Shown here: positions 1 through 64,000 of the stretch, one piece after another
Numbering within the stretch: position 1 is the stretch's first letter
How the letters are laid out: every line of letters begins with the position of its first letter
Assembly (NCBI GenBank): GCA_025059945.1
Contig: JANXDC010000003.1
Span: 1 to 64,000 of the forward strand
Direction of reading: 5' to 3'
DNA length: 64,000 bases
DNA from: Bacteroidota bacterium
Lineage (GTDB): Bacteria; Bacteroidota; Rhodothermia; JANXDC01
Made by a program: the position numbers and the translations under genes
The notes under the pieces: generated by a model
Seen by the model: only the letters and a program-made list of their open reading frames with translations
What the model was told of the DNA's origin: nothing
Database searches by the model: none

Positions 1-594
1 GGTACTGATTTAGAGACGGCCTTGGAGACCGCGGGTTACCTTAACGGCCATGCGGCGCTACACAAAACGCACCGGTTGTTAGAGCCGGATTTGTGGTCTT
101 GGTATTGGAATGTTATGCAGAGGCGCGGGGCCACGATTTGGCTTGGGCCATATACGTTGGCCTTGAAGGAGCCTGGGGATTACGAAGATTTTGAGGATCG
201 GGAGGATTTTGAGGATTTAGAGGATCTCGGGCATCTCGAAAATTTTGAAGATCTCAAGGTCCTTAAAGCTCTTGGTGTGGAGCGACTCAGGCATAGCTAT
301 ATGCTGGAACTGCTTGCTTTAGCGGAAACAAAGGTGCCAAGGGATACCTCAGCGCGTTACGCCACTCTAGGGGAGGCAAACGGCAAAAAAGCGCCCGTAC
401 TGGCTAGCTTTTTTCAGGATGACTGGGTAGAAAGCCTAAAGGTTATCGTCAAGCGTTACGTGGTGGCACTCTTAAACGCAGCAAGGGGCCTGCCCATTTT
501 GGGGCCGCGCAGCGGGCGCACATTTTTATTTGAGGCATCCCTAAAGCACCTGCGCTGGCTAGTTTTGCTGCAAATGCCTGGAAGCAGGGCCTAG
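1..594 (+). CDS. Unrecognised protein, 5' end outside window
   Basis: The frame is open to the left edge of the window, so the gene probably begins upstream; the first internal start is a TTG at 22. At least 190 residues are encoded, ending in a TAG at 592-594. No family is recognised. The N-terminal part contains an aromatic segment (LWSWYWNVMQRRG), the middle is a very acidic repetitive stretch rich in Glu-Asp-Phe-Glu-Asp, and the C-terminal third is basic and hydrophobic (SLKVIVKRYVVALLNAARG). The stretch is visibly richer in A+T than the genes after 4 kb, which may indicate horizontal origin. It could also be a fragment of a decayed gene, since broken genes follow it. Function unknown. 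Confidence 0.4.
   Translation, partial: GTDLETALETAGYLNGHAALHKTHRLLEPDLWSWYWNVMQRRGATIWLGPYTLALKEPGDYEDFEDREDFEDLEDLGHLENFEDLKVLKALGVERLRHSYMLELLALAETKVPRDTSARYATLGEANGKKAPVLASFFQDDWVESLKVIVKRYVVALLNAARGLPILGPRSGRTFLFEASLKHLRWLVLLQMPGSRA
178..264 (+). repeat. Degenerate GAGGATTTTGAGGAT-type tandem repeat
   Basis: About six imperfect copies of a roughly 15-base unit made of GA(G/A)GAT and TTT or CTC triplets lie in tandem. In the reading frame of the surrounding gene they encode an acidic run of repeated Glu-Asp-Phe/Leu-Glu-Asp. The copies have diverged (CGG, TTA, CTC and GGG variants), so the array is not an identical microsatellite. Confidence 0.6.
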
Positions 595-713
595 CGTCTA
601 TTGCCAAGCATTACACCTTAGCGCCTTTAGGCGCGGAAGAAACCCAACCCCTTTTAGGGCTACGTAACGGACAAACGGCCCCGAAAGGGTTGTACTCCTA
701 ACCTAGCATGGCC

Positions 714-1184
714 TTATCTTCGACGATCTAAAAGCCAAAAGATCAACCCGACGTTGGGGATCGCGCGAAGCTGGGTGTACGTGGAGGTGGGCCGGGCCGG
801 CGGGGTCTCAGAAAAACGCTCCCGCTCTTCACTCCATAGGAAAGCGCCCGCCTCCAAGTGCAGGCGTCTCCACAGCCTCAGCCTCAAACCGGGCTCTAAG
901 CCCACGATCGTCCCGCCGCCTCCGAACACCTTGCCCGCCGAGAAGCTATACAATCGCGCATAGAGATCCCCGCTCTCCCCCAGCCGCAATCCCAAACCGG
1001 CGGAGGCGGAAAGTGCAAGCAACAGCCATCCCCCTTCTGCGTGCAGCACGATCCGGCCTGATTCCACTTCTCCGGCTAGTCCCAGACCGCCGGCGAACTT
1101 CAGCATGGGCCCAAAACGAAACGCGGATTGACCATAGGCCGATGCGGCCAGGCCGAGCGCCATGCCGAGAAGCACCCCTTTCAT
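714..1184 (-). CDS. Small outer-membrane beta-barrel-like protein
   Basis: The protein has 156 residues from the chosen ATG at 1184, which follows a purine-rich GGGGGG site and opens a clear signal peptide (MKGVLLGMALGLAASAYGQS) with cleavage after Ala-Tyr-Gly. The mature part is made of alternating Gly/aromatic beta-strand-like segments (FRFGPMLKFAGGLGLAGE, GLRLRLWRRLHLEAGAFLW) and ends in a strand followed by Arg-Arg-Arg. This pattern fits a small outer-membrane barrel, but no specific family is recognised. The longer reading frame begins 17 codons upstream without better signals. It is the only apparently intact gene in the first 4 kb apart from the edge gene. Function unknown. Confidence 0.55.
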   Translation of the reverse strand: MKGVLLGMALGLAASAYGQSAFRFGPMLKFAGGLGLAGEVESGRIVLHAEGGWLLLALSASAGLGLRLGESGDLYARLYSFSAGKVFGGGGTIVGLEPGLRLRLWRRLHLEAGAFLWSEERERFSETPPARPTSTYTQLRAIPNVGLIFWLLDRRR

Positions 1185-1231
1185 GAGACGCACCCCCCTT
1201 TCGATGAGCGGCGCAGCCAAGTTTAGGCTCG

Positions 1232-2006
1232 TCATGTCTCAAAGATCAAGAAGGCTTGCGCAGCCAACAGACAACCCGATCGCCCAGGGCGCGCCCGGGG
1301 CAGCCTACTTAGCGGCGCGTCGAGTTCCTCCAGAAAACGCAGCCGGTCCGCCCGGCGGGCCCAACATCGATATCTGGGAGGCGGCAAAAACAGCCATAAT
1401 GCTTCGGCCCCCTTCCAAGGCTAGCCCGCGCATGAGCGCTTGAGCTCCCCCAGCCCGTAGTAACGCAGCGGCAGGCGCTGACCCGCCACGAGGGCTTGTC
1501 CCGTCGGTCGGGGCCATCGTCGCAGTCTGCCGAGACGCACCAGCGACAGCAGCTCGTCTAGCAGGGCCCATCGGTTGATTCCCACCAACAGCACCCGAGC
1601 GCCGGGCAGAAGGGCCTTGTAAAGCCTCCGCAACAGGGATCGTGGGTCGGGCAGCGCGTTCAGCCCCCCGAAATTCAGCAGCGCCGCCGCATGGCGACGA
1701 CCCCGATCCGGTTTCCCAAGGCGCAGATTAGCCCGCTGAACGTATATGCGATCCGACCAAGAGGCAGTCTTGCGCCGCAGCAGCTCGAGCATGGCAGAGA
1801 AGGCGTCTACGGCGCGCACGCAAAAACCGCGCTCCAGCAGCCAACGCGCGTCCTCGCCCGTGCCGCAGGCCAGATCCAGCACCCAGGGGCCAGGTTCTAG
1901 CTTGCGCGCCAAGCGCGACAGCAGCCGCTCCCAAGCCCTCCGGACCTACCCCAGATGCGAAAACGAAACGTCGTATGCGGTAGCGTAGCGGTCGAAGGCC
2001 TCCGGA
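1232..2006 (-). pseudogene. Broken class I SAM-dependent methyltransferase
   Basis: The glycine-rich SAM motif VLDLACGTGEDARWL is followed by AVDAFSAMLELLRRK and a typical methyltransferase core (ALLNFGGLNALPDP, LLPGARVLLVGIN). The open part runs 1421-1912. Upstream the same frame reads AFDRYATAYDVSFSHLG, then a TAG stop at 1946-1948, then VRRAWERLLSRLARKLEPG, so the N-terminus is cut off by a nonsense codon. Downstream the homologous ending continues only after two frame changes: LMRGLALEGGRSIMAVFAAS, then FLEELDAPLSRLPRARP, finishing at a TGA at 1232-1234. It lies directly after the broken radical SAM gene, as if both once formed one biosynthetic operon. Original substrate unknown. Confidence 0.75.
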
Positions 2007-2009
2007 ACG

Positions 2010-3282
2010 CAGGACCGGTCAGCTTCGGGTCCAAGCGCAGGCATACATTCCCGAGGCCGCAATCCAGCCCCTTAGACGCTGCCAGGTTGTGCGTCGCCTT
2101 CCGGCGTTGGCCACGTATCGGGTGGCGAAGTAGTAGAACAGAGCCCCATGGCGCCCCCGAAAACCCAACTCCCGATCCGAGCTCTCGGCCCATGGACGGC
2201 AACTTTAAGGCGATCGGTCACCAGAAGCCGTACCCTTAATCGGGTAGGCCACGGTCACCATGCCCTGGCGCCGAAGCAAGAGGGCGGCAATCCGCACCTC
2301 CTCTACGCGGATGCTCGTGCGCATGGCCTGGAGCACGCGTTCTGAGCCCGACTTCACGCCCATCCAGAGCGTTTGGCACCCGGAACGAGCCAGCGCCCAG
2401 AAGACGTTCAAGCCAATCGGCAAATCGGCCCATTGAAGACACTTGTAAGGCAGCCGAGGCCCGCGCGATTCGACGGCCGCATCCCAACGCTCAAGCCACA
2501 CGGGCTCAAGTCCAAAGATATCGTCCACGAACCAGATACGTTCGGCCGCGTAATCGCGCCGTAAGCGCTGGATCCGTTTCACAGTGCGTGCTGGTGATTG
2601 GGCCCTATACAGATGCTCAAAAAGAGGCTTGGCGCATCAAGCGCAGCCGTACGGACAACCTCGCGAGGCGTTGAGATTGAAAGATACGTACCTGCAGCGC
2701 AGACGCCCAGAAACGCCTGTGGCGGTCCATATCGATCAAATCCCAGACCAGATCCAGGGAAGGGAATCCAAGTCGAGCTCCGGTTCAAAAGCCCTCCAGG
2801 GGCGTGGACAAACAGAGCCTGGGGATCGGCAGGCCAGGCACCTCAGGCTCCGATTCGTCTCGGCCCACGGCCTCAAGCCATCGCAAGACGTCTCGTTGAA
2901 CGCAGCACGCTCAGGCGTCAGCCTGCCAGTGCGGCTCAGGGCAATCTGCCGCATTGGCGCTGCCAGTGAACGCCGGAAGACCCCTTCGGGCCGCCTCCTC
3001 GAGCATGCGGCAGGCGGCATCGCGCATTCGAAGCGGGCACATCGTGGAGGCGTAATGCAAGTGATCATCATACAGCACCACCGCATCGGGACAGCTATGA
3101 CCAAGCGCCTCCGCAAAAGCCTCCGGACCGGAGGCCGGCGTGGCGTCGAAGACGCATACCCGATATCCGGACTTGCGCAGCACGGAGGCCAGCACAAGAG
3201 TGGCCAGAGGCGGATAGGCGGCCCCGGCGCGACGCATTTTCGGATGATCCGGAGCGAGGGCGCTAGCCACCAGGATCCACAT
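2010..3282 (-). pseudogene. Broken B12-binding radical SAM protein
   Basis: The N-terminal part (from an ATG at 3282) resembles a B12-binding domain: PPLATLVLASVLRKSGYRVCVFDAT, ending at a stop at 2911. Downstream pieces in changing frames read DLVWDLIDMDRHRRFW, then SFNLNASRGCPYGCA, a TGA at 2637-2639 and CAKPLFEHLYRAQSP, then RLRRDYAAERIWFVDDIFGL and ALARSGCQTLWMGVKSGSER. The Cys-x3-Cys-x2-Cys cluster site of radical SAM enzymes is therefore present, but the residue before its third Cys, Trp in relatives as I recall them, is now a stop. At least two frameshifts occur as well (near 2770 and 2680), and the C-terminus after 2205 is scrambled. The gene cannot make a full product. Proteins of this type often act in lipid, antibiotic or pigment modification; the substrate here is unknown. 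Confidence 0.8.
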
Positions 3283-3309
3283 CGGGCTCCTCCCAATAAA
3301 GCGCGCGCT

Positions 3310-3740
3310 TTAGCCCCATCGCCGCAGCTGTTCGGCGTAAGCGCGCAAAATCCGACCCCGAAAATCCAGAGGGTGCGCCTTGGAGGCACACGGGGTGCTG
3401 CGGAACCGAAAGGCGCGCTCCGCATCGGAAAGCTCCGGATAGCGGCGCGCCCAGGTGTGCTCCGAGAACAGCCGCAGGCGTTCGTCTTAGAGATTCCACT
3501 TCGCGCCTCGCAAGGGCTTCTCCAAGCGCGCAGGTGAGGGCTGGGCTCTCTGTTGGGGTTGATCGTCCAAGTGGCATTGGGCAAAAACCGACGCACCCCA
3601 GGGTTGGCCTCCGGCAGCCTGGCCTTGTATCGACGCCCCTGCAGGGGACGCAGCGTGAGGGGCTCCGTTGCCGTAAACGGATTGCGTTCCGGTATCGGCA
3701 GGTGGTCCTCGGTTATGTAAGGTAGTTCAGACAGAGCAGA
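3310..3740 (-). pseudogene. Decayed coding remnant upstream of the radical SAM pseudogene
   Basis: Protein-like sequence can be followed in two frames. One reads YITEDHLPIPERNPFTATEP, then RRYKARLPEANPGVRRFLPN. The other reads DERLRLFSEHTWARRYPELS and RFRSTPCASKAHPLDFRGRI, ending at a TAA at 3310-3312, only 28 bases before the start of the radical SAM remnant. The join between the frames lies around 3490-3530, where an in-frame TAA also occurs. Amino-acid composition and codon use look like a former gene, but I do not recognise the family. The close spacing suggests it belonged to the same operon as the two broken genes downstream. Confidence 0.45.
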
Positions 3741-4262
3741 CGACGACGATCGAAAAGGAGCGTCTTCTTAAGCCCAATAAGAAAAGAGCGCACTATCCAA
3801 AGCCGGCCTTCGGCTACGACAAGGAACTAGTCCGGGTCCGCGCCGGAATCCGCCACGCCCTCGGCCAGCTGGCCCGATAGCATGACGGCTCGCCTGAAGG
3901 GCACCTGAAGAAATACGGCCACAAGATGAGCCACGCGAAGCCAAAGCCGGGCCCGGCGTTCCCCCCTATGGAACGTCGGGCGGCCAACGCCTTCCGGCCC
4001 GGAACGCACCAGGGGCCGCCCACCAGAACCAGCCCCGAATGGGCCACAAAACGAGCAAAGACGCTCTGTTGCGTCCTTACGGGCGAAAAGCGCCACAGCG
4101 CCGTTGCAAACGCACCGGGCGCAAGGCGATGGAGAGCAGACTCACCCCGCAAGGCCGGCTCCCCCGGCCACGGCGAACCCTCGGCATGAACATCGGACCC
4201 TCCTCCCGCCCGACTCCGAAGTGAGTAAAAACGATCGTCCCTCAAACTGCAAGGACTCTTGA
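3741..4262. other. No intact gene; possible further decayed coding sequence
   Basis: No open frame here has convincing start signals. On the minus strand a hydrophobic piece (ARLWLRVAHLVAVFLQVPFR, about 3850-3950) resembles a membrane segment of a former protein, but frames to either side do not connect. It is most simply a continuation of the decayed operon at 1.2-3.7 kb. Confidence 0.35.
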
Positions 4263-4270
4263 AGACCAAC

Positions 4271-4304
4271 AAAAAAGCCCGCCCCTCTGGTCCGGGGCGG
4301 GCTT
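4271..4304 (-). terminator. Rho-independent terminator after susD
   Basis: A perfect 11-base stem, AAGCCCGCCCC pairing with GGGGCGGGCTT, encloses a short loop. On the minus strand the stem is followed directly by a T run (the AAAAAA at 4271-4276 of the plus strand). It lies 18 bases past the susD-like stop codon. Confidence 0.85.
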
Positions 4305-4322
4305 AGGGAGGGTTCTTTGCGG

Positions 4323-5639
4323 TCAGCTACGTGGATAATTGGGATTGGAGTTGCGCTCGATGCGCGGGATGATCAGAAACAGCTTAGGGGCGCTTAGGAT
4401 CACATTCCGAACGGGATCCTCCGAGGCCGGTCTACCGGCGTTCTCCTCGCGCACCACACCGGGGATGTAGCGCTGCACGAAATTCGCCCCGTATGTGGCC
4501 CAGCGGCGCATATCCGCGATCCGCTTGCCCTCCAGCCACAGTTCCACCCCGCGCTCCCGAATAAGCAGCGGCCAGGCCTCTTCGACCGTGCGGGCCGAAA
4601 CCAGGGGCAGGTTATAACGGAAGCGCGCGTTGTTGGACTGCCGGACCTCGTTGATTTTGGCCACGGCCGTCTGCACATCCCCTTGACGCAGGGCATATTC
4701 CGCCTCCAGCAGGCGCATGTCCGTGCCTTTGATTACGGCGATGGGATCGGCGTAGCTGCGGTATTTGCGCTGCCGCCAGAAGGGCCGACGGCCGTCTCCG
4801 CCATTGCGCCCGGGCACGTCGTACTGCACGCGCGGATCGCCTTCCGAGGCCGCTGGATTGGTGAGGTTTAGCCCCCAACGGGCGAAGGGCGTGCCCCAGA
4901 CAGAGCACTCCTCGCGCAGAAAGCCCCACCAGTAAAAGTAGTTGCGCTCCCGATCGGTTTTATCTGCGTGGATTTGGTTGAAAACGAAATCCGTCGGGAT
5001 CTGGCGCATGTCCTGCAGAGCCTCGCTCCAGCGGCCCAGCTGCACGTAGCACCAGGCGCGGCCGCCTAGGGAGGAGAGCAGGATATCCCGGTTGTTGATG
5101 GCCTGGGCGATCTGAATAGCCCGGTTGAAGTACCCGATCGCCCGCTCGTAGTAAACCGTATGAGGCTGCGGCCCGCCCCCGTTGATCACGGCCTCCCCGT
5201 AGTGATCTCCCATGACCCGGTTCATATGCCCAGCCCACATGGCCACAGTGGCTACGCGCGCATCTCGGTCTGGGTTTTCAACCAGCTTGCTGATGCGCTC
5301 CACGGCTTGCTCAGCTGTCCAGCGGGCCTGTGAGGCCCCGGACCAGCGGCCGTCTGCCTCGGTCCAGTCATCGGGTATGCCGTTGCTCAGGAGCCGCAAG
5401 CCGATCCAGGTGCCCACGTGCACAAGCTCATCGGTGAGCATGGCCCCGGCGTTATACAAGCCGCCTCCACCCGGGATCGTCGTGGCCCAGGCAAAGTCTC
5501 CAGCCACGCCGTTGACGATCGGATCGATCGCTTTAGCGTCATTGAGGTATTCATCCTGGATCTGGCCCGGGTTGGTTACGGATAGATCGCAGGCTCCCAT
5601 CCAAAGGGCCAGAAGCGCTATAGGCCAAAAGCGTTTCAT
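4323..5639 (-). CDS. SusD/RagB-family nutrient-binding lipoprotein
   Basis: 438 residues. The N-terminus is a lipoprotein signal (MKRFWPIALLALWMGAC), with Cys17 as the expected lipid-bearing residue, so the mature protein should sit on the outer membrane surface. The opening CDLSVTNPGQI and the C-terminal region (LLIRERGVELWLEGKRIADMRRW and FLIIPRIERNSNPNY) are hallmarks of the RagB/SusD fold, which caps a SusC channel and captures glycans or peptides. The length is at the short end for the family. The start follows AAGGAGGTG with good spacing and lies 24 bases after the SusC stop, so the two are cotranscribed. No glycoside hydrolase or regulator accompanies the pair, so the substrate cannot be inferred. 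Confidence 0.95.
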   Translation of the reverse strand: MKRFWPIALLALWMGACDLSVTNPGQIQDEYLNDAKAIDPIVNGVAGDFAWATTIPGGGGLYNAGAMLTDELVHVGTWIGLRLLSNGIPDDWTEADGRWSGASQARWTAEQAVERISKLVENPDRDARVATVAMWAGHMNRVMGDHYGEAVINGGGPQPHTVYYERAIGYFNRAIQIAQAINNRDILLSSLGGRAWCYVQLGRWSEALQDMRQIPTDFVFNQIHADKTDRERNYFYWWGFLREECSVWGTPFARWGLNLTNPAASEGDPRVQYDVPGRNGGDGRRPFWRQRKYRSYADPIAVIKGTDMRLLEAEYALRQGDVQTAVAKINEVRQSNNARFRYNLPLVSARTVEEAWPLLIRERGVELWLEGKRIADMRRWATYGANFVQRYIPGVVREENAGRPASEDPVRNVILSAPKLFLIIPRIERNSNPNYPRS

Positions 5640-5663
5640 CGTCTTTCACCTCCTTGCCCGCGC

Positions 5664-8552
5664 TTAGAAGCCGATCCGCAGCCCAAAGACGATCTGCCGC
5701 GGCACCGGGGTGCCGAAGTACTCTTGCTGGCTCAGGTCATTAGGGGTGTTATAGGCAGACTCCACCTCCAGCATGGGGAATTTGAACCAGCGCCAGAGGT
5801 TGCGGCCCGAGGCATAGACCATAACGGAACGCACATGCTGTCCCACAAAGCGGCTCAAGAAGGATTCGGGCACGCGATAGCTCACGGCGACCTCCCGCAA
5901 CCGCCAGTAGTCGGCCGGCACCACGACGTTGCCGCGCGGCCCGCCGCGGCCCCAGGGACGCTTGATATACTCCTGCATCACGGGATCGTTTTTGTACTTA
6001 TCCCAGTGCGCCCACAGCCCGACGGTCTGTCCCGCCTTGTCCGGCAGCACAGGATCGTTGACCGTCACGGTCCAGTTCATGAGCCACCGGAAGGTCGTGC
6101 TCTCCAGGTAATGCCCGCTTGCATGATCAAAAAGCACCCGCACGTTCAGGTTGCGAAAGAGCGTAAGATCCGTCGACAGCTGAGCGGTCCGAATTGGAAA
6201 GGAGGGTCCGATGTAGTCCCATCCGCTTGGCAGCGTGCCGTCGGGGTTGCGCAGCAGCTGGCTAGCAAGCCCGACCTGGCCATCCTTGAGGATGTAACGA
6301 TCCTCAAAGTAGGCCGCCACGGGATAGCCCACCTTGTGTTTTTGGGACCACTGCACGGAGATCTCAGGCATCCCAGCTAAGTCGAGCACCTTGTTGTAGT
6401 TGGTTGAGAAATTGGCCTGAAAACTCCAGCGGGCTAGGCTTGTGTTGAGCGCCACCAGTGTGGCGGATAGCTCTACACCCTTATTACGCAGCTTGCCGCG
6501 GTTTTCAAGCTGCGGATTCGGGAAGCCCTGCGAGGGGGGATACTGGACCGAAAGCAGCGCGTCGCGCGTCTCCTGAGTGTACCAGGTGAACTCTAAAGCA
6601 AGCCGGTCGCCCAAGAAGGAGGCGTCTACGCCAAGCTCTCGCTCATGGCTTACTTCTGGACCCAGCTTGGGGTTACCTAGGTTGAGCGTGGTCACTCCGG
6701 GCTTCCCGTCCGCAGCCGAGATCGGCTGCCAGGTCCGAACCGCATCGAAGGTGCCCGGTTGGCGGCCAGCGGTGCCATAAGCCGCGCGCAAGCGCAAAGA
6801 GGGGATCCAGAAATCCCGAAGGAGCTCCCAAAAGCGTAGTCCGGAGAGCAAGATCGAAGCGTTGGCACTGGGGTATACGTGATACGGATAGTCCTTTCCG
6901 AAGGCGCTATGCCCGTCGACGCGCGTGCCCACATTCAAGAACAGGACCTCCCATAGGCCCAGGCCGGCCTGTGCAAAGGCGCCGGCGGATTTGACGTTCA
7001 GGCGGCTTTCGGTGCCCTCGCGTACCGCGGCGGCGGCGACCACCGAAAGCCCCGGTGTCGGAAAATCGCGCCCCGTGGCCGTATTCGAACCGTATGCCCG
7101 ATCGTAGTACTGCCAGCCCGCTGTGGCGTTTACGTTAAGCCACGGGCTAATCCGACGCGAAAAGCTCGTGGCGTATTCGAAGCTTATGGTCGTAGCGTCG
7201 CGCCGGTAGTTGACTTTTCGGCCCAGGGGAACCGGAGAGACACCCCCGTAGGGGAAGTATTCCGTGTTGTCGTAGTTGACGATATCGGCGCCTAGGGTGA
7301 CCCGGTGGTTGAAGCCCTCCATAGGCCGGTATTCGGCCGAGAAGGAGCCGGTAAAACGACCCGACTTGCCGCGCACGTCTACGTTGAGCGCCTCCTCGGG
7401 GCGCATAAAGCGGCCTCGAGGACCGCCACCTAGACCGTTAATGGCGATCCCATAGATGTTGTTCGCATCCTGAGGGAAGAACACCTCCCGCGTAGCGTAG
7501 CCCGTGTTAAAGCGCACGATCAGGTTCTGCCGAGGCAGCAGCTGCAAGTTGAGCCGAAAATGCCGGGCCTCCTCCCGGTTGCCCTTGAGCACACCATCTT
7601 GATTACGCAGCCCAGCTGAGGCGTAGTAGTTAAAGCCCGCCTGTCCGCCGGATACAGACAGCTGCTGATCTAGGATCTGCCCCGTGCGCACAAAGTTTTC
7701 ATAAAACCACGGGCTATAGAGCGATACGTTCCACCAGTCCAGAGGCGTGGTGCTTTGGCCGAGCTCGCTGCGGTATTCCCAGCGCGGCGCCCCCGTGCGC
7801 CCGGTCCGGGTGAAGATCTGGATCACCCCCGCGGCGGCCTCGGTTCCGTAGATGGTCGAAGAAGCCGCGCCCTTGACGATCTCCACGCGCTCGATGTCCT
7901 CCGGATTCAGATCATCAAGCCCTGTCCACGAGTATCCCCCCGTCCAGACGCCCAGAGCCGTGGAGTTGTCGATGCGCACCCCGTCTACGTAGATAATGGG
8001 CTGAATACCTTGGGTTACGCTCACAGGGCCGCGGATGAGGATCTTCGTCCCCTCACCCGTTTTGCCTCCGCCCGGAAGCACGCTCACCCCTGGAGCGCGG
8101 GCCTGCAACAGCTGGGACATGTTTAGGATCGGGGCGTCTTCAAGCCGCCTTACGTCCAATGTCGCGATGGAGGCGCCGATCTCCTTGCGGGCTGCCTCCC
8201 GAGCCACCCCAGTGACGACGACCTCTTCTAGGTCGATGGCCCGCTCGCGAAGCGCGAAGTTCACCGTCGCGGCCTCGCCGGCGCGCACGGTCACAGACCG
8301 AGAGGCGGTCTCATAGCCCAGAAAGCGAGCTTGAATCGTATAGGTACCGGGCCGTACGGCTAGCGTATAGCGCCCCTGATTATCCGTGGCCGTTCCCCAT
8401 GTGGTGCCCATGACCACGATGTTCACACCGGGCATCGGATCACCCGTGCGCGCATCCGTGACCCGGCCCTGAATAGTGCCCGTCTGGGCCCAGCTCGCGT
8501 TCGCCCAGGCTAGCACATATCCCAAGACCGCGACGATGCGTAGCCTGTTCAT
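5664..8552 (-). CDS. SusC/RagA-family TonB-dependent outer-membrane transporter
   Basis: 962 residues. A signal peptide (MNRLRIVAVLGYVLAWANASWAQ) is followed by a carboxypeptidase D regulatory-like domain (about 27-110: GRVTDARTGDPMPGVNIVVM), a TonB-box-like LEEVVVTGVA, the plug (about 120-250, with QLLQARAPGVSVLPGGGKTG and IIYVDGVRID) and a long 22-strand barrel ending in GTPVPRQIVFGLRIGF with the C-terminal Phe typical of outer-membrane proteins. A strong AAGGAGGAGG site precedes the ATG. With the downstream SusD-like lipoprotein it should form a TonB-energised uptake complex for oligomeric nutrients. A promoter of the type seen elsewhere in the window was not found upstream. Confidence 0.96.
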   Translation of the reverse strand: MNRLRIVAVLGYVLAWANASWAQTGTIQGRVTDARTGDPMPGVNIVVMGTTWGTATDNQGRYTLAVRPGTYTIQARFLGYETASRSVTVRAGEAATVNFALRERAIDLEEVVVTGVAREAARKEIGASIATLDVRRLEDAPILNMSQLLQARAPGVSVLPGGGKTGEGTKILIRGPVSVTQGIQPIIYVDGVRIDNSTALGVWTGGYSWTGLDDLNPEDIERVEIVKGAASSTIYGTEAAAGVIQIFTRTGRTGAPRWEYRSELGQSTTPLDWWNVSLYSPWFYENFVRTGQILDQQLSVSGGQAGFNYYASAGLRNQDGVLKGNREEARHFRLNLQLLPRQNLIVRFNTGYATREVFFPQDANNIYGIAINGLGGGPRGRFMRPEEALNVDVRGKSGRFTGSFSAEYRPMEGFNHRVTLGADIVNYDNTEYFPYGGVSPVPLGRKVNYRRDATTISFEYATSFSRRISPWLNVNATAGWQYYDRAYGSNTATGRDFPTPGLSVVAAAAVREGTESRLNVKSAGAFAQAGLGLWEVLFLNVGTRVDGHSAFGKDYPYHVYPSANASILLSGLRFWELLRDFWIPSLRLRAAYGTAGRQPGTFDAVRTWQPISAADGKPGVTTLNLGNPKLGPEVSHERELGVDASFLGDRLALEFTWYTQETRDALLSVQYPPSQGFPNPQLENRGKLRNKGVELSATLVALNTSLARWSFQANFSTNYNKVLDLAGMPEISVQWSQKHKVGYPVAAYFEDRYILKDGQVGLASQLLRNPDGTLPSGWDYIGPSFPIRTAQLSTDLTLFRNLNVRVLFDHASGHYLESTTFRWLMNWTVTVNDPVLPDKAGQTVGLWAHWDKYKNDPVMQEYIKRPWGRGGPRGNVVVPADYWRLREVAVSYRVPESFLSRFVGQHVRSVMVYASGRNLWRWFKFPMLEVESAYNTPNDLSQQEYFGTPVPRQIVFGLRIGF

Positions 8553-8639
8553 GCCGTGTACCTCCTCCTTTTTGACAAATCAGCCTGCCCTTGAAGGCCC
8601 AAACCGTGTAGTAGGTATACCAAAATCGCCGGCAAAAAA

Positions 8640-9049
8640 TCAAGGTCATTCACCTCGAAAGGCGTGCACGCCGGGCGTTTTTAAAAAATCTTTAGCGATT
8701 TTAAAAAAAACAGCAGTCCAACGGATGCCGCACGCCCCAACGGCTCCCGTAGCCTCGGAGGTCCCGCTTACCCTTATTGCTGGACGCAAGCGCGCCGCTG
8801 CAGGCGGGAAAGCGAGCTTCCAATGCGAAAACCCCCAAAGGGCGGCGCTCTGGGCGGGCTCTGGTCCGTTGCCCCATTGGACCGAACGGAGTAGGGCCTA
8901 CTGGACTAAGAGGAAAGGACAGATTCGAAAGCCCGTACTCCTCTTGGCTGATCCGGGGCCGAATGTCAAGAGGATTCGACCCGCAGCCGGAGAATGCCCC
9001 AAAGGCGCCAGGCCTGTCCGGAGGGGGCGGAGCAGCTGGGCCTGCGCTT
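8640..9049. other. Stretch without recognisable gene
   Basis: Between the SusC start and the M23 remnant there is no frame with a plausible start and product. A+T-rich runs at 8680-8715 may hold promoter elements for the SusC gene. The long plus-strand open frame across this stretch has no ribosome-binding site and no protein-like composition. The rest may be the 3' tail of the decayed peptidase gene. Confidence 0.4.
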
Positions 9050-9891
9050 ACCTACCCTCCCCGAACGGGAAACCCCTCTCTGGCATCCCGGCTCCAGAGG
9101 CCGGCACCGGCGCACGGATAGAGAAGCGGAGAAGAAGTTCGCGCCATTTGGATGCCAAAGTGCAGGTGAGGCTCCCTAAAATGCCCCGAGGTACCGCACC
9201 CCCCATAAGCTGCTCCTGCCCCACGCGCTCTCCCGGCCGCACGCGCACGCTCCCCCGGTGCAGATGGGCAAGCAGGCTATGCTCCCGCTTGCCGTGTCGG
9301 ATGATCATGTATTTGCCCAGTATTACTTCAAACGAAAGGATCGATCACCTCAGGCCGGGGGCAGTCGGGATGCCGGTTTTCGACGGCCACCGCCGCGCCG
9401 TCTGCGAGGTCCAGAACCGGAGCGCAGAGGGCGTAGTAATCCCCAGGGCGCCACCTCTTGTTGCGGTGGCTTTTGCCATGCGCATCCCGAATGAGCACAT
9501 CGTAGGCGTAACGCTGTCCGAGTAGCTCCCAAGAGCGAAACGTATCCGGATCGGGACCGCCGTTCTACGCATACCAGTGACCCCGAAAGGGGAGGCCATA
9601 GGAGGCCTCCTGCTGGTAGGTCTGCGAGGTGGGTATGCGAAAGCGGTAGCGCACTAGCACCGCAAACTGAAGCAACTGCTGCACCAGAATAGGCGGGGAA
9701 GCCCGGCAGCTAGGGCAGGTTCGGATAGGTCCCGGCGGCGCAGAGTTTTTAAGAAAGCCCTCAGCCGAAGCAGGACCCACGTTAGCACAAACAGGTCGGT
9801 GGCAATCCAGGCCGCCTCCAGGGCCCGCACTGCACGCCTGGCGGGCCAAAGCCAGAAAAAAGGCTAAACGAAAGAAAACCCTAGAACGCAA
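9050..9891 (-). pseudogene. Broken M23-family (LytM-like) peptidase
   Basis: Homology can be read through three minus-strand frames. An N-terminal hydrophobic leader (MRSRVFFRLAFFLALARQA, from 9891) is followed by YRFRIPTSQTYQQEASYGLP and WELLGQRYAYDVLIRDAHGK. Next come VLDLADGAAVAVENRHPD, IIRHGKREHSLLAHLHRGSV with RVRPGERVGQEQL, and finally CGTSGHFREPHLHFGIQM, which carries the HxH zinc motif of M23 enzymes. At least three frame changes (near 9565, 9320 and 9205) and in-frame stops separate these pieces, so no intact enzyme is made. Intact relatives cleave cell-wall peptide bridges or act as regulators of such enzymes. Confidence 0.75.
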
Positions 9892-9964
9892 GATCCCTTA
9901 AGACCCCCCCAACCTTGCCCGATGCTCATGCGGCACGTTCTGGCCTTCCTTGGCAAGCCAAAAG

Positions 9965-9992
9965 GTAAGGGGGCCTCTCAGGGGCCCCCTTC
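9965..9992 (-). terminator. Terminator after the Oar-like receptor gene
   Basis: AAGGGGGCC at 9967-9975 pairs with GGCCCCCTT at 9983-9991 around a 7-base loop. On the minus strand it is followed by ACCTTTTGG, a weak T tract. It lies 23 bases beyond the receptor stop codon. Confidence 0.7.
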
Positions 9993-10014
9993 CCGGCTCA
10001 TTTTGCCACCCTTC

Positions 10015-13000
10015 CTAGAAGGCGATCCGCAGTCCGAGCTGAGCCTGCCAGCGCGAGCTCAAGTCCACGTCCGGGGTAAAAGACTGCGTGAGCGGCTTTC
10101 CGTCTCGATACGGGAAGCTGAAGACGGGCACCCCGTCGGGATCGACGCGCACAAACTGAATCGGGCTTGTCGTGATGGGCCGATAGACCACACCCCAGTT
10201 GGAGTTGAGCAGGTTGCCGAAGTTGATGAGGTCCAACGACACCTCTACCGATGTTCGGCGGCCTGCTATGGGGACGTAGAAGGCCTGCTTGATGCTCACG
10301 TCTACTCGATTGACCCAAGGCGTTGTGGCGCCCCCTCGTTCGGCGTACTTGCCGCGACGCGTCTTCAAGTAGGAATCCTGCTCGATGAACGCGTTGAGCT
10401 CGCGCCAGGCCTGGGCCGCGTCGGCCTGCCCCGTGCTGGGCACAAGCCGGATCTCGCTCGCATCCCGGGGCACGTAGATGAGGTCGTTGCCCGCGATGCC
10501 GTCGCCGTTCATGTCCCCGCCGTAGACATAGGAGAAGTTCGAACCCGAGCCTCCGACCCAGACCACCGAAAGCGTTGTGCCCGATAGCCCGAAGGCCTCT
10601 AGCCGGTAGTTAACCAGCCCCACGAGGCGGTGCCGCTGGTCGTAGACGGAGTATCCCAGCACGGGCTCATTGGGGTTCGTATAAATTTGGTTATTGAACC
10701 AAGCCGTCGCGGCGATTGCGCTCGTAGAGGAGGTCAGATCGCGCGCCTTCCCGTGCGTATACGAGAAGCGCCCATAAAGCCCGCGCAAAGGCCCACCGGT
10801 AAAGAGTTTCTCCAGCTGGGCCGTGAGGAAGTATTGATAGCCCTGGCTGGTGTTGTCCAGTACGATGGCGTTGGTGACGCTGGAGTTGATCCGGTTGGCC
10901 GCAGCGCTGCCGGCAAAGCGCGGCCGGCGGTCAGGGCCGTTGAAGGTCCCGATCGGATCCCGGAAATTGGCGTCCCAATGGAAGACAGCGTTGATGTCCT
11001 CGGTGTAGATTCCCTCCAGGGTGGCGATCACGTCACCGGGCAGGCGCACATCCAGGGCTAGGTTGGTGCGCCAGACCTGCGGGAATTTGAAATTCTCGGC
11101 CGTCACGTTGATGAGCACCGTGGGGGGAGCTTGCGGGTTGGCCGGAATATAGGTGCGACGGTCTGGGCTGAAGACGATTTGGCGGTTGTCACCGGGGTTG
11201 CGCAGCACGAAGAAGCGGTTGTTGATCTGCGCGCTGGGCGCGGAGACGAACGTTTCCCCGAGCAAGAGGCCGTTGTTGGAAGCCTGATTCGAGACCCACA
11301 CGAACGGGATCTTGCCCGTAAAGATGCCCGTGCCGCCGCGCAGCTGCAGACGCCTATTGGCCCAGACATCCCAGTTGAAGCCCAACCGGGGCGACCACAG
11401 GGGGGTGGCTTTGGGCAGCCGACCTGTATCGATCTTTAGACCCCGGGCGAAGGTGAGCTGGGCTACGCGCTCGTTGGTCTGTAGCTTGTTAAGGAAGATC
11501 GGCATATCCACGCGCAGGCCTAGCGTCAGGCGCAAGTTGTTCAGCACGCGCCATTCGTCCTGCGCGTAAGCGCCAAACTGCCAGGCGCGGATCTTGGCTA
11601 TTGGCACCTCACCGCCTGGCAGGAGCGAATACTGCAAACGGAAGACACGCGGCTGCGGCACGTTCGAGGCGGTGGGATTGGGCGCGTTGATGTGCTCTAG
11701 AAAATCCTGCGCCGAACGGAACACGTAGTAGCCGTACCACCAGGGCGTAAACCAGTTGTCCGTGGCGTAGATCTCGTTCGACGTCCCCACCGTGATCGTG
11801 TGCCGGCCCAGAAAAGCCGAGAAGTTATTGGCCAGCTGCCAGATGTTCGTATTGAGCCGGTTGTTGGCCGTAAACGGCTCATAACCAAAAGAGGTCATCG
11901 TCGTGGAGGGGTTGCTCAGGATGTCCACCAGCGGGAAGGGATCCGAGAAGGCCTTCCGGAAATCGCGCAACGCCGTAAAACCTACGGTGAACTGGTTGGC
12001 GTAGCGGTTGCCAAAGGTGGAGTTGAGCTGCAAGATGGCCGAATAGGCGTCGTTGTTGATGTTGTAGTTGACGCGCGAAAAGGGCACCGTGTTGGGTCCG
12101 TTCTGGCGGCCGCCGATGGAGCCGGAGTTCGATATGGGGATGTCCCGGAAGGAGTTGAGGTAATTGAGCCGCAGCGTGGCCCGATGCGTGAGGCCTAGGT
12201 TCCAGTCGAGCTTAAGGGTCAGATTCTCACTGGCGGAGTTCAAGTCATATGGGTCCCAAGAGCCCGGATCGTAGTTGAACTTCTGCAGGAGCGCGTTACG
12301 AAGCTGCTCCAGCACGGCGCGGTCGACCGCGGCCACGTCCGGACCCGTCTCCGTGGGGCTGGTGCGGGGGCGGAAGGTGGCGCCAGGGTCAACGCGGCGG
12401 CGGATCTCGCCGTTGGCGAAGAAAAACAGCCGGCCGCGCACAATGGGCCCTCCAATGGCTACGCCCGTCTGGCGCTCCGAGAAGCGCACCGGGGCCACCT
12501 GGGCGTCGGCTACGCGCTCAGAGACGAAGTCTTCGTTCTTGACGTAAGAGTAGGCGGAGGCCTTAAACTCGTTCGTACCTGAGCGGGTGACCACGTTAAT
12601 GCCCGCCCCCGTAAAAGATCCCTGCCGCACGTCGTAGGGCGCGATATCCACGGTAATCTGCTCGATCGCCTCCGGAGAGATGACCTGGGCCCGCGTTTGC
12701 CCCCCCACTTCGGAGGCGAGTCCAAAGACGTTGTTCAGCACCGAACCGTCGATCGAGATGTTGTTATACAGATTGTTCCGACCGGCAAAGGAGTTGAAGC
12801 CGGTTGTCTGAGGCGTGAGCCGGGTGAAGTCCGAAAGAGCCCGGTTGATCGTGGGCAACCGCTCGAGCTGCTCCCGACTGAAAAACGTCTGGGCGCCGGT
12901 GCGGTCCGGATTGATCACGCCCAGGCGCTCTCCCGTGACAACGACCTCTCCAGCCTGCACGGCCGCCTCCACCAGGCGAAAGTTGAGCTCTAGATCCTGG

Positions 13001-13296
13001 CCTACTACGAGCTCTATACCGGAGCGTTCTTCGGTCCGATATCCCACAAAGGAGACCCGCACGGTGTAGGGGCCGCCAGGCCTAAGGCCGGTTAAATTGT
13101 AGCGGCCGTCTGCGCGCGTAGCCGTCCCATACTGCGTACCAGAGGGCAGGTGCACCGCCACGACGTTCGCGCCCGGTAGCGCCTCCCCGCGCTGATCTAA
13201 GACCCGTCCACTGATGGCGGAGGTGGTCACCACCTGCGCCCACAGGATCTGACAGAAACCCAGCACAATAGCGGCAGTTGATAGCCAACGTAACAT
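10015..13296 (-). CDS. Oar-like TonB-dependent receptor
   Basis: 1093 residues from the ATG at 13296, chosen because it follows AAAAGGGAG and starts a signal peptide (MLRWLSTAAIVLGFCQILWAQ). A carboxypeptidase regulatory-like domain comes first (about 25-110: ISGRVLDQRGEALPGANVVA), then GEVVVTGERLG, a plug with NNLYNNISIDGSVLNNVFGL and QITVDIAPYDVRQGSFTGAG, and a large barrel closing with SRWQAQLGLRIAF. The plug wording (NISIDG, DIAPYDVRQGGF-like) is that of Oar-type receptors, which are linked to export or uptake of proteins and protease secretion rather than SusC glycan import. It has no SusD partner. A candidate promoter lies at 13327-13356. It is divergent from the dipeptidyl-peptidase gene. 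Confidence 0.93.
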   Translation of the reverse strand: MLRWLSTAAIVLGFCQILWAQVVTTSAISGRVLDQRGEALPGANVVAVHLPSGTQYGTATRADGRYNLTGLRPGGPYTVRVSFVGYRTEERSGIELVVGQDLELNFRLVEAAVQAGEVVVTGERLGVINPDRTGAQTFFSREQLERLPTINRALSDFTRLTPQTTGFNSFAGRNNLYNNISIDGSVLNNVFGLASEVGGQTRAQVISPEAIEQITVDIAPYDVRQGSFTGAGINVVTRSGTNEFKASAYSYVKNEDFVSERVADAQVAPVRFSERQTGVAIGGPIVRGRLFFFANGEIRRRVDPGATFRPRTSPTETGPDVAAVDRAVLEQLRNALLQKFNYDPGSWDPYDLNSASENLTLKLDWNLGLTHRATLRLNYLNSFRDIPISNSGSIGGRQNGPNTVPFSRVNYNINNDAYSAILQLNSTFGNRYANQFTVGFTALRDFRKAFSDPFPLVDILSNPSTTMTSFGYEPFTANNRLNTNIWQLANNFSAFLGRHTITVGTSNEIYATDNWFTPWWYGYYVFRSAQDFLEHINAPNPTASNVPQPRVFRLQYSLLPGGEVPIAKIRAWQFGAYAQDEWRVLNNLRLTLGLRVDMPIFLNKLQTNERVAQLTFARGLKIDTGRLPKATPLWSPRLGFNWDVWANRRLQLRGGTGIFTGKIPFVWVSNQASNNGLLLGETFVSAPSAQINNRFFVLRNPGDNRQIVFSPDRRTYIPANPQAPPTVLINVTAENFKFPQVWRTNLALDVRLPGDVIATLEGIYTEDINAVFHWDANFRDPIGTFNGPDRRPRFAGSAAANRINSSVTNAIVLDNTSQGYQYFLTAQLEKLFTGGPLRGLYGRFSYTHGKARDLTSSTSAIAATAWFNNQIYTNPNEPVLGYSVYDQRHRLVGLVNYRLEAFGLSGTTLSVVWVGGSGSNFSYVYGGDMNGDGIAGNDLIYVPRDASEIRLVPSTGQADAAQAWRELNAFIEQDSYLKTRRGKYAERGGATTPWVNRVDVSIKQAFYVPIAGRRTSVEVSLDLINFGNLLNSNWGVVYRPITTSPIQFVRVDPDGVPVFSFPYRDGKPLTQSFTPDVDLSSRWQAQLGLRIAF

Positions 13297-13326
13297 GGCA
13301 CTTGCTCCCTTTTCTGTGAGCCGCGG

Positions 13327-13356
13327 CAAGATACAAAGCGCCCGCGGACGGGAAAA
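13327..13356 (-). promoter_or_regulatory. Candidate Bacteroidota-type promoter for the Oar-like receptor
   Basis: On the minus strand TTTT, 19 bases, then TATCTTG (13333 down to 13327). This fits the TTTG-N19-21-TA-N2-TTTG pattern of the Bacteroidota primary sigma factor with mismatches. It lies 31 bases upstream of the start codon. Confidence 0.45.
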
Positions 13357-13439
13357 AGGGGCAACAGAAGTTTAACCTTGGCTGCGTCGAGATGTCCACG
13401 GAGCGTATCTTGGGGGCGAACGCATGATGGGAGGAGCCT

Positions 13440-15644
13440 ATGTGCGGGCTACGCTACCTGGTGGGAATCGGGGTTCTGCTGGGGGCGAGCTTAGGGGTAT
13501 CGGCGCAGGAGCGGCTGAGCGTGCCCCTGATCTTCGGCTCTGGCGCCTTCGCCGCGCAGGAGCTGCGCGGCTTTCAGTGGAGCGCCGACGGACGGGCCTA
13601 CTACGTGCTTGAACCGGATCGCGAAAGCGGGCTAGCCGAGCTGTGGGCCGTGGAGCTAGCCACAGGCGCCAGAAAGCGCCTCGTAGCGGCCGCGCAACTT
13701 GAACCCGAGGGCGAAGCGCGGCGCATCCGCATCTGGGATTACCAGCTCAGCCCCGACGGCCGACGCGTGCTGCTGTATACGGATGCGCAGCAGGTCTGGC
13801 GTCAGTTTACAAAGGGCAAGTACTACGTCTTTGAGCTGGATTCCGGACGCCTTTGGCCGCTGAGCCGCCAAGCGGGCTGGCAACAGTTCGCCAAGTTCTC
13901 CCCCGACGGCCGGCGGATCGGCTTCGTGCGCGAACACAACCTGTTTGTCGTCGACGTACAGACGCGCCAAGAGACGCAGCTCACCTTCGATGGATCCGAG
14001 ACGGTCATCAACGGCACCTTCGACTGGGTCTACGAAGAGGAACTGGATCTGCGCGACGGCTGGCGTTGGAGCCCTGATGGCGAGCACATCGCCTTCTGGC
14101 GCCTAGATCAGAGCCACGTGAAGGTATACCACCTGCTCGACAACCTGGGGGATTACTCCCAGATCAAGGCCATCCGATATCCCAAAGCCGGCGAGGAAAA
14201 CGCTCGGGTGCAGATCGGAGTCATCGAGCTGCGTACGCGCGCCATCCGGTGGATGGACTTGGGCTCCGATCCGGACATCTACATCGCGCGCATGGATTGG
14301 ACACCGCTTCCCAATACGCTATACGTGCAGCGGCTCAACCGGCAGCAAAACCGCCTGGAGCTGCTCTTTTACGACGCAAACACCGGTCAGGGACGCCTGA
14401 TCCTGGAGGAGCGCTCCCCTACGTGGATCGACGTGCACGATGAGCTGCTCTTCCTGCCCTCGCGTCGGGCCTTCTTGTGGGCTTCGGAGCGCACCGGCTG
14501 GCGGCACCTGTATCTGTACGACCTTGAGGGCCGGCTGCTGCGTCCGCTCACGCAGGGGGAATACGAGGTGTTTTTAGCCGGGGTCGACGAGCGACGAGGG
14601 TGGGTCTATTACACCTCCACGGAGGTCTCCCCTCTGGAGCGACACCCGTTTCGCACGAGCCTAGACGGCCGCCTGCGACCGGAACGGCTCTCCACGGAGC
14701 CCGGCACCTATGGCCTAAGCCTCTCCCCAACGGGGGAATACTACCGGATCACGCATTCCGGCTTCACCCGTCCGCCCCAGAGCTGGCTTGTCCGGTTTGA
14801 CGGGCGCCAGCGCCGCCTGCTTTACGACAACGCGGCCTTGCGGGAAGACCTGACCCGATATCGGATGAGCCAGCCTGTATTCTTCCGCTTTCGAACTCGA
14901 GATGGCGTGGAGCTGAACGGATGGATGATCCGGCCCGCGGATTTCGACAGTACCCGACGCTATCCCGTGGTGATGTATGTCTACGGTGGCCCCAACTCGC
15001 AAACCGTGCGCAACGCCTGGGGCGGAGCCAATTACCTGTGGCACCAGATGCTGGCCAACGAAGAGGGGTTTATCGTGGTCTCCGTAGACGGCCGCGGCAC
15101 AGGGGCCCGGGGACGAGCCTTTCGGGACCTCATATACCGGAATCTGGGCCATTGGGAGGTACACGACCAGCTGGAGGCCAACCGCTACCTGCGGAGCCTG
15201 CCGTACGTGGACAGCACCCGAATCGGCATCTGGGGATGGAGCTACGGGGGATACGTAACAGCCCTGGCACTTACCACCACGGGCCGCGCCTTCCGATGCG
15301 GGATCGCCGGCGCGCCCGTGCTGCATTGGCGGTTTTACGACACGATCTACACGGAACGCTACATGGATACCCCCCAACGCAACCCCGAGGGCTACGCGCG
15401 CAGCGCGCCTCTGACACACGCAGAACGCCTAGAGGTGCCCATTCTGATCATCCACGGAGACCAAGACGACAACGTGCACCCGCAGCATTCCCTGCAGTTC
15501 ATCCACCGGCTGCAGCAGCTCAACAAAACCTTTGAATTCATGTACTACCCAGGCCAGCGCCACGGCGTGCTCGGACCGCAACGGGTGCATTTGTATACGA
15601 TGATGACGGACTTCTTCCGTCGACACCTAAAAACAGGCTCCTAA
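13440..15644 (+). CDS. Dipeptidyl-peptidase IV-like serine peptidase (S9)
   Basis: 734 residues. A signal peptide (MCGLRYLVGIGVLLGASLGVSAQ) points to export. Residues of about 60-470 form the eight-bladed propeller of DPP IV enzymes, including FDWVYEEELDLRDGWRWSPD, the Glu-Glu motif that binds the substrate N-terminus. The alpha/beta-hydrolase domain follows (PVVMYVYGGPNSQTVRNAW), with the nucleophile in GIWGWSYGGY, the acidic residue in HGDQDDNVH and the catalytic His in YPGQRHGV. All key residues are present. It would remove X-Pro or X-Ala dipeptides from peptides in the periplasm, matching the two M14 peptidases and histidine-degradation genes nearby. The start follows GGGAGGAG. Confidence 0.95.
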   Translation: MCGLRYLVGIGVLLGASLGVSAQERLSVPLIFGSGAFAAQELRGFQWSADGRAYYVLEPDRESGLAELWAVELATGARKRLVAAAQLEPEGEARRIRIWDYQLSPDGRRVLLYTDAQQVWRQFTKGKYYVFELDSGRLWPLSRQAGWQQFAKFSPDGRRIGFVREHNLFVVDVQTRQETQLTFDGSETVINGTFDWVYEEELDLRDGWRWSPDGEHIAFWRLDQSHVKVYHLLDNLGDYSQIKAIRYPKAGEENARVQIGVIELRTRAIRWMDLGSDPDIYIARMDWTPLPNTLYVQRLNRQQNRLELLFYDANTGQGRLILEERSPTWIDVHDELLFLPSRRAFLWASERTGWRHLYLYDLEGRLLRPLTQGEYEVFLAGVDERRGWVYYTSTEVSPLERHPFRTSLDGRLRPERLSTEPGTYGLSLSPTGEYYRITHSGFTRPPQSWLVRFDGRQRRLLYDNAALREDLTRYRMSQPVFFRFRTRDGVELNGWMIRPADFDSTRRYPVVMYVYGGPNSQTVRNAWGGANYLWHQMLANEEGFIVVSVDGRGTGARGRAFRDLIYRNLGHWEVHDQLEANRYLRSLPYVDSTRIGIWGWSYGGYVTALALTTTGRAFRCGIAGAPVLHWRFYDTIYTERYMDTPQRNPEGYARSAPLTHAERLEVPILIIHGDQDDNVHPQHSLQFIHRLQQLNKTFEFMYYPGQRHGVLGPQRVHLYTMMTDFFRRHLKTGS

Positions 15645-15647
15645 GGG

Positions 15648-15680
15648 GCCCGCCTCTTGATGGGGCGGGCTCGGGTTTTG
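15648..15680 (+). terminator. Terminator after the dipeptidyl-peptidase gene
   Basis: GCCCGCC at 15648-15654 pairs with GGCGGGC at 15664-15670, followed by TCGGGTTTTG. The stem starts 4 bases after the stop codon. Confidence 0.65.
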
Positions 15681-15774
15681 AGGAGAGGCGCCGACGCTGC
15701 CACCGCCGCGCTGTGGGTGTGGCTATCTTTTGCGCATCGCCGCTTGCGGAACCCTCCCGCGATTGCGGGAGGGG

Positions 15775-17025
15775 TTATCGGGGAAGCAGGCCCAATATGC
15801 CTAAAAAGAGCCGCCAAAGGCCCCGAAGTCGGCTCGGTTGGGTGGCGGCGGAAGAGTCGGTCTCGTGAGCCGCCGTAATGGCCCCTTGGCGCCTGGCCTG
15901 CTGATCCTGAGCCCGAAGGGCGGCCAGAACCCGATCCGCTTGCTCAGGCTGCCCCATCGCACGCAGGGCTTCGGCTAGCAGAAGCACCAACGCACCCTGA
16001 CCTCGCAGGCGGGCTCCGGGTTGCTCCAAGAAGGCCAACAGCTCCCGCACCGCCTCGGGATGACCCTGGGCCAGCAGCCATCGGGCGGCCTTTCGGTAAG
16101 CGGCGGGCTGCGCTCGCTTGCGAGCCCATTGTGTCCACAGAGAGAGGGCCTCCTCATGACGGCCGGCCTTCAGATAACGCTCGGCCCAATAGGCCACGGC
16201 GGCCGAATCCCCCTCAAGCAGCAGATCCGGAGACGGAGCCAATAGGCTCAGCTCCACCTGAACTGCCCACCCCTCTTGGCCGGCGCTTCGTAGGGCGGCA
16301 AGCGCCCTTTGAATCCGCTCAGGACTTCGGACCGAATCGGGCATGTCGAGCAGATAAGTCCGTAGCCCCTCAGGTTCCACCTGGGCTAGCCAGCTTATCA
16401 GGCGCTGCTCTGCAGCCGGCTCCCGCAGGGCCCAGCTGCCCACAAGCCGAAGGGCCGCGCTCTGCCAAAGAATGGCTTGCGCGCGGTCTAGCTTCGCCCA
16501 GCGCCCGCCCAAAGCCCACAGTAGATCGGCCCGTTGGGGGTGGAATACGGAATCCGGTTCGGATATGAGAGCGAAGCGCAGCGCTCCCGATAGGACCTCC
16601 AGAGCCCAACGGCGCACCTGCTGTGGGCTCTCCTCCCAGAGCGCCTCCCAGTCGGCAAACCACCTTAGCCCCTCGCCCCGCCGATAGCCCGCGGATATGA
16701 CCCAGGAGGCGGCCGCAAACCAGCGGCGCACAAGCGCCGAATCCCCCATCGTCCGGATGCGTTCAGCCGGAACCTGGTGCAGCGCCTCGCCTTCGCGCCC
16801 CGTCCAGCAGGCGGCCTCCAGGGCCAAGGCGGAGGCCGCCCGCTCTAAATCGAGCTCCCCGGCGGAGCGCGCCTGCTGCGCCACCTGTAGGGCCAACTTG
16901 TAGGCGTCGGCCCATCGGTTGAAGAAGCGCGCGCGCTGCGCCTCCAACCACAGGGAATCGAGCTCCTGAGCCAGCGCCCCCGCGGAGCTCAGTAGCAAGG
17001 CTAAACCTGAAAACATGATGCGCAC
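15775..17025 (-). CDS. Exported helical-repeat (TPR-like) protein
   Basis: About 416 residues from a GTG at 17025, chosen because GCGGAGG precedes it and because the product then begins with a signal peptide (VRIMFSGLALLLSSAGALAQ); an ATG three codons later is an alternative. The rest is almost entirely alpha-helical and rich in Ala, Leu, Trp and Arg, with repeated helix pairs such as RARFFNRWADAYKLALQVAQ and AERYLKAGRHEEALSLWTQW, the pattern of TPR repeats. The C-terminus is a short hydrophobic helix (LWRLFLGILGLLPR). No catalytic motif is visible. It lies 61 bases past HutG on the same strand and may be read from the same transcript. Role unknown; such proteins usually scaffold complexes. 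Confidence 0.7.
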   Translation of the reverse strand: MRIMFSGLALLLSSAGALAQELDSLWLEAQRARFFNRWADAYKLALQVAQQARSAGELDLERAASALALEAACWTGREGEALHQVPAERIRTMGDSALVRRWFAAASWVISAGYRRGEGLRWFADWEALWEESPQQVRRWALEVLSGALRFALISEPDSVFHPQRADLLWALGGRWAKLDRAQAILWQSAALRLVGSWALREPAAEQRLISWLAQVEPEGLRTYLLDMPDSVRSPERIQRALAALRSAGQEGWAVQVELSLLAPSPDLLLEGDSAAVAYWAERYLKAGRHEEALSLWTQWARKRAQPAAYRKAARWLLAQGHPEAVRELLAFLEQPGARLRGQGALVLLLAEALRAMGQPEQADRVLAALRAQDQQARRQGAITAAHETDSSAATQPSRLRGLWRLFLGILGLLPR

Positions 17026-17086
17026 GGGGCCTCCGCGGTTGGTTATATGTAGTAATGAACCAAAATCCATGCCGTGGCTGCAGACC

Positions 17087-18049
17087 TCACCCTCGTCCCC
17101 AACGCGCCGCCAGGCCCTGCACGAAGGACCACAGGATCAGGGCGCTCAGGCGGGCCGTCTGGCCGTCTCGATCCAGAGGAGGTGAGCATTCGACGAGCTC
17201 GAAGCTGGAGACGGCCGGATGCCGACCGCAGCGACAGGCGAAGGATACGGCCCATTCGGCCGATAGCCCCACAGGCGATGGAGCGCTCACCCCGGGGGCG
17301 TCGGCCTGCCGGATGCTGTCCAAGTCGAAGGACACAAGGATTGGGGCCGGGGTCTCGTCCAGAAACGTCCAGTCTTCGTTTCCCATCAGCGCGTCCCACC
17401 AGTGGACAAGCCCTCCGCGTTCCCGCACGTAGGCGACATGGTGTTCGGACACGGCCTGCCGTTGGGCCCCCAGGACCCGGTATTGCTGTACGCAGGCGGC
17501 CGGATGCTCAAGAGCCTCCCGGAAGGGCGAGCCGCTGTGGGGACGTCCTTCGCGCAGGGGCCTGACGTCAAGATGTTGATCGACGTTGAGCAGGCTCACC
17601 CGGCGGCCTGAGCGCACATACCCCAGAAAGTGCCCGAAGGCCGTCTCGTGCCCCCCGCCGAGCACAATCGGGATGAGGCCCTCGGCGAGCAGGGCCGCGA
17701 TCAGGGCGGCCAAGCGCTCCCGGTCCGCCTCCAGGGAGGTGCCGACCGAGAGGTCTCCCAGGTCCATGGTGCGCTCCCAGACCGAGCTTGCCGAGGCGGG
17801 CGTCATCCGATACAGCCAGCGTCGGATCTCCGAGGGGGCCTGGGCGGCTCCGGCTCGGCCCTGATTGCGTCGTATGCCTTCGTCCACGGGGAAGCCCACC
17901 AGGGCTACCCGATAGAGGGTCCAGTTAAACGGGCGCCCGTCGAATCGGTGCAACAGATGCCCCACGCGCCGATCGGCGGCCTCCTGAACCCGAGGTATAA
18001 GCTCCGGCCCCACGGGTCGTAGTTCAGCAAACGGGATCGAGCTGGCCAT
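17087..18049 (-). CDS. hutG: Formimidoylglutamase
   Basis: 320 residues of the ureohydrolase (arginase) superfamily. Metal-binding motifs are VLGGGHETAFGH (about 130), LLNVDQHLDVRPL (about 155, variant of the usual Asp-x-His-x-Asp with Gln for Ala) and SFDLDSIRQADAPGVSAPSP (about 245). The SFDLDS and GVSAPSP wording is that of formimidoylglutamases, which hydrolyse N-formimidoyl-L-glutamate to glutamate and formamide, the last step of one histidine-degradation route. The gene overlaps the 3' end of hutI by 26 bases, so translation is probably coupled. HutH and HutU are not in the window. Confidence 0.9.
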   Translation of the reverse strand: MASSIPFAELRPVGPELIPRVQEAADRRVGHLLHRFDGRPFNWTLYRVALVGFPVDEGIRRNQGRAGAAQAPSEIRRWLYRMTPASASSVWERTMDLGDLSVGTSLEADRERLAALIAALLAEGLIPIVLGGGHETAFGHFLGYVRSGRRVSLLNVDQHLDVRPLREGRPHSGSPFREALEHPAACVQQYRVLGAQRQAVSEHHVAYVRERGGLVHWWDALMGNEDWTFLDETPAPILVSFDLDSIRQADAPGVSAPSPVGLSAEWAVSFACRCGRHPAVSSFELVECSPPLDRDGQTARLSALILWSFVQGLAARWGRG

Positions 18050-19259
18050 AGAGCAGTTGGCCCCGCTTCCAGACGGCTCTTACGGGCATGTCCCCGCCGT
18101 GGTAGAGTACGTACGCCGGGCTAGGGTGGTCTAACAGCACCAGATCGGCCTCATATCCCGGAGCCAAACGGCCGATCCGATGCGCCTGTCCGATAGCTTG
18201 GGCTGCTGCGCGCGTTACGGCCACCCAAACGGCCTCTGGGCTCAAACCCATTTCCACGCAAGCCAGGCTCATCACAAAAGGCAGGCTGTAGGTGGGCGAG
18301 GAGCCGGGGTTGAAATCCGTCGCGATCGCTATGGTGACCCCGGCCTCCAGGGCCTGCCGGGCGGACGCGTAAGGTTGGCGCAGATAAAAGCTGCATCCCG
18401 GCAAGAAGGTCGCCACCACTCCGGCCTCGGCCAGCGCACGGAATCCCTCCGGCGAGGTGTGCTCCAGATGATCGGCCGAGACGGCCCCTAGCTCCGCCGC
18501 CAGTCGGGCCCCTCCGGAATCGCGAAACTGATCGGCGTGCAGCTTGATCCCCCATCCCAAGGCCCGACCCGCCATAAGAAGCAGCCGCGCCTCCTCGGGG
18601 CTGAAAGCCCCCTCTTCGCAGAACACGTCTACGAAGCGCACCTGGGCCGTCTGGGCGAGCTCGGGCATGAGCTCCTGGCAGAGATAGGCCAAATAGCGGT
18701 CTCGCCGCTCGGCGTAGTCGTCCGGCACGAGGTGAGCCAGGAAGCTCACGTGTAGCTCCACCGGGTGGCTCTGGCGCAGGGCGGCGTAGATCGCCAGCTG
18801 CTTGCGCTCCGTTTCCAAGTCCAGCCCGTAACCTGTTTTGGCCTCTACGGTCGTGACCCCGAATCGCATCATGCGATCCAGAAAGCGCCGCGTCCGCAAC
18901 AAAAGCTCCTCTTCGGTGGCCACACGCGTCTGGGCCACCGTGCGGCGGATCCCTCCGCCCTGCGCGGCGATCTGCTGGTAGCTAAGCCCTTGCAGGCGCA
19001 AGCGGAACTCATCGAGCCGATCCCCCCCGAAGCAGAGGTGCGTATGGCTGTCGATGAGGCCCGGCACAAGCGCCCCGCCTGCTCCCGAAAACGCAGGCCA
19101 GGCGCCCAGAGCCTCGGGCAGCTCCCGCTCAGGGCCTATCCAGAGGATCCGACCCTCTTGTACGGCCACCGCGGGGTTTTGTATGGGGGCGACCTCCTCC
19201 GGGCCCGACCCTTGCATGGTCCACGCTTCGCCTAAGCAGCGCAGCACAAAGCGGTTCAC
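18024..19259 (-). CDS. hutI: Imidazolonepropionase
   Basis: 411 residues, the normal size. The metal-dependent amidohydrolase fold shows LVPGLIDSHTHLCFGGDRLD (metal His pair), TTVEAKTGYGLD, IKLHADQFRDSGGA (metal His) and IAIATDFNPGSSPTYSLPFV (metal Asp). It opens the ring of 4-imidazolone-5-propanoate to N-formimidoyl-L-glutamate, the substrate of the next gene product. The start is a GTG overlapping the stop of the GroES-like gene (GTGA), so translation is coupled to that gene. Confidence 0.96.
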   Translation of the reverse strand: MNRFVLRCLGEAWTMQGSGPEEVAPIQNPAVAVQEGRILWIGPERELPEALGAWPAFSGAGGALVPGLIDSHTHLCFGGDRLDEFRLRLQGLSYQQIAAQGGGIRRTVAQTRVATEEELLLRTRRFLDRMMRFGVTTVEAKTGYGLDLETERKQLAIYAALRQSHPVELHVSFLAHLVPDDYAERRDRYLAYLCQELMPELAQTAQVRFVDVFCEEGAFSPEEARLLLMAGRALGWGIKLHADQFRDSGGARLAAELGAVSADHLEHTSPEGFRALAEAGVVATFLPGCSFYLRQPYASARQALEAGVTIAIATDFNPGSSPTYSLPFVMSLACVEMGLSPEAVWVAVTRAAAQAIGQAHRIGRLAPGYEADLVLLDHPSPAYVLYHGGDMPVRAVWKRGQLLYGQLDPVC

Positions 19260-19633
19260 GGCTCGGCCTCTTCGGAGTCCGCTTCAAAACGCGTGCGCAC
19301 TAGCACCAGGATGGCCGACTGGGGCACGACGAAGTACTTCTTGCCTTCGTAGACGATCTCCACGGCCTGTTCCTTTAGGAACATCGCGTAATCGCCCTCT
19401 TCGGCCTGCAAGGGCACGTAACGGACCGTTGGGCGTTCGCGCCAAGGCTCCTCCTCAAACGGCCCCGGTATGGCGTATCCGGGCCCGACCTTGACGACGT
19501 AGCCCGAGGAGACCTTCTCTTTTTCTTTAACCGTGGGGGGTAGATAGAGGCCCGTTTCGGTCGTTTGCTCCCCCTCTTCGGGGGCGATAAGCACCCGATC
19601 TCCCACCACGAGGAGCTCTTTTATCCACCGCAT
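19256..19633 (-). CDS. GroES-like co-chaperone paralogue
   Basis: 125 residues from the ATG at 19633; longer open frame upstream lacks signals. The Cpn10 fold is recognisable: VVGDRVLIAPEEGEQTTETG, then YLPPTVKEKEKVSSGYVVKV, then DYAMFLKEQAVEIVYEGKKY and FVVPQSAILVLV. TETGLYLPPT matches the mobile loop that contacts GroEL. It is about 30 residues longer than ordinary GroES; the extra sequence is an insertion around 52-78 (YAIPGPFEEEPWRERPT) and an acidic tail. No groEL is adjacent. It heads the hutI-hutG unit and has its own promoter candidate. A role in folding of secreted or catabolic enzymes is possible but only inferred. Confidence 0.8.
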   Translation of the reverse strand: MRWIKELLVVGDRVLIAPEEGEQTTETGLYLPPTVKEKEKVSSGYVVKVGPGYAIPGPFEEEPWRERPTVRYVPLQAEEGDYAMFLKEQAVEIVYEGKKYFVVPQSAILVLVRTRFEADSEEAEP

Positions 19634-19659
19634 AACGGTTCCATGGCCCTCGGTTTGTT

Positions 19660-19690
19660 CAAAGATAGCAGCCGATCCCCTTAGTACAAG
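19660..19690 (-). promoter_or_regulatory. Candidate promoter for the GroES-like-hutI-hutG unit
   Basis: On the minus strand CTTG, 19 bases, then TATCTTTG (19667 down to 19660), an exact match to TA-N2-TTTG. It overlaps the end of the transporter gene and lies 27 bases before the GroES-like start codon. Confidence 0.55.
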
Positions 19691-21099
19691 GCCGCCACGA
19701 CGGCTACGAGCACCAGGACCCCTACGAGGTCCAACCACAGCCCAACGCGGACCATGTCGGAGATGTGCAGGTATCGGCTTGCGAAAACCAGCGCGTTTGG
19801 CGGGGTTCCGGCCGGCATCATGAAGCCCAAACTGGAGGCGATCACGGCCGGCACCGTAAGGGCGAGCACGGATTGGCCCGTGCTCTGGGCCGCAGCTGCC
19901 AGCAGGGGCACAAGCAGGGCGGCTGTGGCCGTGTTGGAGGCGAATTCCGTAAGCAACAGCGCCACGGCGGCGGCGGCGAACATGAGCCCAAGCGGCGCCC
20001 ACGCGGCCGATTCGGCAAAAAGACCGCCAATGACTCGGTCTAAACCGGAGCGCTCAACGCCTTGCGCGAGCGCAAAACCGCCTCCGAAGAGCAACAGGAC
20101 CTCCCAGGAGACGAACCGGCTCCAATCCCCGCCTAGTACGCGGGTAAGGCGTCCCTCTCGGTCTCGAACGGGCCACAAGAAGAGCGCCAAGGCAGCGCAC
20201 AAGACCACGGTCGTATCATCTACCCAAGGCAACCACCGCCCCCAGCCCGGCCAGGGGCCCAGTCCGGTGCGCGTAAGCCAAAGCAGCGCGGTAAGCAGGA
20301 AAACGACCAACACCACCCGCTCAGCCGGATGCCAGGGCGGCAAGATGCGGCGCCGCTCCAGAATCGCCTCAGGGCGATAGCCCAGCTGCGGCTCCGGATA
20401 GCGGAAGGCCGCAAGCAGCAGCCCGTAGGCGGCCAGCAGCATCAGGGCCGCGATCGGAACCCCCCACGACATCCACTCCGCAAAGCCGGGCGCGAACTCC
20501 GGATGGTGTTGGCGCAGGTAACCGAGCAGAATGCCGTTTGGCGGGGTGCCCACGATCGTAGCCACCCCGCCGATGCTGGCTGCATACGCCACGGCTAACA
20601 GCACCTGCTTGGCGAAAAGCGGCTTAACCGGGCCCTCCGGGATCTGATCCAGGATCGACAGGGCGATGGGCAAGGCCACAAGGGCGGTGGCCGTGTTGGA
20701 CATCCACATGGACAGAAACGCGACCGATAGCAGCAGCCCCAGCACCACATGCCGGGGACGGCGGGCGAAGCGGCCCAGAAGCCCGAGGGCCAGGCGTTCG
20801 TGTAGCCCCCAGCGCTGCATAGCGGCGCCAAGCAAAAACCCGCCTAGAAACAGAAACACCGTCGAATTGGCGTACGCCTCGGCGGTTTGCAGCCCGGGCG
20901 GGATACTGAGCAGCGGAAAAAGCACCAGCGGCAGTAGCGCCGTCACGGCAAGGGGCACGGCCTCCGAAAGCCACCAAAGCCCCATCCACAGCACAACGGC
21001 CGCCGTGCGCCAGGGCAGCGAATCGGGCTGGCCTTGGCCGATCGCGATGAGCAGCAACGCCAAGCCCGGACCCGACCAACGGGCTAGCTTCCGCCCCAT
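19681..21099 (-). CDS. DASS/SLC13-family sodium-coupled anion symporter
   Basis: 472 residues with about 11-12 membrane segments. The family motifs appear twice, as expected from its internal repeat: Ser-Asn-Thr in MWMSNTATALVALPI and ASNTATAALLVPLL, and Thr-Pro-Pro-Asn in GTPPNGILLGYL and GTPPNALVFASRY. These bind sodium and substrate. Family members import di- and tricarboxylates, sulfate or acidic amino acids. Its position 12 bases after two peptidase genes and upstream of histidine-degradation genes would suit uptake of dicarboxylates or acidic amino acids, but the substrate is not determined by sequence. Confidence 0.9.
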   Translation of the reverse strand: MGRKLARWSGPGLALLLIAIGQGQPDSLPWRTAAVVLWMGLWWLSEAVPLAVTALLPLVLFPLLSIPPGLQTAEAYANSTVFLFLGGFLLGAAMQRWGLHERLALGLLGRFARRPRHVVLGLLLSVAFLSMWMSNTATALVALPIALSILDQIPEGPVKPLFAKQVLLAVAYAASIGGVATIVGTPPNGILLGYLRQHHPEFAPGFAEWMSWGVPIAALMLLAAYGLLLAAFRYPEPQLGYRPEAILERRRILPPWHPAERVVLVVFLLTALLWLTRTGLGPWPGWGRWLPWVDDTTVVLCAALALFLWPVRDREGRLTRVLGGDWSRFVSWEVLLLFGGGFALAQGVERSGLDRVIGGLFAESAAWAPLGLMFAAAAVALLLTEFASNTATAALLVPLLAAAAQSTGQSVLALTVPAVIASSLGFMMPAGTPPNALVFASRYLHISDMVRVGLWLDLVGVLVLVAVVAALY

Positions 21100-21111
21100 T
21101 GAGGCGATTCC

Positions 21112-23700
21112 CTAACGGCTTGGACCCAGCAAGATCGCATTGAGCAGCAGCCCGTGTCCGTCGACCCAAAAGGCCCGGAAGGCGGGGTTGTCGGCGAACA
21201 GGATCACCCGGCCCCGGCCCACGTCCTCGGCCACAATAGCCGCCCCTGAGGCGAGGTGACGCATCAGGCGCGCGGGCACATAACCGTTCAGCAGGGGTTC
21301 GGATTCGTATACGGCCACGTTGCCCACGTTGTCGAGGGGCTCCAAAACCAGGGTGCCCACCTTGAGCGTCACGTAGCGGTTCCCGTAGCCGTAGGCGACC
21401 GGGTGCGTCGGATCTAAGCGCACCCGCAACAGGGCCCCGGGTATATCGCCCTCGAGGGCCAGGCGCTCGCTTTCGGCATAGGCGGCGCGCCGGAGGCGCT
21501 CCTTTCGGGCTTCATCCGGTTCGGGCGTCCGACGCACCTTGGCCTGCGTCCAGCGCGCCCTAGATTCGGCCGCCCATCGCGCAGCAGAACCGACGGCCAC
21601 CAGCACCCCCCCGCGCTGAATCCAGTCGCGGATGCGGGCCTGCGTGGTGGAGTCGATGCGACCGTAGTTTCCGGGGGGAAGCAAGAGCACATTGTAACGG
21701 CTTAGGTCCAGGCCGGCCAGCGCGGCAAGGGGCACGTTGTGATAGGGAACTTCAAAACGCCGATCTAATAGATACCAAATGGCCCCAAACTCCGCGGGGT
21801 TGATGCCCTCGCCGGTGAGCACGGCGATGCGGGGCTGTTCAAAGGTGGAGACGTAGTTAGAGCCCAGATCAAATCCCTCCTCCACGAAACCGCTTTGAGC
21901 GGCGTAAATGCGCACTCCCGCCTCGGCGGCCACGCGGCGCATGAGCTCGACAAGCGCGGAGCGGCGCTCCTCGTTTCGGGTCAGCGGAATCACCAGAGTC
22001 CCGGCCGGATAGCGCCGCCCGTCCAGCCGAAAAGGCCGATGCGCCAGGCGCATTCGGATCCCTTCGCGCATCAGCAGCCCGATGGCCTTTGGGAAGAAGT
22101 ACTGATCGGGAGGTATCAGATAGGCGTATCGGGCCTCGCCGCCTATGAGCTCTCCCCCCGGGCCAGGGGCCTCTGTTACGGGCTCTAGGGCCGTCAAGGG
22201 GGTCGTGGTGCTGTAAAAGGGCACTAGCCCAAACGCATACGGCAGCGTCCAGGCGGTGATGTCGTAGGTAAGGGAATCGGAGAACTCCGTGCGCCGCTCC
22301 ATAAGCGCGCGCACCAGAGCCCCCTTGGGCTGAGCGGTGACGATCACAAAGGAACCTGCCGGCAGATCGACCGTTTCGGTCCGATCGGTAGCATAATTGT
22401 AGACGGACACCCGCCGCACGGACTCCCGCAGCCGGGCCACCTCCACACCCTGATCCAACAGCAGCCGCAGAAACAGGTGCCGGCGGCCTAAGTCTCCGGC
22501 CTCCGGGGGCAGGACGTAGGCCTGTACTTCGTTTCGGGACACGCGCACGATGCGTTCAAAGGCGGCCCGAAAGCGCTCCAGCAACTCCCGACGGCGCTCC
22601 ACGGCCGTACGCAGGGTGGCCATCGAGCTCGTGACGTGATGCCGGATGCGGTCCTCTAGCCGCAGCAAGGTACCGTCGCGCAGCTCCACGGCCGTGCCCG
22701 CAGAACCGCCTCCAGCCTGCTCATACGTCATGCCCGCCGCACCGTTAAGCGAGGGCCAGGAGTCTCCATAGCCAGGATAGAGCAGGTCGAAGTTCTCTCG
22801 GGTGAAGTACAACCAGCCCCGCGCATCGAAGGCCTCTCGGTTGCCCTCCCCGAATACGCGCATGTTCTCCAGCACCTCAGGCGGTATCTGGCGGTGTATG
22901 GGCTGGGCCGCGGGGGCGAAATAATACGGGGACTCGCGCCCCTGCTCGTGATAGTCCACGTGCACGACCGGCATCCACCGGTTGTAGAGCCGAATACGGG
23001 CCTGCGTCTCCAGTTGAGTCATCCAGGCCCAGTCCCGGTTGAGGTCGAAGAGGTAATGGTTTGTCCGCCCGCCCGGCCAGGGCTCCGCATGCTCCCAGGC
23101 CTCCGGATTGGGGTCAGACCGTTGACCTTGGGCTTGGTTGATCCAGCTTGCGTATCGGTCGCGGCCGTCCGGATTAAGACACGGATCTAGAATCACCACG
23201 GCCTGCCGCAGGATGCGCTCGGTAAGCGTATCGGTTCCGGCCGCAAGCTGATAGGCTACGCGCATGGCGGCCTCGGAGCTGGAGGCCTCGTTGCCGTGCA
23301 CGTTGTAGCTGAGCCAAACCACGATGGGCAAATCTACAATAACGGAACGCACGTCCGGATAGCGACGGGGATCGACCAGGCGCAGATGCGCCTCCCGGAT
23401 CGCCTCCAGTCGGGCCAGGTTTTCGGGGCTGGAGAAGATGGCCACCATAAGGGGACGGCGCTCGTATGTCTGCCCGTATCGCTCCAGCCGCATGCGATCG
23501 GAACGGGCGGCCAGGGCCTCGAAATAGCCCACGATGCGGTGATGATAGCTGAAATGCTGCCCCAGCCTGTATCCGAGCCATTCCTCGGGGCGGGGAACGT
23601 CGGGCCTATAGGTGCCACCGGGATATAGGGGGTCCTGCCCGTAGACGGGACCGAAAAGCCCCACGCAGGCCAGCAGCAGGCGCAGCGGGAATTTGACCAT
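21112..23700 (-). CDS. Exported M14-family zinc carboxypeptidase (copy 1)
   Basis: 862 residues from the ATG at 23700, which has a GGAGGA site and starts a signal peptide (MVKFPLRLLLACVGLFGPVYG). The zinc motif is in WLSYNVHGNEASSSEAAMRV (His and Glu), the third ligand in HVDYHEQGRESPYYF; NPDGRDRY and NRDWAWMTQ mark the substrate pocket. The likely catalytic Glu is in GMTYEQAGGG. The region after about 560 is a long extra domain ending in a Rossmann-like part (YNVLLLPPGNYGRI) resembling glutamine-amidotransferase-like folds. It is a diverged duplicate of the upstream gene, 14 bases away. Expected to release C-terminal residues from peptides in the periplasm. Confidence 0.9.
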   Translation of the reverse strand: MVKFPLRLLLACVGLFGPVYGQDPLYPGGTYRPDVPRPEEWLGYRLGQHFSYHHRIVGYFEALAARSDRMRLERYGQTYERRPLMVAIFSSPENLARLEAIREAHLRLVDPRRYPDVRSVIVDLPIVVWLSYNVHGNEASSSEAAMRVAYQLAAGTDTLTERILRQAVVILDPCLNPDGRDRYASWINQAQGQRSDPNPEAWEHAEPWPGGRTNHYLFDLNRDWAWMTQLETQARIRLYNRWMPVVHVDYHEQGRESPYYFAPAAQPIHRQIPPEVLENMRVFGEGNREAFDARGWLYFTRENFDLLYPGYGDSWPSLNGAAGMTYEQAGGGSAGTAVELRDGTLLRLEDRIRHHVTSSMATLRTAVERRRELLERFRAAFERIVRVSRNEVQAYVLPPEAGDLGRRHLFLRLLLDQGVEVARLRESVRRVSVYNYATDRTETVDLPAGSFVIVTAQPKGALVRALMERRTEFSDSLTYDITAWTLPYAFGLVPFYSTTTPLTALEPVTEAPGPGGELIGGEARYAYLIPPDQYFFPKAIGLLMREGIRMRLAHRPFRLDGRRYPAGTLVIPLTRNEERRSALVELMRRVAAEAGVRIYAAQSGFVEEGFDLGSNYVSTFEQPRIAVLTGEGINPAEFGAIWYLLDRRFEVPYHNVPLAALAGLDLSRYNVLLLPPGNYGRIDSTTQARIRDWIQRGGVLVAVGSAARWAAESRARWTQAKVRRTPEPDEARKERLRRAAYAESERLALEGDIPGALLRVRLDPTHPVAYGYGNRYVTLKVGTLVLEPLDNVGNVAVYESEPLLNGYVPARLMRHLASGAAIVAEDVGRGRVILFADNPAFRAFWVDGHGLLLNAILLGPSR

Positions 23701-23714
23701 AAACTGTCCTCCGA

Positions 23715-26333
23715 TCACAAAGCGGGCAACAGAAAAACGGCGTTCCAGAGCATGCGCTGATAAGCCAGCCAGTACATGCGGAAGTTCGGGTTGGGGAGCA
23801 TGAGCACGACCTTGCCTCGACCCATCTGCACCAGGGCCGCCCAGACGCCCCCGGCCAGTTTGGCCCGGTTGTAGGCGCTGATGAAGCCGGAGACCTTCAG
23901 GGTGTTCGGGTCTGCCCCGTATCGGCCGGCCCATGAGATGCCGCTGGCTTGCGGGTTCCAGCGGAAAGCCTCCGCAAGCTGGGCGAAAACGTAGACTTCG
24001 CCCTCCAGCCCATATCCGAGCGGATGCGTCGGATCCAGCTCCCCGCGCAAGGCCACGCCGGCCAGCTCCTGATGGCGTTGGTCGTCTTCGCGCGCCTCCC
24101 AGCCCAGACGGGCCGTGTAGGCGTCGCGAGCTCGTTGCAGGGCCTCTTGGGGACGGACGAGCTCAACACGCGTAAAGCGGCTCCGATCCTGCGTGAAAAA
24201 CAGCGCCGACCCCTCCAAAGCCACAAGTACGCCTCCGGATTCGACCCAAGCCCGCAGCCGGGCCTGCAAGGTGCTGTCGATAAAGGGGCGCAGGTTGCCG
24301 CCGCCCGGGAACAGTATCACGTCGTAGCGGCGCAGATCGACCTGAGCCAGGCTGCTCAGGCGCACGGGGTGCACCGTGTATCCCAGCTCCTGCTCGAAGG
24401 CATACCAGAGCTGCCCGTAGCTATACATCGAAATGGGCCGGTCGGCCACCAGCAGCACCCGGGGGGGGCGGATCGGAATGTGCGAGGGCGAGGCCAGATC
24501 CCGACCCGATTCCACGAGCGCCCGCTGGGCCCCGTAGATCCAAACGCCGGTCTGATCGGCCAGGCGCCGCATGTCCTCGTGCACGCGATCGCGCAGCGAG
24601 TCCGGCTGCTGACCGAGCAGCAGGATCAGGCTGCCTCGGGGGAAATCCCGGCCTTCGAGCCGAAAAGGCCGCCCGGCTGAGCGCACGCGGTAGCCCCACC
24701 CCCACAGGCGCACAAGGGCCCGAGGGGCCTGCACATGATCCCATGGGATAAGATAGGCGTAGGCGGCCGGCAAACCGCGCACCTGGCCCCGATACGTCGG
24801 GGGTTCGGTTACGCGTTCCGTGGCGACGTTCAGAGGCTGCTCCGACCAGTAACCCTCGACTCCGAAGGCCAGAGGGGCAGACCAGGTCGAGACGTCGTAA
24901 AAGAGCGAATCCTCCAGGGCCATCTCCCGCAACAGCAGCGTGTGCACGAGAACCTGTCGGGGCTGATCGGCGCGAACGATCCAGGTGCCGGCCGGAAAGG
25001 ATCGGCTGGGGCCCGGCGCCCCGGTCCGGTAGTCAAAGGGTCGGGGCACCACAAACGGGGCCCGGGCTCGTTCTATCTCCACCCCGTGCGCGTGCAGAAC
25101 GCCGAGAAGCCTGTACAGATACGACTCCGTTCGATCCGGAAACACGTACAGGGCCGGGCCCTTTCGGAGGCTGATGCCGTCGCGGAAAAAGCGCGCCATG
25201 TAGCGCAGAAGCTCCTCTCGGCGTTCGACGGCCTCCTCCAGCGCGGCCATCGAGGTCAGGAAATGGTTATAGACGCGCTGTCGGAAGCTAAGCATCGTGC
25301 CGTCCCAGGTCTGCACAAGCAGCCCTGCCCGGCTGCCCCCGCCCTGTTCGGTGAGCATGCCGATGGCCCCCTGCAGGCTGGGGTATGAGGACCCGTAACC
25401 GGGATAGAAGAACTCGAAGCGTTCGCGCGTAAAGTACTGAATTTGCTCTCGGTCGAAGGCGCGGTTCATGGCCTCCCCGATGCGTTGAGCCAGCTGATGG
25501 TTCTCCTCGGGCAATAGCAGGTTGCGGGGCCGCATGCCCGGCATGGTGAAGTAGTTGGCGTTGTAGTTCTGCTCGTGATAGTCGATGTGCACCTGGGGCA
25601 GCCACTGCCGGTAGGCCGCGATGCGGGCGCGCGATTCCGGATGCACAAGCCAGGCCCAATCGCGGTTGAGGTCGAACAGATAGTGGTTCGTCCGCCCGCC
25701 CGGCCAGGGCTCCTCATGCTGCACGACGTCGGGGTTGTCATTGGGCCTGAGCTGCCGGTAGGCACGAAAGTACTGCACATAACGCTCCCGGCCGTCGGGG
25801 TTCAAACAGGGGTCGACGATCACCACAGCTTGGCGCAAAATGCGCAGGGTGCGCTCGTCTTGGCCGGCCGCGAGCTGATAGATCACGCGCAGCGCGGCCT
25901 CCGTGCTGGGCGGCTCATTGCCGTGCACGTTGTAGCTGAGCCAGACCACAACGGGGTTTTCGCGCACGATCCGCTCCTGCTCCGCGGCGGAAAGCGTGCG
26001 CGGTTCGGCAAGCCGAAGGTTGGCCTGCCGAATCTCCTCCAGCCGGGCCATGTTGGCGGGGTCCGTGAGCACCATGTAGTGCAGGGGCCGGCCCAGATGG
26101 GTCTGCCCGTAGCGGACCAGACGCGATCGAGCGCTTGCGCGGGCGACAGCCTCCAGATAGGCCACCACGCGATCGTAGGGCGTAAAGTCCTCCCCCAGGG
26201 TGTATCCCAAAAAAGTCTGCGGGTGGGGTACCTCGGGCGCGTATCGACCACCGGGATAAAAGCCGTCATCCGGAACCTGCGCCCAGAGCAGATAAGGCCA
26301 CAACAGCGGCCCCAACAGCTTGCGCATCCGCAT
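23715..26333 (-). CDS. Exported M14-family zinc carboxypeptidase (copy 2)
   Basis: 872 residues. AGGAGGTG precedes the ATG at 26333; a second ATG two codons on is possible. After a short signal peptide (MRMRKLLGPLLWPYLLWAQ) come FYPGGRYAPEVPHPQTFLGY, the zinc motif WLSYNVHGNEPPSTEAALRV, NPDGRERYVQYF, GGRTNHYLFDLNRDWAWLV and HIDYHEQNYNANYF. The catalytic Glu is probably in GMLTEQGGGS. The C-terminal half repeats the amidotransferase-like extra domain of copy 1 (DVILFPGGGNLRPFIDSTLQ). Domain order and spacing match copy 1 throughout, so this is a tandem duplication. It is the first gene of the run towards the transporter and lies 91 bases past fliR. Confidence 0.9.
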   Translation of the reverse strand: MRMRKLLGPLLWPYLLWAQVPDDGFYPGGRYAPEVPHPQTFLGYTLGEDFTPYDRVVAYLEAVARASARSRLVRYGQTHLGRPLHYMVLTDPANMARLEEIRQANLRLAEPRTLSAAEQERIVRENPVVVWLSYNVHGNEPPSTEAALRVIYQLAAGQDERTLRILRQAVVIVDPCLNPDGRERYVQYFRAYRQLRPNDNPDVVQHEEPWPGGRTNHYLFDLNRDWAWLVHPESRARIAAYRQWLPQVHIDYHEQNYNANYFTMPGMRPRNLLLPEENHQLAQRIGEAMNRAFDREQIQYFTRERFEFFYPGYGSSYPSLQGAIGMLTEQGGGSRAGLLVQTWDGTMLSFRQRVYNHFLTSMAALEEAVERREELLRYMARFFRDGISLRKGPALYVFPDRTESYLYRLLGVLHAHGVEIERARAPFVVPRPFDYRTGAPGPSRSFPAGTWIVRADQPRQVLVHTLLLREMALEDSLFYDVSTWSAPLAFGVEGYWSEQPLNVATERVTEPPTYRGQVRGLPAAYAYLIPWDHVQAPRALVRLWGWGYRVRSAGRPFRLEGRDFPRGSLILLLGQQPDSLRDRVHEDMRRLADQTGVWIYGAQRALVESGRDLASPSHIPIRPPRVLLVADRPISMYSYGQLWYAFEQELGYTVHPVRLSSLAQVDLRRYDVILFPGGGNLRPFIDSTLQARLRAWVESGGVLVALEGSALFFTQDRSRFTRVELVRPQEALQRARDAYTARLGWEAREDDQRHQELAGVALRGELDPTHPLGYGLEGEVYVFAQLAEAFRWNPQASGISWAGRYGADPNTLKVSGFISAYNRAKLAGGVWAALVQMGRGKVVLMLPNPNFRMYWLAYQRMLWNAVFLLPAL

Positions 26334-26424
26334 GCGAGCACCTCCTATTGCAGAGCAGGTGAAGCGGAAAATACGCGCTGCGGGGCGGGCTCAGCAACGC
26401 GCCATACAAGAGCGTAACAAACAG

Positions 26425-27210
26425 CTACCGAGGAGCCAGACCGGCCAAGATGCGCTCCAGCCAATCGTCCAGACGCTCCAACACAAGCGGGATGGCTTGA
26501 AACAGCATCGGCACAAGCAGCCAGGCCAGCAAGAGGCCCACAAGCACCTTTAAGGAGAGGGAAAGCAGGAAGATGTTGCTCTGCGGGGCCAGACGGCTGT
26601 AAAGGGCCATCAGCGCGTCCAATAACAGCATCACCACCCAGAACGGAGCGGCCAGCTGGAGCCCGATCGCGAACATGCCCGTGGCCAGGCGCAGGAACAG
26701 GCCTGTATCGGGCATAACGGCCCCTCCCAGCGGGATCAGGGTAAAACTAAAGCTGAGCGCGCGCATGTAGAGATGATGTCCGTCCAGAAGCAGAAACATC
26801 AACGTGGCCAGCAAAAACCAAAACTGAGCCAGGACGTTACCTTGCTCCTGCGCCGTTGGATCGAATACGTTGGCCAAGCCCAGACCGATCTGCACCCCCG
26901 CAAAATCCCCGGCCATGCGGATGCCCTCAAAGAGCAAGCGCCCCGCAAAGCCCAGGCAGAGGCCCACCAGAAACTCGCGCGCAATGCTCAGCAGCGTCGT
27001 AACGTATGAGGAGCTCAGAAGAGCGGACAACTCGGCCCCGGAGCTCCCCGGAGCTTGTGCGGCGAAAAACAGCCCCAGACCGAAGGCCAGCAGCAGGCGC
27101 ACCCGTCCTGGGTAGAAAGCCATCCCCCAAAACGGAGCGGCCAGCAGCAGGCCGCTGATGCGCACAACGACCAAAAACCACCGCACCAGGTACTCGGTCG
27201 TCCATTCCAT
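26425..27210 (-). CDS. fliR: Flagellar export apparatus protein FliR
   Basis: 261 residues, hydrophobic, about six membrane segments (RWFLVVVRISGLLLAAPFWG near the start, GLCLGFAGRLLFEGIRMAGD and VFDPTAQEQGNVLAQFWFLL in the middle). GRLLFEGIRMAGDFAGVQIG and DPTAQEQ are FliR signatures. FliR completes the FliP-FliQ-FliR core of the flagellar type III export gate. It starts 3 bases after the fliQ stop. FlhB and FlhA do not follow; the next gene is an unrelated peptidase. Confidence 0.95.
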   Translation of the reverse strand: MEWTTEYLVRWFLVVVRISGLLLAAPFWGMAFYPGRVRLLLAFGLGLFFAAQAPGSSGAELSALLSSSYVTTLLSIAREFLVGLCLGFAGRLLFEGIRMAGDFAGVQIGLGLANVFDPTAQEQGNVLAQFWFLLATLMFLLLDGHHLYMRALSFSFTLIPLGGAVMPDTGLFLRLATGMFAIGLQLAAPFWVVMLLLDALMALYSRLAPQSNIFLLSLSLKVLVGLLLAWLLVPMLFQAIPLVLERLDDWLERILAGLAPR

Positions 27211-27213
27211 CGC

Positions 27214-27483
27214 TTAGCGCGAAATGCCGGGGATGGAGAGCAGAATCCGGGCCGTGAAATCGATCATAAGGTTAAGTAGCCAAGGCGCCAGCAGGAGCAA
27301 CAGCACGGCGATTATGAGCATCTTGGGCACGTACGTAAGCGTCATCTCCTGTACCGAGGTGACAGCCTGCAGGATGCTGATGACAAGCCCAATCACCAGA
27401 GAACCAAGTAAAAGCGGACCGGCCAACAACACAGTGATGCGCAGCGTCTCCTGCGTCCAATATAGGGCCAGCTCGGTGCTCAT
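27214..27483 (-). CDS. fliQ: Flagellar export apparatus protein FliQ
   Basis: 89 residues with two membrane helices (LLAGPLLLGSLVIGLVISIL and MLIIAVLLLLLAPWLLNLMI) linked by the conserved QAVTSVQEMTLTYVPK. Size and motif are typical of FliQ in the flagellar export gate. Its ATG overlaps the fliP stop codon by 4 bases. Confidence 0.95.
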   Translation of the reverse strand: MSTELALYWTQETLRITVLLAGPLLLGSLVIGLVISILQAVTSVQEMTLTYVPKMLIIAVLLLLLAPWLLNLMIDFTARILLSIPGISR

Positions 27484-28286
27484 CTGGCAAACCCCCGCAG
27501 CATGGATTCGACGATGAGATACCAGCCGTCCGTGAGCACGAAAATGAGGAGCTTAAACGGCAAGGAGACCATCACGGGCGGCAGAAACATCATGCCCATC
27601 GAGAGCAGCACGCTGGACACGACAAGATCGATCACCAAAAAAGGCAAATAGAGCAAAAACCCGATCTGAAAGGCGATGCGCAGCTCGCTGATCAAAAATG
27701 CGGGCACAAGCACATACAGGGGCACTTGTTTCGGATCTTGCACCGGCCCCAGGCGGGCCAGATCCATGAACAGCAGAAGATCCTTGGCCCGGGTCTGCCG
27801 GAGCATGAACTCCTTCAGGGGCACCGCGGCGCGCTCAAGGGCCTCGGCCTGGGTGATTTGTCGATTAAGATATGGCTGCAAGGCCTGCGTGTTGATCTCG
27901 CTTAGAGCGGGATACATGACAAAGAAGCTCAAAAACAAAGCAAGCCCGATCAGGACCTGATTGGGCGGGGACTGTTGCGTGCCTAGCGCCATGCGCAAAA
28001 AGTGGAACACCACAACCAGGCGCGTAAAGGAGGTCATCATGATGATGATCGACGGGGCCAGGGTGAGGACGGTCAAAAGCAGGATGAGCTGGATGGGCAG
28101 GGCGTAGTCCTCACGCCCGTCGGCTGGCTGAACGGAAAGCTGGATTCGGGGCAGGCTCTGCGGAAGAGGGTTTAGCTGCGCTGAGGGGGCAGCCGGAGGG
28201 GTAGAGGCCTGCCCGCGGCCCTGCGCCGCCAGCCCCGGCGCCTCAAGGAGCGCAAGGCACAGAGCGCCGAACAGAATCAGCTTCAT
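27480..28286 (-). CDS. fliP: Flagellar export apparatus protein FliP
   Basis: 268 residues. A signal sequence (MKLILFGALCLALLEAPGLA) and a Pro/Gln-rich periplasmic stretch precede the conserved core: MMTSFTRLVVVFHFLRMALG, QSPPNQVLIGLALFLSFFVM, PAFLISELRIAFQIGFLLYL and SSVLLSMGMMFLPPVMVSLP. These are the diagnostic FliP segments of the export gate. The start overlaps the fliO stop by 4 bases. Confidence 0.96.
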   Translation of the reverse strand: MKLILFGALCLALLEAPGLAAQGRGQASTPPAAPSAQLNPLPQSLPRIQLSVQPADGREDYALPIQLILLLTVLTLAPSIIIMMTSFTRLVVVFHFLRMALGTQQSPPNQVLIGLALFLSFFVMYPALSEINTQALQPYLNRQITQAEALERAAVPLKEFMLRQTRAKDLLLFMDLARLGPVQDPKQVPLYVLVPAFLISELRIAFQIGFLLYLPFLVIDLVVSSVLLSMGMMFLPPVMVSLPFKLLIFVLTDGWYLIVESMLRGFAR

Positions 28287-28789
28287 GATCGGCCGGCCCA
28301 GTGTTCCGGGGAGTCGTATCCGAACGGCGGGGTTTCGTATTCGGCTAGCAAGCTAACCTGCTGGGCCGTGACGCCCAAAAGCAGCCACCGATCGCCGGCG
28401 CGCACCAATACCAGGTGTGCGCCACCCGGAAGCGCATGCGCGGCCGCGGTTTGCATCCAGCCAGATGGGCTTTGAGCGGGCTGTCGGCGTTTGAGCCAGT
28501 ATAGCACCCCCACCAAGGCCCCAACGAGCAACACGGTCTTTAGCAATGTGCCCCAGGAGAAGGCCGATCCGGCCGGGCGCTGCCCCGAACGGGCCAGGCT
28601 GTCGCCGCGCAGCCATTCTTGAGCATTGGGCTCAGGAGGCCCTCCGGCGGGCAAGAGCGCCCACAAGAGCACCAGCAGGCCCACAAGCCCCAGCAGCAGG
28701 CCCGCCCAGCGGCGCAACGGATCAGGAGGCGTTCCGGAGCCGCTGGGCCGGGGAAACCAGGCCGATAATCCGAACCCCGAAGTTTTCAT
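28283..28789 (-). CDS. fliO: FliO-like flagellar export assembly protein
   Basis: 168 residues. Two hydrophobic helices (WAGLLLGLVGLLVLLWALLP, about 28-47; TLLKTVLLVGALVGVLYWLK, about 81-100) precede a small cytoplasmic FliO domain (HLVLVRAGDRWLLLGVTAQQ) containing the typical Leu-Leu-Gly-Val-Thr. FliO helps FliP assemble. The first 68 bases overlap the end of fliN in another frame; no usable start lies after the overlap that would keep the first helix, so the overlap seems real. The fliP start overlaps its stop. Confidence 0.8.
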   Translation of the reverse strand: MKTSGFGLSAWFPRPSGSGTPPDPLRRWAGLLLGLVGLLVLLWALLPAGGPPEPNAQEWLRGDSLARSGQRPAGSAFSWGTLLKTVLLVGALVGVLYWLKRRQPAQSPSGWMQTAAAHALPGGAHLVLVRAGDRWLLLGVTAQQVSLLAEYETPPFGYDSPEHWAGRS

Positions 28790-29591
28790 CGATCACCACC
28801 ACCTCGCCTTGTGCGATCTTGCGGCCGTTTACGAGAATGTCGACGGGCTCGCCGGCCAGCTTATCGAGCTCGATTAGCGACCCCTTGGTCAGGCGCAGCA
28901 CCTCAGCCAGAGGCATGGTCCGACGGCCAAGCTCTACGGAGATCTCCAGATGCACATCGGCCAAGATCTCCAGATTCGCCACGGGCGTCCCGTTACGCTC
29001 GGAGGCCAACTCGGGGAACTGGGCCGCGCGAATCGGCACCTCCTCCCGTACCGCCGCAGCGGCTAAACCCGATGGGCTGGCATGAGGGGCCTCAGAGGGG
29101 ACCTGCAGCACGCGTTGGGGCACAAGGAGAAAAAGCGCTCCGAACTCCGCATCCGATGTGGACAGGCGCAGTCGGCCTACATCGACGGGCTCCTGCGCAG
29201 AGGGCTTATCGGAGATCACCTCGAAGGCCCCCCAGCGCATCTCAAGACCGGCCTGGCGCAAGGCGGGCTCCAACGCACCCCAAAGCTGACCTGTGAGCTC
29301 GGCGGCTAGATCCGAGCCGCCCGCCTCGAGCTCCTCTAGGCTCTGTCCCAGCATGGCTTGAGCCAGTTGCCCGAGCGCCTCCTGAGTCCAGAGAAGCCAA
29401 CAAAGGGTCTGGGAGCGCACTTCTTGCAGGCGCACCCAAAGGCCTTCGGCCGATACGGCGGTTTTGACCTCGGAGGCCCCTTCGGCCACCGTGTCGAAGT
29501 GGACGCGAACGGGCTTCCCCAGAAGGGTCTGGAAAAACCCGGCCAAGGCCGGTTCAAGCTCCGCTCGTAGGCGGTTCCACCACGCGCGCAT
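28722..29591 (-). CDS. fliN: Flagellar switch protein FliN with long N-terminal extension
   Basis: 289 residues. The C-terminal 80 residues (about 205-285: LEILADVHLEISVELGRRTM, GSLIELDKLAGEPVDILVNG, GEVVVIDENFGVRIIGL) are a canonical FliN/SpoA domain that forms the C-ring and binds CheY-P. The N-terminal about 190 residues resemble the CheC/FliY-like region (ALGQLAQAMLGQSLEELEAG) but the phosphatase motif is not evident. FliN of Proteobacteria is about 135 residues; this is closer to FliY-type architecture. The start overlaps the fliM 3' end by 38 bases. Confidence 0.88.
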   Translation of the reverse strand: MRAWWNRLRAELEPALAGFFQTLLGKPVRVHFDTVAEGASEVKTAVSAEGLWVRLQEVRSQTLCWLLWTQEALGQLAQAMLGQSLEELEAGGSDLAAELTGQLWGALEPALRQAGLEMRWGAFEVISDKPSAQEPVDVGRLRLSTSDAEFGALFLLVPQRVLQVPSEAPHASPSGLAAAAVREEVPIRAAQFPELASERNGTPVANLEILADVHLEISVELGRRTMPLAEVLRLTKGSLIELDKLAGEPVDILVNGRKIAQGEVVVIDENFGVRIIGLVSPAQRLRNAS

Positions 29592-30582
29592 GAGCGGTCT
29601 CCTTGTCCATCAGTTCGTGATAAACATCCAGCACCTTCACCCCGCGATACTTGCCGCGAACCACCCCGGGTTGCACCCAGAACTTGGGCTTGTTGTCGAT
29701 ATACAGCAGCGCGGGCTCCTGCACCCGACGCTCTAGCGCGATCACATCGCCCACCTGCAGCGAGAGGATCTCCTCCAGGGTCAGACGCGTGCGCCCCAGC
29801 TCGACCGTTAGCACGGCCTCCGAGCGCTTGACGTTCTGCTCATAGAAGCGCCGCACATCAAGAGGGATATCGTCAGTGGGCTGGAACCACTGTTCGATGC
29901 TGGACTTTTTCAGGAGCTCCTCCAGCAGCAAGTACGGATAACAGATGCCGGCCACGGAGAGGGCTTCATAAATCCGCACGCCAAAGAGCACCACCACGGC
30001 CGGCGTAGAGCCAGGCACGATCTGCACGAATTCGGGGTCCGCCTCAAAGCCCGCATAGCGGATCTTAAATTCGGCTAGCGGCTGCCAGGCCAGCTGCAGC
30101 TCTTCGATGGCCCGGCCAATGATCTTGAGCATGATGCGTTGCTCGATCTGCGATAGCGGCCGCTTGGCCCCAAACTCACGCGATTGCCCACCGAAGAGCT
30201 TCTCGACGACGAAAATGCACAGCTCTGTACCGAGCTCGAAGACGGCTTTGCTTCTGTGTTCGGGGATCTCCAGGATGTAGAGCGCGCTCGGCGGGGAGAC
30301 GGACATGACGTACTCGGAATAGAGCACCTGATCGATGCCCGTCAGCTGAAAATCCACGATCGTGCGCAACTGAGCCGAAAGGTAGACGCTCATGTTGCGG
30401 GCAAAATTTTCGTGGATTCGCTTAAGCGCCCGCTGTTGATCGTAGGAGATCAGATGCGGACGCTTGAAGTTAAACAGCTCAACGGAGCGCTCCTCGACAA
30501 GCGCCGCCTCGTCGTACTCCCCTGTCGAGCCGACATGCGAAAGCAGGGTGTCGATCTCTTCCTGGGAGAGAATTTTTTTCAT
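29554..30582 (-). CDS. fliM: Flagellar motor switch protein FliM
   Basis: 342 residues from the ATG at 30582. It opens with KKILSQEEIDTLLSHV, the conserved N-terminal segment that binds phosphorylated CheY. The middle domain (about 45-230) contains ALKRIHENFARNMSVYLSAQ and GTELCIFVVEKLFGGQ, and the C-terminal SpoA domain begins around 245 (VLTVELGRTRLTLEEILSLQ). It forms the C-ring with FliN and FliG. A hairpin with a T run separates it from fliL upstream, so it may begin its own transcription unit running fliM to fliR. Confidence 0.96.
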   Translation of the reverse strand: MKKILSQEEIDTLLSHVGSTGEYDEAALVEERSVELFNFKRPHLISYDQQRALKRIHENFARNMSVYLSAQLRTIVDFQLTGIDQVLYSEYVMSVSPPSALYILEIPEHRSKAVFELGTELCIFVVEKLFGGQSREFGAKRPLSQIEQRIMLKIIGRAIEELQLAWQPLAEFKIRYAGFEADPEFVQIVPGSTPAVVVLFGVRIYEALSVAGICYPYLLLEELLKKSSIEQWFQPTDDIPLDVRRFYEQNVKRSEAVLTVELGRTRLTLEEILSLQVGDVIALERRVQEPALLYIDNKPKFWVQPGVVRGKYRGVKVLDVYHELMDKETAHARVVEPPTSGA

Positions 30583-30640
30583 GGCCCGAGCCGGCTGAAA
30601 TTTCCCTTCAGAGCATCCGCAAACAGGCCTAATTGACGCC

Positions 30641-30676
30641 AAAAAGCCGGCCGCGCTGCGATCGCGCAACCGGCTA
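30641..30676 (-). terminator. Terminator between fliL and fliM
   Basis: On the minus strand AGCCGG (30674-30669 region) pairs with CCGGCT, with further GC-rich self-complementary sequence in the loop (GCGCGATCGCAGCGC), followed immediately by TTTTT at 30645-30641. It lies 34 bases past the fliL stop and 60 bases before the fliM start. Confidence 0.6.
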
Positions 30677-30708
30677 CGAGATGGGTCAAAGATCGGACCG
30701 GATGAGGC

Positions 30709-31272
30709 TTACTGGAGCACGTACTGGGTAAAATACAGGTGTCGGATTTTGCCCTTTTGCAACACCTCGTTGATGCCGGCCAGCACCTCGACTTTGATCG
30801 CCTCGCGCTGCGATACGTCGGCCAACTCCTCAACGGTCTTCTGGCTAAGGATCCGGATCACGCGATCCCGGATCACGATGTCTTTTTCTTTGACCTCCTC
30901 CAGAATAACCGCGCTGGGGGCCTCAAGCCCGAAGGAAACCAAAAGATAACGCCGTCCCTGGGTGCCAGCGGGATTGATGGTGATGTTCTCCAACGTCCCA
31001 AAGACCCCGGGACCTCTCTGAACCTGCTCGCCCGGCTCTGGTTGAGTCCCCTCGGGTTGGGCCGAGCTAGAGCCACGCAGGCGCCCCACGATACGATGCA
31101 CCCTGTCGAAATCGTTCAGCACCAGATAGGCCGTAACCCCTAGCTCTAGCAGGATCACAGCCGGGAGCACGCCCAGCCACAGCCATCGGGGGATCCCCTT
31201 TTTGGGGGTGGGCTCTGCCACCTCGGTAGGCGCACCGGACGATGGGGTCGCTAGCGTCTCTTGAGCTCCCAT
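30709..31272 (-). CDS. fliL: Flagellar basal-body-associated protein FliL
   Basis: 187 residues. A cytoplasmic N-terminus is followed by one membrane helix (IPRWLWLGVLPAVILLELGV, about 27-46), a Gly/Gln/Glu-rich linker, and the FliL domain (about 90-187: TLENITINPAGTQGRRYLLV, DIVIRDRVIRILSQKTVEEL, KIRHLYFTQYVLQ). The C-terminal FTQYVLQ is a family hallmark. FliL surrounds the stator units and supports torque. It starts 7 bases past motB. Confidence 0.93.
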   Translation of the reverse strand: MGAQETLATPSSGAPTEVAEPTPKKGIPRWLWLGVLPAVILLELGVTAYLVLNDFDRVHRIVGRLRGSSSAQPEGTQPEPGEQVQRGPGVFGTLENITINPAGTQGRRYLLVSFGLEAPSAVILEEVKEKDIVIRDRVIRILSQKTVEELADVSQREAIKVEVLAGINEVLQKGKIRHLYFTQYVLQ

Positions 31273-31279
31273 AAGGCCC

Positions 31280-31987
31280 TTACGGTTTTTGCCATTCGAT
31301 GCGGATTTCTACGCGTCGATTTTGTGCCCTTCCGGCGGGGGTATCGTTGGAGGCTACGGGTCGGGTATCGGCATAACCGGCCGCGGCGAAGCGCTCTGGA
31401 TTCAAGCGGCTGTGCTGAATCAAGTACCGCACCACCCCTGCGGCGCGCGCCCCGGACAACTCCCAGTTAGAGGGGAACTGGGCCGTTGCGATCGGCACGT
31501 TATCCGTGTGCCCCTCAACCCAGACCCGCTTGATCGATTCTTTCTGCAGCAACTCCGCTACCCGATTGAGAATCGGATAGGCCTCGGGCCGCAACCTGGC
31601 TTGACCCGAATAAAACGTTACGGAATCGAGCATGACGATGCGCATCGATTCGCCATCGAGGTACACGTCGACTTTTCCGGCTAGCCCCATCTCGGCGATG
31701 TCCGCTACGAGCTCTTCATAGACCTGCATCTGTTTAAGGCTCTGGGCATTGGGGGGCGCCGAGACCGGAGCCGGCTGATGCAATATCCCGCGGTTGCCCG
31801 TGAAGTAGGAGAAGGTCTCCCGAAACTTTTTGACCTCGATCTCCGACATCGACAACAACAGCACAAAGAACGTAAGCAGGAGCGTCGTCATATCCGAAAA
31901 CGTGACCATCCACTCCGGCGCCCCCCCGGCGGACTCCTCCTGCTGGGGCTTAGAACGCTTAAGGGGCTTCTGCTGCGCACCCTGCAT
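31280..31987 (-). CDS. motB: Flagellar stator protein MotB
   Basis: 235 residues. A single membrane helix near the N-terminus contains the ion-carrying Asp (PEWMVTFSDMTTLLLTFFVL). The plug and linker follow, then the OmpA-like peptidoglycan-binding domain (about 115-230) with VWVEGHTDNVPIATAQFPSN, WELSGARAAGVVRYL and GRAQNRRVEIRIE. Together with MotA it forms the stator that drives the flagellum. Its ATG overlaps the motA stop by one base (TGATG). Confidence 0.95.
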   Translation of the reverse strand: MQGAQQKPLKRSKPQQEESAGGAPEWMVTFSDMTTLLLTFFVLLLSMSEIEVKKFRETFSYFTGNRGILHQPAPVSAPPNAQSLKQMQVYEELVADIAEMGLAGKVDVYLDGESMRIVMLDSVTFYSGQARLRPEAYPILNRVAELLQKESIKRVWVEGHTDNVPIATAQFPSNWELSGARAAGVVRYLIQHSRLNPERFAAAGYADTRPVASNDTPAGRAQNRRVEIRIEWQKP

Positions 31988-32784
31988 CAGGCCACCTTCT
32001 TGAGCTCAGCTGCGGCCTCGCCGCCGGCCAATCGCTGCCGCATGGCGGGAGGCAGATAGCGCATAAGCTTCATCTCCACGATCCGGGGGTTATCCCCATT
32101 CACGATCGCCAGTACCCCCTCCAGAATGATCGACCGGATGTAGACCTCCTCTGCGGAGCGCTCCTTGAGCTTCGTGGTCATGGGAATAAAGAACAGATTG
32201 GCCAAAAGAGCCCCGTAGAAGGTGGTGATGAGCGCTACCGCCATCGCGGGCCCCACTTGATCCGGATCGTTGAGGTTCTGAAGCATCTGCACAAGACCAA
32301 TCAGCGTCCCGATCATGCCGAAGGCCGGAGCCAGCGAGCCCATGGTCTGCAGGATGCGCTGGCCCGCTTTGTGGCGTTCGGTCATGTTATCCAGTTCATT
32401 CTGCAGCACGGCTGCGATCGCCTCGGCGTCCATGCCGTCTACGGCCATCTCCAGCCCAGAGCGCATGAAGGGATCTTGAATGCTATCTAGCTCCCGGTCG
32501 ATCGAAAGCAGCCCATCCCGACGTGCTTTGCGAGCCAACTCCACAAATTGCTCGATATATCGAGCCGGCACCACCTCCTGATGAAAGAGGGTCTTTTTGA
32601 CTACCTTCAGCACTCCCAGCACTTTCGACAGCGGAAAGCTCACCAGCGTGCCCGCCATCGTGCCTCCCAACACGATAATCGCGGAGGGGATGTCCACAAA
32701 CACGGAAAAACCGGAGCCCATCAGGATGGAGGCTCCTATCAGCCCCAATCCGCCCACGATGCCGATCAGCGTGGATAGGTCCAT
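31987..32784 (-). CDS. motA: Flagellar stator protein MotA
   Basis: 265 residues from the ATG at 32784, which starts MDLSTLIGIVGGLGLIGASI as in known MotA/PomA proteins; the longer frame adds 15 uncharacteristic residues. Four membrane helices are visible: two at the N-terminus (with PSAIIVLGGTMAGTLVSFPL) and two in GSLAPAFGMIGTLIGLVQML and PAMAVALITTFYGALLANLF. The latter pair is the signature of the ExbB/MotA channel. The large cytoplasmic loop between contacts FliG. First gene of the motA-motB-fliL unit. Confidence 0.96.
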   Translation of the reverse strand: MDLSTLIGIVGGLGLIGASILMGSGFSVFVDIPSAIIVLGGTMAGTLVSFPLSKVLGVLKVVKKTLFHQEVVPARYIEQFVELARKARRDGLLSIDRELDSIQDPFMRSGLEMAVDGMDAEAIAAVLQNELDNMTERHKAGQRILQTMGSLAPAFGMIGTLIGLVQMLQNLNDPDQVGPAMAVALITTFYGALLANLFFIPMTTKLKERSAEEVYIRSIILEGVLAIVNGDNPRIVEMKLMRYLPPAMRQRLAGGEAAAELKKVA

Positions 32785-32931
32785 AGCGCCTTGGCTGCCT
32801 CTGGCCTGGTGACGCCAGGGCAGGCTCAAGGTTTATGCCAGCCCTTGGGAGTCCCAAAGAAAGAGGTGAAATGCCAAGGCCGGTTTACCGTTCGTAATTC
32901 CTATAGATCCATTTTTCCCTCTTATCGCCGC

Positions 32932-33666
32932 CTACCCCTCCCCCTCCAGACGCCAACCGTCTTCAGTGGGCACTACACGGGCTCGAACTTGCACGGCTAG
33001 CTCGCGGAGCACTTCTGCGAAGGTCTGCTCTGAGGAGAAGCGGCCGCTTACGGGCCGACCCAGCAGGCCTGAGTCGGCTTCCAACCGCAGGTCCCAGGCG
33101 CGCCGCAGTTCCTCTAGCACCTCTTTCAGGGGGGTGTTGGCGAAATAGAGCATCCCAAAGCGCCACTGGGCATATCGGAAGGGTTCGACGGCCTCAACCT
33201 GGGCCGGATGGGGCCAAACCAGGCGTTGCCATTCCTCAAGGGTCCAACTTCCGTTTGGCGCCCGCAGGGTGAAGCGTCCGGAGATCGCCGTCAGCTCCAG
33301 GCGCCCATCGCGCCATCGCACATTGCAGGAAGCCGGCCCCAGGGTTTCGATGTAGAGGGAATCGCAGCGGATCCGCAGCGGCCTGCGGCCGGCTCTGATC
33401 TCCCAATAGGCCTGCCCACGCAGGGCGACCTGTCGCAGATTGCCGCCAAAGCCCCGAATGGGATAGAGCAGTTGGCTGTCGCCCTGCAAGACCACATGGG
33501 AAGAGTCGGGCAACCAGAACGACTGGATTTGCCCATTACGGACAGCGATCGTGCCCAAGGGGGGGTTGCGTCGCAAAGCGGACACAAACCAGTAACCCCC
33601 GACCGATAGGGCGACAAGCAATCCGACTCCGGCCAGCCAGCTGTATCGCTCCAGCGCCGCGTTCAT
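32932..33666 (-). CDS. FecR-family protein with C-terminal DUF4974-like domain
   Basis: 244 residues from the ATG at 33666, which overlaps the stop of the small membrane gene upstream (ATGA). One membrane helix (about 10-28: SWLAGVGLLVALSVGGYWFV) precedes a periplasmic FecR domain (FWLPDSSHVVLQGDSQLLYP, LRQVALRGQAYWEIRAGRRP) and a C-terminal STN-like or DUF4974 region (FANTPLKEVLEELRRAWDLR). FecR proteins carry signals from TonB receptors to ECF sigma factors. Here no sigma gene is adjacent and the usual cytoplasmic anti-sigma segment is only nine residues, so its partner is unclear. Confidence 0.8.
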   Translation of the reverse strand: MNAALERYSWLAGVGLLVALSVGGYWFVSALRRNPPLGTIAVRNGQIQSFWLPDSSHVVLQGDSQLLYPIRGFGGNLRQVALRGQAYWEIRAGRRPLRIRCDSLYIETLGPASCNVRWRDGRLELTAISGRFTLRAPNGSWTLEEWQRLVWPHPAQVEAVEPFRYAQWRFGMLYFANTPLKEVLEELRRAWDLRLEADSGLLGRPVSGRFSSEQTFAEVLRELAVQVRARVVPTEDGWRLEGEG

Positions 33667-33923
33667 GAGCCCACCTCGGCGGGAGCCGCCTTGCGCAGCA
33701 GGGCCCACACACTCAGAGCCGACCAGAGGAGTTCCAGCAGAATAAAGCCCCAGTTTCGGTCAATCCAAGCCGAAGCCAGCAAGGCCAATGCGCCAATGAG
33801 GTTCAGCCAGTTGTAGCGAGCCTGCGTGGGCCGCCAACGACCCAATTGGACCATCGCAAAAGCCCCCAGGATGCATCCGGCTCCGGAGAGCGACAGAAAC
33901 TGCTTTAGGGCTTCGATCGCCAT
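33663..33923 (-). CDS. Small membrane protein, CBU_0592-like
   Basis: 86 residues from the ATG at 33923. Three membrane helices are seen: FLSLSGAGCILGAFAMVQLG, YNWLNLIGALALLASAWIDR and WGFILLELLWSALSVWALLR. The layout NWLNLIGALALLASAW followed by NWGFILLELLWSALS matches small proteins named after CBU_0592, whose function is not known. It is translationally coupled to the FecR gene. Confidence 0.7.
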   Translation of the reverse strand: MAIEALKQFLSLSGAGCILGAFAMVQLGRWRPTQARYNWLNLIGALALLASAWIDRNWGFILLELLWSALSVWALLRKAAPAEVGS

Positions 33924-34018
33924 AAGGGCCCGTCCTGAGCAGTTCAGCATATAGCCGGAATGGCGCCATCAGAGAATGGTGTTATGGCCGTGAAAGTTCC
34001 CTAGCACGCAATATCCGT

Positions 34019-34050
34019 TTTGCTTTACGACTCCGAGGCCGTTTATTTTG
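34019..34050 (+). promoter_or_regulatory. Candidate promoter for the polyprenyl synthase gene
   Basis: TTTG at 34019-34022, 21 bases, then TATTTTGG at 34044-34051. It fits the Bacteroidota primary promoter pattern and lies 24 bases before the start codon at 34075. Confidence 0.6.
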
Positions 34051-34074
34051 GCGTAAGGGAAACGGTTCCGTCCT

Positions 34075-35082
34075 ATGCCCAGCACGGATACGTCGTTGTC
34101 TGCCCCCAACCCCGTCTTGCGCCTTGATGTTCTCCAGGCCCCCATAGCGGCGGAGCTGAAGGCCTTTGATCGCTATTTTCGGGAGGCGATGCGCACCTCG
34201 GTGCGGCTGCTGGACCTGATCCTGCAGTACGTGCTGCGTCAAAAAGGCAAGCGCATCCGCCCTATGCTTGTGTTGCTGTCGGCTAAGGCCTGCGGCCGCA
34301 TCACCCCGAGCACGTATTACGCGGCGGCCCTTGTGGAGTTGCTGCATACGGCCACGCTAATCCATGACGACGTCGTGGACGCCTCTGACCTACGCCGAGG
34401 GTGGTTTTCGGTTCGAGCCCTGTGGAAGAGCAAAATCGCCGTGCTTGTGGGCGACTTTCTGCTGGCGCGCGGGCTATTGCTGGCCCTCGAAAACCGTGAG
34501 TTTCGGCTCCTGGAGCTCCTCTCCGACGCCGTACGCCGCATGAGCGAAGGGGAGTTACTCCAGCTAGAGCGCAGCCGCTCCCTTGAGGCCGATGAGAGCA
34601 CGTACTACCGCATCATCGCGGACAAAACGGGCAGCCTCTTTGCGGCCAGCATGGCTTGTGGGGCGGCCAGCGCGACTGATGATCCTAAGCGCATCGAGCG
34701 CTTCCGTCGGGCCGGGGAGCTATTGGGTATGGCCTTTCAGATCCGAGACGATCTGCTTGATTTCGACATCCGAGCGGGCAAACCCCGCGGCAACGACCTG
34801 CGGGAGCACAAGCTCACCCTGCCCCTCATACACGCCCTTCGCCAGGCTCCTCAAGAGGAGCGTCGGATCATCCTCAGCCTACTACGCCGCGGCCCCAGGC
34901 GGACGGGGGAGCTGGAGCGCATCATCGCTTTCGCCCACGCTTACGGAGGCGTAAGCTACGCCGTGCACCGCATGCGCTTCTTCGCCCAACAGGCCTTGGA
35001 GCTCTTGGCGGACCTCCCCCCCAACCCGGCTCAGGAGGCCTTGCTGAGGCTGGTGCGCTTTATCACGGAACGCGATCACTAA
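34075..35082 (+). CDS. Polyprenyl diphosphate synthase (trans type)
   Basis: 335 residues. The two Asp-rich motifs of trans-isoprenyl synthases are present: ATLIHDDVVDASDLRRG (first, about 96-112) and GMAFQIRDDLLDFDIRAGKP (second, about 215-235). GKRIRPMLVLLSAKACG binds isopentenyl diphosphate. Lack of bulky residues just before the first motif suggests a medium to long product, such as the octaprenyl or solanesyl side chain of a quinone, but chain length is inferred. The gene ends 4 bases into the convergent porV gene. Confidence 0.93.
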   Translation: MPSTDTSLSAPNPVLRLDVLQAPIAAELKAFDRYFREAMRTSVRLLDLILQYVLRQKGKRIRPMLVLLSAKACGRITPSTYYAAALVELLHTATLIHDDVVDASDLRRGWFSVRALWKSKIAVLVGDFLLARGLLLALENREFRLLELLSDAVRRMSEGELLQLERSRSLEADESTYYRIIADKTGSLFAASMACGAASATDDPKRIERFRRAGELLGMAFQIRDDLLDFDIRAGKPRGNDLREHKLTLPLIHALRQAPQEERRIILSLLRRGPRRTGELERIIAFAHAYGGVSYAVHRMRFFAQQALELLADLPPNPAQEALLRLVRFITERDH

Positions 35083-36182
35083 CGGCGGCTTAGGTCCAGA
35101 AGCAAGGAAAAGCGCATCGTGTTGGCAAGCGGATGCTGCTCCTCAAGAGTGTAGAGGTAGCTAAAGTCCACCCCGAAGATGTTGTAGCGGATCCCCGCCC
35201 CAAAGGTTACAAAACGCCGATTGCCGTTGTTTTTGTCTTCGTAAAAGTAGCCCGTGCGCACAGCTAAGAGTCGGTTGTACCAGTACTCCAGGCCCAGCCC
35301 CACGGTAAATTGCTGCCACAACGCTAGTCTGCCGCCGGGCGTTTGAATAGGTCCCCAGCTCGTAAAGAGCGCTTTGTAGAAGGGATCGGCCCGACCCGAG
35401 GTATCGCGGCGCACGAGCATCTTGTTGAAGTCGTTGGCCAGCGTAAGCATGTTGCGCCCTTCGGGATCAAAACTCCAACTCAGGGCCCATCCCAGACGCA
35501 AGTTCGTCGGCAACGGATCGGCCTGCGCGTTGTCGCTGTATTGGATCGCGGGGCCCAGGTTGGCCAGGTTAAGCCCCAGGCTCAGACGCCCGCTTCCGGA
35601 CCCCAACCTGATTGATGGACTCCGATATAGCAGCCCCAGATCCGCCGCCACCGTCGTGCCCGCCTTGGCCTCTTGGCCTTGCACCATGATTCCGGGTGTG
35701 AGGTTGGAGTAGATAAAACGCAGCCCGGTCCCCAAACCTAAGGAGGGGCTGAGCAGAGCGCCATACGAAAGCCCTACGGCCAGATCGTAGGAGCGGAAGG
35801 TCCCCAGGAAATTGTTATCCGCATCCCGGTACTCATGCTCGCCCAGGTTGAGGAACGTCACATGAGCTCCGAAGGTACCCCAATTCGGCAGGCGGAATTT
35901 GCCCACCAGGTAATCGTAGAAAAGATCTGTCTTAAACTGGGGCAACCACTGGGCATGGGTGATACTGGCCTCAACGCCCTGCTGAAAGGCGAGTCCAGCC
36001 GGGTTCCAGAAAATGGCCGCCACGTTATCTGCCACGGCCACGCCCGTATTGCCCATACCGGCGGCTCGGGAGTCAGGCTCGATCTGCAAAAACGGCACGG
36101 CCGCCATGCCGGGCTGCGCTCGAAGAGGTCTTAGCAGACCGACGAGCACTAACAACGAAAGCGTATAGCGAATAGGGCACAT
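35079..36182 (-). CDS. porV: Type IX secretion outer-membrane protein PorV
   Basis: 367 residues. A signal peptide (MCPIRYTLSLLVLVGLLRPLRAQ) is followed by PFLQIEPDSRAAGMGNTGVA and NVAAIFWNPAGLAFQQGVEA, the characteristic N-terminus of PorV/LptO barrels (UPF0164 family). The rest is a FadL-like barrel ending in ANTMRFSLLLDLSRR. PorV shuttles cargo from the SprA translocon to PorU. It starts 15 bases after the porU stop, so the two form an operon, which strengthens both assignments. Confidence 0.9.
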   Translation of the reverse strand: MCPIRYTLSLLVLVGLLRPLRAQPGMAAVPFLQIEPDSRAAGMGNTGVAVADNVAAIFWNPAGLAFQQGVEASITHAQWLPQFKTDLFYDYLVGKFRLPNWGTFGAHVTFLNLGEHEYRDADNNFLGTFRSYDLAVGLSYGALLSPSLGLGTGLRFIYSNLTPGIMVQGQEAKAGTTVAADLGLLYRSPSIRLGSGSGRLSLGLNLANLGPAIQYSDNAQADPLPTNLRLGWALSWSFDPEGRNMLTLANDFNKMLVRRDTSGRADPFYKALFTSWGPIQTPGGRLALWQQFTVGLGLEYWYNRLLAVRTGYFYEDKNNGNRRFVTFGAGIRYNIFGVDFSYLYTLEEQHPLANTMRFSLLLDLSRR

Positions 36183-36197
36183 CGCTTGGGCTCCTTT

Positions 36198-39100
36198 TTA
36201 TCGTAATACGACCAATCGTTCCACGTGCTCCGCTCGGGCTGAGCCGTCGGCTAGCGCCACGCGCACCCGGTACAGGTACACCCCTCGGGCCAGGGGCTCT
36301 AGGTCCTCATCCAGACCGTCCCAAGGGATCTGCACCAGGGTGCCGGCGGAAACCAGGCCCTCCTGGCGCAGCAGCCGCACAAGGCGGCCCGTCACCGTAT
36401 AGATCCGGATCTCCACGTCAAGCGGCTCCCCGGGCCGGTTGTGCTCGAAGACGAAGCGCGTCGAACTCCGCATAGGGTTGGGGTAGGCGAGCACGTTGCG
36501 GATCACGAGCCCCTCGGAGGAGGCCACCACAAAGCGCAACGTGGCTTCGCCGGGGTTGTTGTGCACATCCCACAAACGCACACGGAGCTCGTATTCTCCG
36601 GGCTCAAGCGGTCCCAGCCTATACGTGATTGTACCCTCCTGATAGCTATCGGGTTTGCTCTGGTAGAAAGGGTTGAGCACTATCGCCCGGCGTTCGTCCC
36701 CGTTTAGGATAGCCAGCATTTCATGGCCTACGCCTAAGCCCGTGGTGTTGATCCCGCTCTCATCCCGCACATCGGCGATAAGCAGGGGCGTGGGGTTGGT
36801 CAGGCCGCCTGAGACGAAGGTGCGATCGTTGAGGTACAGAAAAACCTCGGGGCCTCGTGTATCGCGCGCGGCGTCAGGATTTGTGCCTCCCACGAGCACG
36901 CGGTCGGTGGCGCCCAGGGCGTCGACGGCGGGCCCCAGAGCGTAGGCCCACAGCCGGCCGGGCTGTCCGGTATAGGAGATGTCCTTGGGGACGACAAAGC
37001 GCAGCCGAAAGCGACCTCCCCGCACGGTGGCCGTGCCGCGAAAGAGCCGATCCTGACGCACCGTAAAGTACCCTTCGCGCAGATAGCGGACCTCCCCCGG
37101 CGGCACGGGCACGCGGCGCAGAGCGTCGTAGACGGTAAGCACGACCTGCCCGGAGAAACGCTCATCGAGCCCGCCCTGGGCATCGAGCACTTCGCCTTCC
37201 ACAAGAACCTCATCGAGGGCCCGCAACAACAGGGGCTCTTGCTCCGGGTCGCGGCCGTTGATGCGGCTGATGCGCAGGCGCCTTTCCGGTAGCCCGAGCC
37301 GCAGCGCCGGATCCCCGAGCAGCGCGAACTTGCGGCTGTTGCCCTCCCGTCCCACGGCGGTGTTCTTGGTCAATAGGTAGCTATCCCCTATCCGCAGGGG
37401 GCGGCCTAAGGCGTCCCGCCGGAAGAGCCGATCAAAGAGCGCCACGGCCAGCCCCAAGTTGGCCGTGGTCGTGTCGGGGTTAGTATAGACCACGCGCGTG
37501 GTGCCCAAGACGGCGATCGCGCCGCCGTCGGGATAGACGAGCAACTCCTCGGCCCCGCTTTGTGTATCGCCGCTGTCGAACTTGCCGAAGCTACAGGTGA
37601 CGGTCACAAACACGGCTAGCCGATCCCGGTTGCTGAGGCGCGGGATGTCGGAGATCTGAAAAACGCGCTCGTGCGTCCACCCCTCTGGCCCTCCGTGCCC
37701 GGTGAAGTTCACCAGAAGCGTCCCCTGATTGATGCGCTCCAGCAAATCGCGCGTCACCTGCGGCAGGCGCCTTCCCAGAGGGGTGCTCACGGCCTCGTAG
37801 GCGCTCATGTAAAGCTTGTGGATCTCGACTGCGGGATCGCGCTCCTGAAGCCGGCGGGCTGTCATCTCGGCGTTTTGCAGATGCAGGTCGTAATCGGACC
37901 CATAGCTTGTGGGCCCGTCGTCGGCCAGAAACGTCACGATCGCCCGCCAGTCCCCCCAACCGGAACGATCCGTCTCGTAGCGGATGATACGCTCCACGAC
38001 GCGCTGGGCCTCAGCCAACGTCTGAACGGGCAGCCGACCTATAGCCAGATCGAGCCGCTCCGGGGAGGGCCCCTCGCGCCACTCCCAGAGGCCCTCGTGA
38101 TCGTCGAGCAGCCCGAAGTAGTCGTCGCTCGTATAGGTGCGCTCCCGCACCAGGGATTCGTCGCTCTGATATGTCAGGATCCAGTTTCGCAGCGCGGGCC
38201 GGGAGAGCTCTTTGTAATCGTAGTGCCCATCGCCCAATAGCAGCACGTAGCGGGGCATCTGCTCCGGCGTAGGGGCCCGATCGTAGAGGAACTTCAGGTA
38301 ATCGCGGATCGCCCGCGGATCAGAGGCTCCACCGGAGAACTCATTTAAGATCTCCTCTTGCCAGACCACCAGGGGACGCAGGCCGGTTGCGCGCCGGTGC
38401 TCGGCCAGCCGACGGGCGGGTTCGGCGAAGGCTCTGGGGGCGATGAGCACATAATCGGGATACTCCGCGATCCCGTGCAGGTTCTGGTTGGGGATCGGCG
38501 TGGCGCTTCCGGGCTGCAGGAAAACGCCCGCCGTAGCGTAAAAGGTGCGGATTTGACCGGGTTCGATCCGAACCTGAAAGACGGGATTGGGACCGCCGAC
38601 AAGGGGACGGATCCAGCGCACATCTTGGTGTTCGGTTACGTCGAAGATCAAGGGCTCGCGGGAGAAGCCCTCCAGGCGAAACTCCACAACCCCCGAGGCC
38701 CCCTCGGGGCTGCGAAACCCAAGCGTATCGCCAACGGCCACAAACTGGCGCGGATAGGCGCAGCTGACCCAATCCAACCACCCCGTGCCGTTGGCCGGTC
38801 CGTTGTAGCTGAGCTCCAGCCGGGAGCGCGCAAGCGCGGCGTTGGAGAGCGTAAAGGCGGCCTCCCGCTCGTAGGCGGCCGGTCCGTCGATGCCGCTTAA
38901 GGCCGGCACCGGGGGCACTAGGATCCGGCCCAGCACAAAGCCGCTTTCGCGCAGGATGAACTCCGTCTCTGGAATCGAGCGCGCCGCCACCTTGATCCGG
39001 TATGCGATCGCGGAGCCGGGCACCAGACCGTGCAAGGGGCGGTCCCAGAGCAGACGCGTACGCGCGTTGGCGTCCAAGCGCGGGCCCAGCCACTGCGTGC

Positions 39101-40184
39101 CCGACTGCAAGGTGGCCTCGGCCTTCTCGATCTCGGGCTCCCAGAACAAAAGCTCCGTAAAGGCCCTCGGCCGAAGCGGCTCGGCTTCGTTGAGCGAAGA
39201 GAGCATGCTCATGCGCCGCGCCGGCGCCCCGCCGAAGGTGAGAAAGTAGTAGGTCTCGCGCGAAAACGGATGTATCCAGTGCTGCCAGCGCCGCTGAGCC
39301 GTGACGGGATCGGCCTCGTAGCGCCATCCGTAGGGACCTTGCCCGAAGAATAAAAGATAATCGCCCGCATCCAAGCGGCCATCCTCCAGGCCCACAGCGT
39401 AGGTGGGGACTTCCAGCAAATCCGCGGGCCGAGGCGCTCCGGCCAAAGCCGGCAGGGGCTGGCCGCCGTTGCCGAAGATCCGAATCGTGCGCGCATCTAC
39501 GTTATCCGGATTGATCCCCCAGCTCTGCAGCAGCGCCCGATCTATGCGGTATATCCCCGTGCGCGAGACCCCGAACCGATACCAGGGGCCATCGGCCAAA
39601 ACGCTGCGGCGCACCCTCAGATGGGAGTTTTCGGAGGCCGCCTGCAGACGTGCTGAGGGCGCCTCCGGAAGCAAAAGATCCACTACGATGCGGCGGTATC
39701 GGATGAGCCTTCCTCCCTCAAGCCGGAACGGATAAAACAGAAGCTCGGCCTTCCAGCGGCGGCGCTCCATGCCGGGCTCGCTCAAGCCTACGGGTTCGGG
39801 CCGCAGCAGATACGCGCTCCAGGCCTTCCAGGAGGCCGGCTCCGCCGCCGGAACCGATACGGGATCGCGCTCCGCGACCTGCAGCCGCAGCTGCGGAACC
39901 CCAGGGCCCGGTAGCTCCAGGCTGTGCTCATAGCAGGGCTCCCAGCCCGTCCGGCTGAGCCATGCCAGCCAGAGGCGAACGTCTATCGGCTCACCGGTGG
40001 GCCAAGAAGGCAGCGAATCGGCCTGCCAAATAAGGCGCAGAAGACCCGAAGAGAGCGTCTGGACCTGAATGGACTGCGATCGAGCCCCAAAGGGGCCTGT
40101 GAGCAAGCCCGCTAATGTCCCTATCGACACCCAAAACCGGATCCGGGCAAAGGCGCGCCCCGTAAAAGAAGGCCGTTTGCGCAT
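36198..40184 (-). CDS. porU: Type IX secretion sortase PorU
   Basis: 1328 residues from the ATG at 40184. This start was preferred because it precedes a signal peptide (MRKRPSFTGRAFARIRFWVS onward, ending near GARSQ) and because the promoter candidate at 40266-40296 would place the transcript start near the ATG of the longer frame at 40268. The gingipain-like C25 domain (about 590-960) has the catalytic His in LLVNFTGHGGPEGWTHERVF and the Cys in VTVTCSFGKFDSGDTQSGAE. The C-terminus carries a type IX sorting-like domain (NVLAYPNPMRSSTRFVFEH, GRLVRLLRQ, GVYLYRVRV). PorU cleaves the sorting domain of cargo proteins and attaches them to the cell surface. Confidence 0.93.
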   Translation of the reverse strand: MRKRPSFTGRAFARIRFWVSIGTLAGLLTGPFGARSQSIQVQTLSSGLLRLIWQADSLPSWPTGEPIDVRLWLAWLSRTGWEPCYEHSLELPGPGVPQLRLQVAERDPVSVPAAEPASWKAWSAYLLRPEPVGLSEPGMERRRWKAELLFYPFRLEGGRLIRYRRIVVDLLLPEAPSARLQAASENSHLRVRRSVLADGPWYRFGVSRTGIYRIDRALLQSWGINPDNVDARTIRIFGNGGQPLPALAGAPRPADLLEVPTYAVGLEDGRLDAGDYLLFFGQGPYGWRYEADPVTAQRRWQHWIHPFSRETYYFLTFGGAPARRMSMLSSLNEAEPLRPRAFTELLFWEPEIEKAEATLQSGTQWLGPRLDANARTRLLWDRPLHGLVPGSAIAYRIKVAARSIPETEFILRESGFVLGRILVPPVPALSGIDGPAAYEREAAFTLSNAALARSRLELSYNGPANGTGWLDWVSCAYPRQFVAVGDTLGFRSPEGASGVVEFRLEGFSREPLIFDVTEHQDVRWIRPLVGGPNPVFQVRIEPGQIRTFYATAGVFLQPGSATPIPNQNLHGIAEYPDYVLIAPRAFAEPARRLAEHRRATGLRPLVVWQEEILNEFSGGASDPRAIRDYLKFLYDRAPTPEQMPRYVLLLGDGHYDYKELSRPALRNWILTYQSDESLVRERTYTSDDYFGLLDDHEGLWEWREGPSPERLDLAIGRLPVQTLAEAQRVVERIIRYETDRSGWGDWRAIVTFLADDGPTSYGSDYDLHLQNAEMTARRLQERDPAVEIHKLYMSAYEAVSTPLGRRLPQVTRDLLERINQGTLLVNFTGHGGPEGWTHERVFQISDIPRLSNRDRLAVFVTVTCSFGKFDSGDTQSGAEELLVYPDGGAIAVLGTTRVVYTNPDTTTANLGLAVALFDRLFRRDALGRPLRIGDSYLLTKNTAVGREGNSRKFALLGDPALRLGLPERRLRISRINGRDPEQEPLLLRALDEVLVEGEVLDAQGGLDERFSGQVVLTVYDALRRVPVPPGEVRYLREGYFTVRQDRLFRGTATVRGGRFRLRFVVPKDISYTGQPGRLWAYALGPAVDALGATDRVLVGGTNPDAARDTRGPEVFLYLNDRTFVSGGLTNPTPLLIADVRDESGINTTGLGVGHEMLAILNGDERRAIVLNPFYQSKPDSYQEGTITYRLGPLEPGEYELRVRLWDVHNNPGEATLRFVVASSEGLVIRNVLAYPNPMRSSTRFVFEHNRPGEPLDVEIRIYTVTGRLVRLLRQEGLVSAGTLVQIPWDGLDEDLEPLARGVYLYRVRVALADGSARAEHVERLVVLR

Positions 40185-40265
40185 TTCCGCAAGGCGTTTA
40201 CCCGAATCGGCGCAAGGGTTCGATAGGCGGCTTGGTTTCTTCTTATTGCTTGCCGGAGGACGGCC

Positions 40266-40296
40266 CAAAATAGCCGTAAAGGCTTCGGAAAGTCAA
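40266..40296 (-). promoter_or_regulatory. Candidate promoter for porU-porV
   Basis: On the minus strand TTG (40296-40294), 21 bases, then TATTTTG (40272-40266). It would start transcription around 40259, upstream of the chosen porU ATG at 40184. Confidence 0.5.
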
Positions 40297-40369
40297 GCCA
40301 TCGCCTTGCCCGCATAGGCCCCGGATGCCTTACCTTTGGTGGCGTTACCGGACTAAAGCGCACCCTCAT

Positions 40370-40534
40370 ATGCCCTCTAAAGGCAGAGTTGCTTCCCCAA
40401 AGGCCTCCAAGCCGAGTATCGCGATCTCCGAGATCGGGGAGCTGCTCCGGCAAGAGACGCGAGAGGCTCTTGTGGAACGGCTTCAGGCCATCGACGAACG
40501 CCGGGGGCAGCCGAGCAAAAAACGACGCAAGTGA
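40370..40534 (+). CDS. Possible small basic protein
   Basis: 54 residues from the ATG at 40370; an ATG at 40325 would add 15. A basic N-terminus (MPSKGRVASPKASKP) is followed by an amphipathic helix (IAISEIGELLRQETREALVE, RLQAIDERRG) and a Lys/Arg tail (QPSKKRRK). Composition is protein-like, but no ribosome-binding site is clear and no family is recognised. It occupies the otherwise empty 480-base gap between porU and the thioesterase gene. It may be spurious. Confidence 0.3.
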   Translation: MPSKGRVASPKASKPSIAISEIGELLRQETREALVERLQAIDERRGQPSKKRRK

Positions 40535-40583
40535 TCCCTCGGAGCCTCGGCGACGCCCTGCATGTTCCCCTGTGACATTCAGG

Positions 40584-40613
40584 TTGGGAAGAGGGGCGGG
40601 ACGGAGTAGGCTT
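40584..40613 (+). promoter_or_regulatory. Candidate promoter for the thioesterase-rsmF pair
   Basis: TTGG at 40584-40587, 19 bases, then TAGGCTT at 40607-40613, a partial match to the pattern seen upstream of other genes here. The start codon is 49 bases downstream. Confidence 0.4.
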
Positions 40614-40661
40614 AAGGGAGGCCCATAGTCCCCGCCTCGAAAGAGATGACAAGGAGCCCGC

Positions 40662-41198
40662 ATGAACCAGCAGCCTAAAACCGTATCGCAATCCCGCGTG
40701 CGCATGACAGAGCTCGTTATGCCCAATGATACAAATCCCTTAGGCAACCTCATGGGTGGTCGGCTCCTGCAGTGGATGGACGCGTGCGCCGCCATCGCCG
40801 CCCAACGACACTCCAATCGCGTTTGCGTGACCGTGTCGGTGGACTTTGTGGAGTTTCGCTCCCCGATTAAGCTAGGCGAGGTCGTGCTCATCGAGGGGGC
40901 CGTCACGCGGGCTTTCCGCACCTCTATGGAGGTGGGGCTCGTGGTGCAGGCCGAGAACCCGTTTACCGGCGATCGGCGCCTGAGCAATCGGGCCTACTAT
41001 ACGTTCGTGGCCGTAGACCAAAACGGTCGACCCATACCCGTTCCGGAGATCAGGCCCGAAACCTCAGAGGAGCAGGCCGAATACGAAAACGCCCTCAAGC
41101 GCCGCGAGTTGCGCCTGTTACTAGCCGGTCGTCTCAAGCTCAGCGAAACCGATAGCAGCCTGCGCGAGGAGCTGTTGCGCATTCTGGGGCGTGCTTAA
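40662..41198 (+). CDS. Acyl-CoA thioesterase (hotdog fold, YciA/BACH type)
   Basis: 178 residues. The hotdog fold is clear: TELVMPNDTNPLGNLMGGRL, the conserved Asn/Asp-x-x-Gly-Asn-x-x-Gly-Gly active site region, then LQWMDACAAIAAQRHSNRVC, VDFVEFRSPIKLGEVVLIEG and FRTSMEVGLVVQAENP. Members hydrolyse acyl-CoA to free acid and CoA; YciA-like forms have broad specificity. The C-terminal 45 residues are a helical, charged extension. AAGGAGC precedes the ATG. The next gene follows after 5 bases, so they are cotranscribed. Confidence 0.9.
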   Translation: MNQQPKTVSQSRVRMTELVMPNDTNPLGNLMGGRLLQWMDACAAIAAQRHSNRVCVTVSVDFVEFRSPIKLGEVVLIEGAVTRAFRTSMEVGLVVQAENPFTGDRRLSNRAYYTFVAVDQNGRPIPVPEIRPETSEEQAEYENALKRRELRLLLAGRLKLSETDSSLREELLRILGRA

Positions 41199-41203
41199 AC
41201 GCG

Positions 41204-42604
41204 ATGGAGCATCCCTTTGCGCGTTATGAGCCTCTGCTAGAGGACGTCGAGGCCTTTTGGGCGTGCCTGGCCCGCCCGCTTCCGGCTTGCCTATGGGTCA
41301 ACCCTGTTAAGAGCTCTCCGGAGCGCCTGCTTGAGGCATTGCGCGAGGCGGGCTACGCGCCCGAGCCCCTCGGGTGGTATCCGGGCGCCTACCGGCTCCC
41401 TGGCGCCGACAAACCGGGCGCTACGTTGGCCTTTGCGGCCGGCTGGTATTACGTGCAGGAGGAGATCGCGCTCACGGCCGTCGTAGCGTTGGATCCCCAG
41501 CCGGGCGAGCGGATTTTGGATCTGTGCGCGGCCCCCGGGGGTAAAACGGCCCAAATCGCGCTACGCGTGGGCTCAGAGGGCGTGGTCATAGCCAACGAAC
41601 TGGCCACGCGCCGTCTGTCAAGCCTACGAGCTACTATAGAAAGGCTAGGACTACCACAAGTCGTGGTCATGCACCACGACGGAGCCAGCCTGCCTCTGGA
41701 GTCGGGCTCTTTCGATCGCGTGCTGCTCGATGCGCCCTGCTCAGGTGAGGGCACGCTGCGCAAACGCGCGCGCAGCTGGAAAGGCTACAAGCCCGCCTTC
41801 ACGGAAACCGTGCAGAGGGTGCAGCGCGGCCTATTGGAGCAGGCGCTGCGCCTGGTTAAGCCCGATGGCGTGCTCGTCTACAGCACCTGCACGTACGCCC
41901 CAGAGGAAAACGAGGCCGTCCTGGATGCCGTGCTGGGGGACTTCGGATATGTAGAACCCTTCGAGATCCCCGGTCTGCGGGCCGATTCGGGGATCTTGCG
42001 ATGGCAGGGGAGGAGCTTTCGGAAGGACGTCGCGCACGCCCGACGCTACTGGCCTCACCTAAACGACACGGGGGGCTTTTTCGTAGCGCGCATCCGGCGC
42101 ACAGACCGCCCTATGTCCCCCCAGAAAAGGCCCGTCGAGGGGCTGCGCTACGATCGCCCCCAGCCGCTGGAGGACGAAACGCCCCTGCGCTGGTTTGCGG
42201 AGCGCTTTGGTCTAGAAGCGCAGACTCTGGAGCCGTTTCGGTTTTGGCGCCGCGGCCGAGAGAAGATCTGGATGGCCTGGCGCGCAACACCGGTGCCGGA
42301 TGATCCGCCCCCGCACTCTATAGGCGTAGCCCTGCTGCGGCGCACGAATTACGGCTATAAGCCCACTACGGCCGCCTTGCAGTTTTTTGGGCCGCAGATC
42401 CGGCGCAACGCGCTTTCGCTGGCCAGCCTGGAGGAAGCTCGACGCTTCCTTTCAGGGCAGACGCTCAACATCCGACCCACCGAAGAGGTCGAGCCCGGCT
42501 ACGTGCACGTGCGCTTTGGCTCTTATGAGCTAGGCTGCGGTCTGTGGGCGCGCGGGCAGCTGCATTCGCAGATCCCCAAGGGCCTGTGGGTGCTGGGCTC
42601 CTAA
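41204..42604 (+). CDS. rsmF: RsmF/NOL1-NOP2-sun family RNA m5C methyltransferase
   Basis: 466 residues. The SAM-binding motif is ILDLCAAPGGKTAQIALRVG (about 100-120). The two catalytic Cys are in LLDAPCSGEGTLRK and VYSTCTYAPEENEAVLDAVL, both needed for m5C transfer. A C-terminal region (about 330-466) with TNYGYKPTTAALQFFG and GYVHVRFGSYELGCGLWARG is the RsmF/YebU-like PUA-type extension. RsmF in E. coli methylates C1407 of 16S rRNA; the target here is inferred. It meets the convergent methyltransferase gene tail to tail with a 4-base overlap. Confidence 0.9.
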   Translation: MEHPFARYEPLLEDVEAFWACLARPLPACLWVNPVKSSPERLLEALREAGYAPEPLGWYPGAYRLPGADKPGATLAFAAGWYYVQEEIALTAVVALDPQPGERILDLCAAPGGKTAQIALRVGSEGVVIANELATRRLSSLRATIERLGLPQVVVMHHDGASLPLESGSFDRVLLDAPCSGEGTLRKRARSWKGYKPAFTETVQRVQRGLLEQALRLVKPDGVLVYSTCTYAPEENEAVLDAVLGDFGYVEPFEIPGLRADSGILRWQGRSFRKDVAHARRYWPHLNDTGGFFVARIRRTDRPMSPQKRPVEGLRYDRPQPLEDETPLRWFAERFGLEAQTLEPFRFWRRGREKIWMAWRATPVPDDPPPHSIGVALLRRTNYGYKPTTAALQFFGPQIRRNALSLASLEEARRFLSGQTLNIRPTEEVEPGYVHVRFGSYELGCGLWARGQLHSQIPKGLWVLGS

Positions 42605-43302
42605 GGTTTAGGCCCCAACAAAACCCCCACCCAGGGGACCCAGCGGAACCAGACGTTCCAAGCGCCCTCCAGGAGCCGAATCATCCGCCTTCCGGTCCAG
42701 ATGGGGCTCCTCCAGCGCGGCGCACCCCAATAGAGGGCTTGGGGCTTCAAGTCCGGCCACAATCGCAGTGGGTTTAAGGGCCGCCCGTGTCCTCCGGCGA
42801 TGAGGCTTTGATGCGGCATATCCCACCACCACAGGTATCCTCCGGGCTGCAGCAGACGCAGCACCTCCCGAGCCAGTTCCGCTCGGGCTTCTTGAGAGGC
42901 CACGGAGGAGAAGACCAAGCTGAGCAGGATGAGATCGAAGCTAACCTCCGCAAACGGCCAGGGTGGACCTTCTACTAAGCGCAGATCCGGTCCGAGGAAG
43001 CGTTCTTGGGCCTTCTGTAGAACCTCGGGGCGCACCTCGACGCCGGCTAGGTGCTGCGGAAGCGCCCCCAAATCGAGCATGAGGCCCAGCAGGCGCCCTT
43101 CGGCGCAGCCTACATCCAAGACCCGCTTGCCCGCCAGGTCCGACCACCCCGTCCGGGCCAGCAGCTCTAAGAGAGCCTCGTACTGGCGGACCCGGTGGCG
43201 CCTTTCGGCCGGGTGCAGGGCCGCCCAGCGCGCCCTGTGCGTTTGCGGTATTTGCGCGTAGGCGGATCGGATCCGCCTCGCCTCGTGTGCCCAATCGATC
43301 AC
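42601..43302 (-). CDS. SAM-dependent methyltransferase, substrate unknown
   Basis: 233 residues from a GTG at 43302 that overlaps the amidohydrolase stop (GTGA); a longer frame reaching 43371 lies within that gene. SAM motif KRVLDVGCAEGRLLGLMLDL (about 58), motif II LAGVEVRPEVLQKA, motif IV VSFDLILLSLVFSSVASQE and LQPGGYLWWWDMPHQSLIAG fit a class I methyltransferase of the Methyltransf_11/25 kind. The C-terminus is rich in Trp, Arg and Leu and may contact membranes or a hydrophobic substrate. Confidence 0.8.
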   Translation of the reverse strand: MIDWAHEARRIRSAYAQIPQTHRARWAALHPAERRHRVRQYEALLELLARTGWSDLAGKRVLDVGCAEGRLLGLMLDLGALPQHLAGVEVRPEVLQKAQERFLGPDLRLVEGPPWPFAEVSFDLILLSLVFSSVASQEARAELAREVLRLLQPGGYLWWWDMPHQSLIAGGHGRPLNPLRLWPDLKPQALYWGAPRWRSPIWTGRRMIRLLEGAWNVWFRWVPWVGVLLGPKP

Positions 43303-44978
43303 GGCTGCGACCCTGCGCGGTAGACCACCCTGCCCGCTACGATTGTGTAGCGCACGCGCACGGTTTTCCACTGCTCCGGGTCTAGCCGAAACAGGTCCCG
43401 ATCCAGCACGACGATGTCAGCCCACTTGCCGGCCCGAAGCGAGCCCAAGCGCGCCTCATCGAAGCCCGCGTAGGCGCTTGCCAAGGTATAGGAGCGCAAG
43501 GCGTCCTCCAGCGAGATCTTCTCCTGCGGCACCCAGCCGTTCGGGTGGCGGCCGTCGGGGGTGCGGCGCGTCACCGCTGCATATAGGCCCAGGATCGGGT
43601 TCAGAGGGGCCACGGTCCAATCGGAGCCAAAGGCCACGACGGCCCCGGACTGCAACAGGGAGCGAAACGCATACGAGTAGCGAGAGCGCTCCGGCCCTAT
43701 GCGCCGCTCCGCCCACCGTCCGTCGTCGATGGCATGATAGGGCTGCATGGAGGCGATAACCTCCTGTTGAGCGAACCGGGCGATCTCGCTAGGCCGCAGG
43801 TGCTGGGCATGCTCGATGCGAAAACGCCGCTTGTGCGGCCCTACGCGCGCAGCGACGCGGGCGAAAACGTCCAGCAGGTACTTGTTGGCGCTGTCCCCTA
43901 TGGCGTGTACGGCAACCTGAAGCCCGGCTCGATCGGCCCGCTCGATGATCGAATCCAACCGCCCGACGGGCAGGATCATCGCGTTGGGCAGTCCGCGGTT
44001 TCCGGGATCGTCCGTGTACGGTTCGAAGAAGAGCGCCGTGGAGGATCCCAAGGAGCCGTCTACGAAGCCCTTTAGCCCGCCGGTCTTCAGCATGGGCGTG
44101 CGAATACCCCCGCGGCGTTCAAATCGGATCAGGCTGTCGACCGTCGGCAACGGCACAAAGTGATAGATCCGGACTGTCAGCTCCCCGCGGCGGTTGAGGC
44201 TATCCAGGACAGGCAGCTCGGACCAGGAGCCCATGTTGTGCACCGTCGTCACCCCAAACCGGTTGGCCTCCCGCATGGCCGCGCGCAGCGCCTCGGCCTG
44301 CTCCCCGCGGGAGGGCTCGGGGATGACGCGGTAGACCAAATCCATGGCCGCGTCTTTCAGGATCCCCGTGGGCTCCCCCGTGCGGGGATCGCGCACGATC
44401 TGTCCACCCGGAGGGTCTGGGGTGTGACGCCCTATTCCCGCAAGGCGCAGGGCGAGCGAATTGGCCAGCCCCATGTGCCCGTCGTGTCGGGTGACGAAAA
44501 CGGGCGTCTGCGAGGTGACGGAATCGATCCACTCCCGGCGCGGTAGCTGGCGCGAGGGCCATTGCTGATGATCCCAGTCGCCCCCCGTAATCCACTGGCC
44601 CGGACGCAGGGTGCGGGCTTTTTCCGCGATGCGGCCTATGAAGTCCCGTTCGGTTGCGGCCGCACGCAGGTCCACGCCCAGCAATCGAAAGCCCCCGCTG
44701 AGGAAGTGCGTGTGCGCGTCGATGAAGCCGGGCAGCACAAGCCCGCCCTGGACATCGAGCACCTCGGTTCGGGGCCCGATGAAGCGGCGCGCACCTTGGG
44801 AGCTACCCACGTATAGGATCGAATCCCCCCGGACGACCACGGCCTCGGCCCAAGCCGCCTGGCCCGATTCTAGAGTATAGACCCGGCCGTTTAGGATCGC
44901 CAGATCTGCCTGCGGCTCAGGCCTCGCACAAGCGACAAATAAGCCCAAAGTCGCAATCCAGACCCAATGCGGCCTCAT
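43299..44978 (-). CDS. Exported YtcJ-like amidohydrolase lipoprotein
   Basis: 559 residues. The N-terminus is a lipoprotein signal (MRPHWVWIATLGLFVAC, Cys17). The amidohydrolase_3 fold has ILNGRVYTLESGQAAWAEAV, the metal site GGLVLPGFIDAHTHFLSGGF, ITGGDWDHQQWP, VFVTRHDGHMGLANSLALRL, LQVAVHAIGDSANKYLLDVF, FRIEHAQHLRPSEIARFAQQ and AFGSDWTVAPLNPILGLYAA, all typical of YtcJ-like enzymes. They hydrolyse amide or related bonds, with real substrates mostly unknown. Membrane anchoring outside the cytoplasm suggests a scavenging role. Confidence 0.92.
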   Translation of the reverse strand: MRPHWVWIATLGLFVACARPEPQADLAILNGRVYTLESGQAAWAEAVVVRGDSILYVGSSQGARRFIGPRTEVLDVQGGLVLPGFIDAHTHFLSGGFRLLGVDLRAAATERDFIGRIAEKARTLRPGQWITGGDWDHQQWPSRQLPRREWIDSVTSQTPVFVTRHDGHMGLANSLALRLAGIGRHTPDPPGGQIVRDPRTGEPTGILKDAAMDLVYRVIPEPSRGEQAEALRAAMREANRFGVTTVHNMGSWSELPVLDSLNRRGELTVRIYHFVPLPTVDSLIRFERRGGIRTPMLKTGGLKGFVDGSLGSSTALFFEPYTDDPGNRGLPNAMILPVGRLDSIIERADRAGLQVAVHAIGDSANKYLLDVFARVAARVGPHKRRFRIEHAQHLRPSEIARFAQQEVIASMQPYHAIDDGRWAERRIGPERSRYSYAFRSLLQSGAVVAFGSDWTVAPLNPILGLYAAVTRRTPDGRHPNGWVPQEKISLEDALRSYTLASAYAGFDEARLGSLRAGKWADIVVLDRDLFRLDPEQWKTVRVRYTIVAGRVVYRAGSQP

Positions 44979-45033
44979 GGTGATGCCTCCCCAGAAAGAC
45001 CAAGATGGCCTAATTTAAGACGGGAGCGGCCTT

Positions 45034-45690
45034 TTAAACTCTGGATTCCGCTTGCTGGCTCTGGGTAGGCCGTAGCCACCGCGCAAGCTGCCGCCAGCGG
45101 TCGCGGATGCTATGCCGGTTGTTCTGCTCGGGGTACTGGTAGGAGAGGGGATAGGCGGCGTCCTTGTAGCGATGAAGGTAGTCCAGCCGGTTGCGCAGCT
45201 GTTCTACGGGCACCAACAGCTTGGCCTTGTCGTAGATGGCCTCCTGCCGGTTGTGGAAGACGAAATCCCATTCTGGGCTCATCACGATCGCCTCTTCCGG
45301 GCAGACCTCTTCGCAGTAGCCGCAGAAGATGCAGCGCAACATGTTGATCTCAAAGCGCACAGGATAACGCTCCTTGGGATCCGGCGTCTCGCTGGCCTGT
45401 AGCTCGATCGCCAGGGGAGGGCAGGCTCGGGCGCACAACCCGCAAGCCACACAGCGCTCTACGCCGTTTTCCAGCACCAAAACGGGTCGGCCCCGAAAAG
45501 AAGGAGGAGGAATCCAGCGCTCCTCAGGATACTGCCGGGTGAACTTCGGGGCGAAAAGCTGCTTAAGCGTGTACAACATGCCCCCGATAATGGCGGGCAG
45601 ATAAAGTCGATGCCAAAAGGAGAGACGCCTCTCCTGGGGAGAACCCCAAACGAAGCGGGCCTTCGGGTTGCGGTTTGCAACGGGGATCAT
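45034..45690 (-). CDS. nuoI: NADH-quinone oxidoreductase subunit I-like ferredoxin
   Basis: 218 residues. Two 4Fe-4S motifs are complete: [13 protein letters not shown] (about 81) and [20 protein letters not shown] (about 120). The N-terminal [20 protein letters not shown] and [20 protein letters not shown] match NuoI. Subunit I carries clusters N6a and N6b between the hydrophilic arm and the quinone site of complex I. The C-terminal 60 residues are an extension found in Bacteroidota-like NuoI. Other nuo genes are absent here, so this is an isolated or scattered complex I gene. Confidence 0.88.
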
Positions 45691-45702
45691 TTGCTGACCT
45701 TT

Positions 45703-45813
45703 TTAGAGGGCTTTCAAGGAAGCTAGCGCATGCACCGCGAGCCGAACCAAAACGGAGACGAGAAGCGGAGCCGCAAAGGCGATCAGGCTATACCAGAGCC
45801 ATCGGGTGCGCAT
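45703..45813 (-). CDS. Possible 36-residue single-helix membrane protein
   Basis: A short open frame from the ATG at 45813 encodes a basic start (MRTRW), one hydrophobic helix (LWYSLIAFAAPLLVSVLVRL) and a short tail (AVHALASLKAL), ending in TAA. It lies 12 bases before the nuoI start on the same strand and the nuoI ribosome-binding site (AAAAGGT) follows its stop codon. Topology is as expected for a small membrane protein, but no clear ribosome-binding site is seen and no family is recognised. Confidence 0.4.
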   Translation of the reverse strand: MRTRWLWYSLIAFAAPLLVSVLVRLAVHALASLKAL

Positions 45814-45933
45814 GACAATGAGCAATTTACCGGTGGGTTCTCTTCTGTTGCCAGCTCGAGAACGACTTACGCGAAGGTTTCGTTCCCGGTCGGTTGAGCC
45901 CGGGTATCCTCCCTCATATTAGCGCCCCGTATT

Positions 45934-45941
45934 TATTTTTG
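45934..45941 (+). promoter_or_regulatory. Candidate -7 element upstream of the gene at 45963
   Basis: TATTTTTG is an exact TA-N2-TTTG match 21 bases before the start codon. No convincing TTG/TTTG element lies 19-21 bases further upstream, so the promoter is tentative. Confidence 0.3.
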
Positions 45942-45962
45942 CTCGGGCCCAGGGGAGCTCTT

Positions 45963-46583
45963 ATGGAGTATCCGCTCTTTGAGCGTATCACGCAGAGCCT
46001 ACTGCAGGAGCTTTACGCGCGCTGTTTTCAGGTGCGAAGCTTCCGGCAGTGGCGAGATGACCTCATCCGGGCCACGGGGGTTGAAGGAGAGCTGGTCTGC
46101 CCCGGTGCGCTTGAGCCCCCGCTTTTTGTGATCCGGCTCAACGTGGATTGGGATCTTTTTCGCGAACAGCGCCTGGCCCCCCGGTTTCTATCGGAGAACA
46201 GCGTCTCGGAAAGCTCCTCTTTGGCGCGTTTTCGGCCTACACTGGATTTCGAGATCAGCTGGCGCTTCGATCGACGCGCCTTTTCCTCAGATCCGTACCC
46301 AAGCCCGGAGGCTGTGCGCACGGGGCTTGCGCGGTTGCAGGCGGAGCTAGCCCGACTCGAGAACGGGCTCACGGCGGGCATCCTCACCCGTTGGCACGTG
46401 GACTTGTCCAGCTTTCTGGACAAGCGCTTTGTAAGCGATGTGTTGCTGATCGCCTACGGCTCAGACGACCTCGGGACGCTGCGCGCCTGGTCGGAGGTGG
46501 AGGCCGCGCTGCGGCAGCGCGTAGACTACATCGAGGCCGTAAGCCGCCTCCTGCAGGCGGCCCTCACAGATGCCGCTCGGTGA
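45963..46583 (+). CDS. Unrecognised soluble protein
   Basis: 206 residues from the ATG at 45963, chosen for the AGGGGAG site before it; an upstream frame adds 23 residues. The product looks globular and soluble, with mixed strands and helices (PPLFVIRLNVDWDLFREQRL, RPTLDFEISWRFDRRAFSSD, GLARLQAELARLENGLTAGI, VSDVLLIAYGSDDLGTLRAW). No signal peptide, membrane segment or catalytic motif is visible and I do not recognise the family. It overlaps the convergent thioredoxin gene by 20 bases. Confidence 0.6.
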   Translation: MEYPLFERITQSLLQELYARCFQVRSFRQWRDDLIRATGVEGELVCPGALEPPLFVIRLNVDWDLFREQRLAPRFLSENSVSESSSLARFRPTLDFEISWRFDRRAFSSDPYPSPEAVRTGLARLQAELARLENGLTAGILTRWHVDLSSFLDKRFVSDVLLIAYGSDDLGTLRAWSEVEAALRQRVDYIEAVSRLLQAALTDAAR

Positions 46584-47034
46584 CAAGAGGCTCACCCAAC
46601 GACTGCTGCACCCAACGAAAGAGCGCCTCTCGTCCCGGGAAGCCCACAAGCCGGTCTTGTTCTCGTCCGGACTGAAGCCACAGCAGCGTCGGAACCCCCT
46701 GAACCCCGTAGCGGGCGGCGATCTGGGGATGGTAGTCGACGTTCACTTTAAGCACCAACAGGCGCCCCGCGCCGTCTCGGGCCACCTCATCCAGAACCGG
46801 GGCTAGCACCTTACAGGGGCCGCACCAATCCGCATACAGGTCCACCAGCACCGGCACTTGGGCCTCGGTGATGATGCGCTCGAAATCGGCCGTATCCAGC
46901 AGCCGATGCGGCAGTTCCATGCGCAGGGGTCGGCTGCAGCTATGGCATTTCGGACCGTGCGCAAGCCGGTCCAGATCGACGCGGTTCCAAGCCAAGCAGA
47001 TCGGACAGCGAAGGACCACGGTGCGCGCTGCCAT
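46564..47034 (-). CDS. Thioredoxin 2-type protein with N-terminal zinc ribbon
   Basis: 156 residues from the ATG at 47034, which follows AAGGAGG; the ORF's earlier start is inside the upstream gene. The N-terminus has two CxxC pairs (CPICLAW and HGPKCHSCSRPL) forming a zinc ribbon as in thioredoxin 2. The thioredoxin fold follows with the active site VLVDLYADWCGPCKVLAPVL, the cis-Pro in YGVQGVPTLLWLQSG and FPGREALFRWVQQSL. It reduces protein disulfides in the cytoplasm and in E. coli the relative TrxC is oxidative-stress induced. It starts 11 bases after the hibernation-sigma fusion gene. Confidence 0.93.
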   Translation of the reverse strand: MAARTVVLRCPICLAWNRVDLDRLAHGPKCHSCSRPLRMELPHRLLDTADFERIITEAQVPVLVDLYADWCGPCKVLAPVLDEVARDGAGRLLVLKVNVDYHPQIAARYGVQGVPTLLWLQSGREQDRLVGFPGREALFRWVQQSLGEPLVTERHL

Positions 47035-47045
47035 ATCTAACCTCC

Positions 47046-48131
47046 TTAGACAAACTGGAACCACACGCGAAGCTCCTCGGGCACGTCCTGGGCGGGGAGC
47101 TTGTTGTGGATCTTGCGAAATGCCGGTTCCTCGAAAACGTGACGCAAAAAGGCCTCGGCGCGCTCTAGGGTCGTGTGCACCTCATGGGCCGAAAGCCCCA
47201 TGGCGTTGGCGATCTCCTCTTCGCTTAACCCGTGCACGCGATGAAGGGTAAAGATGCGACGCCAGCGCTCCGGCAGCCGCGCCAGAGCGCGCACAACGGT
47301 TTCCACCAGGTCCCGCAGCTCAGCTCGAGCCTGGGGATCTGCGGGTTGCGGATCGGGCAACAGATCAGCCACCACCCAATCTTCGTCCGGATGGGCGAAG
47401 GCGTAGCGCTCATCGGCCGCGGCTGTGGCCGCAAGCACGGGATCCACCTCGGGCACGTCGGTCTCCAGGTGCACTTCCTCCTGCCTCTGGCGCTCGGCTA
47501 GCTCCTGCAGGGTCGCCTCCAGGGCCTCCCAAACATGCCGCACCAGCCAGGCCCGCAGGCTCATATCCGAAGGCTTCTGCTCCAGGGCCGTAAGCGCGTG
47601 CAAAAACCCGTTCTGCAGCACGTCCTGCGGATCTACTCCGCTTAGCTCCAGCCCGCGTGCGGCGGCCTGCAAAACCAGCTCGCGGCGCACCCATCGCCCA
47701 AGCCTCCCTTGGAGCTCACGCACAAGCTCCTGCACCTGCGCCGAGACGGTCCTGGGCAGCTGCTCCCAGAGCTTTTCCTCAAGGGCGAGCTCCTGGCGCG
47801 GAATCCTTCGCATCCGACGTAGAGCAGAAGCCTTGCGGCGCAGCTCCCGGTATCGGCCGATTTGGCGCTTAAGTTCATCAAAGGCGGCCCCTAAAACCCC
47901 GGCGAAGTCATGCCCCCCCTCCTGGGCGATGGCCACGTATTGGGGAAAGCTCATGCGCAAGGAGACCTCGTAGCGCTTGCGCTTCGGACTAAAGGTCAGG
48001 GCCGCGTGCAACCGCGAACCGGACACATCCAGCCCCCGCAGGGAGCGGCGCAGCTGGCCCATCTGGCGGCGCCAGAGGGTGCGCTGGGCCTCCGTGGGCT
48101 TCCAGCCATTCCAGAGCACATGCACCTGCAT
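47046..48131 (-). CDS. HPF/RaiA-like domain fused to sigma-70-like regions
   Basis: 361 residues. Residues about 1-105 match the hibernation-promoting factor fold: a first helix, strand LHAALTFSPKRKRYEVSLRM, then AIAQEGGHDFAGVLGAAFDE and LKRQIGRYRELRRK, including the family Asp-Glu-Leu-x-Arg-Gln. Residues about 133-215 look like sigma region 2 (LSGVDPQDVLQNGFLHALTA and MSLRAWLVRHVWEALEATLQ), though the basic residues expected in region 2.4 are poor. An acidic linker follows, and about 275-333 is a region 4 helix-turn-helix (VRALARLPERWRRIFTLHRV, HGLSEEEIANAMGLSAHEVH). Both halves lie in one uninterrupted frame. A direct link between ribosome binding and promoter recognition is inference. It is cotranscribed with a thioredoxin. 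Confidence 0.85.
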   Translation of the reverse strand: MQVHVLWNGWKPTEAQRTLWRRQMGQLRRSLRGLDVSGSRLHAALTFSPKRKRYEVSLRMSFPQYVAIAQEGGHDFAGVLGAAFDELKRQIGRYRELRRKASALRRMRRIPRQELALEEKLWEQLPRTVSAQVQELVRELQGRLGRWVRRELVLQAAARGLELSGVDPQDVLQNGFLHALTALEQKPSDMSLRAWLVRHVWEALEATLQELAERQRQEEVHLETDVPEVDPVLAATAAADERYAFAHPDEDWVVADLLPDPQPADPQARAELRDLVETVVRALARLPERWRRIFTLHRVHGLSEEEIANAMGLSAHEVHTTLERAEAFLRHVFEEPAFRKIHNKLPAQDVPEELRVWFQFV

Positions 48132-48246
48132 TGCAAGCCTCCGGCTTTTCGTGAACGTCCAAAACCCTTCAAGCGGTGAGCCGAGGCGGTTTTGCTGTCA
48201 AAATGATCTCCGATCCGCGGCTCCGGTCCGTCAAGCTGACAGCCTG

Positions 48247-49857
48247 CTAGCGGTTCGCCACGTCCAGGGGTCTTCCCGAGACCGTATCGGGATACGGGAT
48301 GCCGAGCAGGCGTGCCACCGTTGGGGCGATATCTACGGTGTAGACGGGTTCTGCTACGCGTCCGGGTCTTACACCGGCCCCCCAGAAGACTATGGGCACG
48401 TGGGTGTCGTAGCGATACGGAGAGCCGTGCGTGGTGCCGGTCGGACGCGACGTGACCAGGCAGCGTTCGCAGTAGCGAATCTGCAGATCCTCGCCCCGGG
48501 GAGGGTGATAACTGCGGCGGAAATGCCCCAGATAGGGCCGATCCGGATCGCCTTCGCGCATCAGTTCGCGGCGCAGATACACATCCGCCACGCCTGGGAT
48601 GCGCAGCAGCCCCTCTCGCACGTAGCGCTCCAGCGTGAGGCTATCGACCCCGACCCGAGCTGCAGCGGCGTAGTTCAGCATGTAGCCGGGCAGCAGCAGG
48701 GGCTCCTCAACGCCCCAGAGCAAACCCAGGGCCCGGTTGAGCCGCTCTAGCCCAGGTTCTATCGCCTGACCATAAAGCAGGCGCCGGGCGGCAAGCCCTC
48801 GGAACTGCTCCAAAAATTCGGGCAACTCCAGTACACCGTGATCGGCCGTCAGGATTACTAGGAGCCGATCCCGGCCCACATAGCGCTCCAGGCGCTCTAG
48901 AAAACGCCCCAGCTCGCGGTCCAGACGCAGCAGCTGGTCCAGCAGCTCATGGCTGTCTGGCCCGAAGGCGTGCCCGACATAGTCCGTGGCCGAAAGCCCT
49001 ATACAGAGCAGGTCCACTACCCCGCGTCGGCCGAGCCGTTCGGCTCGCACGGCTTGCCAAGCGAAGTCCAGCGTGTAGGCGTCCAGAAAGGGCGCATTGC
49101 CCACCTGAGCGGGCTTGCGGGCCGGGTCAAAGGGGTGCGGGAAGGCCGTTGAGCCGTTCCAAGGCGTCTCGAAGGGAAACGCATCGGGACCTTGCCGGGC
49201 GTACAGGCTCTCCGGCTCAAGCCGGGTCCAGGCTTCGGGCACCTGATTGTAGACCCAGCGCCGTGCATTGTATCGGCGCACCCATTCGGGAAGCCGCTTG
49301 AGGTAATACGAAGAGCTCACCCACTGACCGGATCGGGATTCGTACCAATAAGCCGCATCGGGCCGCTGCCCGCCCAGGAGCACAGCGGCCCGGTCTTTTC
49401 CGGAGATCGCGACAACTTTTGAGCGCGGGGAGGCGGCCTTAAGCCAGTCGCCCAAGGCGCTAACGCGCAGGTTGCGCGGGGAACTCCCCCCACCCAACCC
49501 GTCTACGGGTCCGGCCTCCGGGTCGCCCACGCAGTAGACGCTGCGCCCGGTGGTCCGGTCTATCCAATCGTTGCCGTGGATGCCGTGCACGCGCGGATAA
49601 GTCCCCGTGGCCATCGTGGCATGCCCGGGACCGGTTTCCGTGGAGGCGTAATTGAGGTCGGCGTTCGCGTAGTGGCGGCCCTCCGCGAACAGGCGCCGCA
49701 GGCCCCCGCTAAAGTGCGCCGCGAACCGATCCGGATAGTCGCCGCGAAACTGATCCACGGCCAACAACACCACCAGCCTGGGCTCGGGCGCTTGGGCAAG
49801 GCCTCCTGAGGCGGTAGCCCAGGCCCACACAAAAAGGCTCAGCAGGAACTTGCGCAT
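48247..49857 (-). CDS. PafA-like exported alkaline phosphatase
   Basis: 536 residues from the ATG at 49857 with GGAGG before it and a signal peptide (MRKFLLSLFVWAWATASGGLA). Metal and catalytic motifs of the superfamily are complete: LAVDQFRGDYPDRF, the nucleophile Thr in NYASTETGPGHATMATGTYP, SATDYVGHAFGPDSHELLDQ, LLVILTADHGVLELPEF and ETGPGH. SGKDRAAVLLGGQRPDAAYW resembles the Lys-containing segment of PafA, which favours phosphate monoesters. It releases phosphate in the periplasm. It follows the GWxTD lipoprotein gene by 71 bases. Confidence 0.88.
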   Translation of the reverse strand: MRKFLLSLFVWAWATASGGLAQAPEPRLVVLLAVDQFRGDYPDRFAAHFSGGLRRLFAEGRHYANADLNYASTETGPGHATMATGTYPRVHGIHGNDWIDRTTGRSVYCVGDPEAGPVDGLGGGSSPRNLRVSALGDWLKAASPRSKVVAISGKDRAAVLLGGQRPDAAYWYESRSGQWVSSSYYLKRLPEWVRRYNARRWVYNQVPEAWTRLEPESLYARQGPDAFPFETPWNGSTAFPHPFDPARKPAQVGNAPFLDAYTLDFAWQAVRAERLGRRGVVDLLCIGLSATDYVGHAFGPDSHELLDQLLRLDRELGRFLERLERYVGRDRLLVILTADHGVLELPEFLEQFRGLAARRLLYGQAIEPGLERLNRALGLLWGVEEPLLLPGYMLNYAAAARVGVDSLTLERYVREGLLRIPGVADVYLRRELMREGDPDRPYLGHFRRSYHPPRGEDLQIRYCERCLVTSRPTGTTHGSPYRYDTHVPIVFWGAGVRPGRVAEPVYTVDIAPTVARLLGIPYPDTVSGRPLDVANR

Positions 49858-49928
49858 GGGATCCTCCACGTCTTGAGGCCGCCTTAAGTACGGGACGGGA
49901 TGCAAGTCAGACAAGGGCTACGGTTTTT

Positions 49929-51329
49929 TTAAAGGACCTCACCCCGCCGCCAGCGTTCAACCCGCCGATACCATTCGCGCTCGTAGTAGAGCTGCCGCTG
50001 CAGGATGAAGTGCTCAAAGGGCTGATCGGCCCCATGAGGGCGGGCGCGTTGGAGCAGAAACACGTTCAGGGGGTCGTTTTCGGCGTAGGTGTAGCGCCAC
50101 ACCTCGTAATCCAGGTAGCTATCGACCAAAAGGGGGGCGCCGTAGACGATGTAGAGCATGCCGCGGTCGGTTTTCCAGCCCTCCTTGTGGCCCGAGAAAA
50201 ACAAGTTGGCCTCTTCGACTCGGGTGTAATAGGCCTTCATGACGGCCTGGGCCTGGACCTCTGAGGCAAATAGCCCCCCCCAGAAGCGCTCAAACTCGCG
50301 TCGTTTTTCCTCCTCTGTGGTGGCGGCGCTCAGACGTCGCCATTCCGAAGGGGTGGCGATATAATACAGGGGACCGATGAGGTCCTCTAACGTGCTCAGG
50401 TGCGGAAAACCTGGACCGCGCACGGCGAAGTCGCGTCGATGCTCAAGACGCGCCTTGCCCCCCTGCCCCAGAGCTATGATCTCGGCTCGGTAGTTGCCCT
50501 TGCTCAGGCGGGGCAGCAAAAACTGGATCATGAGTTCTCCGCGCACCCCGCGCAGGCTGCGGCGCACGCGCTGGATCGTATCGGCCCGTGTGTAGTCAAT
50601 GCCCAAATAGGCCAAAGAGCCATAGCCGGGGCTGATCCAAAACGGCGGGGCGGCGATGCTGGTGTCGCTGCGGAAGCGCAGCAACCGAAACTGCACATCG
50701 AATACCGATTCTGAGCCCGTAAAGAAGATCTGTGTGTTCACCCGAACCGAGTCGGTGTCGATGGGGACGTACTGAGCCGGATGAGGTTCAAAGCGACCCT
50801 CTGGGGTGCGCACCTCCAGTCGGGGTCGGCTCATGAAAAGGGGCTGCCGCGCAAGGTCTGGCACCTCAACCGTTTGCAGCCTTCGGGCGCTTTTGCGTGT
50901 CTCCACGTCCGTAATTTGTACTTCGACCTGATACAATCCGGGCCGAAGCGAGATGCGGCGATACCGTCGTACGGGTTCAAAGAGCTGCGTGTCCCGATAT
51001 TGGGAGACCACAACCGAATCCAATCCCGACTCTTGCCAGACAGGCAGGCGCCCGGAGCGCTCTAAGACGCGCACCTGCCATTCGTAATGCGCCACGAAAC
51101 GATCCCCGAGCCGGTTGTAGATAAAGCCCGCTCGGCTTAGGCCGAGGTAGAGGTCCAGCCCTGGTTGCCCCTCCAGTAGGGTGCCGATGACCTCGATATC
51201 GAAATTCGGCTGTCCGGGCTCATAGGTATAGGCGCGCGCCCGGCTGTCATCTCCCAAACGGCCGGCCCCTCCACAGCCCGCCCAAACCCAGAGCGCAACC
51301 GCCATAAGGCCCCACGCTGCGCCGCGCAT
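49929..51329 (-). CDS. GWxTD-domain lipoprotein
   Basis: 466 residues from the ATG at 51329 after AGGAGG, 8 bases past the mnmA stop. The lipoprotein signal is MRGAAWGLMAVALWVWAGC (Cys19). The central part is a beta-rich, filamin-like region (LRPGLYQVEVQITDVETRKS, FLLPRLSKGNYRAEIIALGQ). The C-terminal domain has the defining SGHKEGWKTDRGMLYIVYGA motif and a tail of aromatic and basic residues. GWxTD proteins are common in Bacteroidota and Acidobacteriota, but their function is not established. Confidence 0.85.
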   Translation of the reverse strand: MRGAAWGLMAVALWVWAGCGGAGRLGDDSRARAYTYEPGQPNFDIEVIGTLLEGQPGLDLYLGLSRAGFIYNRLGDRFVAHYEWQVRVLERSGRLPVWQESGLDSVVVSQYRDTQLFEPVRRYRRISLRPGLYQVEVQITDVETRKSARRLQTVEVPDLARQPLFMSRPRLEVRTPEGRFEPHPAQYVPIDTDSVRVNTQIFFTGSESVFDVQFRLLRFRSDTSIAAPPFWISPGYGSLAYLGIDYTRADTIQRVRRSLRGVRGELMIQFLLPRLSKGNYRAEIIALGQGGKARLEHRRDFAVRGPGFPHLSTLEDLIGPLYYIATPSEWRRLSAATTEEEKRREFERFWGGLFASEVQAQAVMKAYYTRVEEANLFFSGHKEGWKTDRGMLYIVYGAPLLVDSYLDYEVWRYTYAENDPLNVFLLQRARPHGADQPFEHFILQRQLYYEREWYRRVERWRRGEVL

Positions 51330-51336
51330 ACTTTTA

Positions 51337-52449
51337 TCACACCTCCTCCTGCTCGAGCACCCGCTCGATCCAGGCTCCGGCCACGACCTCATCGGCTTCG
51401 TAGAAGACCACGGCCTGCCCCGGGGTGATGGCGCGCCGAGGCTCTGAAAAGTGCACGTATAGGCGGCCCTCCCGCCAGTAGGCCACGCACGGAGCGCCCT
51501 CGTCTTTATAGCGGATCTTGGCCCAGCCGGATCGGGGGGTCTCGAAGGGAGGATACTTTACGGCGTTGGCTCCGGTGGCCACAAGGGCCCGATGCAGAAG
51601 CTCCGAAGCCTCCCCCACGTACAGCGTGTTGGTTTCGGGCTCAATCCGCGTCACGTACACGGGACGGCCCAGAGCGATGCCCAGTCCTCGGCGTTGGCCG
51701 ATAGTATAGAAGGGATAGCCCTCATGCGTTCCCACCACAGTGCCATCCCGAAGGCGCATCAGGCCGCCCTGCAGGCGCTCATCGAGCTCCGGAAGGCGGG
51801 ATCGGAGAAAACGCCGATAGTCGTTATCGGGCACAAAGCAAATCTCGTAGCTATCTCGCTTCTGGGCCACGTGCTCTAGTCCGTATTGTCGGGCCATGGC
51901 GCGCACCTCGGCTTTGGTGTAAGCGCCCAGGGGGAAGAGCGTGCGGGCCAGCTGCTCCTGGCTCAACCCCCAAAGGACATAGCTTTGGTCCTTATCCAGG
52001 TCCCTGGCGCGCGCCAGCGCATAGCGGCCGCCCTCCTGTCGGATGCGCGCGTAATGACCCGTGGCGATGTAGTCGCAGCCCAACAAGTCAGCCCGGCGCA
52101 GCAGGGCGTCCCACTTGATGTGGGTATTGCAGAGCACGCATGGATTGGGGGTGCGACCGGCTAGATAGTCCGAGACAAAGCGTTCGATGACCCAGTCGCC
52201 GAACTCCTGACGCAGGTCCACGATGTAGTGCGGAAAGCCTAAGCGTACCGCCACACGGCGGGCATCCTGGATATCGTCCAGGGAGCAGCAGCCCGCGCTT
52301 CGGGCCGTGTTGCCGCCGCTGGTGGCGTAGTCCCAGGTTTTCATGGTGATCCCGATCACCTCGTAGCCCTGTTCCTGCAACAGCGCGGCCGCGGTGGAGC
52401 TGTCCACTCCCCCGCTCATGGCGACCAGAACCCGACCCAGACGGCTCAT
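51337..52449 (-). CDS. mnmA: tRNA-specific 2-thiouridylase MnmA
   Basis: 370 residues, the family norm. The PP-loop ATP site is [20 protein letters not shown]. The catalytic Cys pair lies in [18 protein letters not shown] (first) and [17 protein letters not shown] (second). [20 protein letters not shown] and [20 protein letters not shown] are also conserved. It adds sulfur to U34 of tRNA for Lys, Glu and Gln. The upstream gene is a membrane permease 60 bases away. Confidence 0.97.
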
Positions 52450-52508
52450 AGCTTCGCCTTCGTCTTTTTGCCCTTATACCCCCCTGGCAAAAGCCTCCGT
52501 TCCCTGGG

Positions 52509-54116
52509 CTAGCCCCAGCCGCCCATCCATCGGCTTGGTTGACGAAAAAGCAGGCTCAGCAGGCCAAGAACCAACACAAGCAGCACGCTGTAGGCGGCTG
52601 CGGCCCCAAGGTCAAACAGGCGCAGGTAAGAGAAAATCTCTACGCTTACGGGCCGATTGGCGTGCGTGTAAAGCAAAACGGAGGCCACAAACTCCGTGGC
52701 CGCTTGCATGAAGATGAGCAGCGCACCTCCCAGAAGAGCCGGAGCGAGCAAGGGCACCACAAGACGGCGCGCCAAATACGAACCGCGAGCGCCCAGCAAG
52801 CGAGCGGCCTCCAAGAGGCGCTCATCAAGCGCCTCCAGGCCCGAAGCGGCCGCCTGCACGCCTAGCGGCAAGGTACGCACGCAGTAGGTCAAGGGCAGTA
52901 TCCAGAAGGTGCCCACCAGCACACCTCCAAGCGCCAAGGGGCTCGGGGCGGAAAAGGCGGCAAGCAGGTTGATGCCCACTACCGTCCCGGGCAGAGCGTA
53001 GGGCAAGAGGGCCAAACCCAAAAGCAACCGCCCGGCTCGGAGGCGACGGGCCAAGTAGGCCACCCCCAGCCCCAGCGGAACGACGGCAGCCACGCTTAGG
53101 CCGGCCATTTCGAAGCTAGACCAAAGCGGTCTGAGCGTCTCCGGCTCCGCGAACAGACGCCGGTAGTGTTCCAGCGTCCACCGAGGGGACAACCCCGCAA
53201 GCCACTGCGCTGGGTTTTCGATACAGGATAAGGCCGCTAACACAAACAAAGGTGCAAGCACGAAAAACGCGTACGCTCCGAAAAAAACCGCCCACAACAT
53301 TCGGATCCCCTTTCTGGGGCGATATCTCAGGGGCCGGGGGGATCCTTTGGAGGCGGCCCGGCTTGAGAGCGCAAACCGTTCCAGAAGCAGGAACACGCAG
53401 AGCCCCACCAAGGCCAATACGACCGATAGGGCCGAGGCGGCGCTCAGATCCCCGTTGAGTTTATAGTAGTAGACTTGGGTTGTCAGAAAGCGCTGATCCG
53501 GTGCGAATAGAAGCGGCGCGGTAAAGGAGGACATGGAAAGCAGGAAGACAAGCAGCGCAGCCCTTCGCCAAGCGGGCCACAGCACGGGCGCGGTAATCCG
53601 CAAAAAGCGCCGCACCGGCCCGGCCCCCAGCAGGGCCGCCGCCTCCCACCAGGAGGCATCCGCTTGCTCTAGACGGGCCCGAGTGAACAGATACGCGTAC
53701 GCGTGCAAGGCGTAAACGTGCACCAGCCACACCGCCGATGTGCCCCTGAGGTATCCGCCCAACCACCCCCCTTCTCCCACAAGCAGGTACAAAGCGACCA
53801 CACCGACAAATGGGGGCAGGGCTAGGGGCAAAGAGGCGAGCACAGAGACCCAGCGATGCCCTGGGGCTTGCAGCACCGCAACACCCCAGGCCAGAAGGGC
53901 GCCCAAGAGCAGGGATCCAGCCACGGTGAGCAGGGAGAGCGCAAGCGAACCCCACAGGGCCTCCCAGTTCGCCCAAGAGGAGAAAACCCGGCTAAGAGCC
54001 GGAAGCCCAAGGACCCAAACGCGCGTTTGCGGATACAGGACGTAAGCCAGCAACAGCAGCGTCAGGATGAATCCCAACGCCAGCAAGGCGAGCCGGGTTA
54101 GCGCGCCCCGTCCCAC
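52509..54116 (-). CDS. Fused two-domain ABC transporter permease (FbpB/ThiP-like)
   Basis: 535 residues with about 12 membrane helices in two homologous halves. Each half has the loop that docks the ATPase: WWEAAALLGAGPVRRFLRIT (about 158) and LLEAARLLGARGSYLARRLV (about 444). This layout is that of iron(III), thiamine or phosphonate importer permeases. No ATPase or substrate-binding protein lies nearby, so the substrate is unknown and its partners must be elsewhere. The start overlaps the recJ end by 19 bases. Confidence 0.88.
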   Translation of the reverse strand: MGRGALTRLALLALGFILTLLLLAYVLYPQTRVWVLGLPALSRVFSSWANWEALWGSLALSLLTVAGSLLLGALLAWGVAVLQAPGHRWVSVLASLPLALPPFVGVVALYLLVGEGGWLGGYLRGTSAVWLVHVYALHAYAYLFTRARLEQADASWWEAAALLGAGPVRRFLRITAPVLWPAWRRAALLVFLLSMSSFTAPLLFAPDQRFLTTQVYYYKLNGDLSAASALSVVLALVGLCVFLLLERFALSSRAASKGSPRPLRYRPRKGIRMLWAVFFGAYAFFVLAPLFVLAALSCIENPAQWLAGLSPRWTLEHYRRLFAEPETLRPLWSSFEMAGLSVAAVVPLGLGVAYLARRLRAGRLLLGLALLPYALPGTVVGINLLAAFSAPSPLALGGVLVGTFWILPLTYCVRTLPLGVQAAASGLEALDERLLEAARLLGARGSYLARRLVVPLLAPALLGGALLIFMQAATEFVASVLLYTHANRPVSVEIFSYLRLFDLGAAAAYSVLLVLVLGLLSLLFRQPSRWMGGWG

Positions 54117-55846
54117 AGGCTCTTCCCTTTCTCCTGCAGCCGGAGATCGCGCAGCCGCAGTTGGAGGCTTGTGATCCCGTTGAACTGAGTTTCCTCTATG
54201 GAGAAGACAATCGCCAGCGGTTTACCCTCTCGGGCTTGGCGCACGATTGGGAAAAACTCATGCATCTGAAAGCCGATTGCCTCAAAAACCGGACCATCAG
54301 CCTGCTGAACGGCGAATTTTAGATGTCCCGAACCCACAATCGAGGGAACGGAACGCACCTGAACTTGCTCGGCCACAAAGAGCGGAGGGGGGTTCTGGGG
54401 ACCATAGGGGGCGAACTGCTTGAGCACCTTCCAGAATCGTGGGGTGATGTCCGTTAGCTTCAAGGGCGCATCGATGCGCAGCTCGGGCACGAGCAGCGCC
54501 TCATCCAGGGTTTCCGAAACAACGGCGTTAAAGCGCTCCCGGAGGGCGGGTACGTTGCGCGGTTCCAAGCTCATGCCGGCGGCGTATTTATGCCCCCCGA
54601 ACTGCAGCAAAAGTCCCTCACAGGCCTTAATAGCGGCGAACAGATCATAGCCGTCGATGCTGCGAGCCGATCCCTTTGCGACCCCCTCGACGGTGGTGAG
54701 TAAAATTGTGGGTCTATAAAAGCGTTCCACGATCCGGGAGGCCACGATCCCGATCACGCCAAGCGGCCAATGCGGCCGATGGAGCACAAGCCCTCGATAG
54801 CCGCGTGCGATCAGCTCCTCTTCAGCTAGCTGGAGGGCCTCTTCGTGCGTGCGCTCATCCAGCTCGCGGCGCTGCCGATTGAGCCCCTCCAATAGCTCGG
54901 CCAGAGGTGCGGCTTCTTGCGGAGAGCGCGCGATCAGAAGTTTCACCGCCACCTCAGCATCGCCCATGCGACCGGCAGCGTTGATGCGGGGGCCGATCAC
55001 GTAGACGATCTGCTGTGTCGTAAGCTCTCCCAGACGCAGCCCGGCGCGCTCGATCAGAGCCCGCAGCCCCGGCCGCGGGGCTGCGTTGAGCTGTTCCAGG
55101 CCTAAGCGCATCAAAATGCGGTTTTCGTCCAGCAGAGGCACGATGTCGGAGGCCGTGGAGACGGCCACCAGATCCAAGTACTCGTTGGCCCAGGAGGGAT
55201 CCAGGCCCAGTTCCATGAGGGTGGCCTGCATGAGCTTAAAGCCCACCCCGCAGCCTGTGAGCTCCTTGAACGGATACGGGCAGTCCGGGCGCTTGGGATT
55301 CAGCACGGCCACTGCCTCAGGCAGGACAGGACCCGGCTCGTGGTGGTCGCAGATGATCAATTCCATACCCCGCCGGCGCGCCTCGCGCGCCTCCTCATGT
55401 GCCGTGATGCCGCAATCCAGGGCCACGATCAGACGGGCACGCAGGGCCTCGGCGCGCTCTATGCCGGCTAAGGAAAGCCCGTAGCCTTCGCGATACCGAC
55501 TCGGCACGAAATAGGAAGCGGGCACGCCCAGAGCCTTCAGAAACGTGTACATCATGGCCGTGGCCGTGGTGCCGTCAACGTCGTAATCGCCGTACACGAG
55601 CACGGGCTCCGATCGGCGCACGGCGCTGGCCAGCCGGCGTGCGGCGCGGTCCATATCGCGCATCAAGAAGGGGTCAAAGAGCCCATCTTGCCCAGGCCGG
55701 AAAAAGCGGCGCGCTTGTTCGAAACTTTGCACCCCCCGCAGGGCCAGGCTTCGGGCCAGGGCGGGGCTTACGTTGAGCCACTGCACCAGGCGCTCAACAA
55801 CGGAGGGGTCCTCTGGTTCAAGCAGGCTCCATCGGAAGGGCAGCAT
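54098..55846 (-). CDS. recJ: Single-stranded-DNA exonuclease RecJ
   Basis: 582 residues. The DHH family motifs are complete: LVYGDYDVDGTTATAMMYTF (motif I), LIVALDCGITAHEEA (II), LIICDHHEPG (III, DHH), LVAVSTASDIVPLLDENRIL and the DHHA1 part KACEGLLLQFGGHKYAAGMS. INAAGRMGDAEVAVKLLI lies between. RecJ degrades single-stranded DNA 5' to 3' in recombination and repair. Length is normal. Confidence 0.97.
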   Translation of the reverse strand: MLPFRWSLLEPEDPSVVERLVQWLNVSPALARSLALRGVQSFEQARRFFRPGQDGLFDPFLMRDMDRAARRLASAVRRSEPVLVYGDYDVDGTTATAMMYTFLKALGVPASYFVPSRYREGYGLSLAGIERAEALRARLIVALDCGITAHEEAREARRRGMELIICDHHEPGPVLPEAVAVLNPKRPDCPYPFKELTGCGVGFKLMQATLMELGLDPSWANEYLDLVAVSTASDIVPLLDENRILMRLGLEQLNAAPRPGLRALIERAGLRLGELTTQQIVYVIGPRINAAGRMGDAEVAVKLLIARSPQEAAPLAELLEGLNRQRRELDERTHEEALQLAEEELIARGYRGLVLHRPHWPLGVIGIVASRIVERFYRPTILLTTVEGVAKGSARSIDGYDLFAAIKACEGLLLQFGGHKYAAGMSLEPRNVPALRERFNAVVSETLDEALLVPELRIDAPLKLTDITPRFWKVLKQFAPYGPQNPPPLFVAEQVQVRSVPSIVGSGHLKFAVQQADGPVFEAIGFQMHEFFPIVRQAREGKPLAIVFSIEETQFNGITSLQLRLRDLRLQEKGKSLWDGAR

Positions 55847-55927
55847 GCGCGATATCGGAACGGTTTTGCCTCACGGCTAAAAGAAACGGCCCCGAGCGCA
55901 CTTTTGCAAGGGATTGCCCCCCCTCGC

Positions 55928-56746
55928 CTAGGGACTGCAAGCGAGCACAAGAAGCCCAGTACCGCGTTCGTGGCGAAGACGCGCATCGAACCAATGCAAT
56001 AGCAACCCGATGGGTAGCGCGAGCGCGTAGTAGGGGAGCAGCCAAAACCAATTCCAGGGACGCTCCCAATGCGGAAGGGGCCACCGAATGAGCAGTCGCC
56101 ACGCCCATTGCCCCGGCAAGCCGTAGGTATAGCGGGCTACCTCGATCCGTAGGCCCAGATTGCGCAGACGCTCGCATAGCTCGGCCAAGTTGTAGCCCTG
56201 ACGCGCATGTTCGGCGATAAAACCCTCCTGTCCGGGTCTTTCTACTCCGGATCCCCCTTGATCCGAAGGCGTACTGATTAGCAACCGCCCTCCAGGGCGC
56301 AACATGGCCGCCATCGTCCGCAGGGCAGCCTCATCATCGGGGATGTGCTCCAGCACATCCACGCACAAGATGAGATCCAAGCAAGCCGAGGGGAGCGCAA
56401 AACGGCTCAGGTCGGCCACGACCCAAAGGGCGCGCCCCCGAGCCGCGTTGCGCTCCAACAGGCGCCGGGCGCTGCGCAAATAGCGCTCGTTGAGATCCAG
56501 AGCCAAGATGCGCGCCTGGGGCCAGAGCCGAAGCACGCGTCGAACATAAAGGCCAAAGCCCGTTCCGGCATCCAACACCCATAGGGCCTGCTCCGGAGGG
56601 ATGCGCGCGCGTAAAGAGCGCAGAGCCCGCCGCAGGTGCCAGTTGCGCAAAAACAAAAGCTCAAGCGCGATGTAAAACAGCCCCCCCAGCCAGGGCCTGC
56701 GCTGCAGCCACTCGGCTAAGCGATCTTTGAGGGGCTCGTAGCGCAT
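55928..56746 (-). CDS. SAM-dependent methyltransferase of the glycan cluster
   Basis: 272 residues from the ATG at 56746, 31 bases inside gmhB; earlier starts give only Arg-rich sequence. SAM motif LWVLDAGTGFGLYVRRVLRL (about 55), RILALDLNERYLRSARRLLE, LDLILCVDVLEHIPDDEAAL and MLRPGGRLLISTPSDQGG fit Methyltransf_11/25. The last third is hydrophobic with probable membrane contacts (YALALPIGLLLHWFDARLRH). As the last gene of the heptose operon it may methylate a lipid-linked sugar or glycan, which is inference. Confidence 0.82.
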   Translation of the reverse strand: MRYEPLKDRLAEWLQRRPWLGGLFYIALELLFLRNWHLRRALRSLRARIPPEQALWVLDAGTGFGLYVRRVLRLWPQARILALDLNERYLRSARRLLERNAARGRALWVVADLSRFALPSACLDLILCVDVLEHIPDDEAALRTMAAMLRPGGRLLISTPSDQGGSGVERPGQEGFIAEHARQGYNLAELCERLRNLGLRIEVARYTYGLPGQWAWRLLIRWPLPHWERPWNWFWLLPYYALALPIGLLLHWFDARLRHERGTGLLVLACSP

Positions 56747-57291
56747 AGGGCGAGAATCTGATCGACGGCCTCGGCTACGTCCGATACGACGTAATGGGCA
56801 CCCGTATGGGCGGCCTCTTCGGCGCCGTAGCCGGTGAGCACAAGCAGCGTGGTCATACCCAGAGCGCGGCCGGGCTCGATGTCCGTGTTTTTGTCCCCGA
56901 CGACGAACGAAAGACGCGGATCGATGCGCCAATCCCGCATAGCCCGCTCAAACATGCCCAAGCCGGGCTTGCGCCAAGCGCTATGACGCCGATACGCCGC
57001 AACCGCCGCATCCGGATGAAAAGGGCAGTAGTAGAAGGCGTCAATGTGGGCTCCGTAGCGGGCCAGATCCAGCTGCATGCGGGCATGCAACTGCATGACG
57101 TCCGCCTCCGTGCATAGGCCGTGTGCCACGGCCGCCTGGTTGGTGAGCACGATCACGCGAAAATTCGCCTCGTTGAGGCGGCGGATGGCCTCGGGCGCAC
57201 CTCGAATCCAAGCGAAATCCTCCCAGCGGCAGACGTAGTGTCGCTCGACGTTCAGGGTGCCGTCTCGATCCAAAAACACCGCCCGGTTCAC
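56716..57291 (-). CDS. gmhB: D-glycero-D-manno-heptose 1,7-bisphosphate phosphatase
   Basis: 191 residues of the HAD superfamily. Motif I is AVFLDRDGTLNVERHYV, motif II IVLTNQAAVAHGL, motif III WRKPGLGMFERAMRDW and motif IV FVVGDKNTDIEPGRALG. In E. coli GmhB the segment before motif III holds a four-ligand zinc site; here YYCPFHPDAAVA keeps the first pair but the expected Cys-x-Cys before RKP is replaced by SAW. It removes the C7 phosphate. The start overlaps the gmhA stop by 4 bases. Confidence 0.9.
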   Translation of the reverse strand: MNRAVFLDRDGTLNVERHYVCRWEDFAWIRGAPEAIRRLNEANFRVIVLTNQAAVAHGLCTEADVMQLHARMQLDLARYGAHIDAFYYCPFHPDAAVAAYRRHSAWRKPGLGMFERAMRDWRIDPRLSFVVGDKNTDIEPGRALGMTTLLVLTGYGAEEAAHTGAHYVVSDVAEAVDQILALCATSPSKIA

Positions 57292-57890
57292 GGGACCTCC
57301 TTACCAAAGAGCTCGCGTTCTACAATGGCGCAGATCAGATGCCCGCAAAGCTCATGGCCCTCCTGGATGCGGGCCACGTCCATGGAGGGAATGGCCACAA
57401 GATAGTCGCACAAGGCCCGAAGCTCCCCTCCTGTGGCCCCCGTAAAGCCCACGGTCACAGCCCCGACGGAGCGGGCCACCTCGAAGGCTCGGATTACGTT
57501 TGGAGAGCTGCCGCTTGTGGAAATGCCGATCACCATATCCCGCCGCTCAAGCAGTCCGGCCAGAGGGCGGGCGAAGACCCATTCGTAGCCGAAATCGTTG
57601 CCGATCGCGGTAAGCTGCGACGTGTTCGTGGTGAGCGCGATCGCCGGCAGCGCGGGGCGATTGAAATAAAAACGACCCGATAGCTCAGCGGCCCAATGTT
57701 GGGCGTCGGCTGCGCTGCCCCCGTTGCCGAACAGATAGACGCGCCCTCCTTCCCGGAAAACACGCACCATGCGCAGGGCGATCTCGACCAAGGTGGGCGT
57801 AAGCTCCCGAATCGCCTCCTGCACCCGACGCGCCTCAAGCAGCTGTCCTTCGATCCAGTCCACGTAATGGGCTATCCCTGTCGCGTCCAT
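57288..57890 (-). CDS. gmhA: Sedoheptulose-7-phosphate isomerase
   Basis: 200 residues with one SIS domain. NGGSAADAQHWAAELSGRFY and GISTSGSSPNVIRAFEVA are the sugar-phosphate-binding motifs, and EGHELCGHLICAIVERELFG holds the conserved His-Glu near the C-terminus. It converts sedoheptulose 7-phosphate to D-glycero-D-manno-heptose 7-phosphate, the first step of the pathway encoded here. It overlaps hddA by 19 bases. Confidence 0.95.
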   Translation of the reverse strand: MDATGIAHYVDWIEGQLLEARRVQEAIRELTPTLVEIALRMVRVFREGGRVYLFGNGGSAADAQHWAAELSGRFYFNRPALPAIALTTNTSQLTAIGNDFGYEWVFARPLAGLLERRDMVIGISTSGSSPNVIRAFEVARSVGAVTVGFTGATGGELRALCDYLVAIPSMDVARIQEGHELCGHLICAIVERELFGKEVP

Positions 57891-58990
57891 GTCTGCACGC
57901 CTGCATCCGTAAAGCCGAAGTGCACCACCTGAGCCCCGTGATACTCCAGGGCTCGGATCACATCATGCCGTCGGTGAAACTCCGTAAAGAAGAACATGAA
58001 CCCGCCCCCACCGGCGCCGGAGATCTTGCCTCCGAGCGCTCCGGCCTCGCGCGCGGCCTCGTAGAGCTGGTCGATGTAGGGATTGGAGATCTGCTTGGAC
58101 ATGCGCTTTTTCTCCATCCAGGCCTCATGCAGCAGGCAGCCAAACTCGCGAAATTGGCCCATCAAGAGGGCGCGCTTAAGTTCAAGGGCATATTGCTTGG
58201 TGCGGTCCATGGCCTCAACGGCCTCCGGGTCGCCGTGTCGGTAATTTTCGATTTGGCTTTCGATGATTTGCGCCGAGTAGCGGCTTTTGCCCGTGTAGGC
58301 GAGCACAAGTGAGTACTCCAGTTCATTGACCCACTCCGGAGGTAGCCGCAAGGGGTTAACCAGCACAAGCTCGCCGTAAAACTCCATGAAGTTAAAGCCG
58401 CCAAAGGCGGCCGCATACTGATCCTGCTTGCCGCCCTTGATGTCCAGGTCTTTGCGCTCGATCTCGTAGGCCAGCTGCGCGATCTCGTAGCGATCCAGCC
58501 CAAGCTGCAGCCAAGTATCAAAGGCCCCTATTAGGGCTACGACCATGGTTGAGGAGGCGCCTAGACCCGAACCCGGCGGACAGTCGGTGTGCGTGTAGAG
58601 ATCGAAACTGAGCCGAAGCTGATCCAGCCCTAAGCGTCGGATAACGCCTTTGGCTAAGTCCATCTCGTAGTTAAACGGAGGAGGGCCTTGCTCAACGGTG
58701 TAGCTGACGACCTGATCGTAATCGAGCGAACGCAGCGTAATGCGCCCTGTCTCCTGGGGCACGATCGTGACGTAGGCGTATCGGTTGATCGTGGCATTAA
58801 GCACCAGTCCCCCGCGCTCATCCGCATACGGGGATACGTCTGTCCCCCCGCCCCCGAAGCTGATCCGAAGCGGGGCTCGGGCTCGGATGATCCGGTCCGT
58901 GGCCGTGATCTCCCTCCCTTCGACGCCGCCTTGGGCGCGCTGCAGCATGCGCAGGCCTCTGTCGATTTTGGCCTGAATCCCTGGACTCAT
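57872..58990 (-). CDS. hddA: D-glycero-alpha-D-manno-heptose 7-phosphate kinase
   Basis: 372 residues of the GHMP kinase family. RARAPLRISFGGGGTDVSPY is the N-terminal motif, DCPPGSGLGASSTMVVALIG the ATP-binding motif, and GKISGAGGGGFMFFFTEFHR the C-terminal motif. This wording is that of HddA rather than of galactokinase-like fucokinases. It makes heptose 1,7-bisphosphate in the alpha form, feeding GmhB and HddC. GGGGAGGTGAG precedes the ATG. Confidence 0.93.
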   Translation of the reverse strand: MSPGIQAKIDRGLRMLQRAQGGVEGREITATDRIIRARAPLRISFGGGGTDVSPYADERGGLVLNATINRYAYVTIVPQETGRITLRSLDYDQVVSYTVEQGPPPFNYEMDLAKGVIRRLGLDQLRLSFDLYTHTDCPPGSGLGASSTMVVALIGAFDTWLQLGLDRYEIAQLAYEIERKDLDIKGGKQDQYAAAFGGFNFMEFYGELVLVNPLRLPPEWVNELEYSLVLAYTGKSRYSAQIIESQIENYRHGDPEAVEAMDRTKQYALELKRALLMGQFREFGCLLHEAWMEKKRMSKQISNPYIDQLYEAAREAGALGGKISGAGGGGFMFFFTEFHRRHDVIRALEYHGAQVVHFGFTDAGVQTWTRQG

Positions 58991-59159
58991 GCGCTCACCT
59001 CCCCAGTTTGCCTAAAGCGGAAGATCGGGGGCTCGTATCACAATGAGACGCTTAATACACTTCGAATATCACCTTCAGGATTCAGGTTCCGTTCGAGGCC
59101 ACAGAAGGCCATGCGAACTCAACATAGGCCCGCAACCTCGGCCTTCCCGTTGTGTTTCT
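58991..59159. other. Gap between hddC and hddA
   Basis: 169 bases without a gene inside an otherwise overlapping operon. The middle (59030-59090) is A+T-richer and could hold a promoter for hddA-gmhA-gmhB, but no confident element or terminator is seen. Confidence 0.4.
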
Positions 59160-59900
59160 TCAAATACCGTGCGCGTCCACCGACCAGCTCTTCAAAAAAG
59201 CCTCGGCGCGGGCGTAGTCCTCCGGGGTCCCGATGTCCAGAAAGGCCGCCTCCGGAAAGGGCACCCCGTATAGACCGCGACCCACCCAACGGGGGAAGAC
59301 GTCCCACTCTAGAGAGCAAGGGCCGGATTCGGCTATCCTCGCCGCAAAGGAGCGCTCCAGAACGTACACACCGGCGTTGATCCATGCGGGCCCGATTGCG
59401 GAGGCTTTCTCGATAAAAGCTTCCACGCGGTGGTCTTGCGCGTTTATGCGCACGCTCCCGTAACGATCTGTCTGTTCGGAGCGCACCAGCGCGATCGTGG
59501 CTTGAGCGTCGGGTCTGTCAAGGTGCTCCTCCAGAAGCCTGCGCAAGGATCCCGTAAAGAAGGTATCCCCGTTGAGTACGAAGCTCCGCCTAAGGTCTGG
59601 GATCCGAGAGAAGACATGCGCGATAGCGCCCCCCGTGCCTAACGGCTCCGGGTCCCGGATCGAAGTCAACGAAAGGCCCCAGGCCGACCCATCCCCAACG
59701 AAGGCCTCCAGTTGTTCGGCCCCGAAGCCCGTGCTCAAGAACACACGCCGAACGCCCTGAGCACGCAGATGGCGCAACAGATAATCCAAAAAGGGCCTCC
59801 CCGCGATAGGGGCCAGCACCTTAGGCCGCCCCCCCAGAACCGACCTCAGCCGGGTTCCCAGACCGCCGGCTAGTACGATGGCGGACAGCTCATCGCGCAT
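59160..59900 (-). CDS. hddC: D-glycero-alpha-D-manno-heptose 1-phosphate guanylyltransferase
   Basis: 246 residues of the nucleotidyltransferase family. The nucleotide-binding motif is IVLAGGLGTRLRSVLGGRPK, then PIAGRPFLDYLLRHL; DPEPLGTGGAIAHVF and FVLNGDTFFTGSLRRLLEE complete the active site. The gene's place in one operon with hddA, gmhA and gmhB makes HddC the best reading; from sequence alone it could be another sugar-1-phosphate nucleotidyltransferase. It would yield GDP-D-glycero-alpha-D-manno-heptose. The start lies inside the upstream glycosyltransferase gene (31-base overlap). Confidence 0.88.
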   Translation of the reverse strand: MRDELSAIVLAGGLGTRLRSVLGGRPKVLAPIAGRPFLDYLLRHLRAQGVRRVFLSTGFGAEQLEAFVGDGSAWGLSLTSIRDPEPLGTGGAIAHVFSRIPDLRRSFVLNGDTFFTGSLRRLLEEHLDRPDAQATIALVRSEQTDRYGSVRINAQDHRVEAFIEKASAIGPAWINAGVYVLERSFAARIAESGPCSLEWDVFPRWVGRGLYGVPFPEAAFLDIGTPEDYARAEAFLKSWSVDAHGI

Positions 59901-61018
59901 GGTTGGCTTAAGGCTTCAATCGCCTGCGCCAGTTGCTCCCAGCTGTGACGGCGCTTGGCCTCGCGCAGGGCTTGTCCAAAATACGCGGGCCCAAGTTCCC
60001 GGAAAAAACGCACCATCGCCGCGGCCATGGCCTCCGCATCGGCGGGGGGCACGAGCATTCCCTTATCGGGTTCGACCAGCTCAGGAAGCCCGCCTACGGC
60101 CGTGGCCAGCAGGGGGCGCTCAAAATGCAGCGCAATGAGCCCCACCCCGCTTTGGGTCGCCTCCAGGTACGGCAAGACCACCAGATCGGCCGCGGAAAAG
60201 AAAAGTCCCACCTGCTCGTTGGGCACGTATTCGGGGTAGAAACGAACGGCCTCCTGCAGGCCCAGACGGCGCGCAAGCTCCTTGTACGGACGGGGATCTT
60301 CGTAGAACTCCCCCACCACAAGCCCCATCAACTCCGGTATGTGTCTTCGAGCTCGGGAGGCGGCCTCAAGCAGCACCCCCAGGCCCTTGTACGGACGCAC
60401 GTAGCCGAAGAAAAGCCACAGGGGGGCCGATTCGGGAAGCCCGAGGCGGCTTCGAGCCTCCTCTTGGGCTATGGGATCCCCGAAGAGCGTGTAGGCGGGA
60501 TGAGGCACCAGGCAAGAGGGGCGCTCCAGGCCGAGCCGACGCACGTCCTCGGCCACGGTCCGGGACATGAACACAAAGGCCTCACAGGAACGCAGAAAAA
60601 AGCGGCTAAGCTGGCGATCCCCCGGGTGACGCTCATGAGGCAAGGCGTTGTCCACGATCGCCAGTACGCGCAGCTTATGGCGACGAAGCAAGCGGGCCAT
60701 GACGCCGAAGGCGGGGGCAAAAAAAGGCATCCAGTACCGAAACACCGCGACCTGCGCCCCCTGGGCGCAGATCCATCGCGACGCCTCAAACCACGTCCAG
60801 GGGGCAAGCGTATCGATAAGACGCACGCCCGGCAGGGCATCCGACCGCGGCCGGTCATACTGGGTGCGGCCCGGAAACAGAAAATCCGGATACTGCCGGC
60901 GAAAACTCACCAGCAGGGGCTCATGCCCCCGAGCCTGCAGGGCCCGGTAGAGCGCCTCCTGAAAGTGCACAAGCCCCCCCCGATACGGATAGGCCGGACC
61001 GATAAGGGCGATCCTCAC
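59870..61018 (-). CDS. Glycosyltransferase family 4 protein
   Basis: 382 residues from a GTG at 61018 that overlaps the preceding stop (GTGA); the ORF's earlier ATG lies within the upstream gene. RIALIGPAYPYRGGLVHFQE is the N-terminal Rossmann domain of GT-B enzymes. APLWLFFGYVRPYKGLGVLL and ADLVVLPYLEATQSGVGLIA with LPELVEPDKGMLVPPADAEA form the C-terminal donor-binding domain, including the Glu-x7-Glu region in a variant form. It probably adds a sugar, possibly the heptose made by the next genes, to a surface glycan. Confidence 0.88.
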   Translation of the reverse strand: MRIALIGPAYPYRGGLVHFQEALYRALQARGHEPLLVSFRRQYPDFLFPGRTQYDRPRSDALPGVRLIDTLAPWTWFEASRWICAQGAQVAVFRYWMPFFAPAFGVMARLLRRHKLRVLAIVDNALPHERHPGDRQLSRFFLRSCEAFVFMSRTVAEDVRRLGLERPSCLVPHPAYTLFGDPIAQEEARSRLGLPESAPLWLFFGYVRPYKGLGVLLEAASRARRHIPELMGLVVGEFYEDPRPYKELARRLGLQEAVRFYPEYVPNEQVGLFFSAADLVVLPYLEATQSGVGLIALHFERPLLATAVGGLPELVEPDKGMLVPPADAEAMAAAMVRFFRELGPAYFGQALREAKRRHSWEQLAQAIEALSQPCAMSCPPSY

Positions 61019-61953
61019 ACCAGCTCCTCCCGCACTTCGTAGGCCCTGCGCTCCATTTCGGGCCGAATGATCATCTCCCCCAGCAGGCCCGTGGCGAAAA
61101 ACTGCACCCCCAAGATGAGAAGCAAGATGCCCAAAAACAGCAGGGGGCGGTTGCTCAAAGGTCTTCCCCGCAACCACTCCAACGTCAGATAGCCGCTGAT
61201 CAGCAGCCCAAGTAGCATAAAACCCGTGCCCAGGGTGCCGAAGAAGTGCATGGGCCGGCGCACGTAGCGGGTCAGAAACGTGACGGCGATGAGATCCAAG
61301 AAGCCGTTGATGAAACGGCTCGGCCCGAATTTCGTCCGGCCGTATTTGCGGGGATGATGTCGGACGGGTTTTTCCGTGATCCGCTCAAAGCCCTCCCATT
61401 TGGCCAGCACGGGGATATAGCGGTGCATCTCCCCATAAAGCCGGATCTGGCGCACGACCTCGAGCCGATACGCCTTAAGGCCGCAGTTGAAATCGTGCAG
61501 CGGGATGCCGGATACGATGCGCGTAACCCAGTTGAAAAACCGCGAAGGAACCGTCTTCGAGGGCGGATCCCGACGATTCTGCTTCCAGCCGCTGACAAGA
61601 TCATAGCCCCGCTCCAGGAGCGCGATAAGGCCCGGGATTTCGCGGGGGTCGTCCTGCAAGTCCGCATCCATCGTGACCACGTATCGACCTTGAGCGCGGC
61701 TAAAACCGGCGGCCAAGGCGGCGGACTTGCCGTAGTTGCGCCGCAAACGCACGCCCTTAAAGGCGGGGTTCTGCCGGTGCAGCCGCTCGATAACGGACCA
61801 CGATTCGTCCGTGGAGCCGTCATCGACAAACCAGACCTCATAGGCATAACCGGCCTGTTCGCAGACCTCCTGGATCAAATGAGCCAGCTCCGGCAGCGAA
61901 GGCGCCTCGTTGAACAAGGGAACGACGATGGACAAATCCGGCTGCTCCGACAT
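61015..61953 (-). CDS. Glycosyltransferase family 2 membrane protein (DPM1/ArnC-like)
   Basis: 312 residues. The GT-A domain has LSIVVPLFNEAPSLPELAHL, VWFVDDGSTDESW and the metal-binding VVTMDADLQDDPREIPGLIA. GWKQNRRDPPSKTVPSRFFN and IPLHDFNCGLKAYRLEVVRQ are typical of enzymes that charge undecaprenyl phosphate. Two C-terminal membrane helices follow (FGTLGTGFMLLGLLISGYLT and LLFLGILLLILGVQFFATGL). It is the first gene of the glycan operon. Confidence 0.93.
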   Translation of the reverse strand: MSEQPDLSIVVPLFNEAPSLPELAHLIQEVCEQAGYAYEVWFVDDGSTDESWSVIERLHRQNPAFKGVRLRRNYGKSAALAAGFSRAQGRYVVTMDADLQDDPREIPGLIALLERGYDLVSGWKQNRRDPPSKTVPSRFFNWVTRIVSGIPLHDFNCGLKAYRLEVVRQIRLYGEMHRYIPVLAKWEGFERITEKPVRHHPRKYGRTKFGPSRFINGFLDLIAVTFLTRYVRRPMHFFGTLGTGFMLLGLLISGYLTLEWLRGRPLSNRPLLFLGILLLILGVQFFATGLLGEMIIRPEMERRAYEVREELV

Positions 61954-61978
61954 GCTCCCCTCTCTGCCTAAAGAGCCA

Positions 61979-62008
61979 TTGCGAAGATACGGGCCTTGGG
62001 CTATCTTT
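61979..62008 (+). promoter_or_regulatory. Candidate promoter for the tRNA
   Basis: TTGC at 61979-61982, 19 bases, then TATCTTTA at 62002-62009. The predicted transcript start is about 10 bases before the mature tRNA. Confidence 0.5.
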
Positions 62009-62026
62009 ACTTGCCTCTCTATAGCA

Positions 62027-62100
62027 GGGCCCGTAGCTCAATCGGTCAGAGCAGCGGACTCATAATCCGTTGGTTGCAGGTTCGAGTCCTGCCGGGCCCA
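62027..62100 (+). tRNA. tRNA with CAU anticodon (tRNA-Ile2 or elongator tRNA-Met)
   Basis: A 74-base cloverleaf can be drawn. The acceptor stem GGGCCCG pairs with CGGGCCC, the D arm is GCTC-AATCGGTCA-GAGC, the anticodon stem GCGGA/TCCGT surrounds the loop CTCATAA with CAU at 62061-62063, and the T arm is GCAGG-TTCGAGT-CCTGC. The discriminator is A and CCA is not encoded (CTA follows). Similarity to minor isoleucine tRNAs favours tRNA-Ile2, in which C34 would become lysidine, but elongator Met cannot be excluded by eye. Confidence 0.93.
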
Positions 62101-62138
62101 CTACGCTCTCCATAAACGGACGAAGGCCGATCCTTGCG

Positions 62139-62930
62139 ATGACCCAGCACACGGACGCGCTAGGTCGCACGGTTTATGTGGCGGCTCCTCCGCAGCGCAT
62201 CGTCAGCCTGGTGCCGAGCTTAACGGAGACGCTCTATGCTCTTGGGCTAGGGGAGCGCATCGTAGGGGTTACGCGCTTCTGCGTACACCCGCCGGAGGCG
62301 CGTCGCGCAAAACCGATCGTGGGCGGCACCAAGGCGCTCCACCTGGAGCGCATTCGGGAGCTAAGACCCGACCTTATTGTGGCCAATCAAGAAGAGAACC
62401 GACGCGAAGACATCGAAACCTTAGAGCGAGACTTTGCCGTCTACGTAACGGTCGTGCGTACGATCCCGGAGGCCATCGACATGATTCGAGCCCTGGGGAT
62501 CGTCACGGGGGCCCAGGCGCGCGCCGAGGAGCTAGTGTGTGCCGTCGAAGCCGCTCAATCGGCCATCGGGCGACTGCCTCGCCTGGGGCGAGCCTTGTAC
62601 TTGATTTGGCGCGAGCCCTACATGAGCGTGGGGCGCGATACGTTTATCCACGCCATGCTGGAGGCGGCCGGCCTGGAGAACGCCTGCGCGGACCAGAGCC
62701 GCTATCCCGTTTTGGAGGCGGAGGCGATCCGGGAGCTACGCCCGGACTACGTACTACTGCCCTCCGAGCCGTATCGGTTCAAGCCGGAGCATGAGGCCGA
62801 GTTGCGCACGCTGCTACCGGAAACGCCCATCGTGCGCGTCAACGGAGAGCTTTTCAGCTGGTACGGAGCCCGGATGCGTGAGGCCTTTCCCTACCTGCAA
62901 GACCTCCACCGGCGGCTCGCTGCTCGGTAG
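62139..62930 (+). CDS. BtuF-like helical-backbone metal-receptor protein
   Basis: 263 residues from the ATG at 62139, 38 bases past the tRNA; the longer frame would overlap the tRNA. DALGRTVYVAAPPQRIVSLV and PSLTETLYALGLGERIVGVT open the periplasmic-binding fold, then GGTKALHLERIRELRPDLIV, WREPYMSVGRDTFIHAMLEA and the second-lobe Asp/Tyr-rich ending. Relatives bind cobalamin or siderophores for ABC import. No signal peptide is seen and no permease or ATPase is adjacent, so it may be one of the cytoplasmic or orphan members. The ribosome-binding site is weak. Confidence 0.8.
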   Translation: MTQHTDALGRTVYVAAPPQRIVSLVPSLTETLYALGLGERIVGVTRFCVHPPEARRAKPIVGGTKALHLERIRELRPDLIVANQEENRREDIETLERDFAVYVTVVRTIPEAIDMIRALGIVTGAQARAEELVCAVEAAQSAIGRLPRLGRALYLIWREPYMSVGRDTFIHAMLEAAGLENACADQSRYPVLEAEAIRELRPDYVLLPSEPYRFKPEHEAELRTLLPETPIVRVNGELFSWYGARMREAFPYLQDLHRRLAAR

Positions 62931-62944
62931 GACGCACGCCCGCG

Positions 62945-63649
62945 CTACTGAAAGAGCCTCTTATCGACCGGAATGTTCAGCTCGATTTTCGTAAAGGTCA
63001 GCTTCTGCACGCTCTGCCCGTCTACGGTGATCTCTAACTCGTGAGGCAGCAGCACCGAACCTACTTTGCGGTAATGGCGCAGGTAGTTCCATACCACACC
63101 TTGGGGGGTTGTGCTCTCGGAGGCCACAAGCAGTTTGGAATGTACCTCAAAATACAACTTGGAGGTGCTGCCTTCATGTTCTACATGCACAATGTGCACG
63201 GGGGTCCCGTTGAGCTCCCCCCGCTCAAGCTTTACGAAGCGGTAGCTAGTATCCCGGAGCATCCAGAGCTCCGGGCGCGGGCCCCGGACCTGGTGAGCAA
63301 AGTTGATCACGGGCATCTCTTGGCGCCCGTGCGGGGTCTGCATCCAGGCCTTTTCGGGGGTCACGACTTGGCTAAGCTCCATAGGTCCCATTGGGGTGCC
63401 GAGCACGAGGTCGTTGCGCATGTATCCGGGGTAGAGCAGAACCATGGTCATTTTCCCCGAAATGGGCATCCCCTGGGTCATCATTTGGAGCTCCACCTCC
63501 TGACGTAACGAGGTGATCTGCTCCCAGGCGCTGCCGCCGGTGGCTTCCAAGAAAGCCTCCACCACCCCTCGGGGGGAGAGCGGGTTTTGGGCCTGAGCGG
63601 CGCCGATTCCTGCTAGTACGAACAAACACGCCTTCCATATGGGGCGCAT
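62945..63649 (-). CDS. Exported LolA-like outer-membrane lipoprotein carrier-type protein
   Basis: 234 residues with a signal peptide (MRPIWKACLFVLAGIGAAQA). The mature protein reads as an eleven-strand half-barrel (LRQEVELQMMTQGMPISGKM, VLLYPGYMRNDLVLGTPMGP, LYFEVHSKLLVASESTTPQG, VLLPHELEITVDGQSVQKLT), the fold of LolA/LolB-like proteins. It opens with a helix (SPRGVVEAFLEATGGSAWEQ) as in many Bacteroidota paralogues annotated as outer-membrane lipoprotein-sorting proteins. The ligand is unknown. AAGGAGT precedes the ATG. Confidence 0.75.
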   Translation of the reverse strand: MRPIWKACLFVLAGIGAAQAQNPLSPRGVVEAFLEATGGSAWEQITSLRQEVELQMMTQGMPISGKMTMVLLYPGYMRNDLVLGTPMGPMELSQVVTPEKAWMQTPHGRQEMPVINFAHQVRGPRPELWMLRDTSYRFVKLERGELNGTPVHIVHVEHEGSTSKLYFEVHSKLLVASESTTPQGVVWNYLRHYRKVGSVLLPHELEITVDGQSVQKLTFTKIELNIPVDKRLFQ

Positions 63650-63782
63650 GGGCCTGACTCCTTGTGTTTTTGGGTTACCGCCCCCCCCTCGGGGATCTCA
63701 AGACGGGATTGCAGGCTTGTCCCAAACGCCGGGAGGACTCAACATCAAAGGTTGCGTGCGGATGCGGGCAAACGCAATAACG

Positions 63783-63804
63783 AAAAAGCCCGCTTAAGCG
63801 GGCT
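63783..63804 (-). terminator. Terminator after the superoxide dismutase gene
   Basis: AGCCCGC at 63787-63793 and GCGGGCT at 63798-63804 form a perfect 7-base stem with a TTAA loop. On the minus strand it runs into TTTTTCG. It lies 8 bases past the stop. Confidence 0.85.
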
Positions 63805-63812
63805 CTTCTAGA

Positions 63813-64000
63813 TCAGCGCCGCATGGCCTCCGCGAAGCGTCGTGCGACCTCTTCCCAATTGACCACGTGCCACCAGTTTTCAACGTATTCGGCGCGACGG
63901 TTCTGATACTTCAGGTAATAGGCGTGCTCCCAAACGTCTAGCCCCAAAATAGGCATATGGCCTTCCATGAGGGGGCTATCCTGATTGGCCGTGGAATAGA
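63813..64000 (-). CDS. Fe/Mn superoxide dismutase, C-terminal part
   Basis: The frame is open to the right edge of the window and no start codon lies inside it. The 62 visible codons end in TGA at 63815-63813. They encode [19 protein letters not shown], then [20 protein letters not shown] and [20 protein letters not shown]. Asp and His of LDVWEHAYY are two of the four metal ligands, and the sequence is a textbook C-terminus of Fe/Mn-type SOD. It removes superoxide. The metal cannot be told from this piece. Confidence 0.93.

Follow-up and report, generated by a model that had tools for sequence, protein, structure and literature searches.

A predicted HPF–sigma fusion protein of a hot-spring bacterium and its apparent kinship with Orf11 of the mobile heat-resistance island tLST

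The locus considered here lies on a contig of a hot-spring bacterium of the Bacteroidota, in a stretch of 64,000 nucleotides that was analysed as a whole (the window), and it raises the question of whether a domain of the ribosome-hibernation factor HPF/RaiA has really been joined to a sigma-factor-like module in one protein and, if so, what such a protein may do. We know of no other hibernation factor and sigma factor united in one molecule, and the open-licence papers searched contained none on an HPF–sigma fusion, in agreement with the initial annotation, which was aware of no characterisation of this architecture. The gene is an uninterrupted frame of 361 codons starting with ATG, and the features to which the argument refers are the following:

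47046..48131, minus strand: HPF–sigma fusion gene, 361 amino acids, with a full-length homologue in a sister genome
47811..48131, minus strand: HPF/RaiA-like N-terminal domain, residues 1-107 (Pfam S30AE, hhalign and Foldseek)
47487..47741, minus strand: sigma region 2-like segment, residues 131-215, with D-V-L-Q-N of region 2.2 kept and Glu in place of the Asn of ordinary ECF factors (sigma-E N80)
47352..47411, minus strand: conserved inter-domain motif, residues 241-260 (ERYAFAHPDEDWVVADLLPD), defined from alignments
47148..47297, minus strand: sigma region 4, residues 279-328 (Pfam Sigma70_r4_2)
46564..47034, minus strand: zinc-ribbon thioredoxin of the Trx2 type, 156 amino acids, starting 11 nt past the fusion stop

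The combination of an HPF/RaiA-like N-terminus with sigma-like segments, proposed earlier from the letters alone and with broadly the right domain limits, is confirmed by Pfam, NCBIfam and fold comparison, and the computed layout is an HPF-fold domain, a basic linker and an ECF-sigma-like part made up of region 2, an insert and region 4. Residues 12-96 match Ribosomal_S30AE (PF02482) with 24.6 bits (Pfam, E 4e-5), above the curated cut-off of 23.7 bits, which is also exceeded by the sister protein (34.6 bits, E 3e-8). In the C-terminal part, the profiles uphold region 4 (E 1.4e-13) and the ECF assignment (NCBIfam sigma70-ECF, residues 134-331, E 7e-19, exceeding its cut-off), but the region 2 match (Sigma70_r2, residues 155-200, E 1e-4) stays just below threshold, with 22.4 bits against a cut-off of 24; the sister protein reaches 25.5 bits, and the match is absent from the alpha and gamma relatives. 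The same genome encodes a separate ordinary HPF on another contig, to which the fused gene is thus an addition.

The fold and the remote homology of the N-terminal domain point in the same direction. An AlphaFold2 model of moderate quality, built from a three-sequence alignment (mean pLDDT 68), arranges the first 107 residues as strand-helix-strand-strand-strand-helix, the order of HPF (beta-alpha-beta-beta-beta-alpha), and Foldseek against the PDB returned HPF/YfiA chains for this domain (target TM 0.76-0.84, rmsd 2.1-2.7 A; for example 8uu4, 8uu7, 4hei, and 2ywq) and ECF sigma factors for the remainder, while a 15-member family profile run against PDB sequences found sigma factors down to E 1.5e-14 and Thermus HPF at 2.6e-4. 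In profile-profile comparisons (hhalign) with 29 ordinary HPFs, the N-domains gave E 1.7e-7 for the window pair, 1.3e-8 for the beta group, and 1.9e-6 for the alpha group; pooling the members from other Bacteroidota with the alpha and beta members gave 2.8e-11, against 0.08 for the sigma segment of the same proteins, which served as a control. The N-domain of the gamma group, to which the Escherichia coli protein discussed below belongs, has no direct HPF match (hhalign E 0.11) and nevertheless matches the beta N-domains at E 6e-8 in a profile-profile comparison, which indicates that the HPF domain of the E. coli copy has decayed. AlphaFold2 gave no confident N-domain for an alpha-type fusion (pLDDT below 50).

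With a single-sequence HPF score as modest as 24.6 bits, it may be asked whether the protein is an artefact, either of two adjacent genes merged by a sequencing or assembly error or of a chance resemblance to HPF. The independent genome of the same genus (G001; AP024675, Bacteroidetes bacterium KatS3mg041, one complete contig), however, encodes a fusion of the same 361 amino acids, 58% identical end to end, so that an assembly joint is excluded; the close homologue, for which separate genes had been envisaged as the refuting outcome, is itself fused. The fusion also occurs in another order and in another phylum, and a chance resemblance is hard to reconcile with the pooled profile comparison and its control; the probability of an artefact is negligible, and the identity of the fusion and its family membership are close to certain. 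Most of the flanking genes are common to the two genomes and 76-87% identical, and the fusion thus evolves faster than most of its neighbours. The surroundings contain a few further elements: a hypothetical protein without a Pfam match (45894-46583), convergent with the thioredoxin gene and 50% identical in the sister; the upstream interval 48132-48246, partly conserved in the sister (blocks GGCTGTCA and CACCGCTTGA) and possibly a control element; and a tRNA gene at 62027-62100, the sole RNA-family match in the window.

How far the family extends was followed first within the class of the window genome, where, across 245 genomes, the fusion is confined to its own genus, and scans of genome contigs with the single protein and with a two-row alignment recovered the sister genome only. 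Phyla other than Bacteroidota were sampled through plasmids, phages and viral contigs. The idea of a genus-restricted architecture was abandoned when a tblastn search of plasmids gave two matches over most of the window protein, in Shinella and Caulobacter, which led to the mobile heat-resistance island tLST. At the Shinella locus the order is FtsH-ClpK-fusion-HdeD, continuing with rhomboid-ClpP-TrxC-KefB, and the Caulobacter locus is a shorter version (ClpK-like ATPase-fusion-HdeD). With the Shinella protein as query, 302 plasmid records were matched, 271 of them covering at least 80%, mainly from Klebsiella, Enterobacter, Acinetobacter, and Escherichia. In E. coli the corresponding gene is orf11, a 'hypothetical protein' between hdeD-GI and trx-GI, overlapping the latter by 11 bp and present in 152 of 5426 complete genomes (144 at a coverage of at least 80%). 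The fusion of Burkholderiaceae adjoins a divergent hsp20 cluster and itself precedes groESL-dnaK. The single find of the viral-contig scans was an alpha-type tLST fusion on a contig filed as viral (L086/L110, IMGVR_UViG_3300045950_000267) that may instead be a piece of a plasmid; the phage search returned only an ordinary sigma match.

The proteobacterial relatives align with the window protein from end to end at 21-26% identity and have, between regions 2 and 4, the motif F-x-[YFWH]-x-[QH]-P-[DE]-[DE] or a close form of it, the counterpart of ERYAFAHPDEDWVVADLLPD, which in these and in the stand-alone relatives described below reads F-x-Y-x-Q-P-D-E-x-x-x-x-x-D. Homology between tLST Orf11 and the window fusion is collinear over the full length, linked through the alpha and beta members, and on this evidence from alignment the two almost certainly belong to one family. 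The distribution across genomes, which the initial annotation had named as a check, shows that the HPF–sigma architecture is no local oddity, the family being spread over Bacteroidota and Proteobacteria and including orf11 of tLST.

Another order of Bacteroidota holds seven further fusions in five genomes, most of them in chromosomal clusters that resemble tLST (L127:3193-13553, L129, L130:3091-8308, and L107:1694-7547). The arrangements are DnaJ-Trx-ClpB/ClpK-fusion-rhomboid-ClpP-KefB, Hsp20-DnaJ-FtsH-Trx-fusion, and fusion-YfdX-fusion-FtsH, and one further fusion is divergent from an hsp20 gene; the cluster with rhomboid, ClpP and KefB shares 61% identity in ClpP and 46% in rhomboid with the tLST of Shinella. 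A second, diverged copy in the genome of L127 (L128:7264-8376) lies on a short contig without proteostasis neighbours, and apart from this copy all the fusions with readable surroundings stand beside chaperone, protease or thioredoxin genes. These chromosomal clusters are possibly a clue to the origin of the mobile island.

The link to stress that had been read into the zinc-ribbon thioredoxin next to the fusion finds support, since the same pair occurs in tLST, whose Trx-GI is 39% identical to the window thioredoxin. The order fusion-then-thioredoxin is common to the window and the sister genome, and among 60 genomes of the class the Trx2-type zinc-ribbon thioredoxin is found only in these two fusion-bearing genomes, from which the pair seems to travel together. 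Two additional Zn-ribbon matches in the class were rejected as thioredoxins, being kinase-like proteins.

A second connection with the ribosome comes from relatives of the sigma half that lack the HPF domain. These stand-alone proteins, of about 211-292 amino acids, occur in at least 10 genomes of other families of the class, carry the same insert motif (mostly WEWYQPDD...WEDV), and ten of them form one clade in the phylogeny (100/99). Three families (f3, f14 and f52) have an eRF1-like protein, baeRF_family10, encoded by the gene that follows; the stand-alone relative is directly upstream of it at L104:6679-8587, L106:6039-8009, L108:6044-8040, L105 and L109. Genes for baeRF proteins neighbour HPF genes, and both products have been proposed to idle ribosomes together (Burroughs and Aravind 2019, PMC6514570); in the main text of that paper 'sigma' occurs only in the reference list, so that it describes no partner of sigma type. 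Two ties therefore connect the sigma half with factors that idle ribosomes, one being its fusion to HPF and the other its place beside baeRF10.

Whether the sigma half is an ordinary sigma factor can be judged from the residues of region 2, whose polymerase-contacting and promoter-contacting sides we take from general knowledge of ECF sigma structures. At the position of Asn80 of sigma-E (reference sequence checked against 1or7), Asn is present in 31 of the 33 ordinary ECF factors recovered by the same searches and in none of the 18 fusions or 10 stand-alone relatives; Glu occupies it in 11 of the fusions, that of the window included, and Arg in all the stand-alone forms. The window and sister proteins retain the Gln of region 2.2, which is replaced by Asp in 15 fusions and by Gly in the stand-alone forms; the region 4 DNA-contact residues are uninformative, varying too much even among ordinary ECFs. 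By sequence comparison, the polymerase-contact segment (region 2.2) has kept its overall shape and the promoter-contact side of region 2 has changed, which bears out, now as a measurement against ordinary ECFs, the earlier remark that region 2 looked weak in promoter-contact residues. Having lost the Asn, the fusion departs from an ordinary ECF sigma in one of the features examined, and the protein may still be functional at RNA polymerase.

These residues weigh on three other readings of the protein. In the first, it is an ordinary, though divergent, ECF sigma of a proteostasis regulon, with HPF as a fused anti-sigma or localisation domain; the strong ECF superfamily match, the name 'sigma-70 family RNA polymerase sigma factor' that RefSeq gives to several relatives, and the heat-shock gene neighbours would agree with this, but the Asn is missing from every fusion and stand-alone relative, and the search for a shared promoter found none. 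A sigma-32-like element, CTTGAAA-N13-[ATG]CCTATCT, precedes the divergent hsp20 operons of Burkholderiaceae (L076:5534-5789, L081:4493-4741, and L082:3519-3765; CTTGAAA-N13-CCTATCT) and is absent before the fusion genes themselves. This reading is distinctly unlikely. The second would make it a sigma mimic of the PhyR kind, with the sigma half of the fusion engaging an anti-sigma factor or some other regulator in place of RNA polymerase. Weak region 4 matches to the sigma-like domain of PhyR speak for this very improbable alternative, against which stand the conserved region 2.2 contact segment, the lack of a Pfam receiver-domain match in the window protein, and the fact that no cognate anti-sigma gene was noticed beside the members examined. 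The third is a dual hibernation factor that parks ribosomes and RNA polymerase together in lethal stress, so that both would stay idle and be protected, its sigma half blocking the core in place of initiating transcription, with no choice of promoter. The loss of the Asn in all fusions with the shape of the core-binding segment kept, the strongly acidic sigma part (net charge -11 to -29), and the occurrence in survival islands and not among growth genes lend it some weight; nevertheless, the region 4 helix-turn-helix of the window protein is better kept (E 1e-13) than a pure plug would need, and no survival phenotype of orf11 has been reported in E. coli, which leaves it rather unlikely.

The most likely function is that of a stress regulator coupling the state of the ribosome to RNA polymerase. 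The HPF domain would dock in the decoding centre of idle ribosomes, and the sigma-like module would make its contacts with RNA polymerase through its regions 2.2 and 4, dispensing with the usual recognition of the -10 element. Under heat or oxidative stress, the extent to which ribosomes are occupied would then determine whether that module has access to the polymerase, and in this way a proteostasis regulon, or the operon that the fusion shares with the thioredoxin, might be tuned; the initial annotation had likewise envisaged release or sequestration of a transcription factor according to ribosome occupancy. The domains and the fold, full-length collinear homologues, the position of orf11 between hdeD-GI and trx-GI in E. 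coli, the order of fusion and thioredoxin in the window and its sister, the proteostasis neighbours at the Shinella, Burkholderiaceae and Bacteroidota loci, the ribosome link provided by the stand-alone relative beside baeRF_family10, and a region 2 that retains the shape of segment 2.2 and loses the Asn are all consistent with this coupling. On the other side, the Asn loss also speaks against an ordinary sigma, the E. coli protein has a decayed HPF domain, the alpha-type model lacks a confident N-domain, and the window locus has only the thioredoxin in common with tLST: no ClpK, sHsp20, YfdX or HdeD gene was found near the fusion, and no YfdX in either the window genome (G000) or its sister. 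In addition, orf11 was not among the genes whose removal lowered the survival of heat or chlorine in overnight cultures of E. coli MG1655 lacZ::LHR (PMC8407380), the only experiment on any member of the fusion family found in the literature. Such a silent deletion is easier to explain by a regulatory role, or by the decay of the HPF domain in that copy, than by a direct effector, and it proves neither. As an explanation of the whole, the stress regulator falls slightly short of an even chance; the coupling mechanism itself is put forward with more reserve, and it is likewise only tentatively that HPF–sigma proteins can be proposed as regulators of a new class, forming a physical connection between the idle ribosome and RNA polymerase in proteotoxic stress, and as the regulatory or protective part still missing from the picture of tLST.

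What was already known consists of single genes annotated as sigma factors or hypothetical proteins. Orf11 is entered as of unknown function in the searchable papers, and a 2021 review of tLST places it below 30% identity to any protein of known function. For a related island of Methylobacillus, one review mentions a sigma-24-like factor. New here are the recognition of the HPF domain, the placing of the window gene and tLST Orf11 in one family, and the tLST-like clusters on Bacteroidota chromosomes. If true, the coupling would let translation status act directly on transcription during heat shock, and Orf11 gains a testable identity in an island that gives food-borne and clinical Enterobacteriaceae tolerance to heat and chlorine; the chromosomal relatives, in turn, extend tLST-like gene sets beyond the groups from which the island is mainly reported, the beta- and gammaproteobacteria.

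Compared with known systems, the fusion resembles HPF/RaiA/YfiA (PF02482) in fold, domain score and basic C-terminal helix, although long HPF has a dimerisation domain where the fusion has its sigma-like module. With ECF sigma factors (sigma-E, SigH, and AlgU), which provide the best structural and profile matches, it has the region 2/region 4 layout in common, but it lacks the region 2 Asn and carries an insert with the QPDE motif between the two regions. The baeRF or Balon-type factors are ribosome-inactivating eRF1-like proteins whose genes are tied to HPF, and here baeRF_family10 adjoins the stand-alone sigma halves. Orf11 of E. coli differs from the window protein in its decayed HPF domain and in having no detectable region 2, and its setting is a mobile island of many genes, as against the fusion and thioredoxin alone in the window; nevertheless, it is collinear throughout, 22% identical to the window protein and 24% to that of the sister, with the same insert motif, and the zinc-ribbon thioredoxin gene lies directly downstream of it, as in the window.
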